Shown: positions 1-64,000 of the stretch, piece after piece
How the letters are laid out: every line of letters starts with the position of its first letter
Position numbering within the stretch: the first letter of the stretch is position 1
Assembly: GCF_025244705.1 (NCBI RefSeq)
Contig: NZ_CP104207.1
Coordinates: 3,410,001-3,474,000, forward strand
Direction of reading: 5' to 3'
DNA: 64,000 bases
Source: Sphingopyxis sp. PET50
GTDB lineage: Bacteria > Pseudomonadota > Alphaproteobacteria > Sphingomonadales > Sphingomonadaceae
Made by a program: the position numbers and the translations under genes
The notes under the pieces: model-generated
What the model was told of the DNA's origin: nothing
The model's database searches: none
What the model saw: the letters and a program-made list of their open reading frames with translations, nothing else

Positions 1-1
1 C

Positions 2-76
2 ATCCCGACCTGCGCCGAGCTGGTGGCGAACATCATGGCGCAGGCGGAGGCGGTCCGCGCGAAAATCGCGGGTTAG
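2..76 (+). CDS. C-terminal tail of a gene cut by the window edge, possibly nitronate monooxygenase family
   Basis: The first 75 bases read as 24 codons plus TAG, starting IPTCAELVANIMAQAEA. Only the 3' end is present. The ending, a cysteine-containing turn followed by an amphipathic helix, recalls the C-terminus of nitronate monooxygenase/2-nitropropane dioxygenase-like flavoproteins. That resemblance is from memory and weak. The frame is open to the left edge and codon use matches the neighbours. Palindromic repeats follow it. Confidence 0.4.
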   Translation: MPTCAELVANIMAQAEAVRAKIAG

Positions 77-95
77 CCGAAAGGACAAGCAAGCT

Positions 96-200
96 GTGCC
101 CCTGCGAAGGCAGGGGCCCATCTCCTGGGCCCTCCGTCTCCACAGCCGGTCGTTCCAAGCCGATCCGGCACATGATGGGCCCCTGCCTTCGCAGGGGCAC
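96..200. repeat. Intergenic palindromic repeat (family D)
   Basis: Perfect 27-base inverted arms at 96-122 and 174-200, centred on CCCCTGCGAAGGCAGGGG, around a 51-base loop. Similar 'cgaaggcgggg' palindromes occur at 18865-18932, 21199-21270 and 41322-41405, all between genes. It lies between the partial upstream gene and the efflux operon that ends at 355. Confidence 0.85.
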
Positions 201-247
201 GGTGTTTTTAGACCGGCGTGCGTTAAATCTGCATCATTACCCAAACC

Positions 248-332
248 CGTTCGTGCTGAGCTTGTCGAAGCACCGCCCTTCTCTTCGACGCTGAAAGAAA
301 GAACGGCCCTTCGACAAGCTCAGGGCGAACGG
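248..332. repeat. Intergenic palindromic repeat (family A)
   Basis: An inverted repeat of about 85 bases. The arms carry GAGCTTGTCGAAG and CTTCGACAAGCTC, bounded by CGTTCG and CGAACGG. Four more copies lie at 20727-20815, 28342-28433, 29554-29637 and 46532-46616. All five are intergenic. Here it sits just past the stop codon of the outer-membrane efflux gene and could act as a 3' mRNA hairpin. Confidence 0.85.
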
Positions 333-354
333 TTCATATTTAACGCACGCCGCC

Positions 355-1786
355 CTAAGCCGCCGGTTCCTGCCACCCGCCCCCCAGCGCGAGGAACAGC
401 GCCACCAGATTCGTCGCGCGCGCCTGTTCCGACTGGGCGATGCTCGCGTTGATCGCCGCGAGCGAGCGTTCGGCGTCGAGCACGACCTGGAAATTCTCGC
501 GCCCCGCCTGATAGCGCAGCCGCGCGATGCGTGCCGCCTCGCCGGCTTCGCCCGCCGCGCGGCGCAGCGCCGCCAGCCGGTCGAGCTCGCCCGCATAATT
601 GGCGAGCGCGCTTTCGCTTTCCTGCAACGCGGTGAGCCAGGTGCCGTCGAAGGTCGCGAGCGCGGCGTCGGCGCCGGCCTCGGCCTGTTTCAGCCGCGAC
701 CGCGCGACCTCCATATTGGGGAAGCTCCACGAGATGAGCGGGCCGAGCGAGAAGCGGAAGCTGTCCGAGGTGCCGAGTCCCCCGATCGCGCTCGCGGTCG
801 TGCCGACCGAGCCGCCGAGGCTGATGCTGGGATAGAGGTCGGCGGTCGCGACATTGACCCGCGCCGCGGCGGCAGCGAGCTGGCGCTCGGCGCGGCGGAT
901 GTCGGGGCGCCGCGCGAGCAGCGCCGCGCCGTCGCCGACCGGGATCGGGCGGGCGAGTTCGGGCGGCGCCTGACAGGCGAGCACCGCCTGCGGCGCCTCG
1001 GCCGGCGGCTTGCCGGTGAGCACGGCGAGGCGATAGAGCGCCGCCGCGCGCTGCGCGGTCAGCGTCGGGATCGTCGCGCGCGTCTGTTCGAGCAAGGCCC
1101 CCGCCTGCCCGGTTTCGAGCCGCGTCGCGCGCCCGCCCTCGAACAGCCTGGCGCGTGAGGTCGAAGGTCGCCTCCTGGATGCGCAGCGTTTCCTCGGCGA
1201 CCGCGATCTGGCGGTTATAGGAACAGGTGTCGGCATAGGCGCGCGTCGTTTCGGCGGCGACGGTGATGCGGGTGAGGTCGAACGCCGCCTGCACCGCTTC
1301 GGCATCGGCGCGGGCGGCGCGGATCGCGCTTTCGACGCGGCCGAACAGGTCGAGCTGATAGCCGACGTCGAGCCCGACGTCATAGGTTTCGCCCTCGAAC
1401 GCGCGCGCACCCGGAATATCGGCGCTCGCCCTGGTGAGCGGCTGGCGCGCATAGGTGCCGCCGGCGCCCACCGTCGTCGTCGGCAGCCGTCCGGCGCGCG
1501 ATTCGCGCAGCACCGCGCGCGCCTGCGCCAGATTGGCGGCGGCGACGCGCAGGTCGGTGTTCGCGGTCAGCGCCTGCTTCACCAGGTCGTCGAGCAAGGG
1601 GTCGCCGAACAGGCTCCACCACGCGCCCGGCGGCTGCTCGCCCGAAAAGGCGGGCGACTTGCCCGCTTCGAGAAAGGGCGCCTGCGACGGCGCGGCGGGG
1701 ACCGGCGAGACATAGGCGGGGCCGACGGTGCAGGCCGAGAGCGCGAGCGCGCTCGCGGCGGCGATGAGCGGGGTGCGGATCATCAC
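355..1786 (-). CDS. RND efflux outer-membrane lipoprotein, NodT/OprM family
   Basis: Outer-membrane channel of a tripartite RND pump. An N-terminal lipoprotein signal (LALSAC, Cys19) is followed by GPAY and two tandem outer-membrane-efflux halves. Conserved stretches include NPDLRVAAANLAQAR-like 'NTDLRVAAANLAQAR' and 'ARRPDIRRAERQLAAA'. About 476 aa after repair, normal for the family. The frame breaks at 1146-1152, where the + strand reads GCCTGGC; removing one base gives GCCGGC and joins the two halves (...FDLTR | RLFEGGRATRLE...). The start (GTG at 1786 or ATG at 1783) overlaps the stop of the pump gene. It is the last gene of the adaptor-pump-channel operon. The substrate cannot be told from sequence. 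Confidence 0.9.
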
Positions 1787-4700
1787 AGCGTCTCCACCGG
1801 CGTCGCGCCGCTCCGGTCCCGGCCGCGCCGGAAATAACGGGTCGCCCGGTCGCCGAGGCGGCGGGAGAGGACGTAGAAGAGCGGGGTGAAGATCAGCCCG
1901 AAGATCGTCACGCCGAGCATGCCGAAGGTCACCGCGGTGCCGAGCGACTGGCGCATCTCCTGCCCCGGTCCCGACGCGGTGGCGAGCGGGATGACGCCGA
2001 AGATGAAGGCGAAGCTGGTCATCAGGATCGGCCGCAGGCGCGAGCGCGCGGCGTGGACCGCGGCGTCGTAGATGTTCATGCCGTCGGCTTCCTCGGCCTG
2101 CTTGGCGAATTCGACGATCAGGATCGCATTCTTCGCGGCGAGCGCGATCAGCACGACCAGCCCGACCTGGGTCAGGATATTATTGTCCATGCCGCGCAGA
2201 TTGACCCCGATCATCGCGGCGAGGATGCACATCGGCACGATCAGGATCACCGCGAGCGGCAGCGGCAGCGATTCATATTGCGCCGCGAGCACGAGGAAGA
2301 CGAACACCACCGCGAGCAGGAAGATCAGCGCCGAGCTGCTGCCCGCCGCCTTCTGCTGATAGGCGAGGCCGGTCCATTCATAGGCGAAGCCATTCGCCAG
2401 CGTCCTGTCGGCGAGGCCCTCCATCGCGGTGAGCGCGGTGCCCGACGAGACCCCCGGCGCCGCCTGTCCCTGCAGCTCGACCGCGGGGAAGAGGTTGTAG
2501 CGCACGACACGCGTCGGCCCGCTGTCGTCGCGGAAGGTCGCGACCGACGACAGCGGCACCATCTCGCCCGAGGTTGAGCGCACCTGCAGCCGCCCGACAT
2601 CCTCGATGCCGGCGCGCGATGTCGGTTCGGCCTGTGCGGTGACGCGGAAGGTGCGGCCGAGGAAGTTGAAGTCGTTGACATAGGTCGACGCCAGATAGGT
2701 GCCGAGCGCGGCATAGACCTGGCTCGGGTCGACACCCAATATCTGCGCCTTGTCGCGGTCGACATCGGCGAAGATGCGCGGGCTTCCGGTGTTGAACAGC
2801 GAGAAGACTTGGCTCACGTCCTGCATCTGCGCCGCGCCGCCCATCATCGCGCCGGTGACCTGTTCGAGCTCCTTGTAGCTTTGCCCGTCGCGCGCCTGCA
2901 GCATCATCGTGAAGCCGTTGCCATTGCCAAGCCCCTGCACCGCGGGCGGCGCGATGACGAAGGCCTGCGCTTCGGGCAGCGCATTCGCGAGCACGCCCGA
3001 CAATTGCTGCGACAGCGCGGCGGCGCTCAATTTTTTGCCGCGCTCGTCCCAGTCGGTCAGCCGCACGAACATCGTGCCGGCTGTTCGACGCAGCCGAGAA
3101 GCTGGCGCCGTCGAGCCCGGCGAAGGTCGCGATATTGCTCACGCCCTCGACCTTGGCGACTTCCTTCTGCGCGCGTTCGAGCACCTCGCTGGTGCGGTCG
3201 AGCGAGGCGCCGGGGGGCAGCTGGACGACGCCGATCAGGATGCCCTGGTCCTGGTCGGGAATGAAGCCGGTCGGGGTCGCGGTGAGGCGCCAGCCGGTCG
3301 CCGCGAGCAGCACCGCATAGATGGCGAGCATGACCGTCGTCTTGCGGACCAGCGACGCGGTGGTGCGGCCGTAACGGTCGGACAATGTGTCGAAGCCGCG
3401 GTTGAACCTGTCGGCGGCGCTGCGGATGAAGCGCATGACCGGGTTCTTCGGCGGTTCGTGATGCTCCTCGTGCGGTTGCAGCAGCAGCGCCGCCATCGCG
3501 GGCGACAGCGTCAGCGAGGTGAGCAGCGAAAAGACCGTCGCGGCGGCGATCGTCACCGCGAACTGCTGATAGAAGATGCCGGGGATGCCGGGGACGAAGG
3601 CGGTCGGCACGAACACCGCGACGAGCACCAGCCCGATCGCGACCAGCGCGCCCGACACCTCGTCCATCGTCCGGTGCGCGGCCTCGCGCGGGGTCAGCCC
3701 CTCGCGGATATGCTTTTCGACCGCCTCGACGACGACGATCGCGTCGTCGACGACGATGCCGACCGCGAGCACCAGCGCGAACAGCGACAGCGAATTGATC
3801 GAGAAGCCGAGCGCGAGCAGGACGGCGAAGGTACCGACGAGCGCGACCGGGATCGCGATGATCGGGATGATCGCGGCGCGCCAGGTCTGCAGGAAGACGA
3901 GCACGACGAGCACGACGAGGAAGATCGCCTCGACCAGCGTCTCCTGCACCGCCTCGACCGACGCCTCGACATATTCGGTCGGGTTGTAGGGAATCGAATA
4001 TTCGAGCCCCGGCGGGAAATCCTTCGACGCCGCCTCGACCTCCTGGAGCACGAGGTTCGCGGCGTCGAGCGCGTTGGCGCCCGGCTGCTGGATCACCGCC
4101 ATGCCGACGCCCTGCTGGCCGTTGAAGCGGCCGCGGATGCCATAATCCTGCGCGCCGAGCTCGACGCGGCCGATGTCCTTGACCCGGGTGATCGCGCCGT
4201 TCGCCGTGTCGGTCTTGATCACGACATTGGCGAACTGGTCGGGGCTGACGAGGCGGCCGGGAACCTGGACGGGAAGCTCGAAGGCGGGATTGCCCTTGCC
4301 ATAGGGCGGCGCGCCGACCGACCCGCTCGGCGACCTGAACGTTCTGGCTCTGCAGCGCCGCGACGATTTCGGGCGCGGTCAGGCCCCGCGCCGCCGCCTT
4401 GTCGGGGTCGATCCAGATCCGCATCGAATAGAAACCGCCGCCGAAAATCTGCACGCCGCCGACACCTTCGAGACGCAGCAGCCGGTCGCGCAGCGTCGAA
4501 TTTGCGTAATTGCCGACATAATCGACGTCGATCGCGGGGTCGCTCGAAGTCAGCGCGACGATCATCAGGAAGCCCGATTCCTGCTTGTTCACCTGCACGC
4601 CGATCTGGCGCACCTGTTCGGGCAGGCGCGGCTCGGCGAGCGCGACGCGGTTCTGCACCAGCACCTGCGCGGCATCGAGGTCGGTGCCGGGCTGGAAGGT

Positions 4701-4979
4701 GACGGTGATCTGCACCTGCCCCTGCGTCGAACTGCTCTGCAGATAGAGCATGTCCTCGACGCCGTTGATCTCCTGCTCCAGCGTCGAGGCGACCGTCTCG
4801 GCGATCGTTTCGGACGAGGCGCCGGGATAGGCGGCGGTGACATTGATCGTCGGCGGCGCGATCTCGGGATATTGGGCGAGCGGCAGCTGCGGATAGGCAA
4901 AGGCGCCGATCAGCGTGATGAAGATCGCGATGACCGCCGCGAAGATCGGGCGGTCGACGAAGAAACGGCTGAAATTCAC
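1783..4979 (-). CDS. RND efflux pump, inner-membrane permease (AcrB/MexB, HAE1 family)
   Basis: Proton-driven trimeric multidrug transporter of the inner membrane. After repair it has about 1,064 aa, close to AcrB (1,049). It starts MNFSRFFVDRPIFAAVIAI. TM4 carries the proton-relay pair in VGIVVDDAIVVVEAVEK, and TM10 the matching lysine in AAKNAILIVEFAK. Two frame breaks are present: GCTCGGC at 4325-4331 (GCCGGC restores QVAGGSVGAPPYGKGN), and one extra base at about 3076-3081 (restores SNSGTMFVRL, which aligns with the NSGMAFV region of MexB). The start is GTG and overlaps the adaptor stop as GTGA, so translation is probably coupled. Confidence 0.93.
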
Positions 4980-6157
4980 TTGGCCGCCCCTTGGCCTTCA
5001 GCCTTGGTCTTCGCGGCGGGCGCCGCCTTCGGTGTCAGCACCTTGCCGTCGGGGGCGATGGTGCCCGCCTGCACCTTGGCGGGCTTGCCCGGCATCGCGC
5101 GCTGGATGCCGCCGACGATGATGCGGTCCTTCGCACTCACGCCGCTCTTGATGACGCGCAGTCCGCCGACGAGCGTGCCGAGCGTCACCGGGCGCGCCTG
5201 CACCACATCCTTGGGTCCGATGGCATAGACGATGCGGCGCGGGCCGTCGGTGACGATCGCGGTGTCGGGGAGCAGGAAGGCGGGGCGCGGCGCCGAGGCG
5301 GCGAGCTGGAGCTGGCCGAACAGGCCGGGGCGCAGCTTGCCGTCGGGGTTCTGGACCACCGCGCGCACGGTGATCGTGCCCGACCCGTTGGACAGGGCGT
5401 TGTCGACGAAATCGATCCGGCCGCCGAGGCTGTAATCGTCGGCGCCCTGCAGCTTGATGCGCACCGGCGCGCCCTGCAGCGTGTCGCCGCGCCGCTCGTA
5501 ATCGAGCAGGTTCGCCTCCGACCCCTGGAAGCTGAAGTGGATCGGGCTGGTCGACACGATCGTGGTCAGGATCGTCTGGTCGGCGGTCACCGCATTGCCC
5601 GGATCGACCAGCCGCTGCGACACGCGGCCCGAAATCGGCGCGGTGACGCGGGTGAAGCCGACGTTGAGCGCGGCGGCGCGAATCGCCGCATTGGCGGCGG
5701 CGACATCGGCCTCGCCGGTGCGCACCGCGGCGCGGCGCTGCTCGACCTCTTCCTGGCTCGCCGCCTGCGACGCGGCGAGCGTTGTCGAACGCGCGAGTTC
5801 GGTCTTCGCATTGGCCAGCGTCGCCTGTGCCCGGGCGAGTTGCGCGCGCGCCTGGTCGAGCGCGGCCTGGGCCGGGCGCGCGTCGATGGTGAAGAGCAAC
5901 TGCCCGGCGCGGACGTACTGGCCGTCGGTGAAATGGCTGCGCTGCAGATAGCCCGAGGCGCGCGGGCGTACCTCGACGCTGTCGATCGCCTCGAACCGGC
6001 CGACATAATCGTCCCATTCGGTGATCTCGCGGACCAGCGGCGCGGCGGTGGTGACGGGCAGTTGCGGCGGCCCGCCCTGCGCCTCGCCGCCGCCCGAACA
6101 GGCGGCGAGCATCAGCGACACGAATAGCGGGAGCGCAAGGGAGAGGCGCAAGGGCAT
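4976..6157 (-). CDS. RND efflux periplasmic adaptor (AcrA/MexA, HlyD family)
   Basis: Membrane-fusion protein linking the pump to the channel. A lipoprotein signal ends in LAAC (Cys20). Then come a lipoyl-like half (SGYLQRSHFTDGQYVRAGQLLF), an alpha-hairpin rich in Ala/Gln/Glu (about residues 90-160), the second lipoyl half (FTRVTAPISGRVSQRL) and beta-barrel domains. 393 aa, usual size, with an Ala/Lys-rich tail. I chose ATG 6157 because it opens directly into the signal peptide. It is the first gene of the operon, divergent from the TetR gene at 6308, with a palindrome between them. Confidence 0.92.
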   Translation of the reverse strand: MPLRLSLALPLFVSLMLAACSGGGEAQGGPPQLPVTTAAPLVREITEWDDYVGRFEAIDSVEVRPRASGYLQRSHFTDGQYVRAGQLLFTIDARPAQAALDQARAQLARAQATLANAKTELARSTTLAASQAASQEEVEQRRAAVRTGEADVAAANAAIRAAALNVGFTRVTAPISGRVSQRLVDPGNAVTADQTILTTIVSTSPIHFSFQGSEANLLDYERRGDTLQGAPVRIKLQGADDYSLGGRIDFVDNALSNGSGTITVRAVVQNPDGKLRPGLFGQLQLAASAPRPAFLLPDTAIVTDGPRRIVYAIGPKDVVQARPVTLGTLVGGLRVIKSGVSAKDRIIVGGIQRAMPGKPAKVQAGTIAPDGKVLTPKAAPAAKTKAEGQGAAK

Positions 6158-6263
6158 GGCGTTATATCTTTTCTTGTCAGGGCGGTCCGGCATCGCGCGG
6201 CAGGGAGGGGGGAGGCGCCGCGCGATGCCAGACTTTGCCGATTAATCCGCGTTCATTGCCAAG

Positions 6264-6277
6264 TCAACAGGTGTTGA
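6264..6277. promoter_or_regulatory. Candidate TetR operator between efflux operon and its regulator
   Basis: TCAACA-GG-TGTTGA is a perfect 6+6 inverted repeat in the 150-base gap between the divergent efflux operon and the TetR gene, 31 bases before the regulator's start. The surrounding bases are the most AT-rich in this area. A TetR-family repressor commonly binds such a site and controls itself and the adjacent pump. Binding is inferred. Confidence 0.6.
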
Positions 6278-6307
6278 TTTAATTTTCGGTGTCGATATGG
6301 TCGGTCC

Positions 6308-6889
6308 ATGAAGAGAGAGATCATCATCAAGAGGCGCGACGCCGTCGCGACCCGCGCGGCGATCCTGGCGGCGGCGCACCAGCGTTTTCTGCGCGAAAGC
6401 TACGATGGCGTCGGCCTGCGCGATATCGCCGGCGACGCGGGGGTCGATGTCGCGCTGATCAGCCGCTATTTCGGCGGCAAGGAAGGCCTGTTCCGCGCCG
6501 TCGTCCAGCATGACGACAAGCCCGACATGTTCCGCGAACCCAAGAGCGTCGAGGAACTGCCCGGTTTCCTCGCGAAACTCGTTGTCGAGGATGCCGACGA
6601 GAATCTCCAGCAACGGATGGAGATGTTCATCATCATGCTCCGTTCGGCCTCGTCGCCCAAGGCGGGCGAGATCATCCGCGAGCTTGCCCATCATGACGTG
6701 CTCGGCCCGCTGACCGAACTGATCGGCGGCGAGCATGGCGAGCTGCGCGCCACCATGCTGCTGGCGATCCTGATGGGTGTCGGGGTGGTGCGCACGATCA
6801 TGATGGTCGATGGCTTCGCGGACGATGACGATATCGCCGAATGCACCGAACGCTTCCGCTGCCTGTTCGCGGCGGCGCTGACCTGCTGA
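6308..6889 (+). CDS. TetR/AcrR-family transcriptional regulator
   Basis: 193 aa. The N-terminal helix-turn-helix covers about residues 13-60 (TRAAILAAAHQRFL, LRDIAGDAGVDVALISRYFGGKEGLF), typical of TetR_N. The helical ligand-binding part contains the strongly acidic segment VEDADENLQQR. Divergently placed next to the RND efflux operon with a palindrome in the shared upstream region, so it is probably the local repressor of the pump and of itself. Convergent with dnaE2 with only 17 bases between stop codons. Inducer unknown. Confidence 0.9.
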   Translation: MKREIIIKRRDAVATRAAILAAAHQRFLRESYDGVGLRDIAGDAGVDVALISRYFGGKEGLFRAVVQHDDKPDMFREPKSVEELPGFLAKLVVEDADENLQQRMEMFIIMLRSASSPKAGEIIRELAHHDVLGPLTELIGGEHGELRATMLLAILMGVGVVRTIMMVDGFADDDDIAECTERFRCLFAAALTC

Positions 6890-6906
6890 GCGGGCGGCCC
6901 CGCGCA

Positions 6907-9900
6907 TCAGTGGAAATCCCGCGATTTGGGCAGGATGCGCACGTTGCGCGGATGGCCGTGACGCTGGGCATAACCCCGCGGCTGCTGTGGATGCGCGACC
7001 TCGTCGGCGCGGCACAGGTCGGGGTGGACGGGCGTGTCGCCGAGCGTGTCGAGCAGCGCGGTGCGGTCGACGACGCGGTTCGCCATCAGATGGACGACGC
7101 CCTCCCTGCTCCGCTGCACCTCGCCCGCGACCTCCATCAGCCGCGACGCCATGACGGCGCGGCGATAGCGTTCGAATTGCCGCGCCCACAAGAGCACGTT
7201 GACGATCCCGCCCTCGTCCTCAAGCGTGATGAAGATCGCATTGCCCTTGCCCGGCCGCTGGCGGATGAGGACGACAGCCGGCGGCGCGCACGAGCGCGCC
7301 GTTCTTCGCGGCGCCGACCTGAAGGCAGCTCGCTATGCCCTCGCCGGCGAGGCGGCGGCGCAGGAAAGCCATCGGATGCCCTTTCAGCGACAGGCGCGTC
7401 GTCTGATAATCGGTCACCACATGCTCGACGAGCGGGGTGGGGGGCAGCTGCGCGTCCGCCTCGGCGCCGAGTTCGTCGGCTTCGGCGGCGCCGAACAAGG
7501 GCAGCACCCCCTGCCGAACCCGCCGCGCGTCCCACAAGGCCGGGCGGCGTTCGAGCCCCATCGACCGGCACGCATCGGCCTCGGCGAGCAGCCGCAGCGC
7601 GCGCGACGGCAGCTTCGCGCGGCGCGCGAGCTCCTCGACCGAAGCGAAGGGCGCGGTGCGCGCATCGGCAATCTGCTCCGCCCAATCCTCGCGAAACCCG
7701 TCGACCTGCCGGAACCCGAGCCGCAGCGCGAGCGCGCCGTCGTCGCGCCGTTCGAGGCTGTTGTCCCATGTGCTGAAATTGACATCGACCTCGCGCACCT
7801 CGACTCCATGCTCGCGCGCGTCGCGCACGAGTTGCGCGGGCGCATAAAAACCCATCGGCTGCGAGTTCAGGATTCCGCAGGCGAAGACCGCGGGGTGATA
7901 ATGCTTGATCCATGACGAGACATAGACGAGCCGCGCGAAGGACTGGGCGTGGCTCTCGGGAAAGCCATAGCTGCCGAAGCCCTCGATCTGCTTGAAGCAA
8001 CGTTCGGCGAAATCCTGCTCATAGCCTCGGGCGACCATGCCGCCGATCATCTTCTCGCGGAAATTCTCGATCGTCCCGACGTTGCGGAATGTCGCCATCG
8101 CTCGGCGCAGGCCGTTCGCTTCTTCGGGGCTGAAATCCGCGGCGACCATGGCCAGCTTCATCGCCTGCTCCTGGAACAGGGGAACGCCGTAGGTCTTGCC
8201 GAGGACGTCGTGCAATTCATCGGGTGGATGCGGCGCGGCGGGTTTGGGGAATTCCACCGCTTCCTCCCCGCATCGCCGCCGCAAATAGGGATGGACCATG
8301 TCGCCCTCGATCGGCCCGGGGCGGACAATCGCCACCTGCACGACCAGGTCGTAGAAGATTTCGGGTTTCAGGCGCGGGAGCATGTTGATCTGCGCCCGGC
8401 TTTCGACCTGAAAAACGCCGATGCTGTCGCCTTTTTGCAGCATGGCGTACACTTCGGGATCGTCGCAATCGATATCGACTTCGAGTGTGTGGTCGCCGAG
8501 TCCATGCGCGCGCATCAGGTCGAAACATTTGCGGATGCAGGTCAGCATGCCGAGCGCGAGTACATCGACTTTCATCAGGCCAAGCGCGTCGATATCGTCC
8601 TTGTCCCATTCGATGAAGGTGCGGTCCTCCATCGCGGCGTTGTGGATCGGCACCAGCTCGTCGAGCCGCCCTTCGGTGAGCACAAAACCGCCGACATGCT
8701 GCGACAGATGGCGAGGCGCTTTCAGCAGTTCCCCGACGAAGCGGTGCAGCCGCCCGATCTCGCCATTATGCGGGTTGAGCCCGGCTTCGGCGAGCCGTTC
8801 GACCGGCACCTCGTCGCCCCAGCTTCCCCAGCTCGTATCGGCGAGCCGCGCGGTGACGTCCTCGCTGAGACCCAATGCCTTGCCGACCTCGCGGATCGTG
8901 CTGCGCGGGCGATAATGGATGACAGTCGCGGCGATCGCGGCACGATCCTGACCATAGCGCTGATAAATATGCTGAATGACTTCCTCGCGCCGCTCATGCT
9001 CGAAATCGACGTCGATGTCGGGCGGCTCGTCGCGTTCGGCCGAGACGAAGCGCGAGAAGAGCAGATCGTGCTTCATCGGGTCGACCGAGGTCACGCCGAG
9101 CAGGAAGCAGACGATTGAATTGGCCGCCGAGCCGCGCCCCTGGCACAAGATCGGCGGCTCTTGCGCGCGCGCGTAGCGGACGAGGTCGTAGACGGTCAGG
9201 AAATAATAGACGTAGCGCCGCTTCTTGATCAGCCGCAGCTCGTCGGCGAGCAGCTTGCGGACCCTGGGCGGCAGGGGCGTCCTGTAACGCGCTTCCGCTG
9301 CGGTCTTCACCAGATGGTGGAGATAGGGAAAGGGCTTCCAGCCCGGCGGCACGGGTTCGTGCGGATATTCGTAGCGCAGGTCGGCAAGGTCGAAGCGGAT
9401 GCGGGCGAGCAATTTCGCGCTTTCCCCAACAGCCTTGGGATAATCGCCGAACAGACGTTTCATTTCAGCGGGCGCTTTCAGATGGCGTTCGCCATTGGCG
9501 CGAAGCAGCCGGCCTGCCTTGCAGACCGTCACGCCCTCGCGGATACAGGTGACGATGTCGTGCAGCGGACGCTGCGCGGCGGTCGCATAGAGCGCATCGT
9601 TGGTGGCGAGCAGCGGCACGCCGGTGGCGGCCGTCACTTGTCGGAGGGCGGCCAGCCGCCGGGCATCGGCTCCCGACCGCGGCATCGTCGCCGCCAGCCA
9701 CACCGACTTCGGTCTCGCCCGCTTGAGCGTGCGGAGCAGCGTTTCATTGCCCTCCATCGCGATCAGCAGCAGGTCGTCGCAATGCTCCAGCAGGTCTTCG
9801 AGATGGAGGATGCAGTCGCCTTTCTCCGCGCGCAGGTTCCCGGTCGACAGCAGGCGCGTCAGCCGCCCCCAGCCATGGCGGCTGACCGGATAGGCGACGA

Positions 9901-10189
9901 TGTCGGGGGTGCCGTCGGCGAAGACGAGCCTTGCGCCGACGACCAGCCGGAAGTGCGCGACGCTTTCGGGCTCCTTGACCTGCAGATCTTTCAGAAAGGC
10001 CCACGCCCGCACCACCCCCGCGACGCTGTTGCGGTCGGCGATGCCGATGCCGCTCATGCCGAGCGCGATCGCTTCGGCCACCATGTCGGCGGGGTGCGAG
10101 GCGCCGCGCAGGAAGCTGTAGTTGGTCGCGGCGACCAACTCGGCGAAGCCGGGTCCGGGCGGCGCTTCGGGGGCGGGCGCCTCGCTCAT
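6907..10189 (-). CDS. dnaE2: Error-prone DNA polymerase DnaE2 (ImuC)
   Basis: C-family polymerase alpha subunit that copies past DNA damage together with ImuA and ImuB. The N-terminal PHP region (ATNYSFLRGASHPADMV) is followed by the polymerase core with catalytic aspartates in PPDIDVDFEHERREEV, then an HhH and OB-fold tail. About 1,093 aa, the usual DnaE2 size. The frame breaks at 7276-7282: an extra base beside GCCGGC, and its removal joins NGALVRAAG to VVLIRQRPGKGNAIFITLED. ATG 10189 overlaps the imuB stop (ATGA). Third gene of the SOS cassette imuA-imuB-dnaE2. Confidence 0.95.
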
Positions 10190-11726
10190 GCGAACACCCC
10201 GTGGATATACCAGCGCGGGTGACCCTTCTCCTCGTACAGCCCGTGGCGGAACAGCCAGAAACGGCGGCCCTGCGCATCCTCGACGCGGTAATAGTCGCGC
10301 GTCAGCCCGCCATTGTCGCGGCGGCGCCACCATTCGGCGGCGATGCGTTCGGGGCCTTCGTAGCGGCGCACCGCATGCGCCTGCCGCCGCCAGCGGAACT
10401 GGTGCGGCGGACCGTCGGGGACTTCGGCGACCACCTCGATCGGCTGCGGCGGGTCGAAGAGGTGGAAGGGACGCGCTGCAGCGGCTCGCCGGGCTCGGGT
10501 GCCTGCCAGGGTTCGGGCGGCGGCGCGTCGATCGCGGGCAGCGCGAGCTGCGCCTGTTCGGGGATATGCGTGTCGGCGGCGATCAGCCGCCGGACGCGCC
10601 CGCGCCCCAGCCGCGTCGTCATCCGGTCGACCAGCTCGTCCATCTTGGCGTCGCGCACCGCGCCGCCTTCGAGCTTGAGCTGCGTCGCGCCGAGCGCTTC
10701 GAGCCGCGGCACCGCGAGGCGGATCATGTCGAAGCCGAAACCGGGGTCGAGCGGATCGGCGAGTCCATCCATCCGCTCGGCGAAGAGGCGCATCACGAGC
10801 GCGGTGTCGCGCGTCGGATGGCCGGTCTCGATCGCGATGCTCCGCGCCAGCCCGTCGCTGCGAAAGAAGGTCGCGCGGAAATGGCGCCCGCCCTTGCCGC
10901 GCTCGCCCAGCTCGACCATCGCCTCGCCCACCAGTTCGGCCAGCACCTTGGTCGCATGCGCCGTGCTGCCGAGCGGCTCGGCGAAGCGGCGTTCGGCCGT
11001 GACGGGCGGCGGCGCGATACGCGGGTCGAGCGGACTCGGCGCATCGCCGAGGATGCGGCGCAGCGCGTTCGCGGCGTCGGCGCCGAAGCGCGCGGCGATA
11101 TTCGCCATCGGGCGGCTCGCGAGATCGCCGATCGTCTTGAGTCCGGCGCGGACCAGCGCGGTCGTCGCCTCGGGATCGAGTTCGAGCGCCGCGACGGGCA
11201 GGCGGCGGACCGCCTGCGCCTCGTCGGGGGCGGGGCGCGTCTGGTAGCGCGCGAGCGCGCGCGCCGCGTCGGCGGTCGGGCCGAGGGCGGGACGGACGGT
11301 CATGCCGAGACGGGCGAGGCGGGCCTCCAGATCGTCGATCAGCGCCGCCTCGCCGCCCAGTAGATGCCCGGCTCCGGCGATGTCGAGGATCAGCCCGTCG
11401 GGCGCGTCGATCGCCACCAGCGGCGTGTAGCGGTTGCAACCGAGCGCGAGCCGGTCGAGCCAGGCGGCGTCGGCGACCGGGTCGTGCTGGACGACGAGCA
11501 GCCCGGGCACCCGCGCGCGCGCGTCGGCGAGCGGCATGCCGGGGGCGAGCCCGACCGCCCGCGCCGCGCGGTCGACGCTCGCGAGGCGGAGCGCGCCGCG
11601 TTGCTTTTCGGCGAAGACGAGCGGGGCGTCAGGCGGCCGCGGCGCCGTGCGGCAGAGCCGCTCGGCGGGCAGCCACGGGAAGAACAGCGCCAGATAGCGC
11701 CGGGTCCCCGAAGGCGTTTTCGTCAT
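10186..11726 (-). CDS. imuB: ImuB, Y-family DNA-polymerase-like protein
   Basis: Inactive DinB-like subunit that in other bacteria bridges the beta clamp, ImuA and DnaE2 during SOS translesion synthesis. About 513 aa. It opens MTKTPSGTRRYLALFFPWLP. The palm region has HDPVADAAWLDRLALGCNRYTP and DGLILDIAGAGHLLGGE, followed by helix-hairpin-helix and little-finger parts. The tail ends in GHPRWYIHGVFA, typical of ImuB. A frame break near 10468-10470 fits loss of one C from a CCCC run, not the GCCGGC pattern; restoring it gives QRVPFHLFDPPQPIEV. The start overlaps the imuA reading frame by about 98 bases. Confidence 0.92.
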
Positions 11727-12417
11727 GGTGCCATTCCAGTTGCCAGCGCCCGCCCGCGGCGCCCCCACGCCAGCGCAGCAGTTCGAGGTCGAAAGCGGGC
11801 GCCCCCGGCGCATTGGCTTCGAGCGCGCGCGACGGCGCGGCGGCGACGCTCCAGCGCGTTTCGGCGACGCTCGGGCTCGGCGCCGCGGCGAGACGCAGCA
11901 TCAGCAGCGTCGTGCCGGCATCGCGCGCACCGAGCGCGAGCCGCCGCCCGGCGGTGAGGTCGAGCGCGGGCCATCGGCCCCAGCTTTCGACGATCACCGC
12001 CGCCGATCCCGCGCAGCGGATCGCGTCATTGGCGCAGGCGAGCAGCAGTTTCGGATCGGGCGCCTCGATCAGCAGCAGCCGGTCGGGGTCGCCGCCGAGT
12101 TCGGCGATGCCGGGGGCGTAGATATGCCCGCCGCGCCGCGCGGCGTCGGCGGTGCGCAGCCAGACGAGCGGTGCCGGTCCCGGCGTGCGCAGCGCGAGCA
12201 GCGCGGCAAAGGCGGCGGCGCTGGTCGCGTCGAGCGCGTCGGCAGCGAAAAATTCATGCACGCGGCCCGTCGCGAGCCCGCCACGGAGCGCGGCATCGAA
12301 CCCCGCATGGCCGCTCGCCAGCCACCCCGCGGCCGTGCCACGCGGTGCGGCCTCGCCGGTGATCCGGGCGAGACGCCGGCGCAGGCCGGCGATATGAGGG
12401 TGCGACTCGTGGGGCAT
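11629..12417 (-). CDS. imuA: ImuA, SOS-associated RecA-like protein
   Basis: About 262 aa, beginning MPHESHPHIAGLRRRLARI. It has the ImuA/SulA-like pattern GHAGFDAALRGGLATGRVHEFF, a RecA-like fold without an intact Walker A box. ImuA partners ImuB and DnaE2 in mutagenic repair. ATG 12417 is chosen because the LexA box and an AGGAAC ribosome site lie immediately before it. The last roughly 30 codons overlap imuB in another frame; that tail may be genuine or may reflect an undetected frame error. Confidence 0.88.
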   Translation of the reverse strand: MPHESHPHIAGLRRRLARITGEAAPRGTAAGWLASGHAGFDAALRGGLATGRVHEFFAADALDATSAAAFAALLALRTPGPAPLVWLRTADAARRGGHIYAPGIAELGGDPDRLLLIEAPDPKLLLACANDAIRCAGSAAVIVESWGRWPALDLTAGRRLALGARDAGTTLLMLRLAAAPSPSVAETRWSVAAAPSRALEANAPGAPAFDLELLRWRGGAAGGRWQLEWHHDENAFGDPALSGAVLPVAARRAALPHGAAAA

Positions 12418-12420
12418 GAT

Positions 12421-12435
12421 GTTCCTGATTTGTTC
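12421..12435 (-). promoter_or_regulatory. LexA (SOS) box of the imuA-imuB-dnaE2 operon
   Basis: GTTC-CTGATTT-GTTC matches the alphaproteobacterial LexA consensus GTTC-N7-GTTC exactly. It ends four bases before the imuA start and overlaps its ribosome-binding site, so bound LexA would block transcription near the start point. A plausible promoter lies upstream on the minus strand, with a -35 TTGACA at 12460-12465 and a TAATAG/ACTAAT -10 near 12435-12441. Confidence 0.85.
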
Positions 12436-12534
12436 TATTAGTGCCTTCCGTCCTGCGCTTGTCAAGACGAGTCAGGGATGGGATTCCTTGGCCTGATCTC
12501 CCTCACCCTTCCCACCGGCTTCGCCGACGGGCCC

Positions 12535-12562
12535 CTTCCCTCTCCCGGCGGGAGAGGGAGGG
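12535..12562. repeat. Intergenic palindrome (family E)
   Basis: The short hairpin CCCTCTCCCGGCGGGAGAGG lies in the roughly 200-base gap between imuA and the LysR gene. It belongs to a loose family of C-run/G-run palindromes also seen at 17637-17800, 19733-19835, 34738-34873, 36014-36147, 40685-40801 and 58546-58674. Confidence 0.7.
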
Positions 12563-12614
12563 AGGCGCGAAGCGCCGGAAGGGTGAGGGTGAAAGGCCTT
12601 TGTTTGGTCCCAAT

Positions 12615-13503
12615 CTATCCCGGCACGAACAACCCCCGGCTCTCGCGCACCTCGGCGTCGAGCCAGTCGATGAAGGCGCGGATGCGGGGTTGCGGCGCGA
12701 CGTCGCGGTGGAGCGCCAGCCAGAAGGCGCGCGCGATGACCTGCTCGGGCCGCACCCGCACCAGCGCCGCGTCGCCCGCCGCGAGGAAGCAGGGGAGCAC
12801 GCCGATCCCGGCGCCGCCCGCGATCATCCGCCTTTGCGCGAGGATGCTCGACGATCGTACCCCGGCGCGCAGCCCCGGCTCGATCTCGCCCAGATAATCG
12901 AGTTCGGGCGCGTAGAGAATGTCGGGGACATAGCCGATCACCGGCACCCCGGCCCGCGACAGCGGCATCGCGGCGACCGCTTCCTGCCAGTCGGTCCGAT
13001 TCGCGGGCGCATAAAGGCCGAGGCTGTAGTCGGATAATTTGCGCGTGATCAGCGGGCCCTTGCGCGGCCGCGCGAGCAGCACCGCCATATCGGCCTCGCG
13101 CCGCGACGGATTCAAAAATCCCGACGAAGCGACGAGGTCGATCTCGAGCTCGGGATGCGCGGCGACGAAGCCCGCGAGGCGCGGCGCGATGAAGCTGCCC
13201 CCGAATCCCTCGGACACACTGACGCGGAGTTGCCCCGACAAGGCCGCGCCGCCGTCGCCGGCCGAGCGGATGCGCGCCGCTGCCGCCGCCATCGCCTCGG
13301 CATGCGGGACGAGCGCGCGGCCCGCCGCCGTGAGCAGGAAACCGCCCGGCGCGCGTTCGAACAAGGTCTGTTGCAACGCCGTCTCGAGCGCGCTCACCTG
13401 CTCGGCTCACCGTCGTCGCATCGACCTGCAGCGCCGCGCCGGCGCGCGCGAGCGTGCCCTGCTGCGCGACGGTCAGGAAATATTGCAGCTTATCCCAGTC
13501 CAT
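12615..13503 (-). CDS. LysR-family transcriptional regulator
   Basis: About 295 aa. An N-terminal winged helix-turn-helix (MDWDKLQYFLTVAQQGTLAR..., residues 1-60) is followed by a periplasmic-binding-like effector domain. The frame breaks at 13400-13406 (GCTCGGC); restoring GCCGGC joins DATTVSR to QVSALETALQQTLFERAPGG, the recognition-helix exit of every LysR. Divergent from mmsA with about 220 bases between, holding an inverted repeat at the start codon and a family B palindrome. It may control the valine catabolic cluster; that is inference from position. Confidence 0.9.
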
Positions 13504-13507
13504 TTGC

Positions 13508-13521
13508 CTGCAAATATGCAG
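13508..13521. promoter_or_regulatory. Candidate LysR-type box upstream of the LysR gene
   Basis: CTGCA-AATA-TGCAG is an inverted repeat containing a T-N11-A type core, with further CTGCAA/TTGCAA half-sites at 13529-13548. It lies within 20 bases of the regulator's start, in the gap shared with mmsA, where autoregulation sites of LysR proteins usually occur. Binding is inferred. Confidence 0.4.
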
Positions 13522-13592
13522 CATCGCCCTGCAAGTCTATCCCTTGCAATCGGGGCGGATTGGTTTGAGAGACCGCTGCGAATAAAGTCCTC

Positions 13593-13699
13593 CGCTTCCC
13601 CGAGCGAAGACGAGGGGCTCGTTCGAGCGAAGCGAGAACCAGCAAAGTTGCTGCCTCGACTGCGCTCGGCATGGCCCCTCGTCTTCGCTCGGGGAAGCG
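13593..13699. repeat. Palindromic repeat element, intergenic copy (family B)
   Basis: Perfect 26-base arms (13593-13618 and 13674-13699; core CCCCGAGCGAAGACGAGGGG) surround a 55-base loop. A second copy with the same loop length and very similar loop sequence lies inside gluQRS at 42574-42670. This intergenic copy is 24 bases before the mmsA start and therefore probably in its 5' leader. Confidence 0.9.
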
Positions 13700-13722
13700 G
13701 GAATAGGGAAAGGAGTCCTTTC

Positions 13723-15216
13723 ATGCGACAGATCGACCATCTTATCGTCGGCGGCGCCGGCGGTGGCGGCCGCACCGGCCCGGTGTTCGACCCCAACAAC
13801 GGCGGCGTGCAGGCCGAGGTCGCACTCGGCGACGCCGTGCTCCTCGAAAAGGCGGTCGCGGCGGCGAAGGCGGCGCAGCCCGCCTGGGCCGCGACCAACC
13901 CGCAGCGCCGCGCGCGCGTGATGTTCGAATTCAAGCGCCTCGTCGAGGCGAATATGGACGAACTCGCGCATCTGCTCTCATCCGAGCATGGCAAGGTGAT
14001 CGCCGATTCGAAGGGTGACATCCAGCGCGGGCTGGAGGTCATCGAATTCTGCTGCGGCATCCCGCATGTGCTGAAGGGCGAATATACGCAAGGCGCGGGG
14101 CCGGGCATCGACGTCTATTCGATGCGTCAGCCGATCGGCATCGGCGCCGGCATCACGCCGTTCAACTTTCCCGCGATGATTCCGCTGTGGATGTCGGGGG
14201 TAGCGATCGCCACCGGCAACGCCTTCCTCATCAAGCCGAGCGAGCGCGACCCCAGCGTGCCGGTGCGCCTCGCCGAACTCTTCCTCGAAGCCGGCTTGCC
14301 CGCGGGCATCTGCCAGGTCGTTCACGGTGACAAGGAAATGGTCGACGCGATCCTCGACCATCCCGACATCGGCGCGGTCAGCTTCGTCGGCTCGTCGGAC
14401 ATCGCGCATTATGTCTACAACCGCGGCGTCGCCAACGGAAAGCGCGTGCAGGCGATGGGCGGCGCGAAGAATCACGGCATCGTCATGCCCGACGCCGATC
14501 TCGACCAGGTGGTGAACGACCTCGCCGGCGCCGCCTTCGGCTCGGCGGGCGAACGCTGCATGGCGCTGCCCGTGGTGGTGCCGGTGGGTGACGATACCGC
14601 GAACCGCCTGCGCGAAAAGCTGATCCCCGCGATCGCGGCGCTGCGCGTCGGCGTGTCGACCGATGCCGAGGCGCATTACGGCCCGGTGGTGACGCAGGCG
14701 CACAAGGAAAAGGTCGAGGGCTGGATCGCGAAATGCGCCGACGAGGGTGCCGAACTGGTGATCGACGGCCGCGGCTTCACGCTTCAGGGGCATGAGAAAG
14801 GCTTCTTCATCGGCCCGACCCTGTTCGACCATGTCACCACCGACATGGAAAGCTACAGGGAAGAGATTTTCGGACCCGTCCTGCAGATCGTCCGCGCCCC
14901 CGATTTCGAGACCGCGCTGTCGCTGCCGTCGAAGCACCAGTACGGCAACGGCGTCGCGATCTTCACGCGCAACGGCCATGCCGCGCGCGAATTCGCGGCG
15001 CGGGTCAATGTCGGCATGGTCGGCATCAACGTGCCGATCCCGGTGCCGGTCGCCTATCACAGCTTCGGCGGCTGGAAGCGGTCGGCGTTCGGCGACACCA
15101 ACCAGCACGGCATGGAAGGCGTGAAATTCTGGACCAAGGTCAAGACCGTCACCGCGCGCTGGCCCGACGGATCGCCTGACGGCGGCAACGCCTTCGTCAT
15201 CCCGACGATGGGCTGA
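13723..15216 (+). CDS. mmsA: Methylmalonate-semialdehyde dehydrogenase (CoA-acylating)
   Basis: Converts methylmalonate semialdehyde to propionyl-CoA in valine breakdown. 497 aa, family length. NAD-binding and catalytic signatures of the aldehyde dehydrogenase superfamily are present: ITPFNFPAMIPLWM, and the nucleophile Cys279 in GSAGERCMALPV, where the MALP context is characteristic of MmsA. ATG 13723 has AAAGGAG eight bases upstream; the frame runs open further upstream but has no homology there. First gene of the cluster that ends with mmsB. Confidence 0.95.
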   Translation: MRQIDHLIVGGAGGGGRTGPVFDPNNGGVQAEVALGDAVLLEKAVAAAKAAQPAWAATNPQRRARVMFEFKRLVEANMDELAHLLSSEHGKVIADSKGDIQRGLEVIEFCCGIPHVLKGEYTQGAGPGIDVYSMRQPIGIGAGITPFNFPAMIPLWMSGVAIATGNAFLIKPSERDPSVPVRLAELFLEAGLPAGICQVVHGDKEMVDAILDHPDIGAVSFVGSSDIAHYVYNRGVANGKRVQAMGGAKNHGIVMPDADLDQVVNDLAGAAFGSAGERCMALPVVVPVGDDTANRLREKLIPAIAALRVGVSTDAEAHYGPVVTQAHKEKVEGWIAKCADEGAELVIDGRGFTLQGHEKGFFIGPTLFDHVTTDMESYREEIFGPVLQIVRAPDFETALSLPSKHQYGNGVAIFTRNGHAAREFAARVNVGMVGINVPIPVPVAYHSFGGWKRSAFGDTNQHGMEGVKFWTKVKTVTARWPDGSPDGGNAFVIPTMG

Positions 15217-15244
15217 TCGGGCAACCCGTGCATGGGGTCGAACA

Positions 15245-15265
15245 TTTCTCCTCGCAAAGGAGAAA
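15245..15265 (+). promoter_or_regulatory. Hairpin that hides the ribosome-binding site of the next gene
   Basis: TTTCTCC-TCGCAAA-GGAGAAA forms a perfect 7-bp stem with a 7-base loop. Its 3' arm contains the GGAG Shine-Dalgarno sequence of the lipoprotein gene at 15270. It could limit translation when folded, or be a remnant terminator of mmsA; no T-run follows. Confidence 0.45.
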
Positions 15266-15269
15266 GACC

Positions 15270-15734
15270 ATGATGCGATGGACGATGCCCGCGGCGCTGC
15301 TGCTGCTCGCCGGGTGCGGCAATGCTGAGGACAAGGCGCCCGCGCCCGAGGAAAAGGCCAGCGTGGCGCCGCCGCCCAAAGCCGCGCCCCCTGCTGCGGT
15401 CGGGGCTGACAACGACGACAAGACGATCCCCGCCGCGATCCGGGGCCGCTGGGCGCTCGATGCCGCCGACTGCGCCAAAAAGCCGGGCACCGACCTCACC
15501 GCGCTGGTGATCGACGCCGCTGATCTGCGCTTCCACGAATCGCACGGGGAACTGGCGCGGGTGCGCGAACGCGACGCGGCCCGCATTGTCGCCGACTATA
15601 AATTCAGTGGCGAGGGCATGGAATGGGACCAGTCGATGGTGCTGACCGTAGAGGATGGCGGCAAGGCGCTCGTCCGCCGCGACCAGGGCGAGGGTGCCGC
15701 GCCCGGCGCGATGCGCTATACGCGCTGCAGTTGA
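15270..15734 (+). CDS. Small lipoprotein, unknown function
   Basis: 154 aa. A lipoprotein signal (MMRWTMPAALLLLAGCG) is followed by a Pro/Ala/Lys-rich linker and a compact domain beginning IPAAIRGRWALDAADCAKK and ending MRYTRC. The 'IRGRWAL...DC' start and paired cysteines resemble small periplasmic domains of sphingomonads, but I cannot name the family. It lies 53 bases after mmsA and 22 bases before the next lipoprotein, in the same direction. ATG 15270 has an AAGGAG site, located in a hairpin. Confidence 0.75.
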   Translation: MMRWTMPAALLLLAGCGNAEDKAPAPEEKASVAPPPKAAPPAAVGADNDDKTIPAAIRGRWALDAADCAKKPGTDLTALVIDAADLRFHESHGELARVRERDAARIVADYKFSGEGMEWDQSMVLTVEDGGKALVRRDQGEGAAPGAMRYTRCS

Positions 15735-15756
15735 CGCGATGAAAGGGAGACGAAAG

Positions 15757-16059
15757 ATGGACATTCGCATGATCGCAATCGCCGCCGCGCTGCCGCTTGC
15801 CGCCTGTTCGGGCGACAAGGAGCCCGTCGAATCGCTCCCGCCGCCGCCCGCCGAAACGACGTGCAGCGCCGATGCCGCGCAGGGCTTCGTCGGCCAGACC
15901 GTGACGCCCGATGTCGGCGCCGCGATCCTGAAGGCGACCGGCGCCCGCACGCTGCGCTGGGGGCCGCCGCGCTCGGCGATGACGATGGATTACCGGCAGG
16001 ACCGGGTGAATGTCATGTACGACGACGCCTACAAGATCGAACGGGTCAGCTGTGGCTGA
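15757..16059 (+). CDS. Peptidase inhibitor I78 family lipoprotein
   Basis: 100 aa with a lipoprotein signal ending LAAC. The domain ends LRWGPPRSAMTMDYRQDRVN...VSCG, matching the I78 (elastase inhibitor, potato-inhibitor-like) pattern in which a conserved cysteine early (TTCSADAAQGFVGQ) pairs with one near the C-terminus. These are small periplasmic serine-protease inhibitors. Its presence inside a valine-degradation cluster has no obvious functional link. ATG 15757 follows a GGGAGACG site. The stop overlaps the start of the Rid gene. Confidence 0.85.
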   Translation: MDIRMIAIAAALPLAACSGDKEPVESLPPPPAETTCSADAAQGFVGQTVTPDVGAAILKATGARTLRWGPPRSAMTMDYRQDRVNVMYDDAYKIERVSCG

Positions 16060-16468
16060 TGCCGGTGCGGCGGTGAAAGGGCGCCGCAACCATGCGTCGG
16101 CATCCCCCTTCGAACCCGTCTACGGCTACAGCCGCGCGGTGCGCGTCGGCAATCGCATCGACGTCGCGGGCTGCGCCCCGATCGAGCCCGACGGATCGTC
16201 GACGGTCGGTGACGCCGGGAAACAGGCCACGCGCTGCCTGGCTATCATCAGGGAATCGCTCGAAGCGCTCGGCGGTTCGCCCGCCGATGTCGTGCGCACG
16301 CGCATGTATATCACCGACCCCGCCGACGCCGACCTTGTCGGGCGCGCGCATGGCGCGATGTTCGGCGACATCCGTCCCGCCGCGACGATGCTCGTCATCC
16401 CCGCGCTGATCCGTCCCGAGTGGAAAGTCGAAATCGAGGCCGAAGCGGTTCTTGGGGCCGCGCAGTGA
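16052..16468 (+). CDS. RidA/YjgF-family protein
   Basis: About 138 aa. Rid proteins deaminate reactive enamine/imine intermediates or form related trimeric hydrolases. Recognisable stretches: PFEPVYGYSRAVRVGNRIDVAG, DVVRTRMYITDPADADLVGRAH, and the C-terminal PEWKVEIEAEAVL. The start is uncertain: I use GTG 16052, which overlaps the I78 gene's stop; an internal GTG at 16073 is also possible. It precedes the isobutyryl-CoA dehydrogenase gene by 16 bases, so it is probably part of the same transcript. Confidence 0.82.
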   Translation: MADAGAAVKGRRNHASASPFEPVYGYSRAVRVGNRIDVAGCAPIEPDGSSTVGDAGKQATRCLAIIRESLEALGGSPADVVRTRMYITDPADADLVGRAHGAMFGDIRPAATMLVIPALIRPEWKVEIEAEAVLGAAQ

Positions 16469-16484
16469 ACCGCAGAGAAGAAAT

Positions 16485-17631
16485 ATGACCGACCAGTTCC
16501 AGCTTACCGACGACCAGCTCGCCATCCAGGACATGGCGCGCAAGTTCACCGCCGACCGCATCACGCCCTTCGCGGCCGAATGGGACGAGACGCATCATTA
16601 TCCCGTCGATGTGTGGAAGGCGGCGGGCGAGCTCGGCTTCGGCGCCATTTACGTCGCCGAGGAATCGGGCGGCATCGGGCTCGGCCGAGCTCGAGGCGGC
16701 GCTGATCATGGAGGCGATGGCCTATGGCTGCCCCGCGACCAGCGCCTATGTCTCGATCCACAATATGGCGACCTGGATGATCGACCGTTTCGGCGGCGCC
16801 GAGATCAAGGCGCGCTTCCTGCCCCAGCTCGTGAGCATGGAGAAGATCGCGAGCTATTGCCTGACCGAGCCGGGCTCGGGATCGGACGCCGCGGCGCTCA
16901 AGACCACGGCGAGGAAGGATGGCGACCATTATGTGCTGAACGGCACCAAGCAGTTCATCTCGGGCGCCGGCTATAACGACATCTATGTCTGCATGGTGCG
17001 CACGAGCGAGGAAAAGTCGAAAGGCATCAGCTGCCTCATCATCGAAAAGGGTACGGCGGGTTTGAGCTTCGGCGCGCCGGAGAAAAAGCTCGGATGGAAC
17101 GCCTCGCCCACCGCGCAAGTGATCTTCGAGGATTGCCGCGTTCCGATAGAAAATCTGGTCGGGGCCGAGGGCGACGGCTTCCGCTTCGCGATGGCGGGGC
17201 TCGACGGCGGCCAGCTCAACATCGGCGCCTGCTCGCTCGGCGGCGCGCAGCGCTGCCTCGACGAGGCGATCGCCTATACCAAGGACCGCCAGCAGTTCGG
17301 GCAGCCGATCGCCGATTTCCAGAACACGCAGTTCACGCTCGCCGACATGGCGACCGACCTCGAAGCGTCGCGCGCCTTGCTCTATCTCGCGGCGGCGAAG
17401 GTCACCGCGAACGCGCCCGACAAGTCGCGCTTCTCGGCGATGGCGAAACGGCTCGCGACCGACAATGGCAGCAGGATCGTCAACGACGCGCTTCAGCTGT
17501 TCGGCGGCTACGGCTATTTGCGCGACTATCCGATCGAGCGTTTCTGGCGCGATCTGCGCGTCCATTCGATCCTCGAAGGCACCAACCAGGTGATGCGGAT
17601 GATCGTCGGAAGGGATTTGTTGCGGCAGTAA
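16485..17631 (+). CDS. Acyl-CoA dehydrogenase, probably isobutyryl-CoA dehydrogenase
   Basis: FAD enzyme oxidising isobutyryl-CoA to methacrylyl-CoA in valine catabolism; the substrate is inferred from the neighbours. About 381 aa. The N-terminal helical domain, the FAD/acyl site (YCLTEPGSGSDAAALKT, KQFISGAG) and the C-terminal catalytic glutamate region (VHSILEGTNQVMRMIVGR) are present. The frame breaks at 16684-16690 (GCCGAGC); GCCGGC restores GGIGLGRLEAALIMEAMAYG. ATG 16485 begins MTDQFQLTDDQLAIQD. Confidence 0.9.
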
Positions 17632-17636
17632 GATGT

Positions 17637-17800
17637 TCCCCTCTCCCGTCGGGAGAGGGTTGCGAAGACTTGTCGGCTTGCCGACTAGTCGTAGCTGGGT
17701 GAGGGGTGGCTCGCTCTCGACAGGGCGAAACCCCTCATCCAACTCCGCCTAACCGGCAAGCCGGTAAGGCTCCATATCCTTCTCCCGGTGGGAGAAGGTT
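17637..17800. repeat. Palindromic intergenic repeats (family E)
   Basis: Between the acyl-CoA dehydrogenase and the hydrolase lie CCCTCTCCCGTCGGGAGAGG, the inner inverted pair GTCGGCTTGCCGAC, and CCTTCTCCCGGTGGGAGAAGG. The last is 12 bases before the next start codon, so it lies in that gene's leader. Confidence 0.7.
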
Positions 17801-17811
17801 TGAGAGGGTTT

Positions 17812-18863
17812 ATGACCGAAGACGTCCTCGTTACGACCACAGGCTCAATCGGCCGCCTGTCGCTCAACCGCCCCAAGGCGATCCACGCGCTCAACCTCGA
17901 CATGGTTCACGCCATGGCCGACGCGCTCCTCGCGTGGCGCGATGACGACGCGGTGCAGGCGGTGCTGATCGACCATAGCGAGGGCCGCGGCTTCTGCGCC
18001 GCATGGGCGACATCGCTTTCCTCCGCAATTCGGCGCTGACCGATGAGGGGGTGTCGGGCCGCCGCTTCTTCCACGACGAATATCGGCTCAACCATCTGCT
18101 CTTCACCTATGCGAAGCCGGTGGTCGCCTTCATGGACGGCATCACCATGGGCGGCGGGGTGGGCATTTCGCTGCCTACCAAATATCGCATCGCGACCGAA
18201 AATAGCCGTCTCGCCATGCCCGAAACGGGCATCGGCCTGTTCCCCGACGTCGGCGGCGGCTGGTATCTCTCGCGGCTCGAAGGGCGCGTCGGGCAATATC
18301 TCGCACTCACCGGCGCGCGGCTCGACGGCGCCGAATGCCTCGCGCTCGGCCTTGCCACCCATTATCTGCCGTCGGGCAGGCTCGCCGAGGCCAAGGCGCG
18401 CATCGCCGAGCATCCGGATCGCATCGGCGGCATCCTCGGCGAGCTGTCGGCGACCCCGCCCGAGGCGAAGATTCTGGCGCATATCGCCGACATCAACCGG
18501 CTCTTCGCCTCCGACCGGCTCGAGGATATCTTCGCGGCGCTCGAAGCCGATCCGGGCGAATGGGCGGCGAAGGAGCTCGCCGCGCTGCGCACCAAATCGC
18601 CGCAGACGTGCAAGGTCGCGCTGCGCCAGCTCGCCGATAGCTTGGGCCTCCCAGATTTCGCCGCGAACATGGCGATGGAATATCGCATCGGCAGCCGCGT
18701 GCTGACGCGCCCCGACTTCGCCGAGGGCGTGCGCGCGGTGATCGTCGAAAAGGACAATGCGCCGCAATGGAATCCGGCGACGGCGGAGGGGGTAGGCGAC
18801 GACCTGATCGCCTCGATCTTCGCGCCGCTGCCGGCCGAAGAAGAATGGAAACCGCTCACCTGA
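17812..18863 (+). CDS. 3-hydroxyisobutyryl-CoA hydrolase (enoyl-CoA hydratase superfamily)
   Basis: Releases 3-hydroxyisobutyrate from its CoA ester in valine breakdown. About 349 aa, the HIBCH length. The crotonase core has RLSLNRPKAIHALNLDMV, MDGITMGGGVGISLP and MPETGIGLFPDVGGGWYLSRL, where the glutamate and aspartate mark the hydrolase branch. The frame breaks at 17998-18006 inside the CAGGDI oxyanion-hole motif, where GCCGGC has become a longer GCCGCATGG string with two extra bases. Lies between isobutyryl-CoA dehydrogenase and enoyl-CoA hydratase. Confidence 0.9.
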
Positions 18864-18864
18864 T

Positions 18865-18932
18865 CGTCGCCCCCGCGCAGGCGGGGGCCGCTCGAATTTG
18901 ACGCCAACGGCCCCGCCTTCGCGGGGGCGACG
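18865..18932. repeat. Intergenic palindromic repeat (family D)
   Basis: CGTCGCCCCCGC and GCGGGGGCGACG arms face each other across a short spacer between the hydrolase and enoyl-CoA hydratase genes. The 3' end is nine bases before the next start codon. Confidence 0.7.
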
Positions 18933-18941
18933 GAGAACAAG

Positions 18942-19724
18942 ATGACATACGAAACCATCCTCGTCGAACAGCAGGGCGCCGTCACGCTCGTCACGCTCAA
19001 CCGCCCGCAGGCATTGAACGCGCTCAACTCGTCGGTGCTCGACGATCTGATCGCGTCCTTCGCCGCCTTCGAAGCCGACGCCAGCCAGCGTTGCGCCGTC
19101 CTCACCGGGTCGGGCGACAAGGCCTTCGCCGCGGGCGCCGACATCAAGGAAATGGCCGACAAGCCCGCCGCCGATTTCTACCTTCAGGATTTCTTCTCGA
19201 AATGGACGAGCGACTTCGTGAAGAAGGTGCGCAAGCCGTGGATCGCCGCGGTGAACGGCTTCGCGCTCGGCGGCGGCTGCGAGCTCGCGATGATGGCCGA
19301 CTTCATCATCGCGTCGGACAAGGCGAAATTCGGCCAGCCCGAAATCAAGCTCGGCGTCGCGCCGGGCATGGGCGGGTCGCAGCGGCTGACGCGCGCGGTC
19401 GGCAAGGCGAAGGCGATGGAAATGTGCCTCACCGGCCGGATGATGGACGCCGCCGAGGCCGAACGTTCGGGCCTCGTCGCGCGCGTCGTTCCGCATGAAA
19501 GCCTCGTCGAGGAAGCGGTGAAGACCGCGGCTCTGATCGCCTCGATGCCGCCGATGGCGGCGATGGTGAACAAGGACATGGTCAACGCCGCCTTCGAAAC
19601 CACCCTCGACCAGGGGCTGATCTACGAACGCCGCCTGTTCCAGATCCTCGCCGCGACCGAGGACAAGGCCGAAGGCATGGCCGCCTTCATCGAGAAGCGC
19701 GAAGGCGTGTGGAAGGGGCGGTGA
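18942..19724 (+). CDS. Enoyl-CoA hydratase
   Basis: 260 aa crotonase-fold enzyme that hydrates enoyl-CoA, here probably methacrylyl-CoA or another short-chain substrate. Diagnostic parts: [20 protein letters not shown], the oxyanion hole in [30 protein letters not shown], and the two catalytic glutamates (near GGGCELAMM and PEIKLGV). Length and both catalytic residues are normal. The start has GGAGAACAAG just before it. Followed after 116 bases by mmsB. Confidence 0.93.
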
Positions 19725-19732
19725 GCCCAAAT

Positions 19733-19835
19733 CCCCCTCCCGCTTGCGGGAGGGGTCAGGGGAGGGCCTGTTTCCTCCCGATCAGTGCAACATTCGGGAC
19801 AGGCCCTCCCCGGCCCCTCCCGCAAGCGGGAGGGG
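19733..19835. repeat. Palindromic repeat pair ending in the mmsB ribosome-binding site (family E)
   Basis: Two hairpins, CCCCTCCCGCTTGCGGGAGG and CCCCTCCCGCAAGCGGGAGG, flank a spacer. The right one runs directly into GGGGAGAAAATG, so the mmsB Shine-Dalgarno lies within or against the hairpin. Confidence 0.75.
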
Positions 19836-19840
19836 AGAAA

Positions 19841-20716
19841 ATGAAAATCGCATTCATCGGACTCGGGAATATGGGCGGCGGAATGGCCGCGAATCTCGCG
19901 AAGGCGGGGCATGAGATGCGCGCCTTCGACCTCAGCGAAGAAGCCCTCGCGCGCGCCGTCGAAGCCGGCTGCCGCCGCGCCGCATCGGCCGCCGAAGCGG
20001 TGACCGGCGCCGAGGCGGTGGTGACGATGCTTCCGGCGGGCAAGCATGTCGCGGGCGTCTATACAGGCGACGTCTTCCCGAACGCCGCGCCGGATACGCT
20101 GCTGCTCGACTGCTCGACGATCGACGTCGCGACCGCGCGCGCGAACATCGAAGCCGCGACCGCCAGGGGCCTCGCCGCGGTCGATGCGCCGGTGTCGGGC
20201 GGCATCGCGGCGGCGAACGCCGGGACGCTGACCTTCATGGTCGGCGGCACCGGCGACGCCTTCGTCCGCGCCGAGCCGATCCTCGCCGCGATGGGCAAGG
20301 CGGTCATTCATGCCGGCGGCGCGGGCGCGGGGCAGGGGGCGAAGATCTGCAACAACATGCTGCTCGGCGCCTCGATGATCGCGACCTGCGAAACGCTCGC
20401 GCTCGCGCAGAAGCTCGGGCTCGATCCGCAGACCTTCTTCGACATCGCGAGCGTCTCGTCGGGGCAATGCTGGTCGCTGACCAGCTATGCGCCGCTCCCC
20501 GGCGTCGGCCCGGTGACCCCCGCCGACAACGGCTATGCGGGCGGCTTCGCCGCTGCGCTGATGCTCAAGGACCTGCGCCTCGCGATGGAGGCGGCGGCGA
20601 GCGTCGGCGCCGACGTCCCGATGGGATCGAAGGCGCGCGAACTGTATGAGGCGTTCGTCGCGGCGGACAAGGACGGCCGCGACTTTTCGGCGATCATCCA
20701 GACGCTGCAGGGCTGA
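19841..20716 (+). CDS. mmsB: 3-hydroxyisobutyrate dehydrogenase
   Basis: Oxidises 3-hydroxyisobutyrate to methylmalonate semialdehyde, the substrate of MmsA at the other end of the cluster. 291 aa. N-terminal Rossmann motif GLGNMGGGMAANL (residues 7-19); substrate loop DAPVSGGIAAANAGTLTFMV; catalytic lysine in GQGAKICNN. ATG 19841 is set by the Rossmann motif and GGGGAGAA upstream. Last gene of the valine cluster, followed by a family A palindrome. Confidence 0.95.
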   Translation: MKIAFIGLGNMGGGMAANLAKAGHEMRAFDLSEEALARAVEAGCRRAASAAEAVTGAEAVVTMLPAGKHVAGVYTGDVFPNAAPDTLLLDCSTIDVATARANIEAATARGLAAVDAPVSGGIAAANAGTLTFMVGGTGDAFVRAEPILAAMGKAVIHAGGAGAGQGAKICNNMLLGASMIATCETLALAQKLGLDPQTFFDIASVSSGQCWSLTSYAPLPGVGPVTPADNGYAGGFAAALMLKDLRLAMEAAASVGADVPMGSKARELYEAFVAADKDGRDFSAIIQTLQG

Positions 20717-20726
20717 CCCACCTATC

Positions 20727-20815
20727 TTCGTTCGTGCTGAGCTTGTCGAAGCACCGTTCTTTCTTTCCGGCGCCCGAAAGAAAGGACAGCCCTTCGACAA
20801 GCTCGGGGCGAACGG
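20727..20815. repeat. Intergenic palindromic repeat (family A)
   Basis: Inverted arms CTGAGCTTGTCGAAGCACCG and CTTCGACAAGCTC separated by a C/T-rich centre, bounded by TTCGTTCG and CGAACGGG. It starts ten bases after the mmsB stop and ends near the stop of the small convergent gene, so it may terminate both. Confidence 0.8.
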
Positions 20816-20826
20816 GTTTTGATTGC

Positions 20827-21057
20827 CTAGTAAAAATCCGCCGTCTCGCCGCCGTCCTTGCGTTCGGTCCGGTGCACCTGCGTTGGCGCCTTGCGGTCGC
20901 CCGCGCGGACTTCCAGCCGCCCATCCACACGCCGCAGCTCGACCGGCGCGATGATGCGCGCGCGCGCGATGCCCTCCGCGGTCGCCTGCGGCGCTGGTGC
21001 GGCGACGGGCGCGCTGCCGGCGAGCATCAGGGCGGCAAGGGCGGACATGGCGTTCAT
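20827..21057 (-). CDS. Small secreted protein, unknown function
   Basis: 76 aa. A hydrophobic N-terminus (MNAMSALAALMLAGSAPVAA) looks like a signal peptide, followed by a basic/polar stretch with ARIIAPVELRRVDGRLEVRAGD. No family recognised. The 'IIAPVELR...' wording recalls small periplasmic sphingomonad proteins annotated only as hypothetical. Convergent with mmsB. ATG 21057 is preceded on its strand by GTCAGGGCAG. The codon pattern fits a real gene, but the length leaves doubt. Confidence 0.6.
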   Translation of the reverse strand: MNAMSALAALMLAGSAPVAAPAPQATAEGIARARIIAPVELRRVDGRLEVRAGDRKAPTQVHRTERKDGGETADFY

Positions 21058-21198
21058 GTTCTGCCCTGACGGCAGCTCTTGCCAGTGCTTTAACCCTGAA
21101 TCGCAAGTCTTCGCTCATGCCTGCGGCGCGCTTGGGGCAAAAGAAAGGCCGCCTGTTCCGCAGTGGAACAGACGGCCCGGCGTTTCATAAACCGCCGC

Positions 21199-21270
21199 GC
21201 TCCCGCGAAGGCGGGAGCCCATCTTCTGCCGGTGCCAGTTTGAACCGGCCGGAGATGGATCCCCGCCTGC
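21199..21270. repeat. Imperfect palindromic repeat in a 290-base gap (family D)
   Basis: GCTCCCGCGAAGGCGGGAGC is followed by GATGGATCCCCGCCTGCC across a spacer. The 21058-21350 gap otherwise holds a short GCCGCCGCAGGCGGCGGCG hairpin near 21294-21312 and no gene I can support. Confidence 0.65.
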
Positions 21271-21350
21271 CCCAAAGGGGCAGTTTATCCTGAGCGCCGC
21301 CGCAGGCGGCGGCGTCGAAGGGCGGGGACACGGGCATTTCGTGGAGCGGC

Positions 21351-23384
21351 TCAGAACCCGCTCTTGGCCTCGGCCTTTTCCTTCAGCAGCGGCGCGACCG
21401 CGAAGCCGTGCTTCTCCAGCGCCGCGACGATCTTGTCGGTGCCTTCCAGCCCCGCCCAGAACATCGGGCCGCCGCGATAGACCGGCCAGCCATAGCCATA
21501 GATCCACACGACATCGATGTCCGACGCGCGCTGCGCCTTGCCCTCGGCAAGGATCAGCGCGCCCTCGTTGACCATCGGATACAGCGTGCGCTCGATGATT
21601 TCCTGATCGCTGATCTCGCGCTTCGCCTTGTTCGACTGCTGGCGGAAATCCTCGATGATCGCGGCGGTTTCGGCGCTGGGCGACGGATTGCGCTTCTCGT
21701 CATAGTCGTAGAAGCCCTTGCCGGTCTTCTGGCCCCAGCGGCCCGCCGCGGCGAGCGCGTCGCGGATGCTTTCGATGCGCGTCGGGTCGCGGTGCCAGCC
21801 GATGTCGACCCCGGCGAGGTCGCTCATCTGGAACGGCCCCATCGGCATGCCGAATTCGACATGGACCTTGTCGATCTGCTGCGGCGTCGCGCCTTCCATG
21901 AGGAGATTCATCGCCTCGACCTGGCGCGGCTTGAGCATCCGGTTGCCGATGAAGCCGTCGCAAACCCCCGCGACCACGGCGACCTTGCCGATCTTCTTGC
22001 CGATCGCCATCGCCGTGGCGAGAGCATCGGGCGCGGTCTTGTCGCCGCGCACGACCTCGAGCAATTTCATGACATTGGCGGGCGAGAAGAAGTGCATGCC
22101 CAGCACGTCGCCGGGGCGGCTGGTCGCGCTCGCGATCTCGTCGATGTCGAGATAGGAGGTGTTCGACGCCAGGATCGCGCCGGGCTTGGCGATGCTGTCG
22201 AGCTTCGCGAAGATGTCCTTCTTCACGTCCATATTCTCATAGACCGCCTCGATGATCAGGTCGCAGTCGGCCAGATCCTCGATGTTCAGCGTCGGCGTCA
22301 GCAGGCCCATCATCGCCTCGACCTGTTCGGGCTTGAAGCGGCCCTTGGCGGCGCTGGCGTCATAATTCTTGCGGATCACGCCCACACCGCGGTCGAGCGC
22401 CTCCTGCGCGGTCTCGACGATGGTGACGGGAATGCCCTTCTGCAGGAAGTTCATCGAAATGCCGCCGCCCATGGTGCCGGCACCGATCACGCCGACCTTC
22501 TTGACGTCGCGCAGCGCGGTATCCTTGGGCAGGCCGTCGATCTTCGCGGCCTGGCGCTCGGCGAAGAAGATGTGGCGCTGCGCCGCCGACTGGCTGCCGA
22601 ACATCAGCTTGGTGAATTCCTGGCGCTCGAAGGCGAGCCCTTCCTCGAAGGGCAGCCGCGTCGCCGCCTCGACGCAGGCGAGGTTGGCATAGGGCGCCTC
22701 GAAACCGCGCCAGCGCTTGGCGTTGGCGGCCTTCAATTGCTCGATCACGCCGACGTCGCCGAACACCGCGCGCTCGCGCGTCGGGCGCGGGCCATCGGCG
22801 ATCTTCTCGCGCGCAAAGGCGATCGCGTCGGCGGCCAGGCTGTCCTCGCCCGCGAGCGCATCGACCAGCCCCATTTCCTTCGCCTTGGGCGCGGGGACCG
22901 GCTCGCCGAGCGAGGTCATCGTCGCGGCGGCCTCGACCCCGACGACGCGCGGCAGGCGCTGGGTGCCGCCGGCGCCGGGCAGCAGGCCCAGCTTCACCTC
23001 GGGCACGCCGAGCTTCGCCGAGGGGACGGCGACGCGATAGTGGCAGACGAGCGCTGTCTCCAGCCCGCCGCCGAGCGCGGTGCCGTGGATCGCGGCAATG
23101 ACCGGCTTGGTCGCGGCTTCGATGCTGTTCAGAACCGCGTTGAAATCGGGGCCGCGCGGCGGCTTGCCGAATTCGCTGATGTCGGCGCCCGCGATGAAGG
23201 TGCTCCCGTCGCAGCGCAGCACGATCGCCTCGACGCTGTCATCGGCGAGCGCGGCCGCGAAGTGATTGGCGAGCCCTTCGCGGACGTGCCAGCTCAGCGC
23301 GTTGACCGGCGGATTGTTGACGATGACGACGGCGACATTGCCGTCTTTTTCCAGCGTGACGCTGTTCGGGGTTTCTTCGGACAT
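21351..23384 (-). CDS. Bifunctional enoyl-CoA hydratase / 3-hydroxyacyl-CoA dehydrogenase (FadJ/FadB-type)
   Basis: Two successive steps of beta-oxidation in one 677-aa protein. Residues about 1-280 form the crotonase domain ([49 protein letters not shown]). Residues from about 300 form the NAD-binding dehydrogenase ([18 protein letters not shown]), then two C-terminal 3HCDH domains ([35 protein letters not shown]). ATG 23384 has AAGGAGCC ahead of it; longer frames upstream run through repeat DNA. No thiolase gene adjoins it. Last gene of the leftward catabolic series, separated from its neighbour by a palindrome. Confidence 0.93.
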
Positions 23385-23400
23385 GATAGGCTCCTTAAAT

Positions 23401-23490
23401 CTTCCCCCGTTCGCATCGAGCGAAGTCGAGATGCCCATCGTTGGCGCATGCCTTCTGGGTGTCTCGACTTCGCTCGACACGAACGGGAAG
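23401..23490. repeat. Intergenic palindromic repeat related to family B
   Basis: The outer arms CTTCCC/GGGAAG enclose CGTTCG...TCGAGCGAAGTCGAGA and TCTCGACTTCGCTCGA...CGAACGG. It shares the CGAGCGAAG core with the family B elements but has a shorter loop. Lies between the FadJ-like gene and the serine hydrolase. Confidence 0.75.
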
Positions 23491-23504
23491 AGGGGTTCGC
23501 ATTT

Positions 23505-24720
23505 TCAATCGTCGAGCGCGGCGTGGATCAAGGTCTTGACCTCGCGCCGCACGGGATAGGTGGAGGAGGGCATGAGCTGGGTCATGAAGACCATCGCGAT
23601 CTCCTCGACCGGATCGACGAAGAAGCCGGTCGAGAACATGCCGCCCCAGTAGAAATCGCCCGCCGACCCGGGGGTCAGCGTCTGCGCCGGATGCTCGGTC
23701 ACCGCGAAGCCGAGCCCGAAACCGACCCCGGCATTCTCGGCTTCCGAAAAGATGCCGACGCTATGCTGGACGAGGTCGCCGCCGCCGACGAGATGGTTCG
23801 CGGTCATCAGCGCGAGCGTCTTGCGGCTGATGATCCGCACGCCGCCCAGCATCCCGCCGCCGAGCAGCATCAGGCAGAAACGATGATAGTCGGCCAGCGT
23901 CGAGACGAGCCCGCCGCCGCCCGAATGGAAGCTGCGGTCCTTGGCCCAGCGGCTTTTGGCGCCGCTGTCGAACGGTTTCATCTTCGCTTGCGGGTCGAAC
24001 ATATAACAGTCGGTGAGGCGATGCTGCTGGTCGGCCGGAACCTTGAATCCGGTGTCGACCATGCCGAGGGGAGCGAAGATGCGCTCCTGCAGAACCTGTG
24101 CAAAGGGCTTGCCCTCGATGCGCTCGATGACCGCGCCGAGCACGTCGGTCGCCATCGAATAATTCCAGTGCGCGCCGGGGTCGAACTGCAGCGGGATCTT
24201 CGCCAGCCCCGCGATGAAGCTGTCCATCGTGTAATCGGCGTCGAAATCGTCGATCCGCGCCTTGCGATAGGCGGCGTCGACCGGCGTGCGCTCCTGAAAG
24301 CCATAGGTCAGGCCCGATGTGTGGCGCAGCAGGTCGACCATGCGGATCGGCTGCGCCGCATGGCCGCGTCAGGAAGGGCACGTTGCCGCCGCCCGCGACG
24401 AAGACGCCGGTATCACGGAACTCGGGGCAGAACTTCACCAGCGGATCGGACAGCGCGACCTTGCCCTCCTCGACGAGCATCATGAAGGCGATGCTGGTGA
24501 CCGGCTTGGTCATGCTGGCGATGCGGAAGATCGCATCCTCCTTCAGCGCCTCGCCGGGCCGCCCCTCGCCGACGAGCGACAGATGCGCGATCTCGCCGCC
24601 GCGCGACACCAGAGTCGCGGCATGCGGCAGGCGGCCGGCATCGACATATTTGGCCTTGAGGAAGGCGGGGATGCGGCCCAGCCGCGCGGCGTCGAAACCC
24701 GAATTCTTCGAACCACTCAC
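23505..24720 (-). CDS. Serine hydrolase, beta-lactamase/penicillin-binding-protein fold (esterase-like)
   Basis: About 404 aa, class C beta-lactamase-like. The Ser-x-x-Lys nucleophile motif is in [13 protein letters not shown] and the tyrosine motif in [11 protein letters not shown]; the C-terminus has GFGLGFAV and [13 protein letters not shown]. In catabolic clusters such proteins are often esterases. The frame breaks at 24358-24364 (GCATGGC); GCCGGC restores [25 protein letters not shown]. The start is GTG 24720, overlapping the upstream stop as GTGA. No signal peptide, so probably cytoplasmic. Confidence 0.88.
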
Positions 24721-25664
24721 GAAATACGCACTCCTTCGAGGATGGCGGCGGCTTCGTTCAGCAGCGCCGGATCGATGGCGAGCCCGCTCGCGGCGGCATT
24801 GTCCCGCACCTGGCTCGCGCGGCTCGCGCCGATGATGACGCTCGTCATGCCGGGCTGGGCGAGCAGCCAGGCGACCGCGAGCTGCGCCATGCTGCACCCC
24901 GCCTGTTCGGCGAGCGGCCGCAGCTTCTGCACCGCCTCGAGCACCGGTTCGGCGAGATAGCGCCCCATGAAATGCGCGTCCTCGCCCGACGCGCGGCTGC
25001 CCTCGGGCAGCGGTGTGCCAGGCAGATATTTGCCGCTCAGCACCCCCATGGCGAGCGGCGACCAGACGATCTGGCCGATGCCGTTCGCGATGCTGATCGG
25101 GATCACCTTCGCTTCGGCCCGGCGATAGAGCAGGCTGTACTGCGGCTGGCTCGATACGAATTTGACGTTCGGCGGGCAGAGTGCCAGCGCCGCCTCGATA
25201 TTCTCGGGCGCCCATTCGGAAAAGCCGATCGCGCGCGCCTTGCCGCTGCGCACCACCTCGCTCAGCGCCGCCATCGTTTCCTCGAGCGGCGTTTCGGGAT
25301 CGTAACGATGGCATTGATACAGGTCGACATAGTCGGTCTGGAGCCGCGTCAGGCTGGCGTCGATCTGCTTGGCGATCTGCGCGGCGCTCAGCCCCCTGTC
25401 GCTGTCCGACATCGGAAAGAAGACCTTGGTCGCGAGGATATAGCTATCGCGCGCGCGGCTCTTCAGTGCCTCGCCCAGAAAGCTCTCGGCGGCGCCGCGG
25501 CCATAGACGTTCGCGGTGTCGATGAAATTGATCCCGGCGTCGAACGCGGCGTCCAGGCATTCGCGCCCCGCGCTGTCGTCGACCCCGACCCCGTAAGTGA
25601 GCCAGCTGCCGAGGCAGATTTCCGAAACCTCGATCCCGCTGTCGCCAAGCTGCCGATACTGCAT
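24717..25664 (-). CDS. Aldo/keto reductase
   Basis: NADPH-dependent oxidoreductase, 315 aa, of the voltage-gated K+ channel beta subunit-like/YghZ type. (beta/alpha)8 signatures: [16 protein letters not shown] with the catalytic tyrosine and preceding aspartate, ILATKVFFP with the catalytic lysine, [16 protein letters not shown] with the histidine, and the cofactor-binding tail [15 protein letters not shown] 25664 has GAGGAGAC upstream. Eleven bases separate it from the upstream SDR stop, and it overlaps the next gene, so the three are likely co-transcribed. Substrate unknown. Confidence 0.92.
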
Positions 25665-25675
25665 GTCGTGTCTCC

Positions 25676-26479
25676 TCAGTGCGAGGTCTGCCCCAAGAGC
25701 TGGCGCGTCACCGGATGCGAACTGGTGAGCCCGCCATCGACCGCGATCGCCTGTCCGTTGACATAGCTGGCCTGGTCGCTGGCGAGAAACAGCGCGACAT
25801 TCGCGAGTTCCTCGGGCTGCGCGGCGCGACGGAGGGGATTGAGCTGGCCCAGCTTGTGCGTCACCTCCTTGGCCTTGGCATAATCGAAGGTCGGCTTGGT
25901 CATGCCCGTTTCGGTGAGGCCCGGGCACACCGCGTTGACGCGCACGCCGCTCGTCGACAGCTGCTGCGCCGCGACCTTGGCGAGGTTGATGACGCCCGCC
26001 TTCGACGCCGAATAGGCGCCCGGACCCGCGCCCGAATTGATCCCCGCGACGCTTGCCGTAAGGACGATCGCGCCGCCGCGCCCCTGATCGACCATCGCCT
26101 TGCCGGCGTGCTTCACCATCAGCGCCGGGCCGATCAGGTTGACGCGCAGCGTCTCCGCCCAGGCGGCGGGGTCGAAGTCGAAAATGCCGCCCATGTCGCC
26201 GATGATCCCGGCGTTGGCGAAGGCGACGTCGAGGCCGCCGTAACTGTCCTTCGCGGTCGCCACGAGCTTTGCGACGTCGCCCTCGACGCCCGCGTCGATC
26301 TCCAGCGCCACCGCTTCGCCGCCCGCATCCTTCACCGCCTGCGCGGTATCGTGCACCGCCGCGGTCTTGTCGCCGAGCACCAGCTTCGCGCCCTCGGCGG
26401 CGAAGCGCAGCGCGCTCGCGCGGCCGATGCCGCTGCCCGCGCCCGTGATGATCGCGATCTTGCCGTCCAATGCGCCCAT
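25676..26479 (-). CDS. Short-chain dehydrogenase/reductase (SDR)
   Basis: 267 aa classical SDR. NAD(P) motif TGAGSGIG (residues 12-19); ANAG at the end of beta-4; catalytic Ser and YSASK in LTASVAGINSGAGPGAYSASKAGV; VNAVCPGLTETGM after it. The start begins MGALDGKIAIITGAG. Only four bases separate it from the stop of the kinase-SDR fusion upstream. Probably oxidises a hydroxy or keto intermediate in the acyl-CoA pathway; the exact substrate cannot be read. Confidence 0.92.
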   Translation of the reverse strand: MGALDGKIAIITGAGSGIGRASALRFAAEGAKLVLGDKTAAVHDTAQAVKDAGGEAVALEIDAGVEGDVAKLVATAKDSYGGLDVAFANAGIIGDMGGIFDFDPAAWAETLRVNLIGPALMVKHAGKAMVDQGRGGAIVLTASVAGINSGAGPGAYSASKAGVINLAKVAAQQLSTSGVRVNAVCPGLTETGMTKPTFDYAKAKEVTHKLGQLNPLRRAAQPEELANVALFLASDQASYVNGQAIAVDGGLTSSHPVTRQLLGQTSH

Positions 26480-26483
26480 GATC

Positions 26484-28328
26484 CTATCCTCCGCTCGAAG
26501 TGTTGCCGCCATCGATGACGATCGTCTGGCCGGTGGTGAAGCCGCCGGCGCGGCTGGCGAGGAACACCGCGGCTCCCGCAATCTCCTCGGGCTCGCCGAT
26601 CCGGCGCAGCGACGATCGCCGCGTCGAAACCTCCAGATTTTCCGGATTTTCCCACAAAGCCCGCGCGAAATCGGTCTTGATCAGACCCGGCGCGATGCAG
26701 TTCACGCGCACGCCCTGCGGTCCGAATTCGTCGGCCAGGTTGCGCGCCATCTGCATGTCGGCGGCCTTGGAAATCGCATAGGCGCCAAGGATCGACGATC
26801 CTTTCAGGCCGCCGATCGAGCTGATGATCGTGATCGACCCCTTGCCCGCCACCAGCATCGCGGACGCACACATATGAGCCAGCCAATGGTTCGACAGGAT
26901 GTTGTTTTCCATGATCTTGCGGAACTGGTCGTCGCTGATCCCCGCCGACGGCCCGTAATAGGGGTTCGACGCGGCGTTGCAGACGAGCGCGGTCACCGGG
27001 CCGAAAGCGGCGGCCGTTTCGTCGACCAGATTCTGCAGATTTTCCTTCGACGAAATGTTCGCGGCGATGGCGACCGCGGTACCCGCGCCATATTTCGCAT
27101 TGAGCTCGGCGGCGACCGCGTCGCACGCATCCTGCTTGCGGCTCGAAATCACGACCTTGGCGCCATGCCAGGCCATCGCTTCGGCGATCGCCTTGCCGAT
27201 GCCGCGCGACGATCCGGTGATCAGCGCGACCTCGCCGGTCATGTCGAACAGGTTCATGCGCTCGGCCTTCTGCGCGAAATCCCACGCCTTTTGTGCCAGC
27301 GGCCGCACGCGCTCGGACATTTCCTTGGCATGGCTCGACGATGCGGTGCCGTCGATGACGCGCTTCTTGATCCCCTGCATGATCCCCGCGAGGCGGAAGA
27401 AATTATACGCGAAATACCAGTTCATGTCGGGCACGCCGTCGCGGCCCGTCGCCGCGCAATAGCGTTCGACCACCTCGTCGAGTTCGGGAATGCCGAGGCT
27501 GGCGCGGTCGAGGTCCATGACTCCCGATCGCCCGCCATTCTCGGTCACCCACGCCATCGCGACATAGGTGAAATCGGCGAGCGGATCGCCGAGCGTCGAC
27601 AGCTCCCAGTCGAGCACCGCGAGCACTTGCGCGCGGTCCTTCGCGAAGATCATATTGTCGATGCGGTAATCGCCATGGACGACGCTGGTGAGCGTCTGCT
27701 CGGGCAAGGTCGCGGGCAGCCAGGCGATCAGCCGCTCCATCTCGTCCATCGTCTCGGTTTCGGACAGGCGGTACTGCTTGGTCCAGCGGTCGACCTGGCG
27801 GCCGAAATAATTGCCGGGCTTGCCATAGTCGCTGAGGCCCGCCGCCTCGACATCGACATTGTGCAGCGCCGCCAGCGTGTCGATCATCGCGAAATAGGTC
27901 GCGCGGCGGTTCCCGGGGGTCGAGCCCGGCATCGACCCGTCCCAGATCGTCTGCCCGTCGACCATGGCCATGACATAGAACCAGCTGCCGAGGACATTGT
28001 CGTCGGTGCACAGGCCATATTGGCGCGCGACGGGAAAGCCGGTCTTATGGAGCCCCGCCTGCACCTTATACTCGCGATCGACCGCATGCGCCGAGGGGAG
28101 CAGCGGGCCGAAGGGCTTGCGCCGCAGCACATAATTGCCCGACGGCGCGCTGATCTTGTAGGTCGGGTTCGACTGGCCGCCGGCGAACTTGCTCTGCGTC
28201 AGCGGACCCTGAAAGCCCTCGACATTGGCCTCCATCCACGCGGTGAGCTTCGCCTCGTCGAGCCGATCGGCGCCTTCGGGCGCGACCGTGCCCGAAAACA
28301 GCTTCTGCGCGTCCATAGCAGCGGTCAT
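26484..28328 (-). CDS. Fusion of an APH/ACAD10-like phosphotransferase domain with an SDR domain
   Basis: One uninterrupted 614-aa frame. Residues about 1-355 are an aminoglycoside-phosphotransferase-like domain of the ACAD10/11 type: FAGGQSNPTYKI, NYVLRRKPFGPLLPSAHAVD, the catalytic loop SVVHGDYRIDNMIF and LAVLDWELSTLGDP. Residues about 358-614 are a complete classical SDR: TGSSRGIG, CNAAS, IISSIGG, YAISK, VNCIAPG. The junction reads FAQKAERMNLFDMTGEV, so an ATG at 27257 could also start the SDR alone. In related genomes these are usually two adjacent genes (from memory). No repeat or GCCGGC-type error is visible at the junction. Confidence 0.85.
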   Translation of the reverse strand: MTAAMDAQKLFSGTVAPEGADRLDEAKLTAWMEANVEGFQGPLTQSKFAGGQSNPTYKISAPSGNYVLRRKPFGPLLPSAHAVDREYKVQAGLHKTGFPVARQYGLCTDDNVLGSWFYVMAMVDGQTIWDGSMPGSTPGNRRATYFAMIDTLAALHNVDVEAAGLSDYGKPGNYFGRQVDRWTKQYRLSETETMDEMERLIAWLPATLPEQTLTSVVHGDYRIDNMIFAKDRAQVLAVLDWELSTLGDPLADFTYVAMAWVTENGGRSGVMDLDRASLGIPELDEVVERYCAATGRDGVPDMNWYFAYNFFRLAGIMQGIKKRVIDGTASSSHAKEMSERVRPLAQKAWDFAQKAERMNLFDMTGEVALITGSSRGIGKAIAEAMAWHGAKVVISSRKQDACDAVAAELNAKYGAGTAVAIAANISSKENLQNLVDETAAAFGPVTALVCNAASNPYYGPSAGISDDQFRKIMENNILSNHWLAHMCASAMLVAGKGSITIISSIGGLKGSSILGAYAISKAADMQMARNLADEFGPQGVRVNCIAPGLIKTDFARALWENPENLEVSTRRSSLRRIGEPEEIAGAAVFLASRAGGFTTGQTIVIDGGNTSSGG

Positions 28329-28341
28329 ACGAACCTCTTTT

Positions 28342-28433
28342 CCCGTTCGGGCTGAGCTTGTCGAAGCCCCGTCCTTCCTTCTTTCGACCCTGGAAAGAAA
28401 GAACGGCCCTTCGACAAGCTCAGGGCGAACGGG
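28342..28433. repeat. Intergenic palindromic repeat (family A)
   Basis: Arms GGGCTGAGCTTGTCGAAGCC and GGCCCTTCGACAAGCTCAGG, bounded by CCCGTTCG and CGAACGGG, lie in the 118-base gap between the alcohol dehydrogenase and the APH-SDR gene. Confidence 0.85.
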
Positions 28434-28446
28434 GTTGGGATGACGA

Positions 28447-29538
28447 TCACTGGTCGAACACGATCACCGACCGTGCGGCGTCGCCCTTCTTCATCGCTTC
28501 GAATCCTTCGTTGACCTTTTCGAGCGGGATCGTCTCGGCCACGATGGAGTCGAGATCGAGCAGCCCGCGCAGGTAGAAATCGACGAGGCGCGGGATATCG
28601 ACGGGGAAGCGGTTGCCGCCCATGATCGCGCCCTGCAATTTCTTGCCGCTGAGCAAATCCATCGCGCCGAGCCCGACCTTTTCGCTGAGCGGCATCATGC
28701 CCAGGATCGTCGCGGTGCCGCCGCGGCGCAGCGACGCGACCGCGAGGCTCGCCGAGGCGGGGCGCCCGACCGCCTCGATCGCATGGTCGACGCCGCCCTT
28801 CGAGATTTCGAGAATCTGCTTCGCGGCATCGTCGGCGAGCGCGTCGACGACGTCGGTCGCGCCCAGCTTCCTGGCGAGCTCGCGCTTTTCGGGAACCGGG
28901 TCGGCGGCAATGATCCGTCCGGCGCCCGCGATCTTCGCGGCGTTGATCGTCGCGAGCCCGACGCCGCCGCAACCGACGACCGCGACCGTCTCGCCCGGCG
29001 TCACCTTGCACGCGTTGAAGATCGTCCCCGCGCCCGTCGTCACCGCGCAGCCGATCACCGCCGCGCGGTCGAGCGGCATGTCGGGGTCGATCGCGACGCA
29101 CGCATGTTCGTGGACCAGCATCGTCTCAGCAAAGGCGCTGAGGTTGAGCATCTGGCCCACCGGCGACCCGTCGGGCCGCGTGATGCGCGGCGGCTGCCCC
29201 GCCGGGCGCCGCGTGTCGCCGCCCATGCACAGCGACATGCGGCCCGAGACGCAAAATTCGCAATGCCCGCAAAAGGCCGACAGGCAGGTGACGACCGCGT
29301 CGCCGACCTTCACCGTGCGCACCTCGCTGCCGACCGCCTCGACGATCCCCGCCGCCTCATGGCCGGGGATCGCGGGCAGCGGGTGCGGATAGGTGCCCTC
29401 GATGAAATGCAGGTCCGAATGGCACAGACCGCAGGCGGCGGTGCGGATGCGCACCTCGTGCGGGCCGCAATCGGCGATCTGGACGGTCTCGATCGACAGC
29501 GGCTGGCCGGCTTCGATCAGGATGGCGGCTTTGGTCAT
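28447..29538 (-). CDS. Zinc-dependent alcohol dehydrogenase (medium-chain family)
   Basis: 363 aa. Catalytic zinc ligands in CGLCHSDLH, GHEAAG and the later VIGCAV region; structural zinc cysteines in AFCGHCEFCVSGRMSLC; Rossmann motif VVGCGGVGLATINAAK. The pattern resembles class III-like and aryl/long-chain alcohol dehydrogenases. Lies among acyl-CoA dehydrogenases and SDRs and probably oxidises an alcohol feeding that pathway (inference). Flanked on both sides by family A palindromes, so its transcript may be processed separately from its neighbours. Confidence 0.92.
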   Translation of the reverse strand: MTKAAILIEAGQPLSIETVQIADCGPHEVRIRTAACGLCHSDLHFIEGTYPHPLPAIPGHEAAGIVEAVGSEVRTVKVGDAVVTCLSAFCGHCEFCVSGRMSLCMGGDTRRPAGQPPRITRPDGSPVGQMLNLSAFAETMLVHEHACVAIDPDMPLDRAAVIGCAVTTGAGTIFNACKVTPGETVAVVGCGGVGLATINAAKIAGAGRIIAADPVPEKRELARKLGATDVVDALADDAAKQILEISKGGVDHAIEAVGRPASASLAVASLRRGGTATILGMMPLSEKVGLGAMDLLSGKKLQGAIMGGNRFPVDIPRLVDFYLRGLLDLDSIVAETIPLEKVNEGFEAMKKGDAARSVIVFDQ

Positions 29539-29553
29539 GGACTGTCCTTTCAG

Positions 29554-29637
29554 GCCGTTCGCCCTGAGCCTGTCGAAGGGCCGTTCTTTCTTCGGGACAA
29601 GGAAGGACGGTGCTTCGACAAGCTCGGCACGAACGGG
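29554..29637. repeat. Intergenic palindromic repeat (family A)
   Basis: CGTTCGCCCTGAGCCTGTCG and TTCGACAAGCTCGGCACGAA arms in the 106-base gap between the acyl-CoA dehydrogenase and alcohol dehydrogenase genes. One position in the left arm differs from the other copies (GCCTGTCG for GCTTGTCG). Confidence 0.85.
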
Positions 29638-29644
29638 TTATGTC

Positions 29645-30934
29645 TTAGCGCGAAACCCCGATGTCGCCCGACGAAAAGCCGGGATCGCTCGCTTCGCTAT
29701 GCTTGGCGAATTCGATGCGCGCGACCGCGCGTTCGTGCACCTCGTCGGGCCCGTCGGCAAGCCGCAGCGTCCGTTGGTGCGCATAGGCCCTGGCAAGGCC
29801 GAAGTCTTCCGACACCCCGCCGCCGCCGTGCGCCTGGATCGCATCGTCGATGATCTTCAGCGCCATGCCCGGCGCCTGTACCTTGATCATCGCGATTTCG
29901 GCCGCCGCCGCCTTGTTGCCGACCTTGTCCATCATGTCGGCGGCCTTCAGGCACAGCAGGCGCGTCATTTCGATGTCGATCCGCGCGCGCGCCAGGCGAT
30001 GCTCCCAGATGCTGTATTCGGCGACCTTGCGGCCGAATGCGACGCGCGACTGCAGCCGCTTCGCCATCTTGCCGATCGCTTCCTCGGCGACGCCGATCGT
30101 GCGCATGCAGTGATGGATGCGGCCCGGCCCCAGACGGCCCTGCGCGATCTCGAAGCCGCGCCCCTCGCCGAGCAGCATCGCCTCCTCGGCATTGACGCGC
30201 ACATCCTTCAACTCGATTTCCATATGGCCGTGCGGCGCATCGTCATAACCGAAGACGGGCAGGTGGCGCTTGATGTGGATGCCCGGCGCATCCATCGGCA
30301 CCGCGAGCATCGACTGCTGCGCGTGGCGCTTGGCGCCGAAATCGGTCTTGCCCATCACGATCGCGACCTTGCAGCGCGGGTCGCCCGCGCCAGACGACCA
30401 CCATTTGGTGCCGTTTATGACATAGTCGTCGCCATCGCGCTCGATCCGCGTCTCGATATTGGTCGCGTCGGACGAGGCGACCGCGGGTTCGGTCATCAGG
30501 AAGGCCGAGCGGATCTCGCCGTTCATCAGCGGGCCGAGATATGTCTCCTTCTGCGCGCGCGTGCCGTAGCGGTGCAACACCTCCATGTTGCCGGTGTCGG
30601 GCGCCGAGCAGTTGAACACTTCGCTGGCAAAGCCGACGCGGCCCATTTCCTCGGCGCACAAGGCATATTCGAGGTTTGTGAGGCCCGGCCCCTCGAATTC
30701 GAACGTCTCGTCGACATGATGGTGCGCGCCGCTGCGCGGCGGCATGAACAGGTTCCAGATGCCGGCTTCCTTCGCCTCGGCCTTCAGATCCTCGACGACC
30801 TGGATGACCTTCCAGCGGTCGCCCGCCTTGTCCTGCTCGTCATAGGTGGGGACGGCCGGGCGGACCTTGCGGTCGATGAAGTCGCGCACGCGGTCGCGCC
30901 AATAGACCTGCCGGTCGGTGAGGTCGAAATCCAT
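29645..30934 (-). CDS. Acyl-CoA dehydrogenase (ACAD10/11-like)
   Basis: 429 aa. Core signatures: [40 protein letters not shown], and the C-terminal [21 protein letters not shown], where DGPDEVH replaces the usual EGT; this is the hallmark of the ACAD10/11 group and places the catalytic acid differently from short-chain enzymes. In animals an APH kinase domain and this ACAD occur on one protein; here the APH domain is fused to an SDR encoded nearby (26484), which supports a common pathway for 4-hydroxy or branched acyl-CoAs (inference). ATG 30934 follows AAGGGAAGGATG. Confidence 0.9.
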
Positions 30935-30949
30935 CTTCGCATCCTTCCC

Positions 30950-30965
30950 TTTACGTTTACGTAAG
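30950..30965. promoter_or_regulatory. Candidate operator upstream of the leftward catabolic genes
   Basis: TTTACGTTTACGTAAG contains the palindrome TTACGTAA and a repeated TTTACG half-site, 16 bases before the acyl-CoA dehydrogenase start. A similar TTGACGCTTGCGTAAAG lies at 33487-33503 before the other acyl-CoA dehydrogenase pair. The half-site spacing resembles sites described for acyl-CoA-catabolism regulators such as LiuR; this is from memory and unverified. Confidence 0.4.
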
Positions 30966-31045
30966 CCCATGGACCGATTCGGCCCCGCTTGCCAAGCCCT
31001 GCGGCCCGAAAATTACGCCTTTCCGTCGCGCGCCGTATTTTTCCG

Positions 31046-32507
31046 TTACGGATGCGGTCGCGCCGCTTCCGCCGCCGCCGCCAGTGCCGCCACCCGCGCT
31101 TCATGGTCGGCGCGCGAAATCGGAAAGCGCGAAATGAACCAGATGCTCGCGACCGCGAACAGGACGAGTACGCCCAGGAAATAGGTCGCCAGATTGTCGA
31201 GGATCGACTGGGCGATCTGTCCGGGCTGCGCCTGGGCGGGGAAATTGGCCGCACCGATGATCTGGCCGGTCAGGAACAGGCCGATGCCGGTCGCGCATTT
31301 CTGGACGAAGAAATAGGCCGAGAAGAAAATGCCCTCGGACCGCTCGCCCGTCTCTTCCTGCGACGCTTCGACGATATCGGACGCCATCGACTGCGCGAGC
31401 ATCATCGCCGCCACCGAAAAGGCGTTGGAGATGGTGACCAGCGTGAACAGCACCGGGATTAGGGCCGGATCGCCGTTGGCGGGGAAGAGGCCGGCGAAGC
31501 GCAGCAGATAGGGGGCGATGGCGAAGCCCAGCGCGAATATCCCCGCCGCCACCGCGCCGGTGCGCTTTTCCATCCGTTTCTGCAGCAGCCCGACGACCAG
31601 GAAGGCGCCGACGACCCCGACGAACAAGGTCGCCGAATAGGCGATGAACCCCGCCTGCGGCATCTGCCAGTAATAGGTGAGCAGATAGGCGGTGATCGAA
31701 AAGGTCAGCCCCTGGTTGACATAGGCAAAGACCGAACTGCCGAGCAGGACCAGAAAGGCCCTGTTCGACAGGATCGCCCGGATCTTGCGCAGGGTCGGAC
31801 CGAGCGGCAGGTGCGTCGGCGGCGCGGCATCGGGGTGGGCGAGGCGCCGGTGCGTGGTCCACGCCGACACGCTGGTCGCGAGGATCATCAGCACCGCGCC
31901 GGTCCAGCCATAGAGCTGATAGCCGTCGAGGTTGAGCTGGCCGACGGGATATTCTGCGCTGGGGACGAGGAAGAAACCGAAGGCCAGCGTCAGCATGACC
32001 AGCCCGCCCGCCCAGCCGAAGACGAAGCGCCAGCGCGTCAGCGAGGTTCGCTCGTCATAATCGCTCGACAGTGCCGGCACGACCGACAGCGCGGGGATTT
32101 CGTAGCAGGACACCGCGGCGCGCATCAGAAAGGCGAACAGCAGCAGATAGCCATAGAGCCATTGCTGGCCGAGCGCCGAGCGGGTGCCAGAGCATGATCC
32201 AGGCAAAGGCCATCGGCAGGATCGAGCCGTACATCCACGGATGCCTCTTGCCCCAGCGGCTGTGTGTCTTGTCGCTCCAGTAACCGACCATCGGGTCGAT
32301 GATCGCGTCCATGAACAGCGCCAGCAGCAGGACCAGGCCGACGATCCGCGCGTCGAGCCCCAGCACCTGGTTATAGAGCAGCATCAGCAGCGTGGCGAAG
32401 CCGTTGTCCTTCACGCCATAGGCGATCGACCCGAAGCCGTTGCCCAGCCTGATCCGCAGCGGCAGCTTTTCGGAGGGCGGAAGGGCGCTCGCCATGGCGG
32501 CGGTCAC
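31046..32507 (-). CDS. Cation symporter of the GPH family (MFS_2)
   Basis: About 486 aa, roughly twelve hydrophobic segments. The N-terminal half has the GPH signature LFMDAIIDPMVGYWSDKTHSR followed by WGKRHPW. Such transporters move sugars or organic acids with H+ or Na+; here it probably imports the substrate of the surrounding acyl-CoA pathway (inference). The frame breaks at 32175-32181 (GCCGAGC); GCCGGC restores MLWHPPALGQQWLYGYLLLF. GTG 32507 overlaps the SDR stop as GTGA; ATG 32495 is an alternative start. Confidence 0.85.
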
Positions 32508-33376
32508 GCCGGTGCTCCCGCCTTCGCCGCCTCCTCCATCGCGACCAGCGCGTCGAACATCCCCGGCGCTTCGGGGTCCCAGGCGTGGCGCTCGCCGATC
32601 GTCAGTCCGCCGTCGACCAGCATGTGCGTGCCGGTCATGAACGACGATTCCTCGCTGGCGAGGTAGGCGACGGCGTTGGCGATATCCTCGGGCTGGCCGC
32701 CGCGCGCCACCGGCTGCGCCGCGGCGCTCATCTGCGCGATCACCGCATTCGCCTGCGCCTTCATGGCAGCGGGCACCTCGAGCGACGCGGTGAAGATATT
32801 GGTGTTGATGAAGCCCGGGCAGATCGCGTTCACGCGGATGCCATATCGGGCGAGGTCGGTCGCCGCGACCTTGGTCAGGTGCAGCACCCCGGCCTTGGCG
32901 ACGGCATAGGCGGTCGGCGAATAGCCCGCGCCCAGCGCCGCGACGCTCGCGGTGTTGACGATGCTCGCGCCTCCCGAGCGGGTCGAGGGACGGCCCTTCA
33001 TATGCGGCGCGGCGTAGCGGATTCCCATCGCGACCGATTTCAGGATCAGGTCCATCGACCGGTCCCAGCCCTCGGGCGTGATCTCGTCGATCGGGGCGCG
33101 GTCGCCGCCCGCGGCGGCGTTGTTGAAGACGATGTCGATCCCGCCCGCCTTTGCCGCGGCGGTGTTCATCAGCGCCTCGATGTCGGCGGGCACGGTCACG
33201 TCGCAGCGGACGAAGTCGATCGTGCCGTTCGACTGTTCGGCGAGCGCGCGGCCGCCCGCCTCGTCGATGTCGGCGGCAAAGACATGCGCGCCCTCGGCGG
33301 CGAGCTTCAGCACCGCCGCCTTGCCGATGCCCGATGCCGCGCCGGTGACCACGGCGACCTTGCCTGCGAATCGCAT
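32504..33376 (-). CDS. Short-chain dehydrogenase/reductase (SDR)
   Basis: 290 aa classical SDR: TGAASGIG (residues 11-18), acidic FAADIDEAGG favouring NAD, NNAAAGG, catalytic serine in NTASVAALGAG with YAVAK, and VNAICPGFINT. It has a roughly 30-aa C-terminal extension ending EEAAKAGAPA. Overlaps the transporter start. It heads the leftward transporter transcript and is divergent from the acyl-CoA dehydrogenase at 33549, sharing a control region with a 16-base palindrome. Confidence 0.92.
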   Translation of the reverse strand: MRFAGKVAVVTGAASGIGKAAVLKLAAEGAHVFAADIDEAGGRALAEQSNGTIDFVRCDVTVPADIEALMNTAAAKAGGIDIVFNNAAAGGDRAPIDEITPEGWDRSMDLILKSVAMGIRYAAPHMKGRPSTRSGGASIVNTASVAALGAGYSPTAYAVAKAGVLHLTKVAATDLARYGIRVNAICPGFINTNIFTASLEVPAAMKAQANAVIAQMSAAAQPVARGGQPEDIANAVAYLASEESSFMTGTHMLVDGGLTIGERHAWDPEAPGMFDALVAMEEAAKAGAPA

Positions 33377-33450
33377 ATTCTCTGCTCCCGTTTTATTTTG
33401 CGACCCAGCTTAGGCGCGCAGCTAGGCGCGTCAACGGCGAGCAAATGGAC

Positions 33451-33466
33451 GCTACGGCGCCGTAGC
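33451..33466. promoter_or_regulatory. Perfect 16-base palindrome in a divergent control region
   Basis: GCTACGGCGCCGTAGC is fully self-complementary and lies between the divergent SDR (starting 33376) and acyl-CoA dehydrogenase (starting 33549). A palindrome of this length in a 172-base divergent spacer is a good candidate for a repressor site controlling both directions. No regulator gene adjoins it. Confidence 0.5.
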
Positions 33467-33486
33467 GGCAGGTCGGCGCGGCCAAG

Positions 33487-33503
33487 TTGACGCTTGCGTA
33501 AAG
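33487..33503. promoter_or_regulatory. Second copy of the TTNACG-N3-NCGTAA motif
   Basis: TTGACGCTTGCGTAAAG parallels the 30950-30965 site in half-sites and spacing. It could be a -35 element (TTGACG) overlapped by a regulator site for the rightward acyl-CoA dehydrogenase operon. Confidence 0.35.
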
Positions 33504-33548
33504 CAGCCGAATCCCCCTAGTTTGCGCGCCGGAAGAGGAGCCCCGACG

Positions 33549-34730
33549 ATGAGCGATCTTGACGCTTTCCGCGCCGACGTGCGCGCCTGGCTGGAAGCCA
33601 ATTGCCCCCCCGAAATGCGCGAACCCGTCCGCGACGAGGGCGACGTCTGCTGGGGCGGGCGCAAATGGGTGTTCAAGAACGGCGCGCAGAAGGCGTGGCT
33701 CGAAGCCTGCGTGGCGAAGGGCTATACCGTGCCCGACTGGCCGAAGCCCTATGGCGGGGCGGGGCTGAGCCCCGAAGAGACCAAGATCCTCAGGCAGGAA
33801 ATGAAGCGCATCAACGCGCGCTCGCCGCTCGACAGCTTCGGCATCTGGATGCTCGGCCCCGCGCTGCTGCAGTTCGGGACCGAAGAACAGAAGGTCCATT
33901 ATCTGAACCAGATCGCCCGCGGCGAAATCCGCTGGTGCCAGGGCTATTCGGAGCCCGGCTCGGGCAGCGACCTCGTCAGCTTGCAGACCTTCGGCGAGGA
34001 CAGGGGCGACCACTGGGTCGTCAACGGGTCGAAGATCTGGACCAGCTATGCCGACAAGGCCGACTGGATCTTCTGCCTCGTCCGCACCGACAAGGCGAAC
34101 AAATATCAGGGCATCACCTTCATGCTCTTCGACATGGAGAGCAAGGGCGTCACCACCAAGCCGATCCTCCTCATCTCGGGCAACTCGCCCTTCTGCGAAA
34201 CCTTCTTCGACGATGTCGAGGTGCCCAAGACGCAGTTCGTGGGACAGGTCAACCGCGGCTGGGACGTCGCCAAATATCTGCTCGGCCACGAGCGCGAGAT
34301 GATCTCGGGGGGCGGCGCGGGCGGCGACATGGTCAGCATCGGCGGCGCCTTCGCCAAGACATTCGGCAAGAACGCCGCGGGCGAACTCGACGACCCCATC
34401 CTGCGCGCCGAAATGGCGGCCTTCGACGTCGACGTCTTCGCGTACCGCGCGATGGGCGAGCGCTTCATGGACATGTGGAAGACCGGCCGCGCGCATCCGG
34501 CCAGCTCGAACATGATGAAATATGTCGGCACCGAACTCAACAAGCGCCGCCACGAGCTTGTCATGGCGGGCGGCGGCAGCGAAGCGCTCGAATGGGACAG
34601 CGAAGAGAGCAAGGGCGGCGCCCGCGCACGCACCTGGCTGCGCACCAAGGCCAATTCGATCGAAGGCGGGACGAGCGAAGTCATGCTCAACGTCATCGCC
34701 AAGCGGATCCTGGATTTGCCGGGGGCGTGA
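33549..34730 (+). CDS. Acyl-CoA dehydrogenase, catalytic-type subunit
   Basis: 393 aa. FAD/acyl-CoA motifs WCQGYSEPGSGSDLVSLQT and VNGSKIWTSYADKADWIF; catalytic glutamate region NSIEGGTSEVMLNVIAKRIL near the C-terminus. The sequence style (GYTVPDWPKPYGGAGLSPEE) is that of FadE-type enzymes acting on bulky acyl-CoAs such as steroid or terpenoid side chains. Followed by a second, diverged acyl-CoA dehydrogenase, as in heteromeric ACADs. ATG 33549 has GAAGAGGAG ahead of it. Substrate assignment is inference. Confidence 0.9.
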   Translation: MSDLDAFRADVRAWLEANCPPEMREPVRDEGDVCWGGRKWVFKNGAQKAWLEACVAKGYTVPDWPKPYGGAGLSPEETKILRQEMKRINARSPLDSFGIWMLGPALLQFGTEEQKVHYLNQIARGEIRWCQGYSEPGSGSDLVSLQTFGEDRGDHWVVNGSKIWTSYADKADWIFCLVRTDKANKYQGITFMLFDMESKGVTTKPILLISGNSPFCETFFDDVEVPKTQFVGQVNRGWDVAKYLLGHEREMISGGGAGGDMVSIGGAFAKTFGKNAAGELDDPILRAEMAAFDVDVFAYRAMGERFMDMWKTGRAHPASSNMMKYVGTELNKRRHELVMAGGGSEALEWDSEESKGGARARTWLRTKANSIEGGTSEVMLNVIAKRILDLPGA

Positions 34731-34737
34731 CATCAAT

Positions 34738-34873
34738 CGCCCCTCCCCTTCAGGGGAGGGGCAGTGAGACTTGGTCCGGCGACAGCCGGGCCTTAGTCGA
34801 GCGGGGTGGGGGCCATCGGCCTTGCGCAACCTCGACAGCCCCCACCCCAACCCCTCCCCTGAAGGGGAGGGGC
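34738..34873. repeat. Palindromic repeat pair (family E)
   Basis: CCCCTCCCCTTCAGGGGAGG and CCCCTCCCCTGAAGGGGAGG hairpins flank a spacer containing GGGGTGGGGGC and its complement GCCCCCACCCC. A nearly identical arrangement occurs at 36014-36147, one gene downstream. Confidence 0.8.
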
Positions 34874-34888
34874 TTTCGGAGAGACAAT

Positions 34889-36007
34889 ATGCCGCTTTAC
34901 CACAATGACGACCAGACGATGCTCAAAGACAGCGTCGCGCCCTTCGTCGCCGAACAGGCGCCGGTGTCGCATCTCCGCCAGCTTCGCGACAGCGCCGACG
35001 CCACCGGCTTCTCGCGCGAGCTCTGGGCCCAGTTCACCAAAATGGGCCTGCCCGGCATGCTCGTTCCCGAGGCGCACGGCGGGCTCGGCATGGGGCATAT
35101 CGAGGCGGGCATCGTGCTCGAGGAAATCGGCCGCAACCTGACCCCGTCGCCTTTCCTGTCGACCGGCGTCGGCGCGGTCGCCGCGCTGGCGAAGGCGGGC
35201 GGCACGCAGGCCGAGCGCTGGCTCCCCGCGATTGCGGGCGGCGAGGCGATCATCGCGCTCGCGATCGACGAGGGCGCCAAGCACCGCCCCGACCGTATCG
35301 CGACCAGCGCGACGCGCGCCGGCAACGGCTTCCGTCTCGACGGCAAGAAAAGCTTCGTGCTCCACGGCCATGTCGCCGACATGAGCATCGTCGCGGCGAA
35401 GACCGACGGCGGCATCACCCTGTTCGCGGTGCCCAAGGACGCGAAGGGGCTGACCGCCGACCCGCGACGCCTCGTTGATTCCAGCCTCGCGAGTCATGTC
35501 ACGCTCGACGGCGTCGAGGTCGATGCCGACGCGGTGATCGGCGAGGTCGACGCCGGCGGCGACATCCTCGACGCTTTGCTCGCGGCCACCCGCACCGGGG
35601 CCGCCGCCGAAATGGTCGGCGTCGGGCAGGGCGCGATGGACATGACCGTCACCTACCTCAAGGAACGCAAGCAGTTCGGCAAGCTGATCGGCGAGTTCCA
35701 GGGGCTCCAGCACCGCGCCGCACATCTCTACGGCGAGATGGAAGTCGCGCGCGCCACGGTGATGAAGGCGCAGCAATTGCTCGACGAGGGCAGCGAGGGC
35801 GCGAAGCTGATGGTCTCGGTCGCCAAGGCGAAGGCCGGCCGCGCCGCCAACCTCGCGGTGCGCGAAGGCGTGCAGATGCACGGCGGCATCGGCATGACCG
35901 ACGAATATGACATCGGCCTCTACATGAAACGCGACCGCGCGCTCGCCGAATATATGGGCGACGTGCATTACCACATCGACCAGGTCGCGCGGATGAACGG
36001 ATATTGA
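34889..36007 (+). CDS. Acyl-CoA dehydrogenase-like protein, possibly non-catalytic partner
   Basis: 372 aa with the ACAD fold (GMLVPEAHGGLGMGHIEAGI, YLKERKQFGKLIGEFQGLQH, QMHGGIGMTDEYDIGLYMKR). The region where active enzymes carry (Y/L)EGT-x-E reads ALAEYMGDVHYHIDQVARM, and no obvious catalytic glutamate is seen. The FAD-side loop also reads IIALAIDEGAKHRPDR instead of a TEPxxGSD motif. Together with the preceding intact ACAD it may form a heteromer in which only one subunit is catalytic, as described for actinobacterial FadE pairs. ATG 34889 lies just after a palindrome. Confidence 0.85.
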   Translation: MPLYHNDDQTMLKDSVAPFVAEQAPVSHLRQLRDSADATGFSRELWAQFTKMGLPGMLVPEAHGGLGMGHIEAGIVLEEIGRNLTPSPFLSTGVGAVAALAKAGGTQAERWLPAIAGGEAIIALAIDEGAKHRPDRIATSATRAGNGFRLDGKKSFVLHGHVADMSIVAAKTDGGITLFAVPKDAKGLTADPRRLVDSSLASHVTLDGVEVDADAVIGEVDAGGDILDALLAATRTGAAAEMVGVGQGAMDMTVTYLKERKQFGKLIGEFQGLQHRAAHLYGEMEVARATVMKAQQLLDEGSEGAKLMVSVAKAKAGRAANLAVREGVQMHGGIGMTDEYDIGLYMKRDRALAEYMGDVHYHIDQVARMNGY

Positions 36008-36013
36008 TCTGGT

Positions 36014-36147
36014 TACGCCCTCCCCTTCAGGGGAGGGCAGCGAGACTTGCCAGCTTGCTGGCTTAGTCGCAGCGGGTGGGGGCCAGAAGCCTTGCACTAC
36101 GCCGCGAGCCCCCACCCCAACCCCTCCCCTGAAGGGGAGGGGCTTTA
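36014..36147. repeat. Palindromic repeat pair (family E)
   Basis: Same structure as 34738-34873: CCCTCCCCTTCAGGGGAGGG on the left, CCCCTCCCCTGAAGGGGAGG on the right, with GCCAGCTTGCTGGC and GGGTGGGGGCC/CCCCCACCC in between. It ends directly before the AAAGGAG ribosome site of the next SDR. Confidence 0.8.
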
Positions 36148-36160
36148 AAGGAGCAGACTC

Positions 36161-36964
36161 ATGAACCTCCAAAACATGTTCGGCCTCGACGGCCGCATCG
36201 CGCTCGTCACCGGCGGCTCGCGCGGGATCGGCAAGATGATCGTCGAGGGCTTTCTCGCCGCAGGCGCGGCGCGCGTCTATATCTCGGCGCGCAAGAGTGC
36301 GCAGGTCGAGGAAGCGGTCGCCGATTTCGAAACGCGCTATCCGGGCAAGGTCGTCGGCCTGCCCGTCGATCTCGCGACCGTCGAGGGCTGCCGCGCGCTC
36401 GCCAAGGAACTCGAAGCGCGCGAGGAACGGCTCGACATTCTCGTCAACAATGCCGGCGCCGCCTGGGGCGAGCCGTTCGAGGGCTTCCCCGAGGCGGGCT
36501 GGGACAAGGTGATGGACATCAACGTCAAATCGCCCTTCTTCCTGACCCAGGCGCTGCACGGCCTGCTCAAGGCTGCGGGGACGCCCGAGCGTCCGGCGAA
36601 GGTGATCAACATCGGCTCGATCGACGGGATGCGCCTCAATCCCTGGGAAACCTACAGCTATCATGCGTCGAAGGCGGCGATCCTCTACCTCACGAAGCGC
36701 CTCGCGGCGCGGCTGGTGACCGACAACATCATCGTCACCGCGATCGCGCCGGGCGCCTTCCAGTCGGACATGAACAAGGCCGCGCGCGACCATGGCGACG
36801 CGGTCGCGAAGAGCATTCCGGTGAAGCGCATCGGCGTGCCCGAGGATATGGCGGGCGCCGCGATCTTCCTCGCATCGAAGGCGGGCGACTATGTCGTCGG
36901 CGAGACGATCGCGGTCGATGGCGGGCTGGTGCACGGCGACCTGAAGACCAGCATCGACGCGTAA
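36161..36964 (+). CDS. Short-chain dehydrogenase/reductase (SDR)
   Basis: 267 aa. TGGSRGIG (residues 17-24), YISARK marking NADP preference, NNAGAAWG, catalytic serine region INIGSIDGM, YHASK, and AIAPGAFQSDMNK. This resembles the SDR group that accompanies acyl-CoA dehydrogenase pairs (RhlG/FabG-like). AAAGGAG is nine bases before ATG 36161. Third gene of the rightward run after the two ACADs, each separated by palindromes. Probably a hydroxyacyl or ketoacyl oxidoreductase. Confidence 0.92.
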   Translation: MNLQNMFGLDGRIALVTGGSRGIGKMIVEGFLAAGAARVYISARKSAQVEEAVADFETRYPGKVVGLPVDLATVEGCRALAKELEAREERLDILVNNAGAAWGEPFEGFPEAGWDKVMDINVKSPFFLTQALHGLLKAAGTPERPAKVINIGSIDGMRLNPWETYSYHASKAAILYLTKRLAARLVTDNIIVTAIAPGAFQSDMNKAARDHGDAVAKSIPVKRIGVPEDMAGAAIFLASKAGDYVVGETIAVDGGLVHGDLKTSIDA

Positions 36965-37027
36965 CCCGGCGCTTCTTTTGTCGTCACCCCGGACTTGATC
37001 GGCGATTATTCCTTTCCGACAAGTAGG

Positions 37028-37101
37028 TGTTCCCCGGCGAAAGCCGGGGTCCAGATGGGGCAGCGCCATTCCTCGTGGACCCCGGCTTTCGCCGGGGAAC
37101 A
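37028..37101. repeat. Intergenic palindromic repeat (family C) in a 300-base gap
   Basis: Perfect 26-base arms (37028-37053 and 37076-37101; core CCCCGGCGAAAGCCGGGG). Further inverted pieces lie on both sides (GATCCGG/CCGGATC near 37140-37180). I see no gene between 36965 and 37265. Other copies lie at 37787-37863 and 58929-59014. Confidence 0.85.
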
Positions 37102-37265
37102 GGCTCTCTCCTTGTTCTGAGGGTATATACGCCGACCTGATCCGGGGTTCCGCTATGGACGTCGAAAAGCGGGATGCCGGATCAGGTCCGGCATGACGAG
37201 GAAGGGAAATTGACTCGCCGCGCGCCAAGGTGTATTACGCAACTAATGCACCAAGGAGAAGCCCC

Positions 37266-37782
37266 ATGCGTTTCGCTTTCCTGATTCCTCCGGTCCTGCT
37301 CCTCGCCGCCTGCGGGCAGGAGGAGAAAAAGGACCAGACCGAAATCTCGATCAACGCCGGCGACGAACATGGCGGGGTCCGGATCACCACCAGCAAGGAC
37401 GGCGGCGGCAAGGTCAAGATCGGCGGCGACGGCGCCGAGCATCGACATCAACGTCCCCGATTTCGTCGACCTCGACGTCACCGGCGATTTCGACATCGAC
37501 GGGGTCGAACTTTACCCCGGCAGCCAGGTCACCAAGGTCGACGTCGACGCGACCGACAGGAACGGCGCCGACAAGGCGACGGTCAAGCTCGGCTTCACCT
37601 CGCCGGCGGCGCCCAAGAAGGTGGCCGACTGGATGGCGGCCGAATTCGCCAAAAAGAGCATCGAGATCACCCGCACCGGCGACACGCTGGCGGGCAAGGA
37701 CAAGGATGGCGACGATTTCACCATCCGCTTCGGGCCCGACGGCGCCAACAGCAAGGGCGAGGTGCTGATCGTCAAGAGTTGA
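37266..37782 (+). CDS. Small lipoprotein, unknown function
   Basis: About 171 aa. Lipoprotein signal MRFAFLIPPVLLLAACGQ. A repetitive acidic middle (IDINVPDFVDLDVTGDFDID) is followed by a domain with GSQVTKVDVDATDRNGADKA and FTIRFGPDG. The alternating Asp/Val pattern suggests beta strands and possibly calcium contacts, but I cannot name a family. The frame breaks at 37434-37440 (GCCGAGC); GCCGGC restores GGDGAGIDINVPDF. ATG 37266 has AAGGAGAAGCC upstream. Family C palindromes stand on both sides. Confidence 0.78.
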
Positions 37783-37786
37783 GAAC

Positions 37787-37863
37787 TGCTCCCCGGCGAA
37801 AGCCGGGGCCCAGATGGTCAGCGCATCTCTCCCCAAATGGACCCCGGCTTTCGCCGGGGAACA
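37787..37863. repeat. Intergenic palindromic repeat (family C)
   Basis: CTCCCCGGCGAAAGCCGGGG and CCCCGGCTTTCGCCGGGGA arms in the gap between the lipoprotein and the convergent ppc gene. It begins four bases after the lipoprotein stop and ends five bases before the ppc stop, a likely two-way transcription end. Confidence 0.85.
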
Positions 37864-37867
37864 GCCT

Positions 37868-40546
37868 TTACCCGCTGTTCCGCAGCGCCGTCGCGATCGC
37901 GTTGATCGTCAGCTGTATCCCTTCCGCGATGCGCGCATCGGTCTCGCCCGCGCGGTGGCGCTTCATCAGCTCGATCTGGAGCAGGTTGAGCGGTTCGATA
38001 TAGGGCAGCCGCAGCCGGATCGACGCCTCGAGCGCCGGATTCCTGTCGAGCAGCCGCGTCTGGCCGGTGATCGTCAGCAACCCGTCATGCGCGCGGTTCC
38101 ATCCGTCGCGGATCGCCGTGAAGATGGCATCATGCCCCTCGACATGGCCCGCCAGCTCGGCATAGCGCGCCGCGATCCCCATGTCGGACTTCGCGAGCAC
38201 CATCTCCATATTGCCGAGCAAGGCGGCGAAAAACGGCCAGCTCTGCGCCATGTCGGCGAGCAACGCCTTGTCGGCAAAGGCCGCGAACGCCTCGCCCGTT
38301 CCGTACCATCCCGGCAGCATCGTGCGCGCCTGCGCCCAGCTGAACACCCAGGGGATGGCGCGCAGATCCTCGATCGCGGTCGACCTGGTGCGGCTCGACG
38401 GGCGCGACCCGATCTTCAGCGTCGCGATCTCGGCGATCGGCGTCATCGCGCGGAAGAAATCCTTGAAGCTCGGCGTCTCGTAAACCAGCCCGCGATAGGC
38501 GGCGAAGGCGCTGTCGGACAGCGCATCCATCGCCGCCGTGAAGCGCGCGGCGTCGGCCGCGCCCAGCGCCTCGGGCTCGAGGCTGGCGAGCAGGCTCGCC
38601 GACACCATCGCCTCCAGATTGTTCGCCGCGCTGTCGGGCGTGCCATATTTGGCGGCGATCACCTCGCCCTGTTCGGTGATGCGGATGCGGCCCTGCACCG
38701 TGCCCGCGGGCTGGGCGCGGATCGCGGCGAAGGCGCTGCCGCCGCCGCGCCCGACCGCGCCGCCGCGGCCATGAAAAAGCTGCATCCTCGGCCCCGCCGC
38801 CGCGAACACCGGGGTCAGCGCCTGCGACGCCTGGTGCAGCCCCCAGGTCGAGGTCAGATAGCCGCCGTCCTTGTTCGAATCGGAGTAGCCGATCATCACT
38901 TCCTGATGCCCGCGCGCCGCGACCTGCGGGCCGATTTCGGGCATCGCGAAATAGCGCGCCATGATCGCGGGCGCGTGCACGAGGTCGGCGATCGTCTCGA
39001 ACAAGGGCACGACCATCAGGTTCGATTTGCCCGCCGCTTCGCCGCTCCGCCACAGCCCCGCCTCGCGCGCCAGCACATGGACCTCGAGCAGATCGGACAG
39101 CGTCTGCGCCATGCTGATGATCCACTGGCAGATCGCGTCCTCGCCCAGCCGCGCGCGGATGTCGGCGGCGGCGCGGACGATCGCGAGCTCGCCCGCCGTC
39201 TCCTCGCTCCATCGATGCCACGACGCCGCCAGCGGCCGGTCGCTCGCCAGTTCGCGCGTGAGCAGCGCGACGCGCGCCTCCTCGTCCAGCGCCGCATAAT
39301 CCGCGCACACCCCCGCGACGCGCAGCACTTCCGCCAGCACGCGTTCGTGCACCGCGCTGTTCTGCCGCATGTCGAGCGTCGCGAGGTGGAAGCCGAAGAC
39401 CTCCACGGCGCGGATCAGCCGCCCGAGCGCGCCGATCCCGACGAGCTGGCCCTCGCCGCCCGCCGCCAGTCCGTCGGCGAGCGTGACGAGGTCGCGGCGG
39501 AATTCGTCGGGGGCCGCATAGGCTTCGCCCGCCAGCGCCGACGGGCGCGGCGGCGCCTTGCCGGTGATCGCGGCATAGGTGGCGGTCAGCCGCGCATAGA
39601 TGCCCGACAGCGCGCGGCGATAGGGTTCGTCGCGGCGGCTCGGCGCATTGTCGCCGCTGGCCTCGGCCAGCGCCTCGACGGCTTGCGGAACCGGCGCCAG
39701 CCCCGCCGATACCGACAGTTCGGCGCCCAGCGCGTGCACCGCGTCGGCATAATGGCCGAGCACCGCGGCGGCGTTGCGGCCGGTCGCCATGGTCAGCGTC
39801 TCGGCGGTGACGAAGGGATTGCCGTCGCGGTCGCCGCCGATCCAGCTGCCGACGCGCAGGAAACTCGCGGGGCGCCGCCCCAGCTCCTTCTCCCAGCGTG
39901 CATAAAGCTTGGGCACCACCGGCAGGAAGACGCCCTGCAAATAGGTCAGCGCATTGTCGATCTCGTCGGCGACGAAGAGTTTTTCGGTGCGCAGCGGGCG
40001 CGTCTGCCACAGCAGTACGATCTGCCGCCGGATCGCTTCCTCGACGATGTCGCCTTCCGCCGTCTCCTCGGCCCCCGCGTCGCGCAGCAGCATCAGCTCG
40101 GCGATACGGTTCTTGTGGTCGAGCATCGACTTGCGCCGCACCTCGGTCGGGTGCGCGGTCAGCACCGGCGCGACGAGCGCCGCGTCCATCAGCGCCGCGA
40201 CCGCATCGCCGTCGATCCCGTCCTGCCGCAGCCGGTCCAGCGCCGCCGCGACCGTCGCCTCGGGCTCGGCCGCCACCCCCTGCCGGTCCTCGGCGAGGTT
40301 GGCGAGCATCGAAAACAGCATGAAACCGCGCACGAAGGCGATGGTGTCGTCGAGGCTGAGCGCATCGAGCCCCGGATCGATCGCCTCGGCCCCCGCGACC
40401 CCGCGGTGCCGGTCGACGCTCGCCGAGCGGATATATTCGGTCTGCCGGAACAGTTTCTCGCCGCCATAGGCGCGGATCACGTCGCCGAGAATCCGCCCCA
40501 GATAGCGGATGTCGGGATTCTGCGAGATCTGGATCGGCGGGCCCAT
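37868..40546 (-). CDS. ppc: Phosphoenolpyruvate carboxylase
   Basis: Makes oxaloacetate from PEP and bicarbonate to refill the TCA cycle. 892 aa, full length and unbroken. Catalytic histidine 132 in VLTAHPTEVRRKS; WIGGDRDGNPFVTAETL; GYSDSNKDGG; FHGRGGAVGRGGG (the flexible active-site loop); and the conserved C-terminal ALRNSG (NTG in most family members). Single-gene unit: palindromes lie downstream and the upstream gap is repeat-rich. Effector-site residues cannot be judged reliably by eye. Confidence 0.96.
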   Translation of the reverse strand: MGPPIQISQNPDIRYLGRILGDVIRAYGGEKLFRQTEYIRSASVDRHRGVAGAEAIDPGLDALSLDDTIAFVRGFMLFSMLANLAEDRQGVAAEPEATVAAALDRLRQDGIDGDAVAALMDAALVAPVLTAHPTEVRRKSMLDHKNRIAELMLLRDAGAEETAEGDIVEEAIRRQIVLLWQTRPLRTEKLFVADEIDNALTYLQGVFLPVVPKLYARWEKELGRRPASFLRVGSWIGGDRDGNPFVTAETLTMATGRNAAAVLGHYADAVHALGAELSVSAGLAPVPQAVEALAEASGDNAPSRRDEPYRRALSGIYARLTATYAAITGKAPPRPSALAGEAYAAPDEFRRDLVTLADGLAAGGEGQLVGIGALGRLIRAVEVFGFHLATLDMRQNSAVHERVLAEVLRVAGVCADYAALDEEARVALLTRELASDRPLAASWHRWSEETAGELAIVRAAADIRARLGEDAICQWIISMAQTLSDLLEVHVLAREAGLWRSGEAAGKSNLMVVPLFETIADLVHAPAIMARYFAMPEIGPQVAARGHQEVMIGYSDSNKDGGYLTSTWGLHQASQALTPVFAAAGPRMQLFHGRGGAVGRGGGSAFAAIRAQPAGTVQGRIRITEQGEVIAAKYGTPDSAANNLEAMVSASLLASLEPEALGAADAARFTAAMDALSDSAFAAYRGLVYETPSFKDFFRAMTPIAEIATLKIGSRPSSRTRSTAIEDLRAIPWVFSWAQARTMLPGWYGTGEAFAAFADKALLADMAQSWPFFAALLGNMEMVLAKSDMGIAARYAELAGHVEGHDAIFTAIRDGWNRAHDGLLTITGQTRLLDRNPALEASIRLRLPYIEPLNLLQIELMKRHRAGETDARIAEGIQLTINAIATALRNSG

Positions 40547-40684
40547 GGACGGCGATGCTGCACCTGCGAAGGGGCAGGGTCAAGCGCGGCGGTGGGAGGC
40601 ATAGCTATGCGTCCGGCCCGGCCCGACGACAGGAACGGCGGATGACGATTGCGGGGCGGCGGACATTTGAGGAATGAACCGGTT

Positions 40685-40801
40685 TCCCCTCCCGCAAGCG
40701 GGAGGGGCAGCGAGACTTACGAACTTGTTCGTTAGTCGCAGCGGGGTGGGCCGTGGCAACGTCGCTGCCCACCCCCGACCCCTCCCGCCTGCGGGAGGGG
40801 A
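40685..40801. repeat. Palindromic repeat pair in a 340-base gap (family E)
   Basis: CCCCTCCCGCAAGCGGGAGG and CCCCTCCCGCCTGCGGGAGG flank ACGAACTTGTTCGT and GGGGTGGGC/GCCCACCCC. The rest of 40547-40885 holds no gene I can support. Confidence 0.8.
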
Positions 40802-40885
40802 GATCAACGTCCGCTACCGCCCGAAACGGCCGCCCGTGCCTGCTTCCAAACCAGGGACGCCGGTCCGGGCGCCCCGGAATCGGGA

Positions 40886-41299
40886 TCAGCGCGTCTTCAC
40901 CAGCATCAGCGTCCCCATGTCGATCCGCGGCCGCCCGTCGAACGCCACGCCGTTGTGCGTGTCGGTGATGAACATCAGCTTGCCCGACGCGTCGGTGATG
41001 CGCGCCGACACCGCATAGCGGTGCCGCGGGTCGAGCCGGCGCTCGTCGACGGTCAGCGAAAAGGCGAGCGGCACCTGCCGCCCGTCGGCGGTGAAGCTCT
41101 GCTGCGCGATCGTGCGCGACGGCGCATCGGCCAGGCTGACGTCGGCGATCTGCACCTCGACCTGCGCGGTCGGGGGCAGCGCCATGCGCTCGCGATAGGC
41201 GATGGCGCCGGTGACCGTGACGGGCTTTTCGCCCGGCATCATCGTGGCGCACGCGGCGAGCGACAGGCCGAGGGCGATCGGTGCGGCGAAACGGAGCAT
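40886..41299 (-). CDS. YbaY-family lipoprotein
   Basis: 137 aa with a lipoprotein signal (LGLSLAACATM). The domain VTVTGAIAYRERMALPPTAQVEVQIADVSLADAPS...IAQQ...PLAFSLTV matches the 'type III secretion system lipoprotein chaperone/YbaY' beta fold, in which RERMALPP-A-V-V-L-DVS is the hallmark. Outer-membrane-attached, function poorly known. ATG 41299 has AGGAGAAG before it. Palindromes lie on both sides. Confidence 0.85.
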   Translation of the reverse strand: MLRFAAPIALGLSLAACATMMPGEKPVTVTGAIAYRERMALPPTAQVEVQIADVSLADAPSRTIAQQSFTADGRQVPLAFSLTVDERRLDPRHRYAVSARITDASGKLMFITDTHNGVAFDGRPRIDMGTLMLVKTR

Positions 41300-41321
41300 C
41301 CTCTTCTCCTGACCAAGCCGT

Positions 41322-41405
41322 GCGCCCCCGCGAAGGCGGGGGGCCCATCTCCGGTCAGCACAATGTGGAACCGGCGGGAGATGGATCCCCGTCTTCGCGG
41401 GGAAA
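41322..41405. repeat. Intergenic palindromic repeat (family D)
   Basis: CCCCCGCGAAGGCGGGGGGC and CCCCGTCTTCGCGGGGAA arms around GGAACCGGCGGGAGATGGAT, between the YbaY-like gene and the HNH gene. Confidence 0.8.
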
Positions 41406-41433
41406 CACATTATAGCTGGCGCTGGCGGGGCTT

Positions 41434-41999
41434 CTACCCCTCCAGCTCGACGTCCCAGTACAGCCAGTCGATCCAGCTTTCGTGCAGATAACCCGGCGGA
41501 AAGGCGCGGCCATTGTCCTGCAGCTGCCACGACGTCGGGCGCCACGGCTGCTGGTGCAGCGGCATATGCGCCTGCTGCGGCGTGCGGCCCCCTTTTTGAG
41601 GTTGCACGGCGCGCAGGCAGTCGCGACATTCTCCCACGTCGTGCGCCCGCCGAGGCGCCGCGGCACGACATGGTCGAAGGTCAGGTCCTTGCCCGACCCG
41701 CAATATTGGCACGAAAAACGGTCGCGCAGGAACAGGTTGAAGCGCGTGAAGGCCGGATATTGCGACGGCTTCACATATTGCCGGAGCGCGATCACGCTGG
41801 GGATCGGCATCGTCCGCGTCGGCGAATGGATTTCGCGCTCGTAATTCTCGACGATGGTGACGCGGTCGAGGAATACCGCCTTGACCGCGGTCTGCCACGG
41901 CCACAGGCTCAGCGGGTAATAACTCAGCGGCGTATAGTCTGCATTGAGGACGAGGGCCGGACAGGAATCGGGATGCCGGGCAAGATCGGGATGAAACAT
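41434..41999 (-). CDS. HNH endonuclease family protein
   Basis: About 188 aa. N-terminal ALVLNADYTPLSYYPLSLWP and a central HNH/zinc-ribbon unit: FSCQYCG, LTFDHVVPRRLGG, WENVATACAPCN with the CxxC pairs and catalytic histidine. This is the widespread chromosomal HNH family, not a homing enzyme. A frame break at about 41588-41592 fits loss of one C in a run of Cs; restoring it gives CNLKKGGRTPQQAHMPLHQQP. Start 41999 gives MFHPDLARHPDSCPAL; the ribosome site is weak. Confidence 0.85.
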
Positions 42000-42169
42000 G
42001 GCTTGGTAACGCTGCCCCCTGTGCTGCTCGGGATGACGCGCCACTGCCGTCCCGACGTGACAGGCGCATTACATGACGCATCAGAATCTGACGTCAAGGG
42101 GGCATCTGCCGCAACATGTGGGAAGATTTACGAACGAGTCCCACAGCATATGGATTCAAAACGCGCCCC

Positions 42170-43183
42170 ATGCTGACCCGCTTCGCGCCCAGCCCGACCG
42201 GCGAGCTGCACCTCGGCCATGCCTATAGCGCGCTGCTCGCCTGTGACGCGGCGCGGCGCGCGGGCGGGCGCTTCCGGCTCCGCATCGACGATATCGACGG
42301 CGGCCGCTCGCGCGAGGCCTATGTCGTCGCTTCGCTGGCGGACCTCCGATGGCTCGGCATCGCTTGGGACGGCGACCCGGTGCGCCAGTCGCAGCGGTTG
42401 GGCAGCTATCAGGCGGCGCTCGACGATCTGCGCGCGCGCGGCCTGATCTACCCCTGTTTCTGCACCCGCGCCGATATCGCGGCGAGCCTTGCCGCCCCGC
42501 ACGGGCCATCGGGAGCCATCTACCCCGGCACCTGCCGCCCTTCGCAGGGTCGGGCAACACATATAACCCGCCTCCCCGAGCGAAGCCGAGGGGCTCCTTC
42601 GAGCGGAGCGAGAAGCTTCGACGTTGCTGCCTCGACTTCGCTCGGCATGGCCCCTCGGCTTCGCTCGGGGAATCGGCAAGATTTTGCTACCACGGAGTTT
42701 ATCATCGAGGAGGCCGAACGCGAGCGCCGCCTTGCGACCGAGCCGCATTGCTGGCGGCTCGACATGGACCGGGCGGCCGGTCTCGCCGGCGACCTCCAAT
42801 GGGAGGAGGAGGGGCAGGGCCCGCGCCTTGCCGACCCCCGCGCGCATGGCGATGTCGTGCTCGCGCGCAAGGACGCCCCCGCCAGCTATCACCTCGCCAG
42901 CACGCTCGACGATGCGGCGATGGGGGTGACGCACGTCATCCGCGGCGCCGACCTGATCGCCGCGACCGACGTCCATCGCCTGCTCCAGGCGCTGCTCGGC
43001 CTGCCGGTGCCGCGCTATCGCCATCATGCGCTCGTCTGCGGCCCCGACGGCAAAAGGCTCGCGAAGCGCGACGCGGCGGCCTCGCTCGCCGCGCTGCGCG
43101 CGGCGGGGATCGACGGGCGCGCGCTCGCCGCCGATCTGCTCGGCGGGCGGCTTCCCACTGGATATTCGCTGCGAATGCCCTAG
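42170..43183 (+). CDS. gluQ: Glutamyl-Q tRNA(Asp) synthetase with an in-frame palindromic insertion
   Basis: Attaches glutamate to the queuosine base of tRNA(Asp). 337 aa, about 40 more than usual. HIGH-type motif PTGELHLGHAYSALL at the start, zinc-type cysteines in YPCFCTRAD and YPGTCR, KLAKR-type loop GKRLAKRDAA. After YPGTCR the sequence leaves the family, runs through residues about 124-178 and rejoins at RRLATEPHCWRLDMDRA. The extra part contains a family B palindrome (42574-42670) read in frame as roughly residues 135-167. ATG 42170 is set by LTRFAPSPTG; an in-frame upstream extension has no homology. Confidence 0.88.
   Translation: MLTRFAPSPTGELHLGHAYSALLACDAARRAGGRFRLRIDDIDGGRSREAYVVASLADLRWLGIAWDGDPVRQSQRLGSYQAALDDLRARGLIYPCFCTRADIAASLAAPHGPSGAIYPGTCRPSQGRATHITRLPERSRGAPSSGARSFDVAASTSLGMAPRLRSGNRQDFATTEFIIEEAERERRLATEPHCWRLDMDRAAGLAGDLQWEEEGQGPRLADPRAHGDVVLARKDAPASYHLASTLDDAAMGVTHVIRGADLIAATDVHRLLQALLGLPVPRYRHHALVCGPDGKRLAKRDAAASLAALRAAGIDGRALAADLLGGRLPTGYSLRMP
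42574..42670. repeat. Palindromic repeat element inside the gluQ coding region (family B)
   Basis: Perfect 21-base arms (42574-42594 and 42650-42670; core CCCCGAGCGAAGCCGAGGGG) around a 55-base loop. Loop length equals that of the intergenic copy at 13593-13699, and loop sequence is closely similar (both contain GTTGCTGCCTCGACT). It is translated as part of GluQRS without a stop codon. Confidence 0.9.
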
Positions 43184-43192
43184 ATAGGACGC

Positions 43193-43417
43193 ATGAACAT
43201 CCTGCTTGTCCTCGGCGTGGTTGTGGCCGCCGGCTTCGTGCTCTTTTCGCTCGCGCGGGGGCTCTTCTATTTCTCGCAGGGGCATCGCGCCGCGATGGAC
43301 GGCACCCTCCACGAGAATCAGGTGATGCAGAACAGGATGATGATGGCGCGCGTGAAGTGGCAGGCGATCACCATCATCCTGCTGATCCTGATCGGCTTCC
43401 TCGCCGCCGGGCAATAG
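43193..43417 (+). CDS. Twin-transmembrane protein, HIG1-type
   Basis: 74 aa with two hydrophobic helices (about residues 2-24 and 54-72) joined by a basic loop with HRAAMDGTLHENQVMQNRMMMARVK. The loop and the second helix (RVKWQAITIILLILIGFLA) match the HIG1/hypoxia-induced-gene domain found next to alphaproteobacterial respiratory or cob(I)alamin genes. Role in respiratory supercomplex assembly is known for mitochondrial relatives only. Ten bases after gluQ and ten before the adenosyltransferase, so likely one transcript. Confidence 0.85.
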   Translation: MNILLVLGVVVAAGFVLFSLARGLFYFSQGHRAAMDGTLHENQVMQNRMMMARVKWQAITIILLILIGFLAAGQ

Positions 43418-43427
43418 CCCCCGACCC

Positions 43428-44009
43428 ATGGTCAAGCTCAACAAGATCTACACGCGCACCGGCGACGACGGCACAACGGGCCTTGTCGACGGATCGCGCG
43501 TCGCCAAGTCGGACGCTTTGATGGCGGCGATCGGCGATGTCGATGAGGCGAACAGCGCGATCGGCGTCGCGGCGGCGGCGCTCGACGCGGGCGGCGACGC
43601 GGCCAGGATGCTGTCGCGCATCCAGAACGAGCTGTTCGACCTCGGCGCCGACCTTGCGACCCCGCCCGACATCCAGTTCGGCTTCGGGCCCAGTGAAATG
43701 GCGCTGCGCATCGTGCCCAGCCAGATCGCGCGGCTCGAGGACGAGATCGACGCGATGAACGAAGGGCTGGAGGCGCTCAGGAGCTTCATCCTGCCCGGCG
43801 GGACCGAGGCGGCGGCGCGCCTCCACCTCGCCCGCGCCATCGCGCGCCGCGCCGAGCGCGCCGCGGTGACCGCCGCGGGGGAGCGCGAGCTCAACCCGAT
43901 CGCGCTGACCTATCTCAACCGCCTGTCGGACCATCTCTTCGTGCTGACCCGCCACCTCAACGCCGCAGCGGGCGGCGACATCTTGTGGAAGCCCGGCGCC
44001 ACGCGCTGA
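43428..44009 (+). CDS. ATP:cob(I)alamin adenosyltransferase (PduO type)
   Basis: Makes adenosylcobalamin, the cofactor of methylmalonyl-CoA mutase. 193 aa. Diagnostic N-terminus KLNKIYTRTGDDGTTGLVDGSRVAK binds ATP; central FILPGGTEAAARLHLARAIARRAER; tail LNRLSDHLFVLTRHLN. Complete and in frame. A link with propionyl-CoA produced by the mmsA pathway in this window is plausible; the mutase itself is not here. Confidence 0.93.
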   Translation: MVKLNKIYTRTGDDGTTGLVDGSRVAKSDALMAAIGDVDEANSAIGVAAAALDAGGDAARMLSRIQNELFDLGADLATPPDIQFGFGPSEMALRIVPSQIARLEDEIDAMNEGLEALRSFILPGGTEAAARLHLARAIARRAERAAVTAAGERELNPIALTYLNRLSDHLFVLTRHLNAAAGGDILWKPGATR

Positions 44010-44191
44010 GACAGACTCCCCGACATCCCTATTTTCGTCATTGCGAGCGAAGCGACGGGGTTTCCTGCGGTGACGACAAGACAACCGCCGCGCGGATTAT
44101 CGTTCCCCAAATGTTCTAGACATTCGTCCCGCCTGTAACCATATTCGGCGCCATCGCGAAACCGAATCGCCGTCCGGGGGATTGTCTTGCC

Positions 44192-45503
44192 ATGGCCAGC
44201 CGCACCGATGCTTCGCCGATCACCGAAAGCGCCGAGGACGCCGCGCGGCTCGCCCGGCGTTTCGCCGCGACGCGCCGGCTGACGCTCGATCTCGTCGCGA
44301 CCCTCTCCGACGCCGACGCGAGCGCGCAGTCGATGCCCGACGCGTCGCCCGCCAAATGGCACCTCGCGCACACGAGCTGGTTCTTCGAAACCTTCGTGCT
44401 GCGCGACCATGTGCCGGGCTATCAATTGTTCGACGCGCGCTATCCCTTCCTCTTCAACAGCTATTATGAGGCGGAGGGGCCGCGCCATGCCCGCCCGCGG
44501 CGCGGATTGCTGACGCGGCCGTCGCTCGACGAGGTGCGCGTCTGGCGCGCGCATGTCGATACCGCGGTGCAAAGCGCGATCCCCGGCCTGCCGCGCGCCG
44601 CGCTGGCGCTGGTCGAGCTCGGCATCCATCACGAACAGCAGCATCAGGAATTGCTGCTCACCGACATCAAGCATCTCTTCGCCCAGAATCCACTCGGCCC
44701 GGCGGTGTGGGAAAAAACTGCGATCGCGAATGAAGTTGCGCGGTTTTCCGCGGCTTCCGCCGAAGGGGACAAGGCCAGCCCGATGCGCTGGATCCGGGGC
44801 GCCGAAGGCGTCGTCGACATCGGCCATGGCGGCGACACTTTCGCATTCGACTGTGAACTTCCGCGCTTTTCCGCGCTTCTCACCCCGCACGCCCTGGCCA
44901 GCCGTCCGGTCACCAATGGCGAGTGGCGGCAATTCATCGCCGACGGCGGTTATCACACCCCCGCGCTCTGGCTCAGCGACGGCTGGGCGTGGGTGCAGGG
45001 CGAGGATGTCGAGGCGCCCGCTTACTGGCACGACGGGCGGCAGTTCACGCTTTCGGGCTGGCGGGAAATCGACCCGGCGGCGCCCGTCACCCATATCAGC
45101 TTTTTCGAGGCCGACGCTTTCGCGACATGGGCCTAGCGCCCGCCTGCCGACCGAGATGGAATGGGAGGCGGCCGCGGCGGCGTTCGATTCCGCTTCGGGC
45201 GACCAGCTCGACGCCGCCGGACCGGTCCAGCCCGCCGCCGCGCCCACCGGCGACACCGAACCGCAACAGATGTTCGGCAGCGTGTGGGAATGGACCGGCA
45301 GCGCCTATCGCCCCTATCCCGGCTTCCGCGCCGCCCCCGGCGCGGTCGGCGAATATAATGGCAAGTTCATGAGCGGCCAGTTCGTGCTGCGCGGCGGCAG
45401 CGTCGCGACCCCGCGCGGCCATCTGCGGGCGTCGTACCGCAATTTCTTCTACCCTCACCAGCGCTGGCAGTTCACCGGCGTGCGGCTCGCGAAGGATCTG
45501 TGA
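44192..45503 (+). CDS. egtB: Ergothioneine biosynthesis sulfoxide synthase EgtB
   Basis: Iron enzyme coupling hercynine to a thiol in ergothioneine synthesis. About 436 aa. DinB-like N-terminal half with iron-ligand histidines in [14 protein letters not shown] and [19 protein letters not shown]-terminal formylglycine-generating-enzyme-like domain with [15 protein letters not shown] and [16 protein letters not shown]. The frame breaks at 45131-45137 with an in-frame TAG (GCCTAGC); GCCGGC restores [19 protein letters not shown]. Its stop overlaps or abuts the egtD start. Confidence 0.93.
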
Positions 45504-45505
45504 CC

Positions 45506-46492
45506 ATGGGTGTTGTGCGTCAACTTCGGCAGATTTCCGCGGACGATGCGGGCGTCGACACCGCCTTTCGCGCCGACGTCCACGCCGGGCTGTCGCAGGC
45601 GCAAAAGGCGGTGCCCGCGCGCTGGTTCTACGACACGACCGGCTCGGCCCTGTTCGAGGATATCACCGCGCTCCCCGAATATTATCCGACGCGCAGCGAA
45701 ACCGACCTCCTGAAACGCCATGCGGGCGAGATGGCCGCGGCGATCGGCCCCGGCCGCGCGGTGGTCGAACTCGGCTCGGGCAGCTCGACCAAGACGCCTT
45801 TGCTGCTCGAAGCGATCACTCCGTCGGCCTATGTCCCGGTCGACATCTCCGGCGATTTCCTGCGCGACAGCGCGGCGGCGCTCGCGGCGCGCTTTCCGGG
45901 CCTGCCCATCTATCCGGTCGAGGCCGACTTCACCCAGCGCGTCGCGCTGCCGCGCGAAATCTGCCCGTTGCCCAAGCTCGGTTTCTTCCCGGGCTCGACG
46001 ATCGGCAATATGGTCGCGCGCACCGCGGTCGACCTCCTGCGCAGCTGGCGCGAGGCGCTCGGCGACGGATCGCTCCTCCTGATCGGCATCGACCGGATCA
46101 AGGATATCGGCATCCTCGAACGCGCCTATGACGATCCGGCGGGAGTCACCGCGGCGTTCAACCTCAACCTGCTCGACCGGATCAACCGCGAGCTCGGCGG
46201 CGATATTCCGGTCGACAATTTCATCCATCGCGCGGTGTGGAACGATGTCCACGCCCGCATCGAAATGCATCTCGTCGCCGCCTGCGACATGGACTTCACC
46301 GTCGACGGCCGCGCCTATCATATGGCGAAGGGCGAGACGATCCACAGCGAGAACAGCCACAAATATGGCCCGCGCGACGCGAACCTGCTGCTCCGCGCGG
46401 GCGGTTGGACACCGCTTGCGACCTGGGACGACGCCGATCCCGCCTTCGCGCTGATCCTCGCGCAGGCGACCGAGTTCCGCTCGGCCCCTTGA
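45506..46492 (+). CDS. egtD: L-histidine N(alpha)-methyltransferase EgtD
   Basis: Trimethylates histidine to hercynine, the substrate of EgtB. About 328 aa. WFYDTTGSALFEDITALPEYYPTR opens the domain; SAM site VVELGSGSSTKT; FFPGSTIGNM; the substrate-side segment AKGETIHSENSHKYG. A GTG at 45500 overlapping the egtB stop as GTGA could add two residues. With egtB it forms a two-gene ergothioneine operon; the egtA/egtC steps of the actinobacterial pathway are absent here, as is common in proteobacteria. Confidence 0.95.
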   Translation: MGVVRQLRQISADDAGVDTAFRADVHAGLSQAQKAVPARWFYDTTGSALFEDITALPEYYPTRSETDLLKRHAGEMAAAIGPGRAVVELGSGSSTKTPLLLEAITPSAYVPVDISGDFLRDSAAALAARFPGLPIYPVEADFTQRVALPREICPLPKLGFFPGSTIGNMVARTAVDLLRSWREALGDGSLLLIGIDRIKDIGILERAYDDPAGVTAAFNLNLLDRINRELGGDIPVDNFIHRAVWNDVHARIEMHLVAACDMDFTVDGRAYHMAKGETIHSENSHKYGPRDANLLLRAGGWTPLATWDDADPAFALILAQATEFRSAP

Positions 46493-46531
46493 CGCGCGGG
46501 TTTCAGAATCTAGAGCAACGGTCCTTCCTCT

Positions 46532-46616
46532 TCCGTTTGTCCTGAGCTTGTCGAAGGACCGTTCTTTCTTTTCGGCGGCAAAAAAACAGCCCTTCGACAA
46601 GCTCAGGGCGAACGGA
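46532..46616. repeat. Intergenic palindromic repeat (family A)
   Basis: CCGTTTGTCCTGAGCTTGTC and TTCGACAAGCTCAGGGCGAA arms in the 183-base gap after egtD. It may mark the 3' end of the egtBD transcript. Confidence 0.85.
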
Positions 46617-46675
46617 GACAGGGGTGTTTTGGGATTATTCGCGGCGGCGAATGTCCGGCAGCAAGGAATGGAAAT

Positions 46676-47542
46676 ATGATCGTCGGCGTCATCGGGGCAG
46701 GGCAAATGGGCGCGGGCATCGCGCAGGTGTCGGCGGGCGCGGGCCACGACGTGCTGCTCTCCGACATCGACCTCGCCCGCGCCGAAGCGGGCAAGGCGGG
46801 CATCGCCAAGGCGCTCGGCCGCCTCGTGTCGAAGGAAAAGATGACACAGGCCGACGCCGATGCGCTGCTCGGCCGGATCACCCCCGTCGCCGACCACGCC
46901 GCCTTCGCCCCCGCCGACCTCGTCATCGAGGCCGCGACCGAGCGCGAGGAGATCAAGCGCGCGATCTTCGCCAGCGTCGGTCCGCATCTCTCCGCGACGG
47001 CGATCCTCGCCAGCAACACCAGTTCGATCCCGATCACCCGCCTCGCGCAGGCGGCGCCCGACCCGGCGCGCTTCATCGGCGTCCATTTCTTCAACCCGGT
47101 GCCGGTGATGGGGCTGATCGAGCTGATCCGCGGCCTCGCGACCAGCGACGCCACGCTCGCCGCGGTCGAGGCCTATGGCCGCGGGCTCGGCAAGGAAATC
47201 GTCCACGCCAACGACGCGCCGGGCTTCATCGTCAACCGCGTGCTGATGCCGCTGATCAACGAAGCCATTTTTGCGCTCGGCGAGGGCGTCGCGACGATGC
47301 AGGACATCGACACCGGCTGCCGCTTGGGCCTCAACCATCCGATGGGGCCGATCACCCTCGCCGACTTCATCGGCCTCGACACCTGCCTCGAAATCATCCG
47401 CGTGCTGCAGTCGGGCACCGGCGATCCCAAATTCCGCCCCGCGCCCTTGCTCGTCCAATATGTCGAGGCGGGCTGGGTCGGCAGGAAGGCCGGGCGCGGC
47501 TTCTACGACTGGACGGGCGAGGCGCCCGTGCCGACGCGGTGA
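46676..47542 (+). CDS. 3-hydroxyacyl-CoA (3-hydroxybutyryl-CoA) dehydrogenase
   Basis: 288 aa, the length of single-domain 3-hydroxybutyryl-CoA dehydrogenases. NAD motif GVIGAGQMGAGIAQV (residues 4-18); catalytic His in VHFFNPVPVMGLIELI; ASNTSSIPITRLA; C-terminal half PGFIVNRVLMPLINEA and GLNHPMGPITLADFIGLDT, with the ending GRGFYDW. Complete. Its stop overlaps the GTG start of the MAPEG gene. Serves butanoate or PHB metabolism or a beta-oxidation step. Confidence 0.94.
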   Translation: MIVGVIGAGQMGAGIAQVSAGAGHDVLLSDIDLARAEAGKAGIAKALGRLVSKEKMTQADADALLGRITPVADHAAFAPADLVIEAATEREEIKRAIFASVGPHLSATAILASNTSSIPITRLAQAAPDPARFIGVHFFNPVPVMGLIELIRGLATSDATLAAVEAYGRGLGKEIVHANDAPGFIVNRVLMPLINEAIFALGEGVATMQDIDTGCRLGLNHPMGPITLADFIGLDTCLEIIRVLQSGTGDPKFRPAPLLVQYVEAGWVGRKAGRGFYDWTGEAPVPTR

Positions 47543-48085
47543 CGCCGCCGCCGGTCGACCTCGCCCGCGAGCAGCGCGGCGTCGCCCGCGGCGCGGCGGC
47601 GGCGGCGGTCACCGGCCTGATCGTCCTGACCCTCGCCTGGCTGTCGGGTGATGCGCTGGTCCCGCGCGCCGGTGACCCGATGGCGCGGCTGTCGCTTGCG
47701 CTGCGGCTCGACCTCGCGCTGCTCGTCTGCCTTGCCATGGCGATCGGCCGTGTCGCCAGCCAGCGCTTCCACTCCGCCGAGGATATCGGCGGCGGTGCGT
47801 CGCCCACCGAGAGCGCGGCCATCCGCGAATCCCGGGCGGTGCTGCAGAACACGCTCGAACAGGTCGTGCTGGCGGTGCCCGTTCATCTGGCGCTCGCGCT
47901 GCTCCTGCCGCCCGGGCGGATGGCGGTGATCGCGGCGCTCGTGCTGCTGTTCGTCGCCGGCCGGATCGCCTTCGCGGCTCGGCTATGCCCGCGGCGGGCC
48001 GGGGCGGGCCTTCGGTTTCGGGCTGACCTTCTATCCGAGCGTCGCCGCGCTGCTGGCCGCCGCGGCGTTGATGTCCGGCGGCTGA
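47539..48085 (+). CDS. MAPEG-family membrane protein
   Basis: About 181 aa with four hydrophobic segments. Glutathione-related MAPEG wording: QNTLEQVVLAVPVHLALALL, where NTLEQ is the family hallmark, followed by GRIAFAAGYARGGPGRAFGFGLTFYPS. The frame breaks at 47977-47983 (GCTCGGC); GCCGGC restores FAAGYARGGPG. GTG 47539 overlaps the previous stop as GTGA. The enzyme activity of bacterial members is mostly unknown. Nothing codes between its end and 48332 as far as I can see. Confidence 0.85.
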
Positions 48086-48331
48086 GGCCGCGATTTTCGG
48101 CTGGACGGACGCCGCGCCGGGGCGCAAAACCAGGCGGGTCGGCGCGATGGGCCGTTGGGGGCCTGCGATGCGATGCTGGTCCGGGGCCGCGCCGATGCCT
48201 GTCCGGCGTCGGCGGCGAGGCGGTTGCCAGCGGCTATATCGCGGATTGTTTTGGGTTTTTGGGAGCCGATCGCGGTTCCGGACGTTAGCGAGAGGACGCA
48301 TGCCGCGCGTCCGAAGAACGGAGAGCCTGTG

Positions 48332-48823
48332 ATGCAACGCAAATCCCTCGTCGCCTGCGCGATCGGCGCCCTGATCCTGTCGCCCGCGGCCCACGCCCAG
48401 AAGGGCTCGCCCGAAGAAGACTCGACGATCAAGGACACCGCCAATTCGGTGACCGAGCCCTTCGACGGCAAGGAAGTCCCCGCCAAATTATTGGCGGTCC
48501 AGGACGACCCCTATTCGCTCGCGGGCCTCGGCAAATGCGCCGCGATCATCCAGGAAATCACCGAACTCGACGCGGTGCTCGGCCCCGACGTCAACGCCCA
48601 GGTCGAACAAAGCCGCGACAAGAAGCGCGAAAAGACCGCCGGGCGCGTCGCGGGCAATGTCGCCGGGTCCTTCATCCCCTTCGGCGGCCTGATCGGCGAG
48701 GTCACCGGCGCCAATGCCGAACGGCGGCGCTATGCGATGGCGATCTATGCCGGCACGGTCCGCCGCGGCTTCCTGAAGGGTGTCGGGCTGGAGCGCGGTT
48801 GCAAGGCCCCGGCGCGGCCATAG
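48332..48823 (+). CDS. Secreted protein, unknown function
   Basis: 163 aa with a clear signal peptide (MQRKSLVACAIGALILSPAAHAQ). The mature part has YSLAGLGKCAAIIQEITELDAVLGPD, a polar helix EQSRDKKREKTAGRVAGNVAG, then the glycine-rich hydrophobic stretch SFIPFGGLIGEVTGA. Two cysteines. It looks like a periplasmic protein with a membrane-interacting glycine segment; sphingomonads carry many uncharacterised relatives. The 246 bases before it hold no gene I can support. ATG 48332 follows GGAGAGCCTGTG. Confidence 0.75.
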   Translation: MQRKSLVACAIGALILSPAAHAQKGSPEEDSTIKDTANSVTEPFDGKEVPAKLLAVQDDPYSLAGLGKCAAIIQEITELDAVLGPDVNAQVEQSRDKKREKTAGRVAGNVAGSFIPFGGLIGEVTGANAERRRYAMAIYAGTVRRGFLKGVGLERGCKAPARP

Positions 48824-48860
48824 CCTCGAATGACCGACAGGGGAGAGGGTGGAGAGGGTC

Positions 48861-50005
48861 ATGCAGGTCGATGATATCCGGCCCTTCACCATCGACGTGC
48901 CGCAGGCGGCGCTCGACGATCTGAAGACGCGGCTCGCGAATACGCGCTGGCCGGAGAAGGAAACGGTCGACGACTGGGACCAGGGCGTCCCGCTGGCCTA
49001 TGCGCAGGAACTCGCGGCCTGGTGGCGCGATCATTATGACTGGCGCCGCATCGAGGCGCGGCTCAACAGCCATCCCAATTTTCTCGCGACGATCGACGGC
49101 CTCGACATCCATTTCCTCCACATCCGCTCGGACAACCCCGCCGCGCGCCCGCTCGTCCTGACCCACGGCTGGCCGGGGTCGGTGATCGAGTTCCTCGACG
49201 TCGTCGAGCCGCTGTCGGCCGACTATCATCTCGTCATCCCGTCGCTTCCCGGCTACGGCTTTTCGGGCAAGCCCGTCGAGGCCAAATGGGGCGTCGAGCA
49301 GATCGCGGCTGCATGGAATGCGCTGATGGTCGCGCTCGGTTACGGCCGCTATTTCGCGCAGGGCGGCGACTGGGGCAGCGCGGTGACCTGCGCGATTGGC
49401 GGCCGTCACGCCGACCGTTGTGCCGGCATCCATGTCAACATGATCGTCGGCCTAGCCCGATCCGGCGACGATGACCGACCTCAGCGAAGACGAAAAGGCC
49501 TATCTTGCGCGTTTCGGGTGGTACCGCGCCAAGGACAATGGCTATTCGACCCAGCAGGCGACGCGGCCGCAGACCATCGGCTATGCTCTCGCCGATTCGC
49601 CCGTCGGGCAGATGTGCTGGATCGTCGAGAAATGCCATGGCTGGACCGATTGCGGCCATGAACCCGGCGGCCAGTCGATCGGCGGCCATCCGGAAAAGGC
49701 GCTGACCAGGGACGCGATGCTCGACACCGTCAGCCTGTACTGGCTGACCAACAGCGCCGCGTCGTCGGCGCGGCTCTATTGGCACAGCTTTGCGCAATTC
49801 GCCTTCGGCGAAATCCATGTCGCCGGCGGGATGCAGCCTCTTCCCGCTCGAGATCATGCGCCTGTCGCGGCGCTGGGCCGCGGGCCGGTACAAGAACATC
49901 GTCTATTGGAACGAACTGCCGCGCGGCGGCCATTTCGCGGCGTGGGAACAGCCCGAGCTGTTCGCCGCCGAGGTCCGCGCCGCCTTCGCGCTTATGGCGC
50001 TTTAG
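48861..50005 (+). CDS. Epoxide hydrolase (alpha/beta hydrolase, microsomal type)
   Basis: About 380 aa. N-terminal EHN domain (RPFTIDVPQAALDDLKTRLANTRWPE), oxyanion motif HGWPGS, nucleophile aspartate in GGDWGSAVT, catalytic His region HFAAWEQPELFAAEVRA. Opens epoxides to diols. Two frame breaks: GCCTAGC at 49450-49456 (GCCGGC restores IVGRPDPATMTDLSEDE), and an extra base at 49821 beside GCCGGC (restores HVPAGCSLFPLEIMRLSRRW). The last bases overlap the convergent nupC-like gene by 14. ATG 48861 has GGAGAGGG before it. Confidence 0.9.
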
Positions 50006-51431
50006 GCGCGGCAGCGGCGGTTTCGGCAGCGGGGGCGGCTTCGCCCGCCGGGGCCTTGGGGGCTTCTGCGGCGGGCGCCGGCGCTGCGGGCTTGGGGGTG
50101 GTCAGCGGCGGCGTGACGCTGAGGATCAGCCCGGCGAGCGCCGCCGACATCAGGTTCGACAGGCTGCCCGCGAGCAGCGCCTTCAGCCCCAGCTTGGCGA
50201 TCATCGGGCGCTGGTTCGGCGCCAGGCTGCCGGTCACCGCCATCTGAATCGCGATCGAGCTGAAATTGGCGAACCCGCACAGCGCAAAGGTGGCGATGGC
50301 GACCGCCGCTAGCGACATGTCGCCCTGCACCTTGCCGAGGTCGATGAAGGCGACGAATTCGTTGAGCACGATCTTGCTGCCGAACAGCCCGCCGACCAGC
50401 GCGCTTTCGTCCCACGGCACGCCCATCAGCCACATCAACGGGCGAAAGACCGCGCCGATGATCGCCTGGAACGACAGGTGGTCGTAACCGAACCAGCCGC
50501 CGACCCCGGCCAATATGCCGTTGGCCAGCGCGACGAGCGCGACGAAGGCGAGCACCATCGCGCCGACGGCGACGGCCAGCTTGACGCCGGTCTGCGCCCC
50601 CTGCGCCGCCGCCATGATGATGTTGGCGGGCTTTTCCTCGTCATGGCTCGCTTCGGGCATCACGATCGGCTCGATGCCGATATCCTTGGGATCGTCGGGC
50701 ATCATGATCTTGGCCATCAGGATGCCGCCGGGCGCCGACATGAAGCTCGCGGCGAGCAGATAGGGCAGCAATTGTTCGCCGATCATGCTGGCATAGGCGC
50801 CGAGGATGGTCCCTGCGACGCCCGCCATACCGACCGTCATCACCGTGAAGAGCTGCGACGGGGTCAGTCCCGCCAGATAGGGGCGAATGACGAGCGGGCT
50901 TTCGCTTTGCCCGACGAAGATGTTCGCCGCGGCGCCCAGGCTCTCGACCTTGGTGATGCCGGTGACCTTCTGAATCGCGCCGCCGACCCATTTGATGATC
51001 TGCTGCATGACGCCCAGATAATAGAGCACCGAGATCAGCGAGGCGAAGAAGATGATCACGGGCAGGGCGGCGATGGCGAAAGCGTGCGCGGTGTTGGTGC
51101 ATTCGAAACTCGCCGCCGCCGCGACGCTTTCCGCCGTGATCGGCCTGACGCCCTCATCGGGCACGCCGATCAGGCAGACATTTCTGGCGAGGTCGCCAAA
51201 CAGGAATTCGGTCCCCTTCGACGCATAGCCGAGCAGGTTCGACACGCCGTTCGACATCGCCTGGATGACCGCGCGGCCCCACGGCGTGCCGATCACCAGC
51301 AGCGCAAAACCGGCCTGGAGCAGGAAGGCGGGCACGACGACACGCGGGCGGATCCAGCGGCGGTTCGACGAAAACAGCAGGGCGATCGCAAGCAATGCGA
51401 CGATGCCGAGCAGACCGATCAGGCTTTCCAT
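49992..51431 (-). CDS. Concentrative nucleoside transporter (NupC/CNT family)
   Basis: 479 aa, about ten hydrophobic segments. CNT hallmarks: VTGITKVESLGAAANIFVGQSESPLVIRPYL, where GQSE is the nucleoside site, and GLFGSKIVLNEFVAFIDL, with CGFANFSSIAIQMAVTGSLAP later. It ends in an Ala/Pro-rich tail of about 40 residues not usual for NupC. Imports nucleosides with H+ or Na+. ATG 51431 gives MESLIGLLGIVALLAIALLFS. Complete and in frame. Confidence 0.92.
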   Translation of the reverse strand: MESLIGLLGIVALLAIALLFSSNRRWIRPRVVVPAFLLQAGFALLVIGTPWGRAVIQAMSNGVSNLLGYASKGTEFLFGDLARNVCLIGVPDEGVRPITAESVAAAASFECTNTAHAFAIAALPVIIFFASLISVLYYLGVMQQIIKWVGGAIQKVTGITKVESLGAAANIFVGQSESPLVIRPYLAGLTPSQLFTVMTVGMAGVAGTILGAYASMIGEQLLPYLLAASFMSAPGGILMAKIMMPDDPKDIGIEPIVMPEASHDEEKPANIIMAAAQGAQTGVKLAVAVGAMVLAFVALVALANGILAGVGGWFGYDHLSFQAIIGAVFRPLMWLMGVPWDESALVGGLFGSKIVLNEFVAFIDLGKVQGDMSLAAVAIATFALCGFANFSSIAIQMAVTGSLAPNQRPMIAKLGLKALLAGSLSNLMSAALAGLILSVTPPLTTPKPAAPAPAAEAPKAPAGEAAPAAETAAAAPKAP

Positions 51432-51559
51432 AATATGCGTGCGTCCCCCGCAAGTTTCTTGCGCCCTGTCTAGCGGGCTTTGGCGGTGGGGCAAGGGGCG
51501 CGCGGCGCGGCGCGTTTCTCGGACTTTCCAGCACCGGCAAAACCGACTATCGCGCGCCG

Positions 51560-52220
51560 ATGGAACAATCCTCTTCGCGCGCTATCGCCCCTTCCCTGTT
51601 TCTCTTCGCGATCCTGTACGGCGGCATGGTTCCGCTCGGCGGCTTTCTGGGTGCGAAACAGGTCGCGCTCGGGCCGCTGGCCGTCGAAGCGGGGATTTTC
51701 CCTTTCCTGACGCTGATCGCCATATCCAGCGCCATCGCGGAACTCCATGGCCGCGTTGTCGCCGACAAGCTGGTGCGCCTTGGTTTCATCCCGCTCGTCA
51801 TCGCGATCATCCTGACCGTCTTCGTCCTGCAGCTGCCGACCGACGAGGGCATGTACGAGCTCAGCCAAGGAAGCCTTCCCGATCATCGTCGGACAGGGCT
51901 GGCGGATGATGGCGGCGGGCATTCTCGCCTATGGCGTGTCGGTCAGCCTCAACGTCTGGATCTTTTCGCGGATGACCGCGAACAACGGCCAGCTGCTCCC
52001 GATCCGCGGTTTCATCGCCGCGGCGCTCAGCCAGATCGTCGACACGCTGATCTTCATCACGATCAGCTTCTATGGCGTGCGCCCGATCGCCGACCTGATG
52101 CTGGGCCAGATGCTGGCCAAGGTCGTGCTGTCGGCGGTGATGGTGCCGCTGCTGGTGATGGCGGTGGTCGCGATCGGCCGCCGCCTCGACGGCACCGGCG
52201 AGGCGAGTGCCGCCGCATGA
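51560..52220 (+). CDS. VUT-family queuosine-precursor transporter (YhhQ-like)
   Basis: About 219 aa, six hydrophobic helices. YGGMVPLGGFLGAKQV at the start; SVSLNVWIFSRMTANNG and RGFIAAALSQIVDTLIFITISF later are typical of the YhhQ/VUT family, which imports 7-deazaguanine precursors of queuosine. This fits gluQRS in the same window, which modifies queuosine in tRNA(Asp). The frame breaks at 51859-51865 (GCTCAGC); GCCGGC restores MYEPAKEAFPIIVGQGWRMM. The stop overlaps argB as ATGA. Confidence 0.88.
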
Positions 52221-53114
52221 ACCACGCCCCCGACCCCGCGATGCTCGCCAAGGCCGAAACGCTCGTCGAGGCGCTGCCCTATCTGCAGCGTTACGCCTAG
52301 CCAGACCTTCGTCATCAAATATGGCGGCCACGCCATGGGCGACCCTGAGGCGCAGCGCGATTTCGCCGAGGATGTCGTGCTGCTGAAGGCGGTCGGGATC
52401 AACCCGGTCGTCGTCCACGGCGGCGGGCCGCAGATCGGTGCGATGCTGAAACAGCTCGGCATCGAATCGACCTTCGTCGGCGGCCTCCGCGTCACCGACG
52501 CCGCGACCGCCGAGGTCGCCGAGATGGTGCTGGCGGGCAAGATCAACAAGGAAATCGTCGGCTGGCTCGCTGCGCTCGGCGGCCGCGCGGTCGGCATTTC
52601 GGGCAAGGACGCCAATCTGGTGCTCGCCGAGAAGGTCGGCCGCAGCGAACCCGACCCCAATTCGGGGATCGAGCGCCACGTCGACCTGGGCTTCGTCGGC
52701 GAACCCGTCGCGGTCGACCCGACGATCCTCCAGAATCTGACGAAAGACAATTTCATCCCGATTGTCGCGCCGGTCGCGCTCGGCGCCGATGGCGCGACCT
52801 ACAATATCAACGCCGACACGATGGCGGGGGCGATCGCCGGGGCGCTGGGGGCGAAACGTTTCTTCCTGCTCACCGACGTCGCCGGCGTGCTCGACAAGCG
52901 CGGCGACCTGCTGACCGACCTCGACCGCACCGCGATCGACGCGCTCAAGGCCGACGCGACGATCACCGGCGGCATGATTCCCAAGGTCGATACCTGCATC
53001 GCGGCGGTCGATTCCGGGGTCGAGGCGGCGGTCATCCTCGACGGGCGCGTCCCGCACGCGATGCTGCTCGAAATTTTCACCGCAAGGGGTGCGGGCACGC
53101 TCATTCATCGCTAG
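52217..53114 (+). CDS. argB: Acetylglutamate kinase
   Basis: Second step of arginine synthesis. About 298 aa. [26 protein letters not shown] contains the ATP-side lysine; [59 protein letters not shown]. The frame is stopped by a TAG at 52298-52300 inside GCCTAGC (52295-52301); GCCGGC restores RYAGQTF. ATG 52217 overlaps the transporter stop. Other arg genes are not nearby. Confidence 0.95.
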
Positions 53115-53163
53115 ATTGGGGGTCCGTTCCCACACGCCCTCGACCTTCCGGCCGGAGCTTTTC

Positions 53164-53472
53164 ATGTATTTGATGATCCTTCAGATCCTGTCGATCCTCC
53201 TCAACATCCTGTGGTGGATCATCATCGTGCAGGCGGTGATGTCGTGGCTGCTCGCCTTCAACGTCATCAACACCCACAATGAATTCGTGCGGCAATTGTG
53301 GCTGGTGCTCGAACGCATCACCGAGCCGCTCTATCGCCCGATCCGGCGGATCATGCCCGATTTCGGCGGCATCGACCTGACGCCGATGGTCGTGCTGATC
53401 CTGCTCATCATCATCCGCGGGCCGGTGCTGGACTATCTCTATGCCGTCGGTCGAAACGCGGGCCTGATATGA
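53164..53472 (+). CDS. YggT-family membrane protein
   Basis: 102 aa, two hydrophobic regions (about residues 5-28 and 75-95). The family core reads [20 protein letters not shown] and [25 protein letters not shown], the repeated RxxxP...IDxSP pattern of YggT. Thought to help envelope or division processes in other bacteria. The stop overlaps folD as ATGA, so the two are translationally coupled. Confidence 0.92.
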
Positions 53473-54378
53473 CGGCTACCCTCGACCGGGACCGGGTGAT
53501 CGACGGCAAGGCTTTTGCTGCCGGCCTGCGTGCCCGGATCGCCGATGCGGTCCCGGCCTTTGCCGCCGCGACGGGCCGCGTGCCCGGCCTCGCGGTGGTG
53601 CTGGTCGGCGACGATCCGGCGAGCGCCGTCTACGTCGGGTCGAAGGGCAAGGCGACGGTCGCCAGCCGGCATGGCGAGCTTCGAGCACCGCTTGCCCGCG
53701 ACCGCGACGCAGGCCGAGGTCGAGGCGCTGCTGGCGACGCTCAATGCCGACGAGGCCGTCGACGGCATCTTGCTCCAGCTCCCGCTGCCCCGTCATCTCG
53801 ACGAACAGGCCGCGGTCGCGACGATCGATCCCGACAAGGATGTCGATGGCCTGACCCCGGTCAGCGCCGGGCGGCTCGCCTTGGGCATTCCGGGCATGGT
53901 GCCCTGCACCCCCTATGGCTGCCTGCTGCTGCTGCAGGACCGGCTCGGCGACCTGTCGGGCAAGGATGCGATCGTCGTCGGGCGCTCGATCCTCGTCGGC
54001 AAGCCGATGGCGGCGCTGCTGCTCGGCGCGAACTGCACCGTCACCATGGCGCACAGCCGGACGCGGAACCTCGCCGATGCCGTGCGCCGCGCCGATATCG
54101 TCGTCGCCGCGGTCGGGCGCGCCGAAATGGTCAAGGGCGACTGGATCAAGCCCGGCGCGGTCGTCATCGACGTCGGGATCAACCGGCTCGCGCCCGCCGA
54201 GGGCGAGACCAGGGGGCGGCTCGTCGGCGACGTCGATTATGCCTCGGTGCTGCCGCTAGCCTCGGCGATCACGCCGGTGCCGGGCGGGGTCGGGCCGATG
54301 ACCATCGCCTGCCTGCTGCGCAACACGCTCGTCGCCGCCCATCGCCGCGCGGGCCTTGCCGATCCGGAGGGTTTCTGA
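53469..54378 (+). CDS. folD: Bifunctional methylenetetrahydrofolate dehydrogenase/cyclohydrolase
   Basis: One-carbon metabolism. About 302 aa. [25 protein letters not shown] with the active-site tyrosine and lysine; [69 protein letters not shown]. The frame breaks at 53665-53671: an extra A before GCCGGC, whose removal restores [18 protein letters not shown] 53469. Followed by a TGATG overlap with the next gene. Confidence 0.95.
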
Positions 54379-55050
54379 TGCGCCGGACGCTGATAGCCGC
54401 CGCTGCGCTGGCGGTCGTCGCGAGTGGCGCGGTGTCGGCACGCGAGCGCGACCGGCCGCTCGCCGCCAATCCCAGCGGCTTTATCGCCGCCGAAATCGCC
54501 TTTGCCCGGCTGGCGCAGGAAAAGGGGCAATGGACGGCCTTCCGCGAAACCGCGGCGCCCGAGGCGGTGATGTTCGTGCCGCAGCGGGTGAAGGCGCGCG
54601 ACTGGCTCAAGTCGCAGAAGGATCCGGCAGAGGCGGTGAAGTGGCAAGCCCATGCCGTCTATGTCAGCTGCGACGGCAATGTCGGGGTGACGACGGGCGC
54701 GTGGCAGAAGGGGCCGGCGCACGGTTATTTCACGACCGTCTGGCTGCGCGATCCCAGGAAGGGCAAGATGGCCTGGGTCCTCGATCATGGCGACGCGCTG
54801 GCGACGCCGCGCGAAGCCCCCGATTTCATCGAGTCGAAACAGGCGAAATGCGGCTCGCGGCCCGGCGTCGCGGTGGACAGCCGGCGAAGAGGGCGAGGAT
54901 CGTGCGGTGGGCCTGTCGCCCGACCAGACCTTGAGCTGGACCTCGGCCGTCCAGCCCGGCGGCGCGCGGCGGGTGACCGTCCGCCTGTGGGACGGGACCG
55001 CGATGCAGCCGGTGATCGACGACCGGGTCGCGGCGCCGCAACGGCCGTGA
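54378..55050 (+). CDS. Secreted protein with an NTF2/SnoaL-like look, unknown function
   Basis: About 223 aa with a signal peptide ([21 protein letters not shown]). The mature domain [23 protein letters not shown]...VMFVPQRV and [22 protein letters not shown] resembles a DUF4440/SnoaL-like cone fold, but I cannot name the family with confidence. The frame breaks at 54879-54885 (an A inserted before GCCGGC); repair gives [19 protein letters not shown]. Start overlaps the folD stop; its stop overlaps the marC-like start as GTGA. Confidence 0.75.
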
Positions 55051-55673
55051 TCGACCTCTTCATCTCGGCCTTCGTCACGCTGTTCGTGGTGATCGACCCG
55101 CCGGGCTGCGCGCCGATCTATGCCAGCCTGACGGCCGGCGCGAGCGTGGCGCAGCGCCGGTCGATGGCGATCCGCGCGACCTTGATCGCGGGCGGCATCC
55201 TGGTCTTCTTCGCGATGTTCGGCGAGGCCTTGCTCAGCTTCCTTCACATCGACCTCGACAGTTTCCGTATCGCCGGCGGGCTGATGCTGTTCATCATCGC
55301 GATCGACATGGTGTTCGAAAAACGCACCGAGCGGCGCGAGCAGCGGGCGGAGAAGGTCAAGGCGACGCCGGAGGTCGAGGATGTTTCGGTCTTCCCGATG
55401 GCGATGCCGATGCTCGCGGGGCCGGGCTCGATCGCTTCGGTGATGCTGCTGGTGTCGCAGAACAGCGGGCTCGACCGCGCCTTCGTCATCTTCGGCGCGC
55501 TGCTGGTCGTGCTGCTGCTGACGCTGGCCGCCTTGCTCGCGGCGGGGCCGCTGATGCGGCTGGTCGGCAACAAGGGCGAGGCGGTGATCACCCGCCTGCT
55601 CGGCGTCCTGCTCGCAGCGCTCGCGGCGCAATTCGTGATCGACGGGGTCAAGGCCAGCTTCAACCTCGGCTGA
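55047..55673 (+). CDS. MarC-family integral membrane protein
   Basis: 208 aa, six hydrophobic segments. [21 protein letters not shown] at the N-terminus and [20 protein letters not shown] in the middle are the paired, internally repeated halves of MarC/UPF0056. The family's transport role is unclear; MarC is not responsible for antibiotic resistance in E. coli. Start GTG 55047 overlaps the previous gene's stop. Downstream lies a hairpin with a T-run on the opposite strand. Confidence 0.92.
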
Positions 55674-55684
55674 GGCCAGGGACG

Positions 55685-55714
55685 AAAAAGGGCGCCGCCT
55701 GACGGCGACGCCCT
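55685..55714 (-). terminator. Rho-independent terminator of the OmpA-like gene
   Basis: On the minus strand an 11-bp stem with one mismatch, AGGGCGTCGCC / GGCGGCGCCCT, has a 4-base loop and is followed by a T5 run. It starts 25 bases after the OmpA-like stop. It may also end the rightward marC transcript, though that side lacks a T-run. Confidence 0.75.
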
Positions 55715-55738
55715 CCTTCCATCCACTGGAATTGCGTG

Positions 55739-56428
55739 TCAGCGCGCGGCGTTGACGTCGTTCTGCGTCACCGGCGCGATGCGGATCTCGACGCGGCGGT
55801 TGCACTGATAGTCGGCCTCGCTGCGTTCGGGCGCGCATTTCAGCTGCGATTCGCCATAACCCAGCGTCGCCATGCGCGCGCGCTGGATGCCGCGGCCCGC
55901 GAGATAGTCGGCAACCGACGCGGCGCGGCGTTCGGACAGGCCCTGGTTATAGCTGTCGCTGCCGGTCGAATCGGTGTGACCATAGACGTCGATATAGGTG
56001 CTGGGATATTCGGCCAGCGTCGAGGCGACGCTGTCGAGCGCGCCGCGGAACTGCGCCTTCACCAGCGCGCTGTTGTAATCGAAGGTCACGTCGCCGGGCA
56101 TGTTGAGCACCAGCTGGTCGCCCTGGCGCTCGACGTCGATGCCGGTGCCCGCAGTGCGCTCGCGCAATTTCTTTTCCTGCTGGTCCATATAGTAACCCAC
56201 GCCCGCGCCGGCGACCGCGCCGATGCCCGCGCCGACGATTTCCTCGGTGCGGCTGTTCCGGCCGCCGATCAGGTCGCCGAGCAGATAGCCGCCGAGCGCG
56301 CCGCCGACGCCGCCGATCGCGGCCTTGGAAATCCGGCGCTCGCCGGTTTCGGGGTCGGTGACGCAGGCGGACAGGCCCACGGCGACGAGGCTGGCGAGGG
56401 CAGTGAGCTTGATGGTCTGAATCTTCAT
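55739..56428 (-). CDS. OmpA-family lipoprotein with glycine zipper
   Basis: 229 aa. Lipoprotein signal ending LSAC (Cys22); glycine-zipper segment (AIGGVGGALGGYLLGDLIGG and IVGAGIGAVAGAGVGYYMDQ); C-terminal OmpA domain binding peptidoglycan (VYGHTDSTGSDSYNQGLSER, ASVADYLAGRGI, NRRVEIRIAP). YiaD/Pal-like architecture. Monocistronic, with its own terminator. Likely tethers the outer membrane to the cell wall. Confidence 0.92.
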   Translation of the reverse strand: MKIQTIKLTALASLVAVGLSACVTDPETGERRISKAAIGGVGGALGGYLLGDLIGGRNSRTEEIVGAGIGAVAGAGVGYYMDQQEKKLRERTAGTGIDVERQGDQLVLNMPGDVTFDYNSALVKAQFRGALDSVASTLAEYPSTYIDVYGHTDSTGSDSYNQGLSERRAASVADYLAGRGIQRARMATLGYGESQLKCAPERSEADYQCNRRVEIRIAPVTQNDVNAAR

Positions 56429-56590
56429 GGTGCGCTCCCTTGTCTTTCGGCCGGCTGGTCCCGGCCGCGCATGTCGTGTGCCGATAACATCCGGCCGCAC
56501 GGGTGGTTCCATCCCTCGCCTGAACGCCCGCTGAGCGCGCGGTCCGCGATGCCATTGTGCCCGGCGGCCGCTTTCGCCTATAGGACGGGC

Positions 56591-56644
56591 ATGACCGAAG
56601 CTGACAGGGGCCGGGCGCATAGGCGCCGCATGACCGCCCGATGA
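56591..56644 (+). other. Possible 17-codon upstream reading frame of the CorC/CNNM gene
   Basis: ATG 56591 opens MTEADRGRAHRRRMTAR and its TGA overlaps the downstream ATG at 56641 as ATGA. Short basic peptide with no homology. It could couple translation to the next gene or be chance. Confidence 0.25.
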
Positions 56645-57964
56645 CCCCTTTTCCCTGGGGCGACGTCGTGATCATCGCGATCCTCGTCCTTCTCAACGGC
56701 GTTTTCGCCATGTCCGAACTGGCCATCGTCTCGGCGCGCGACCCGCGGCTGCAGGCGGCCGAAAAGCGCGGCAGCCGCGGCGCCCGGATCGCGCGCCAGC
56801 TTGCCGCCGACCCCGGCCGCTTCCTGTCGACGGTGCAGGTCGGCATCACCCTGATCGGGGTGCTCACCGGCGCCTATTCGGGCGCCAGCCTGGGCCAGCC
56901 GGTGGCCGAACGGCTGCAGCCGGTCTTCGGTTTCGACGATGAGACGGCGCTGACCGTCGCCTTCGCCGTCGTCATCGCGCTGACCACCTATTTTTCGCTG
57001 ATCGCGGGCGAGCTGGTGCCCAAGCAGTTCGCGCTGCGCGCGCCCGAACGCATCGCCATCGTCATGGCGGTGCCGATGCTGTGGCTGTCGCGCGTCGCCG
57101 CGCCGCTCGTCTGGCTGCTCAACAACAGCTCGGGACTCGTCTTCCGCCTGCTCGGCCTCAGCCGCGAATCCGAAGACCGGGTGACCGCCGAGGAACTGCA
57201 TCTGATCGTCGCCGAGGCGTCGAAATCGGGGGTGATCGAGGAGAGCGAGCGCGCGATCATCTCGGGCGTCGTGCGCCTCGCCGATCGCCCGGTGCGCGAG
57301 GTGATGACGCCGCGCATCGAGGTCGACTGGATCGACATCGCGTCGGACGCCGACGCGGTGCGCGCGAAATTGCTCGAAAGCCCGCATACCCGGCTGCCGG
57401 TGGCGCGCGGCTCGGTCGACGATATCGTCGGCGTGGTGCAGGCGCGCGACATCGCGGGGGCGCTGTTCCGCGGCGAGACGCTCGACCTCGAATTGCTGAC
57501 GCGATCGGCCAAGGTCATCCACGACCAGATCGACGCGATGGACGCGCTCGAAAATCTGCGCGCCGCCGAGGTGCCGATGCTGCTCGTCCACGACGAATAT
57601 GGGCATTTCGAAGGGCTGGTGACCCCCGCCGACCTGTTGTCGGCGATCGCCGGCGAATTTGCCTCGGACCAGGACATCGGCAGCGAACCCTTCGTGGTCG
57701 AACGCGACGACGGCAGCCTGCTGATCGCGGGTTCGATGCCCGCCGACCAGATGGCCGAACGGCTGGGGATCGAGCTGGGCGAGGACCGCGACTATGCGAC
57801 CGCCGCTCTACCACGCGCTCGCGATATTGAAGCATCTGCCGAAGGAGGGCGAGCGCTTCACCGACCATGGCTGGCGCTTCGAGATCGTCGACATGGACGG
57901 GCGCAAGATCGACAAATTGCTGGTCAGCGAGATCGTCAAGCCGAAGGCCGACGCGGCCGATTGA
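56641..57964 (+). CDS. CNNM/CorC-HlyC-family transporter-associated protein
   Basis: About 440 aa. N-terminal DUF21 membrane domain with LNGVFAMSELAIVSARDPRL and FSLIAGELVPKQFAL; CBS pair (VREVMTPRIEVDWID, RLPVARGSVDDIVGVVQARD, YGHFEGLVTPADLL); C-terminal CorC_HlyC domain (LPKEGERFTDHGWRFEIVDM). Linked to Mg2+ or Co2+ efflux in relatives. The frame breaks at 57804-57808; restoring GCCGGC gives YATAGYHALAILKHLPKEG. Complete with this repair. Confidence 0.9.
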
Positions 57965-58033
57965 CCTTCTCCTGCCTGGCTTAAAGCGACAAAAGATACG
58001 GATGCACGCCGCCATATTGTCTCCTTTGTCGCT

Positions 58034-58450
58034 TTAACGGCGGAGGGGCGGCACGACTTCGTCGCGGAGCGCGGCATGGACGACCGCCATGTCGGGGCCG
58101 CCACTGACGTCGATCGCGCCGCCCTTCAGGACACGGACGGTGGTGACGCCGTTGAGCGCACGGTCCATCGCGATACTGAACTGGTGCGTGCGGCCCATCG
58201 ATATCGCGCGGTCCCACGCGGCGGCGAAGCTGGCGGCGTCGGGCCGCTCGCGCAGGCGATAGGCCGAAGCGCGGCCCATGCCGACGGCGCGCGCGGCCTT
58301 GCCCACCGAACCCATCGCCTCGAGCGCGCGGATGAAATTGGCTTGGGTTTCGGGCGTCCAGCCGTCGGCGCGATGGCGCTGTTGCGGCACGGGGGCGAAG
58401 GCGAGGCAGCTGTCGGCAAGCAACAGGGCAGGCGAGTCGGGATGTTCCAT
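58034..58450 (-). CDS. Helix-turn-helix-like protein, unknown function
   Basis: 138 aa. Central segment WTPETQANFIRALEAMGSVGKAARAVGMGRASAYRLRERPDAASF looks like a helix-turn-helix with a conserved AAxAVGMSxxSAYxLR pattern, common in sphingomonads and related to terminase-small-subunit-type DNA-binding domains. Then SFAAAWDRAISMGRTHQF and a tail rich in small residues. ATG 58450 gives MEHPDSPALLLADSCLAF; upstream codons run into repeats. Isolated gene. Confidence 0.7.
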   Translation of the reverse strand: MEHPDSPALLLADSCLAFAPVPQQRHRADGWTPETQANFIRALEAMGSVGKAARAVGMGRASAYRLRERPDAASFAAAWDRAISMGRTHQFSIAMDRALNGVTTVRVLKGGAIDVSGGPDMAVVHAALRDEVVPPLRR

Positions 58451-58545
58451 CTGCCAGTTTGGAACATAGCGAAGTAATTTAGGAAAGGAGTTTTTCGGAG
58501 GCGGAGGAAGGACGGCTTTGGGGCGGGAAGCGGACCTTGCCGATC

Positions 58546-58674
58546 CTCCCCCGCAGGGGGAGGGGGACCATGCGAAGCATGGTGGAGGGGTACAGGCCCG
58601 CATACGCCGCGTTCGACCGATGGTACCCCTCCACCACCTTTGGTGGTCCCCCTCCCCGTTCCGGGGAGGATCCC
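58546..58674. repeat. Palindromic repeat (family E) in a 600-base non-coding stretch
   Basis: TCCCCCGCAGGGGGAGGGGGA, GGTGGAGGGGTAC and GTACCCCTCCACC, then CCCCCTCCCCG. Part of 58451-59047, which holds three different palindromes and no gene I can support. Confidence 0.75.
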
Positions 58675-58737
58675 TATGACCGCAACCGGTCGCTTGCTGA
58701 CGTTCCGCCGGGGCGGTGCCGATAGGCTTGGCTATTT

Positions 58738-58884
58738 TGTTTCACGCAAAGGCGCGAAGATGTTGCGATAGCTGCGAAGGCGCCTGCTCCTTCGACGCTG
58801 CGGCATGATGCTGCAATGATGGAAAGGCGACCTTGCGGTCGCAGGCCTCTTCTTTGTGCCTTTGCGCCTTTGCGTGAAATCTAT
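58738..58884. repeat. Long inverted repeat built on CGCAAAGGCGC
   Basis: TTTCACGCAAAGGCGCGAAG on the left is matched on the right by GCGCCTTTGCGTGAAA, about 110 bases apart, with CTGCGAAGGCGC pieces inside. A single copy in this window. Confidence 0.75.
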
Positions 58885-58928
58885 TTCGCCGACGTTGCGG
58901 AGCATGAGCGCGACGTGACGGGGGATGG

Positions 58929-59014
58929 TGTTCCCCGGCGAAGGCCGGGGCCCATAGCGGCGTAGAGCCGACGTTTCGTTGTAAACTCTGGACCCCGGCT
59001 TTCGCCGGGGAACA
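58929..59014. repeat. Intergenic palindromic repeat (family C)
   Basis: TTCCCCGGCGAAGGCCGGGG and CCCCGGCTTTCGCCGGGGAA arms, between the inverted repeat at 58738 and the HhH gene's end. Confidence 0.8.
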
Positions 59015-59047
59015 GATTGATATGTCCGCTTACCTCCCAAACCCGCC

Positions 59048-59695
59048 CTAAAGTTCGCCACCGAGCGCGCCATATTTCGCTTCGAAGCCGGCCTTGTCGC
59101 CGCGTGCCAGATAGCCCGCTTGGTCGACGAAATTGTCGCGCGCGATGCGGCCCTGGAAGGCGCCGAGTTGCGGGTCGATCGCTGCGATGTCGGCGTCGGT
59201 CCAGCCGGCGATCTGCCGGAAGCTGGTGACGCCGAGGCCGTTGAGCAGGCCCGCGAGTTTGGGGCCGAGTCCCTTGATCAGTTGCAGATTGTCGGTCTTT
59301 GCCTCGGGAGCCGGAGCCGGAGCCGGAGCCGGTTCAGGGGCGGGAGGGGGCGCCGCTTCGGCGGCGGGCGGCGGCGCGGCGGGTTCTTCGGGTGCCGCAG
59401 CAGGCTCTGCTTGTGCCTCCGGTATCGGCGCCGGCGCTGCAACGGGCTCGGGCGCCGAGGGAGGGGGCGGCGCGGCGACCGGCGCGGGGGCCGCTTCCTT
59501 TGGCTTGAAGCGCGCCGGTTCGGCCGCGACGATCTCCGGCTTCGCCGCTTCGAGCGGTTTGCGCGGTTCGGCGGGCGGTGCGGCCGTCGGCGCAACGTCC
59601 CCGGCCTTCTTGCGGCCGAACAGGAACCACAGCAGGACGATCGCGACGACGAGCCCGACGACCGCGATGACGTAATTTTCCTGAAGCCACGCCAT
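59048..59695 (-). CDS. Membrane-anchored protein with Pro/Ala linker and helix-hairpin-helix domain
   Basis: 215 aa. One N-terminal transmembrane helix (MAWLQENYVIAVVGLVVAIVLLWFLFGRKK), a roughly 110-residue Pro/Ala/Glu linker, and a C-terminal HhH-like domain: LQLIKGLGPKLAGLLNGLGVTSFRQIAGWTDADIAAID and the end GRIARDNFVDQAGYLARGDKA. The same C-terminal domain occurs at the end of ribosomal-protein-L21- and NADH-dehydrogenase-subunit-E-like proteins of alphaproteobacteria (family knowledge, from memory). The helix suggests a cytoplasmic DNA- or protein-binding head tethered to the membrane. Function unknown. Confidence 0.85.
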   Translation of the reverse strand: MAWLQENYVIAVVGLVVAIVLLWFLFGRKKAGDVAPTAAPPAEPRKPLEAAKPEIVAAEPARFKPKEAAPAPVAAPPPPSAPEPVAAPAPIPEAQAEPAAAPEEPAAPPPAAEAAPPPAPEPAPAPAPAPEAKTDNLQLIKGLGPKLAGLLNGLGVTSFRQIAGWTDADIAAIDPQLGAFQGRIARDNFVDQAGYLARGDKAGFEAKYGALGGEL

Positions 59696-59828
59696 GATAG
59701 TCTCCCATATCTGATGGCTCCCGCCTTCGCGGGGACACGGAAAGGTTCAGATATCGGCTGTCCCGATGGCCGTCCAGCCTGACGACAAAAGAGACCTGTT
59801 CGGCCTAGCGCGACCTCGCGCCAGCCCC

Positions 59829-61106
59829 CTAGCGCGCCTCGCGCGCGACTTCGCGCCAGCCGATGTCGCGGCGGCAGAAGCCGGTCGGGAAGTCGATCCG
59901 GTCGACCGCGGCATAGGCGCGCGCCTGGGCCTCGGTGACGCTGCGGCCGGTCGCGGTGACGTTGAGCACCCGCCCGCCCGCGGCGACGATCGCGCCGCCG
60001 TCGCGCGCGGTGCCGGCGTGGAAGACGCGCACGCCGCCGCTCTCGGCATCGGCGATGCCGCGGATCGCACCGCCCTTTTCGGGGGCGGCCGGATAGCCGT
60101 TCGCGGCCATCACCACGGTCAGCGCATAGTCGGTGGTGAAGGCGGGCGGGGTCGCGTTCGCCAGCGCGCCGGTCGCCGCGGCATGGAGCAGCGCGGCAAG
60201 GTCGCCGGTGAAGCGCATCATCAGCACCTGGCATTCGGGATCGCCGAAGCGGCAATTATATTCGATCAGCTTCGGCCCTTCGCTCGTCAGCATCAGCCCG
60301 GCGAACAGCACCCCGACATAGGGCGTGCCCTCGGCGGCGAGCGTCGCGACGGTCGGGCGGATGATGCGGTCCATGACCTGCGCTTCGAGGCCGGGGGTGA
60401 GCACCGGCGCCGGGCTGTAGGCGCCCATGCCGCCGGTATTCGGGCCGGTGTCGCCGTCGCCGACGCGCTTGTGGTCCTGCGCGCTGCCGAAGGCCATGAC
60501 GTTCGTGCCGTCGGAGAGGGCGAAGAAGCTCGCTTCCTCGCCGGTCATAAATTCCTCGATCACCACCTCGGCGCCCGCGCCGCCGAAGGCACCGTCGAAC
60601 ATATCGTCGACCGCCGCCGCTGCTTCGCCGGCGGTCTCCGCGATGATCACGCCCTTGCCCGCGGCGAGGCCGTCGGCCTTGATCACGACGGGGATCTCGA
60701 AGCCTTCGAGCACCGCATGCGCTTCCTCGGCGGAGGTGCAGCGGGCGTAGGCGGCGGTGGGAATCGCCGCGCGGGCGCACAGGTCCTTGGTGAAACCCTT
60801 GCTGCCTTCGAGCCGCGCCGCCGCCGCGCCGGGACCGAAGGCCGCGATGCCGCGCGCGCGCAGCCGGTCGGCGAGGCCCGCGACGAGCGGCGCTTCGGGG
60901 CCGACGACGACGAAGTCGATGCCGTGCGCGGCGCAGAAGGCGACAAGCCCGTCGAGATCGTCGACGCCAACGCCCACGCATTCGGCATAGGCCTCGATCC
61001 CGGGGCCGCCCGGCGCGGCATAGAGCTTGGCGCACGACGGCGATTGTGCCAGTTGCCAGCTGAGCGCATGTTCGCGGCCGCCCGAGCCGACCAGCAGGAT
61101 ATTCAT
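59829..61106 (-). CDS. purD: Phosphoribosylamine-glycine ligase
   Basis: Second step of purine synthesis. 425 aa, usual length. [19 protein letters not shown] at the start; [23 protein letters not shown]-grasp core [14 protein letters not shown] and [30 protein letters not shown] 61106 is the canonical start and has AAGGAA upstream on its strand. That start codon overlaps, on opposite strands, the xseA start. Complete and in frame. Confidence 0.96.
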
Positions 61107-62520
61107 GACCGTTCCTTTTCCCGATCCGGCGTCCGAAACCGACCCCGCGGCGCGGCTGTTAGCCGAGGCGGCGCCCGGCGACAATGTACCGCCGCTGTCG
61201 GTCAGCCAATTGTCGGCGGCGATCAAGCGGACGGTCGAGGACGGTTTTTCGCGCGTCCGCGTGCGCGGCGAGCTGTCGGGGGCGAAGCGCGCGGCGTCGG
61301 GGCATTTCTATGCGGCGCTCAAGGACGATAATGCGCTGATCGACATGGTGATGTGGAAGGGACAGGCGGCGCGCCTCGCGTTCCGGCCCGAGGACGGGAT
61401 CGAGGTGATCGCGACCGGCAAGCTCACCACCTATCCGGGGCGGTCGAAATATCAGCTCGTCGTCGACACGCTCGAGGTGGCGGGCGAGGGCGCCCTGATG
61501 CTGCTGTTCGAGAAGCTCAAGGCCCGGCTCGGCGCCGAGGGGCTGTTCGACCAGGAGCGCAAGCAGGACCTGCCGCGCCTGCCGCGCGTGATCGGCGTCG
61601 TCACCTCGCCGACCGGCGCGGTGATTCGCGACATTCTCCACCGGCTTGCCGACCGTTTCCCGATGCATGTGATCGTCTGGCCGGTGCTGGTGCAGGGCGA
61701 GGGCGCGGCGGCGCAGGTCGCGAACGCGGTCCGGGGTTTCGACGCGCTCGCGCCCGGCGGGCCGGTGCCGCGCCCCGACCTCGTCATCGTCGCGCGCGGC
61801 GGCGGGTCGATCGAGGATCTGTGGGCGTTCAACGAGGAGGTCGTCGTGCGCGCGATCGCCGATTGCCGCATCCCGACGATCAGCGCGGTCGGACACGAGA
61901 CCGACACGACGCTCGCCGATTATGCCGCCGACCGCCGCGCGCCGACCCCGACCGCCGCCGCCGAAATCGCGGTGCCGGTCCGCGCCGAGCTGCAGGAACT
62001 GCTGCTCCAGCGCGCCGGGCGGATGATCGCGGCGGCGAACCGGCACCAGGTGCTGGCGGGCGAAAGGCTGGCGGCGCTGGCACGGCATCTGCCGAAGCGC
62101 GAGGGGCTCTATGCGCCGCAGCGCCAGCGGCTCGACGATGCGGGCGACCGGCTGGACCGCAGCCAGCGGCAGCGGCTGGCGATGACCGCCGAACGGCTCG
62201 CGACGCGGGGCGCCGCGCTGCGCCCGGCGCTGCTGGCGCGGCGCTGGGACCGCGACCGGGCGCGGCTCGAAGGGCTGGGGCGCTTGCTCGACAGCCTCGA
62301 CCCGCGCGCGCTGCTGTCGCGCGGCTATGCGATGGTCCGCGACGCGGGCGGCGCGATCGTGACCAGCGCCGGCACGGCGCGCGGCGCCGGGCATCTGCGG
62401 CTGCTATTCGCCGACGGCGAGGTGCCGGTCGCGGTGGAGGGGACGGGCATGCCGCCGCCCAGACCGGCGCGCAAGCCGCCGCCGCCCGAGGCCAAACGGG
62501 GACAGGGCGAGCTTTTCTGA
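61105..62520 (+). CDS. xseA: Exodeoxyribonuclease VII large subunit
   Basis: Single-strand DNA exonuclease with XseB, which is not in the window. 471 aa. OB-fold start [26 protein letters not shown]; catalytic region [60 protein letters not shown]; helical C-terminal arm; tail rich in Pro. ATG 61105 ([11 protein letters not shown]) has CAGGAT seven bases upstream, inside purD codons. Head-to-head with purD with no spacer. Confidence 0.95.
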
Positions 62521-62595
62521 CGCCGCCGGGGGTGTCGCCGAGCCCGCGATGCTGCTATACCCGTCGTTCAAAGCCAATTTTCCGGACAGTCCGCC

Positions 62596-62802
62596 ATGTT
62601 GATCGCCAGCCGCAACCGCCTCGCCCGCCTCCACTACGGGCCGAACGGCTTTCGCATCCTGTCGCCCGGCGACCATGTGCTGTGCGCGGTGACCGGGGTG
62701 CCGATCGGGCTCGACGAGCTGCGCTACTGGTCGGTTGCGCGGCAGGAGCCCTATGCGACGGCGGCGATTTCGGTGCAGGCGGCGCTCGACCAGCGGGCAT
62801 GA
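62596..62802 (+). CDS. DUF2093 protein
   Basis: 68 aa. ARLHYGPNGFRILSPGDHVLCAVTG and PIGLDELRYWSVARQEPYATA are the whole of the DUF2093 family, small alphaproteobacterial proteins of unknown function. It follows xseA by 75 bases. Its stop overlaps the start of the M23 peptidase gene as ATGA, so these two are coupled. Confidence 0.92.
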   Translation: MLIASRNRLARLHYGPNGFRILSPGDHVLCAVTGVPIGLDELRYWSVARQEPYATAAISVQAALDQRA

Positions 62803-63744
62803 CGCGGGCGAGGCGAGCGATGCGTTACGGCGCGGCGCTGCCGCTGCTGCTCGTCGCGGCGAGCTGCGTGCCGCGCGGCCCCGGCCAGCGAAGCGGCGGC
62901 GCCTCCCCCGCCTCCGCCGCCCAAGGCCGAGCCGGTCACCCCGCCCCGGCCGATCGTGGTCGGCCCGATCGCCCCGCTGCGCCGCGACTTCACGCTGCGC
63001 GGGCTTGCCGAACAGGGCGCGGCGATGGTCGGGCAGGCGCCGAGCGGCGCCGCCGGCCTGACCCTCGACGGCCAGCCGGTGGCATTGACCGCCGACGGCT
63101 GGTTCCTGATCGCCTTCGACCGCGACGCCGGCCCCGAAGCGCGGCTCGTCGCGCGCTTTGCCAATGGGGAAAAGGTCGAGCGCGTGCTGGCGGTCGCGCC
63201 GGGCAGCTGGCGGATCGAACATGTCAACGCGCCCTATCGCGGCAGCGCCGCGAGCGATGCCGACTTCGAACGGCGGCGGCCCGCCGAGCTCGCGCAGATC
63301 GCCGAGGCGCGCCGGACCGACCATGTTTCGGACGGCTGGCGCCAGAGCTTCATCTGGCCGGTGACCGGGCGGCGGTCGGGCTTCTTCGGGTCGCAGCGCG
63401 TCTACCAGGGCAAGCCGGGCAGCTATCACAGCGGCGCCGATATCGCGGTTCCGGCGGGCACGCCCTTCGTCGCGCCCGCCGACGGCGTCGTCGTGCTTGC
63501 GGCATCGGCGCCGTTCACGCTCGAAGGCAATCTGCTGATCGTCGACCATGGCATGGGTCTGAACAGCGCCTTTCTCCATTGCCAGCGGCTCGACGTGAAG
63601 GCCGGCGACCGCGTCGTCCAGGGGCAGGTGCTGGGGACGGTGGGGCAGACCGGACGGGCGACCGGGCCGCATATGCATTGGGGCATGAAGTGGCGCGATG
63701 CCCGGCTCGACCCCGCCAAGCTGGCAGGGCCGATGGGGCGCTGA
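62799..63744 (+). CDS. M23-family metallopeptidase (LytM domain), lipoprotein or secreted
   Basis: About 314 aa. Signal sequence with a likely lipobox (LLLVAASC), Pro-rich linker, then a region ending in the LytM/M23 domain: YHSGADIAVPAGTPF (zinc His and Asp), HGMGLNSAFLHCQRL, and GPHMHWGMKW (HxH). All zinc ligands are present, so it is probably an active murein endopeptidase. The frame breaks at 62870-62876 (GCCGCGC); GCCGGC restores CVPAAPASEAAAPPPPPP. ATG 62799 overlaps the DUF2093 stop; ATG 62820 is also possible. Confidence 0.92.
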
Positions 63745-64000
63745 GGCGCGGGGCGAAATCGTAACCGGCGAAACTTTATATCGTAGCGATGTTGCAGCGC
63801 GTCATGGAATTTCATGCCGTCTCGCGGTTGTTGCAAATACGTCACAATGGCCGGTGAAACCGCTGGAAGCCCCGGAAATTCCCTTTACTCCACAGGAAGG
63901 AAGGATCATCCCGCACGCTATCGGGGCATCTGTGCGCTGGCGTTCGCCTGCTCAACGGGGTCCGGGTATCTTATCCATCCAGTAGCAAGGGACTGCACTG
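63745..64000. other. Window end, no assignable gene
   Basis: 256 bases after the M23 gene. AT content rises near 63770-63850 and a GGAAGGAAGGATC stretch lies at 63895-63907, which looks like a leader for a gene beyond the window. The frame from ATG 63847 stays open to the edge, but it has no recognisable protein pattern. Confidence 0.4.

Follow-up and report, generated by a model that had tools for sequence, protein, structure and literature searches.

To our knowledge, the REP sequences linked to RAYT transposases, which are thought to spread them, are the short palindromic repeats for which a partner enzyme has been proposed, and the spread of most others is an old question. GIY-YIG domains are known to us as nucleases and not as transposases, and the free-standing GIY-YIG homing endonucleases are selfish genes that home into one site or intron. 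The CGTC REPs, palindromic repeats found predominantly in Alphaproteobacteria, apparently lack a dedicated transposase, a question that the authors of their survey left to future work (Di Nocera et al. 2013, PMC3733652). According to the same paper, CGTC REPs are mostly intergenic, are arranged mainly as inverted pairs and sometimes lie within genes, including those of tRNA synthetases; copies within tRNA synthetase and tRNA pseudouridine synthase B genes are given for 'E. lithoralis' and 'S. alaskensis', abbreviations that we read as Erythrobacter and Sphingopyxis, and the R. conorii repeats RPE-6 and RPE-4 are equated with CGTC REPs (PMC3733652). The Rickettsia elements (RPEs) are described as hairpins of 105–146 bp with terminal inverted repeats that are inserted in frame in conserved genes, with 19 reading frames affected (Delihas 2007, PMC2229807).

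The window considered here, that is, the whole stretch of 64,000 nucleotides of Sphingopyxis DNA that was analysed, holds a hairpin element translated within the gene gluQRS and an intergenic copy of the same element. The features concerned are as follows:

42173–43183, + strand: gluQRS, tRNA glutamyl-Q(34) synthetase with insert, 336 aa (NCBIfam NF004315, phmmer, Foldseek).
42542–42703, + strand: 54-codon insertion (162 bp), residues 124–177 (alignment with the proteins of 41 relatives; DNA of the site at 68 orthologous loci).
42542–42567, + strand: left part of the insertion, 26 bp, outside the hairpin.
42568–42676, no strand assigned: core of the hairpin element, about 109 bp, with perfect arms at 42573–42594 and 42650–42671 (arm search, folding, copies elsewhere in the genome).
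42677–42703, + strand: right part of the insertion, 27 bp, outside the hairpin.
13592–13700, no strand assigned: intergenic copy of the gluQRS element, upstream of an aldehyde dehydrogenase gene, with 27-bp arms and a 55-base loop.

The interrupted ORF scores 328.6 against NF004315 (cut-off 250) with a match that is split into two stretches, and it matches the E. coli YadB/GluQ-RS structures 1nzj and 4a91, both by phmmer and by Foldseek with an AlphaFold model. Proteins of relatives align to residues ~1–123 and 179–336, and their DNA gives two adjoining matches (among the matches listed). A gluQRS match is present in 79 of 80 Sphingopyxis genomes, the source genome counted. At 68 orthologous loci in Sphingopyxis and near relatives (53 distinct sequences, some genomes entering twice and nearly all labelled Sphingopyxis), the protein has 280–286 residues versus 336 in the source, and comparison of the site DNA finds the insert absent from all 68, as it is from all 41 relatives aligned as protein. 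A first-pass annotation of this DNA had proposed such an alignment of related strains to learn which of them lack the insert. That annotation had described a GluQRS about 40 residues longer than usual, with the additional sequence at 42541–42720: the extension is genuine but amounts to 54 residues, and the right end overshoots 42703 of the alignment, the ends themselves being uncertain by a few codons. The frame through the insert is open and stop-free, and family sequence flanks it in the protein alignment, YPGTCR on the N-terminal side and EAERERRLATEPHCWRLDM on the C-terminal side, all as annotated. The insertion is located directly C-terminal of the CRP that comes after YPGT, after the last presumed zinc ligand; C95, C97, Y117 and C121 are invariant in the alignment of the family, and we take these to be the ligands by reference to E. 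coli GluQ-RS. About 53 bp of the 162-bp insertion, i.e., the 26 bp on the left and the 27 bp on the right, resemble neither the hairpin nor GluQRS, and a fuzzy search, which covered the compared loci only, gave no convincing source for either part.

The palindrome itself was correctly recognized at first pass: its perfect arms measure 22 bp, where 21 had been counted, and enclose a loop of 55 bases. The intergenic counterpart with the same loop length and near-identical sequence, placed then at 13593–13699, is likewise real at 13592–13700, and the two copies are 88% identical across 112 nt. A search of the genome for the family, also suggested at that stage, yields at least 28 short copies in the 3.80-Mb source genome, six of them below 100 bp, and one further copy that has a gene inside it; the number of short copies is a lower bound, obtained from 40 of 86 candidates scored. 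The dispersed short form is 109–111 bp long. The source assembly is a single 3.80-Mb contig rated as only 87% complete, a value that could reflect either indel errors or a true loss of genes. Across the genus, 33 of 80 Sphingopyxis genomes (source included) match the element at E≤0.001 and 16 have at least five hits, these per-genome hits being lower bounds with both strands counted, and a sample of the family gives matches at E≤1e-6 in 18 of 298 genomes, including two from Sphingopyxis. As judged from its description, the RPE is similar to the gluQRS element with its 109-bp core, its arms of 22–27 bp and its in-frame position in a conserved gene. The CGTC REPs differ from it in sequence, since the gluQRS family begins CCGNNTCCCC and carries no CGTC (TGTC/CCTC) tag at the palindrome end. 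Insertion of the element into hairpin loops was considered and rejected, an outer inverted repeat at score ≥9 being found in 3 of 91 short-copy flanks versus ~5% in a mis-paired null. Three copies (L013, L019 and L143) are single cases of nesting, in which the longer flanks that they share (left flank similar to GTGCGTTAAACCTGAACCG, right flank similar to AGTGATTCAGATTTCACGC) pair up as an outer inverted repeat; the L310 locus discussed below gives a further instance.

The 27 other short copies in the source genome are crossed by 40 ORFs with at least 15 codons on either side. A Pfam scan took in 28 of these ORFs, from 21 of the 27 copies, the shortest ORFs being left out. Four had a Pfam domain (topoisomerase IB, aldehyde dehydrogenase, ATP-dependent DNA ligase and FliP), which in each case lies wholly downstream of the element; in the ORF crossing the copy at 13592–13700, the Aldedh domain begins after the element. 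Among 28 short copies, gluQRS is the sole conserved gene found interrupted (28 of the 40 crossing ORFs by Pfam), by a check that would miss interrupted genes lacking any Pfam domain, as well as genes that a copy had disrupted out of frame; copies in other genomes were examined for codon-position composition alone. The parallel with Rickettsia palindromic elements drawn in the first-pass annotation thus holds for size, hairpin form and in-frame insertion, but colonization of coding regions is not supported for this family in the source genome, with one in-gene copy found among 28 here versus 19 reading frames reported for the Rickettsia elements (PMC2229807). Nor are in-gene palindromic repeats new to sphingomonads, where the first-pass annotation knew of no description: REPs in tRNA synthetases of S. 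alaskensis were in print in 2013 (PMC3733652), and the in-gene insertion alone would be one more case of a kind already described.

Not recognized at first pass was a long form of the element, which carries an enzyme gene. At G000:C1:1646134-1646544 of the source genome, arms of the gluQRS family stand ~310 bp apart and enclose an ORF that starts with ATG and encodes a GIY-YIG domain (PF01541, 67.9 bits against a cut-off of 22.6; ~64 bits in the fused ORF described below). Each of the six stand-alone GIY-YIG genes identified here (E≤0.001) sits within perfect inverted arms, the longest of which measure 19, 15, 27, 16, 32 and 32 bp, and a seventh match, which falls in a long ORF interpreted as UvrC, has no enclosing arms. 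The arms of two of the six enclosed genes recur as short hairpins within the 64-kb window, belonging to families represented by the genes L242 and L241:

96–200, no strand assigned: short hairpin of a family other than that of the gluQRS element; its arms match those round the GIY-YIG gene L242 (common 27-base arm GTGCCCCTGCGAAGGCAGGGGCCCATC).
37028–37101, no strand assigned: short hairpin of the family enclosing the GIY-YIG gene L241 (arm match).
37790–37860, no strand assigned: second short hairpin of the L241 family (arm match).
58929–59014, no strand assigned: third short hairpin of the L241 family (arm match).

A further palindrome family, CTGAGCTTGTCGAAG, is frequent in the window (256–323, 20739–20804, 28352–28423 and 46541–46607). 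Its arms surround none of the six enclosed genes of the source genome and are present round genes of relatives (L304, L308, L309 and L323), and these palindromes may be an orphan family in the source genome.

An enzyme gene inside inverted copies of a palindrome, with a short paired form that is dispersed, is also the arrangement of the RAYT/REP system (REPtron) and of REPINs; the enzyme here, however, is a GIY-YIG nuclease, and the source genome has no match to the Y1/HUH family PF01797. The element likewise shares with bacterial MITEs (Correia/NEMIS, ERIC, RUP) the character of a short non-autonomous unit with inverted ends, and can be related to a gene-bearing form with the same arms (G000:C1:1646134-1646544) by a missing interior, but that form encodes no recognized transposase and a target-site duplication is not established. 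The free-standing GIY-YIG homing endonucleases are similar as stand-alone genes behaving as selfish elements, and differ in that the genes described here are accompanied by palindromic arms and by dispersed gene-less copies. A link between GIY-YIG genes and dispersed bacterial palindromes was not found among the papers listed from the open-access literature (which leaves most subscription papers and bioRxiv outside), one of which treats fungal mitogenomes; the GIY-YIG partner is therefore the part of the present findings not found in print, which is no proof of novelty.

In the long copy (L152:1235-1643), the GIY-YIG frame is stop-free up to the right arm and reads STSLGSAPRLRSGN, in the same frame as STSLGMAPRLRSGN in GluQRS. 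The long-copy frame continues into a methyltransferase of the SpoU/TrmJ type, giving one ORF with both Pfam domains. Such an arrangement recurs in relatives: GIY-YIG and methyltransferase motifs share one ORF in 11 of 11 loci, chosen from 30 for their long open frame (L390–L394, L396, L399, L400, L402, L403 and L415), and are joined via the palindromic arm or its remains; in five of the 11, the 60 codons that precede the methyltransferase motif contain no in-frame ATG, GTG or TTG. Arm scores of at least 16 were obtained for 22 of the 26 loci measured among the 30, and L396, L400, L402 and L403 fall below this value and no longer have clear arms. In L391 (genome G357), the linker between the two domains is longer and resembles an entire additional hairpin of the family, which makes it another candidate for an element translated in frame. 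By eye, C-terminal tails of GIY-YIG proteins such as STSLDTNG or STSSGRT in several families (L397–L419) fit a translation of the right arm. In several GIY-YIG families the right arm may thus be coding as well as palindromic.

Enclosure by inverted arms was tested across the genus. A search of 30 Sphingopyxis genomes with PF01541 gave 139 matches, 109 of them stand-alone, and 91 of the latter, from 26 genomes, were tested, 18 that were at contig edges, partial or weaker being left out. With the best ungapped inverted repeat between the 300-bp flanks as a measure (+1/−2 scoring, pass at ≥16), 84 of the 91 loci are enclosed, many of the 91 being mutually orthologous and hence not independent cases; the seven that fail are L247, L252, L278, L303, L314, L325 and L335. 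Controls behave differently: 0 of 25 GIY-YIG matches in long, UvrC-like ORFs (so named from ORF length, not by a UvrC-specific test) are enclosed, with a maximum score of 12, outward-shifted flanks pass in 0 of 96 cases and random intervals of the window in 4 of 1000. A class-wide draw found 13 of 22 loci enclosed, with 0 of 22 in the shifted control (among the matches listed, 7 of 29 loci with short flanks left out). In a phylum-wide draw, enclosure was observed for three of five further loci of the same class and for one of 19 outside Alphaproteobacteria (among the matches listed, one of 25 dropped for short flanks), so that the association is mainly alphaproteobacterial, in the class where CGTC REPs predominate (PMC3733652), and GIY-YIG genes do not need such arms. 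A CGTC or TGTC tag, absent from the gluQRS family, is counted by pattern on 44 of the 84 enclosing arms, two of them (L311 and L320) being bare six-letter hits; in many tagged arms an AT-first stem and a CCA-type tail come after the tag. Judged by eye and without a statistic, the arm families correspond to protein clades, the largest arm cluster being a chain of several clades.

Signs of movement are provided by genome G334, where two whole elements, gene plus arms (L310 and L312), are 99% identical over 416 bp at unrelated loci, and the identity stops 17 bp outside the left arm and 4 bp outside the right arm. The intergenic site of L310 was compared in 12 regions. The GIY-YIG element occupies it in G334, and short palindromes belonging to three other families are present there in G122, G306 and G343. 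In G353, G325, G337 and G323 the conserved blocks are 0–4 bp apart; G364 and G341 have other sequence there, G328 matches on one side and G324 was not read at this position. With the site (L452–L463) empty in four congeners and palindromes of other families elsewhere, it looks like a hotspot. A clean target-site duplication was not found, as the 68 empty gluQRS sites give no exact boundaries and the L310 locus has no sharp duplication. Of the GIY-YIG loci queried in the eight genomes listed, 37 in number, 29 have a two-sided homologous neighbourhood in another species, and from these neighbourhoods most long elements look vertically inherited; RAYT genes, too, are said to keep conserved neighbourhoods. 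A GIY-YIG at least 89% identical to that of the source occurs in five genomes (the source, G357, G346, G333 and G364), all five of which have at least five short-element hits, versus 11 of 75 others (Fisher p=1.8e-4; 9.1e-4 without the source genome, which supplied the query; kinship uncorrected). The 11 genomes with at least five hits and no close GIY-YIG relative speak against a strict dependence, and suggest that the partner may have disappeared, may have diverged or may be dispensable.

We consider it reasonably probable that the gluQRS insert is the non-autonomous form of a GIY-YIG-associated mobile hairpin, spread by the nuclease and tolerated where it landed. In the long form, a gene for a stand-alone GIY-YIG endonuclease would lie between two inverted palindromic arms, and the dispersed short form would be the remainder when that gene is missing between the arms. 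The GIY-YIG nuclease, which presumably moves the hairpin, would nick or resolve the structure that it recognizes and copy the long or the short form to new sites, by analogy much as RAYTs would spread REPs. The nuclease could instead be a hitch-hiker, if homing-type GIY-YIG parasites settle in the loops of palindromes that are spread by other machinery, and the location of most GIY-YIG elements at conserved loci, the genomes with many short copies and no close relative of the source GIY-YIG, and the single site with palindromes of several families would all fit this picture. Set against the enclosure of 84 of 91 tested loci in Sphingopyxis, the agreement by eye of arm families with protein clades and the duplication of a whole gene-plus-arms unit (L310/L312), such a role appears unlikely, although it deserves to be kept in mind. 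Mobilization in trans by an unrelated transposase, whether a RAYT or some other IS enzyme and whether extant or extinct, is decidedly improbable. It gives no reason for the GIY-YIG enclosure, and a search with PF01797 alone, which matches in 5 of 14 control genomes, gave no Y1 transposase in the source genome, on which ground a RAYT was rejected as mobilizer; on the other side, both possibilities were raised for the CGTC repeats by Di Nocera et al. 2013 (PMC3733652).

In gluQRS the inserted copy is stop-free, the insertion has a length that is a multiple of three, and its position beside the zinc site can accommodate a floppy loop; for these reasons the enzyme has probably remained functional and selection has not removed the insert. 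The AlphaFold model (35-row alignment) agrees with the surface loop expected at first pass: 214 of 336 residues, mainly in the core, reach pLDDT ≥90, residues 126–174 of the insert fall below 50 and have no predicted secondary structure, and a second low-confidence spot lies at residues 112–120, the simplest reading of the model being a tolerated disordered loop on an intact core. The open frame itself carries little weight: among 87 near-full-length copies, duplicates included, an average of 5.5 of the six frames is open, and the length is divisible by three in 37. Luck alone suffices for a stop-free in-frame insertion, which is not evidence of selection. It could therefore be argued that the insertion inactivated gluQRS and that the frame stayed open by chance. 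GluQRS is dispensable in E. coli, and because its loss is tolerated there, the gene might be dead despite its pN/pS. We nevertheless regard inactivation as rather doubtful, since the median pN/pS of the source gene against 68 relatives (0.299, rank 51 of 69) is typical of the genus, where pairs of relatives with pS >0.35 give 0.285 (5–95% range 0.208–0.351), and since the family-invariant positions are retained in the interrupted protein. By this measure relaxed selection on gluQRS is not seen; a very recent loss would escape pN/pS, and a very recent insertion would show no decay yet. The hairpin might instead work as RNA rather than as part of the protein, and reduce or modulate gluQRS expression through stalling or RNase III cleavage. 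This reading has in its favour a very stable predicted fold (−84.8 kcal/mol, with −91.0 kcal/mol for the copy at 13592–13700), but every Rfam family stays below its gathering score at this position, and we think such an action very unlikely. A known RNA family was likewise discarded as an identity for the hairpin, the best Rfam matches being miRNA models far under the gathering score. Most likely the insert has no function, and we infer that it is neutral.

These findings lead to a broader proposal, which we put forward tentatively and give somewhat less than even credence, namely that stand-alone GIY-YIG endonucleases are dedicated mobilizers of a large class of alphaproteobacterial palindromes, including the CGTC REPs and perhaps, via them, RPE-4 and RPE-6. 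If this is true, the class would be a nuclease-driven counterpart of the RAYT/REP elements, and the copies embedded in proteins, i.e., the GluQRS insert and the GIY-YIG/methyltransferase fusion, would be by-products of it. The enclosure of 84 of 91 loci offers a specific and cheaply testable candidate engine for palindromic repeats without a known one, and suggests a role for a common, little-characterized family of GIY-YIG nucleases, while the gluQRS case suggests one route by which hairpin DNA becomes translated within enzymes.
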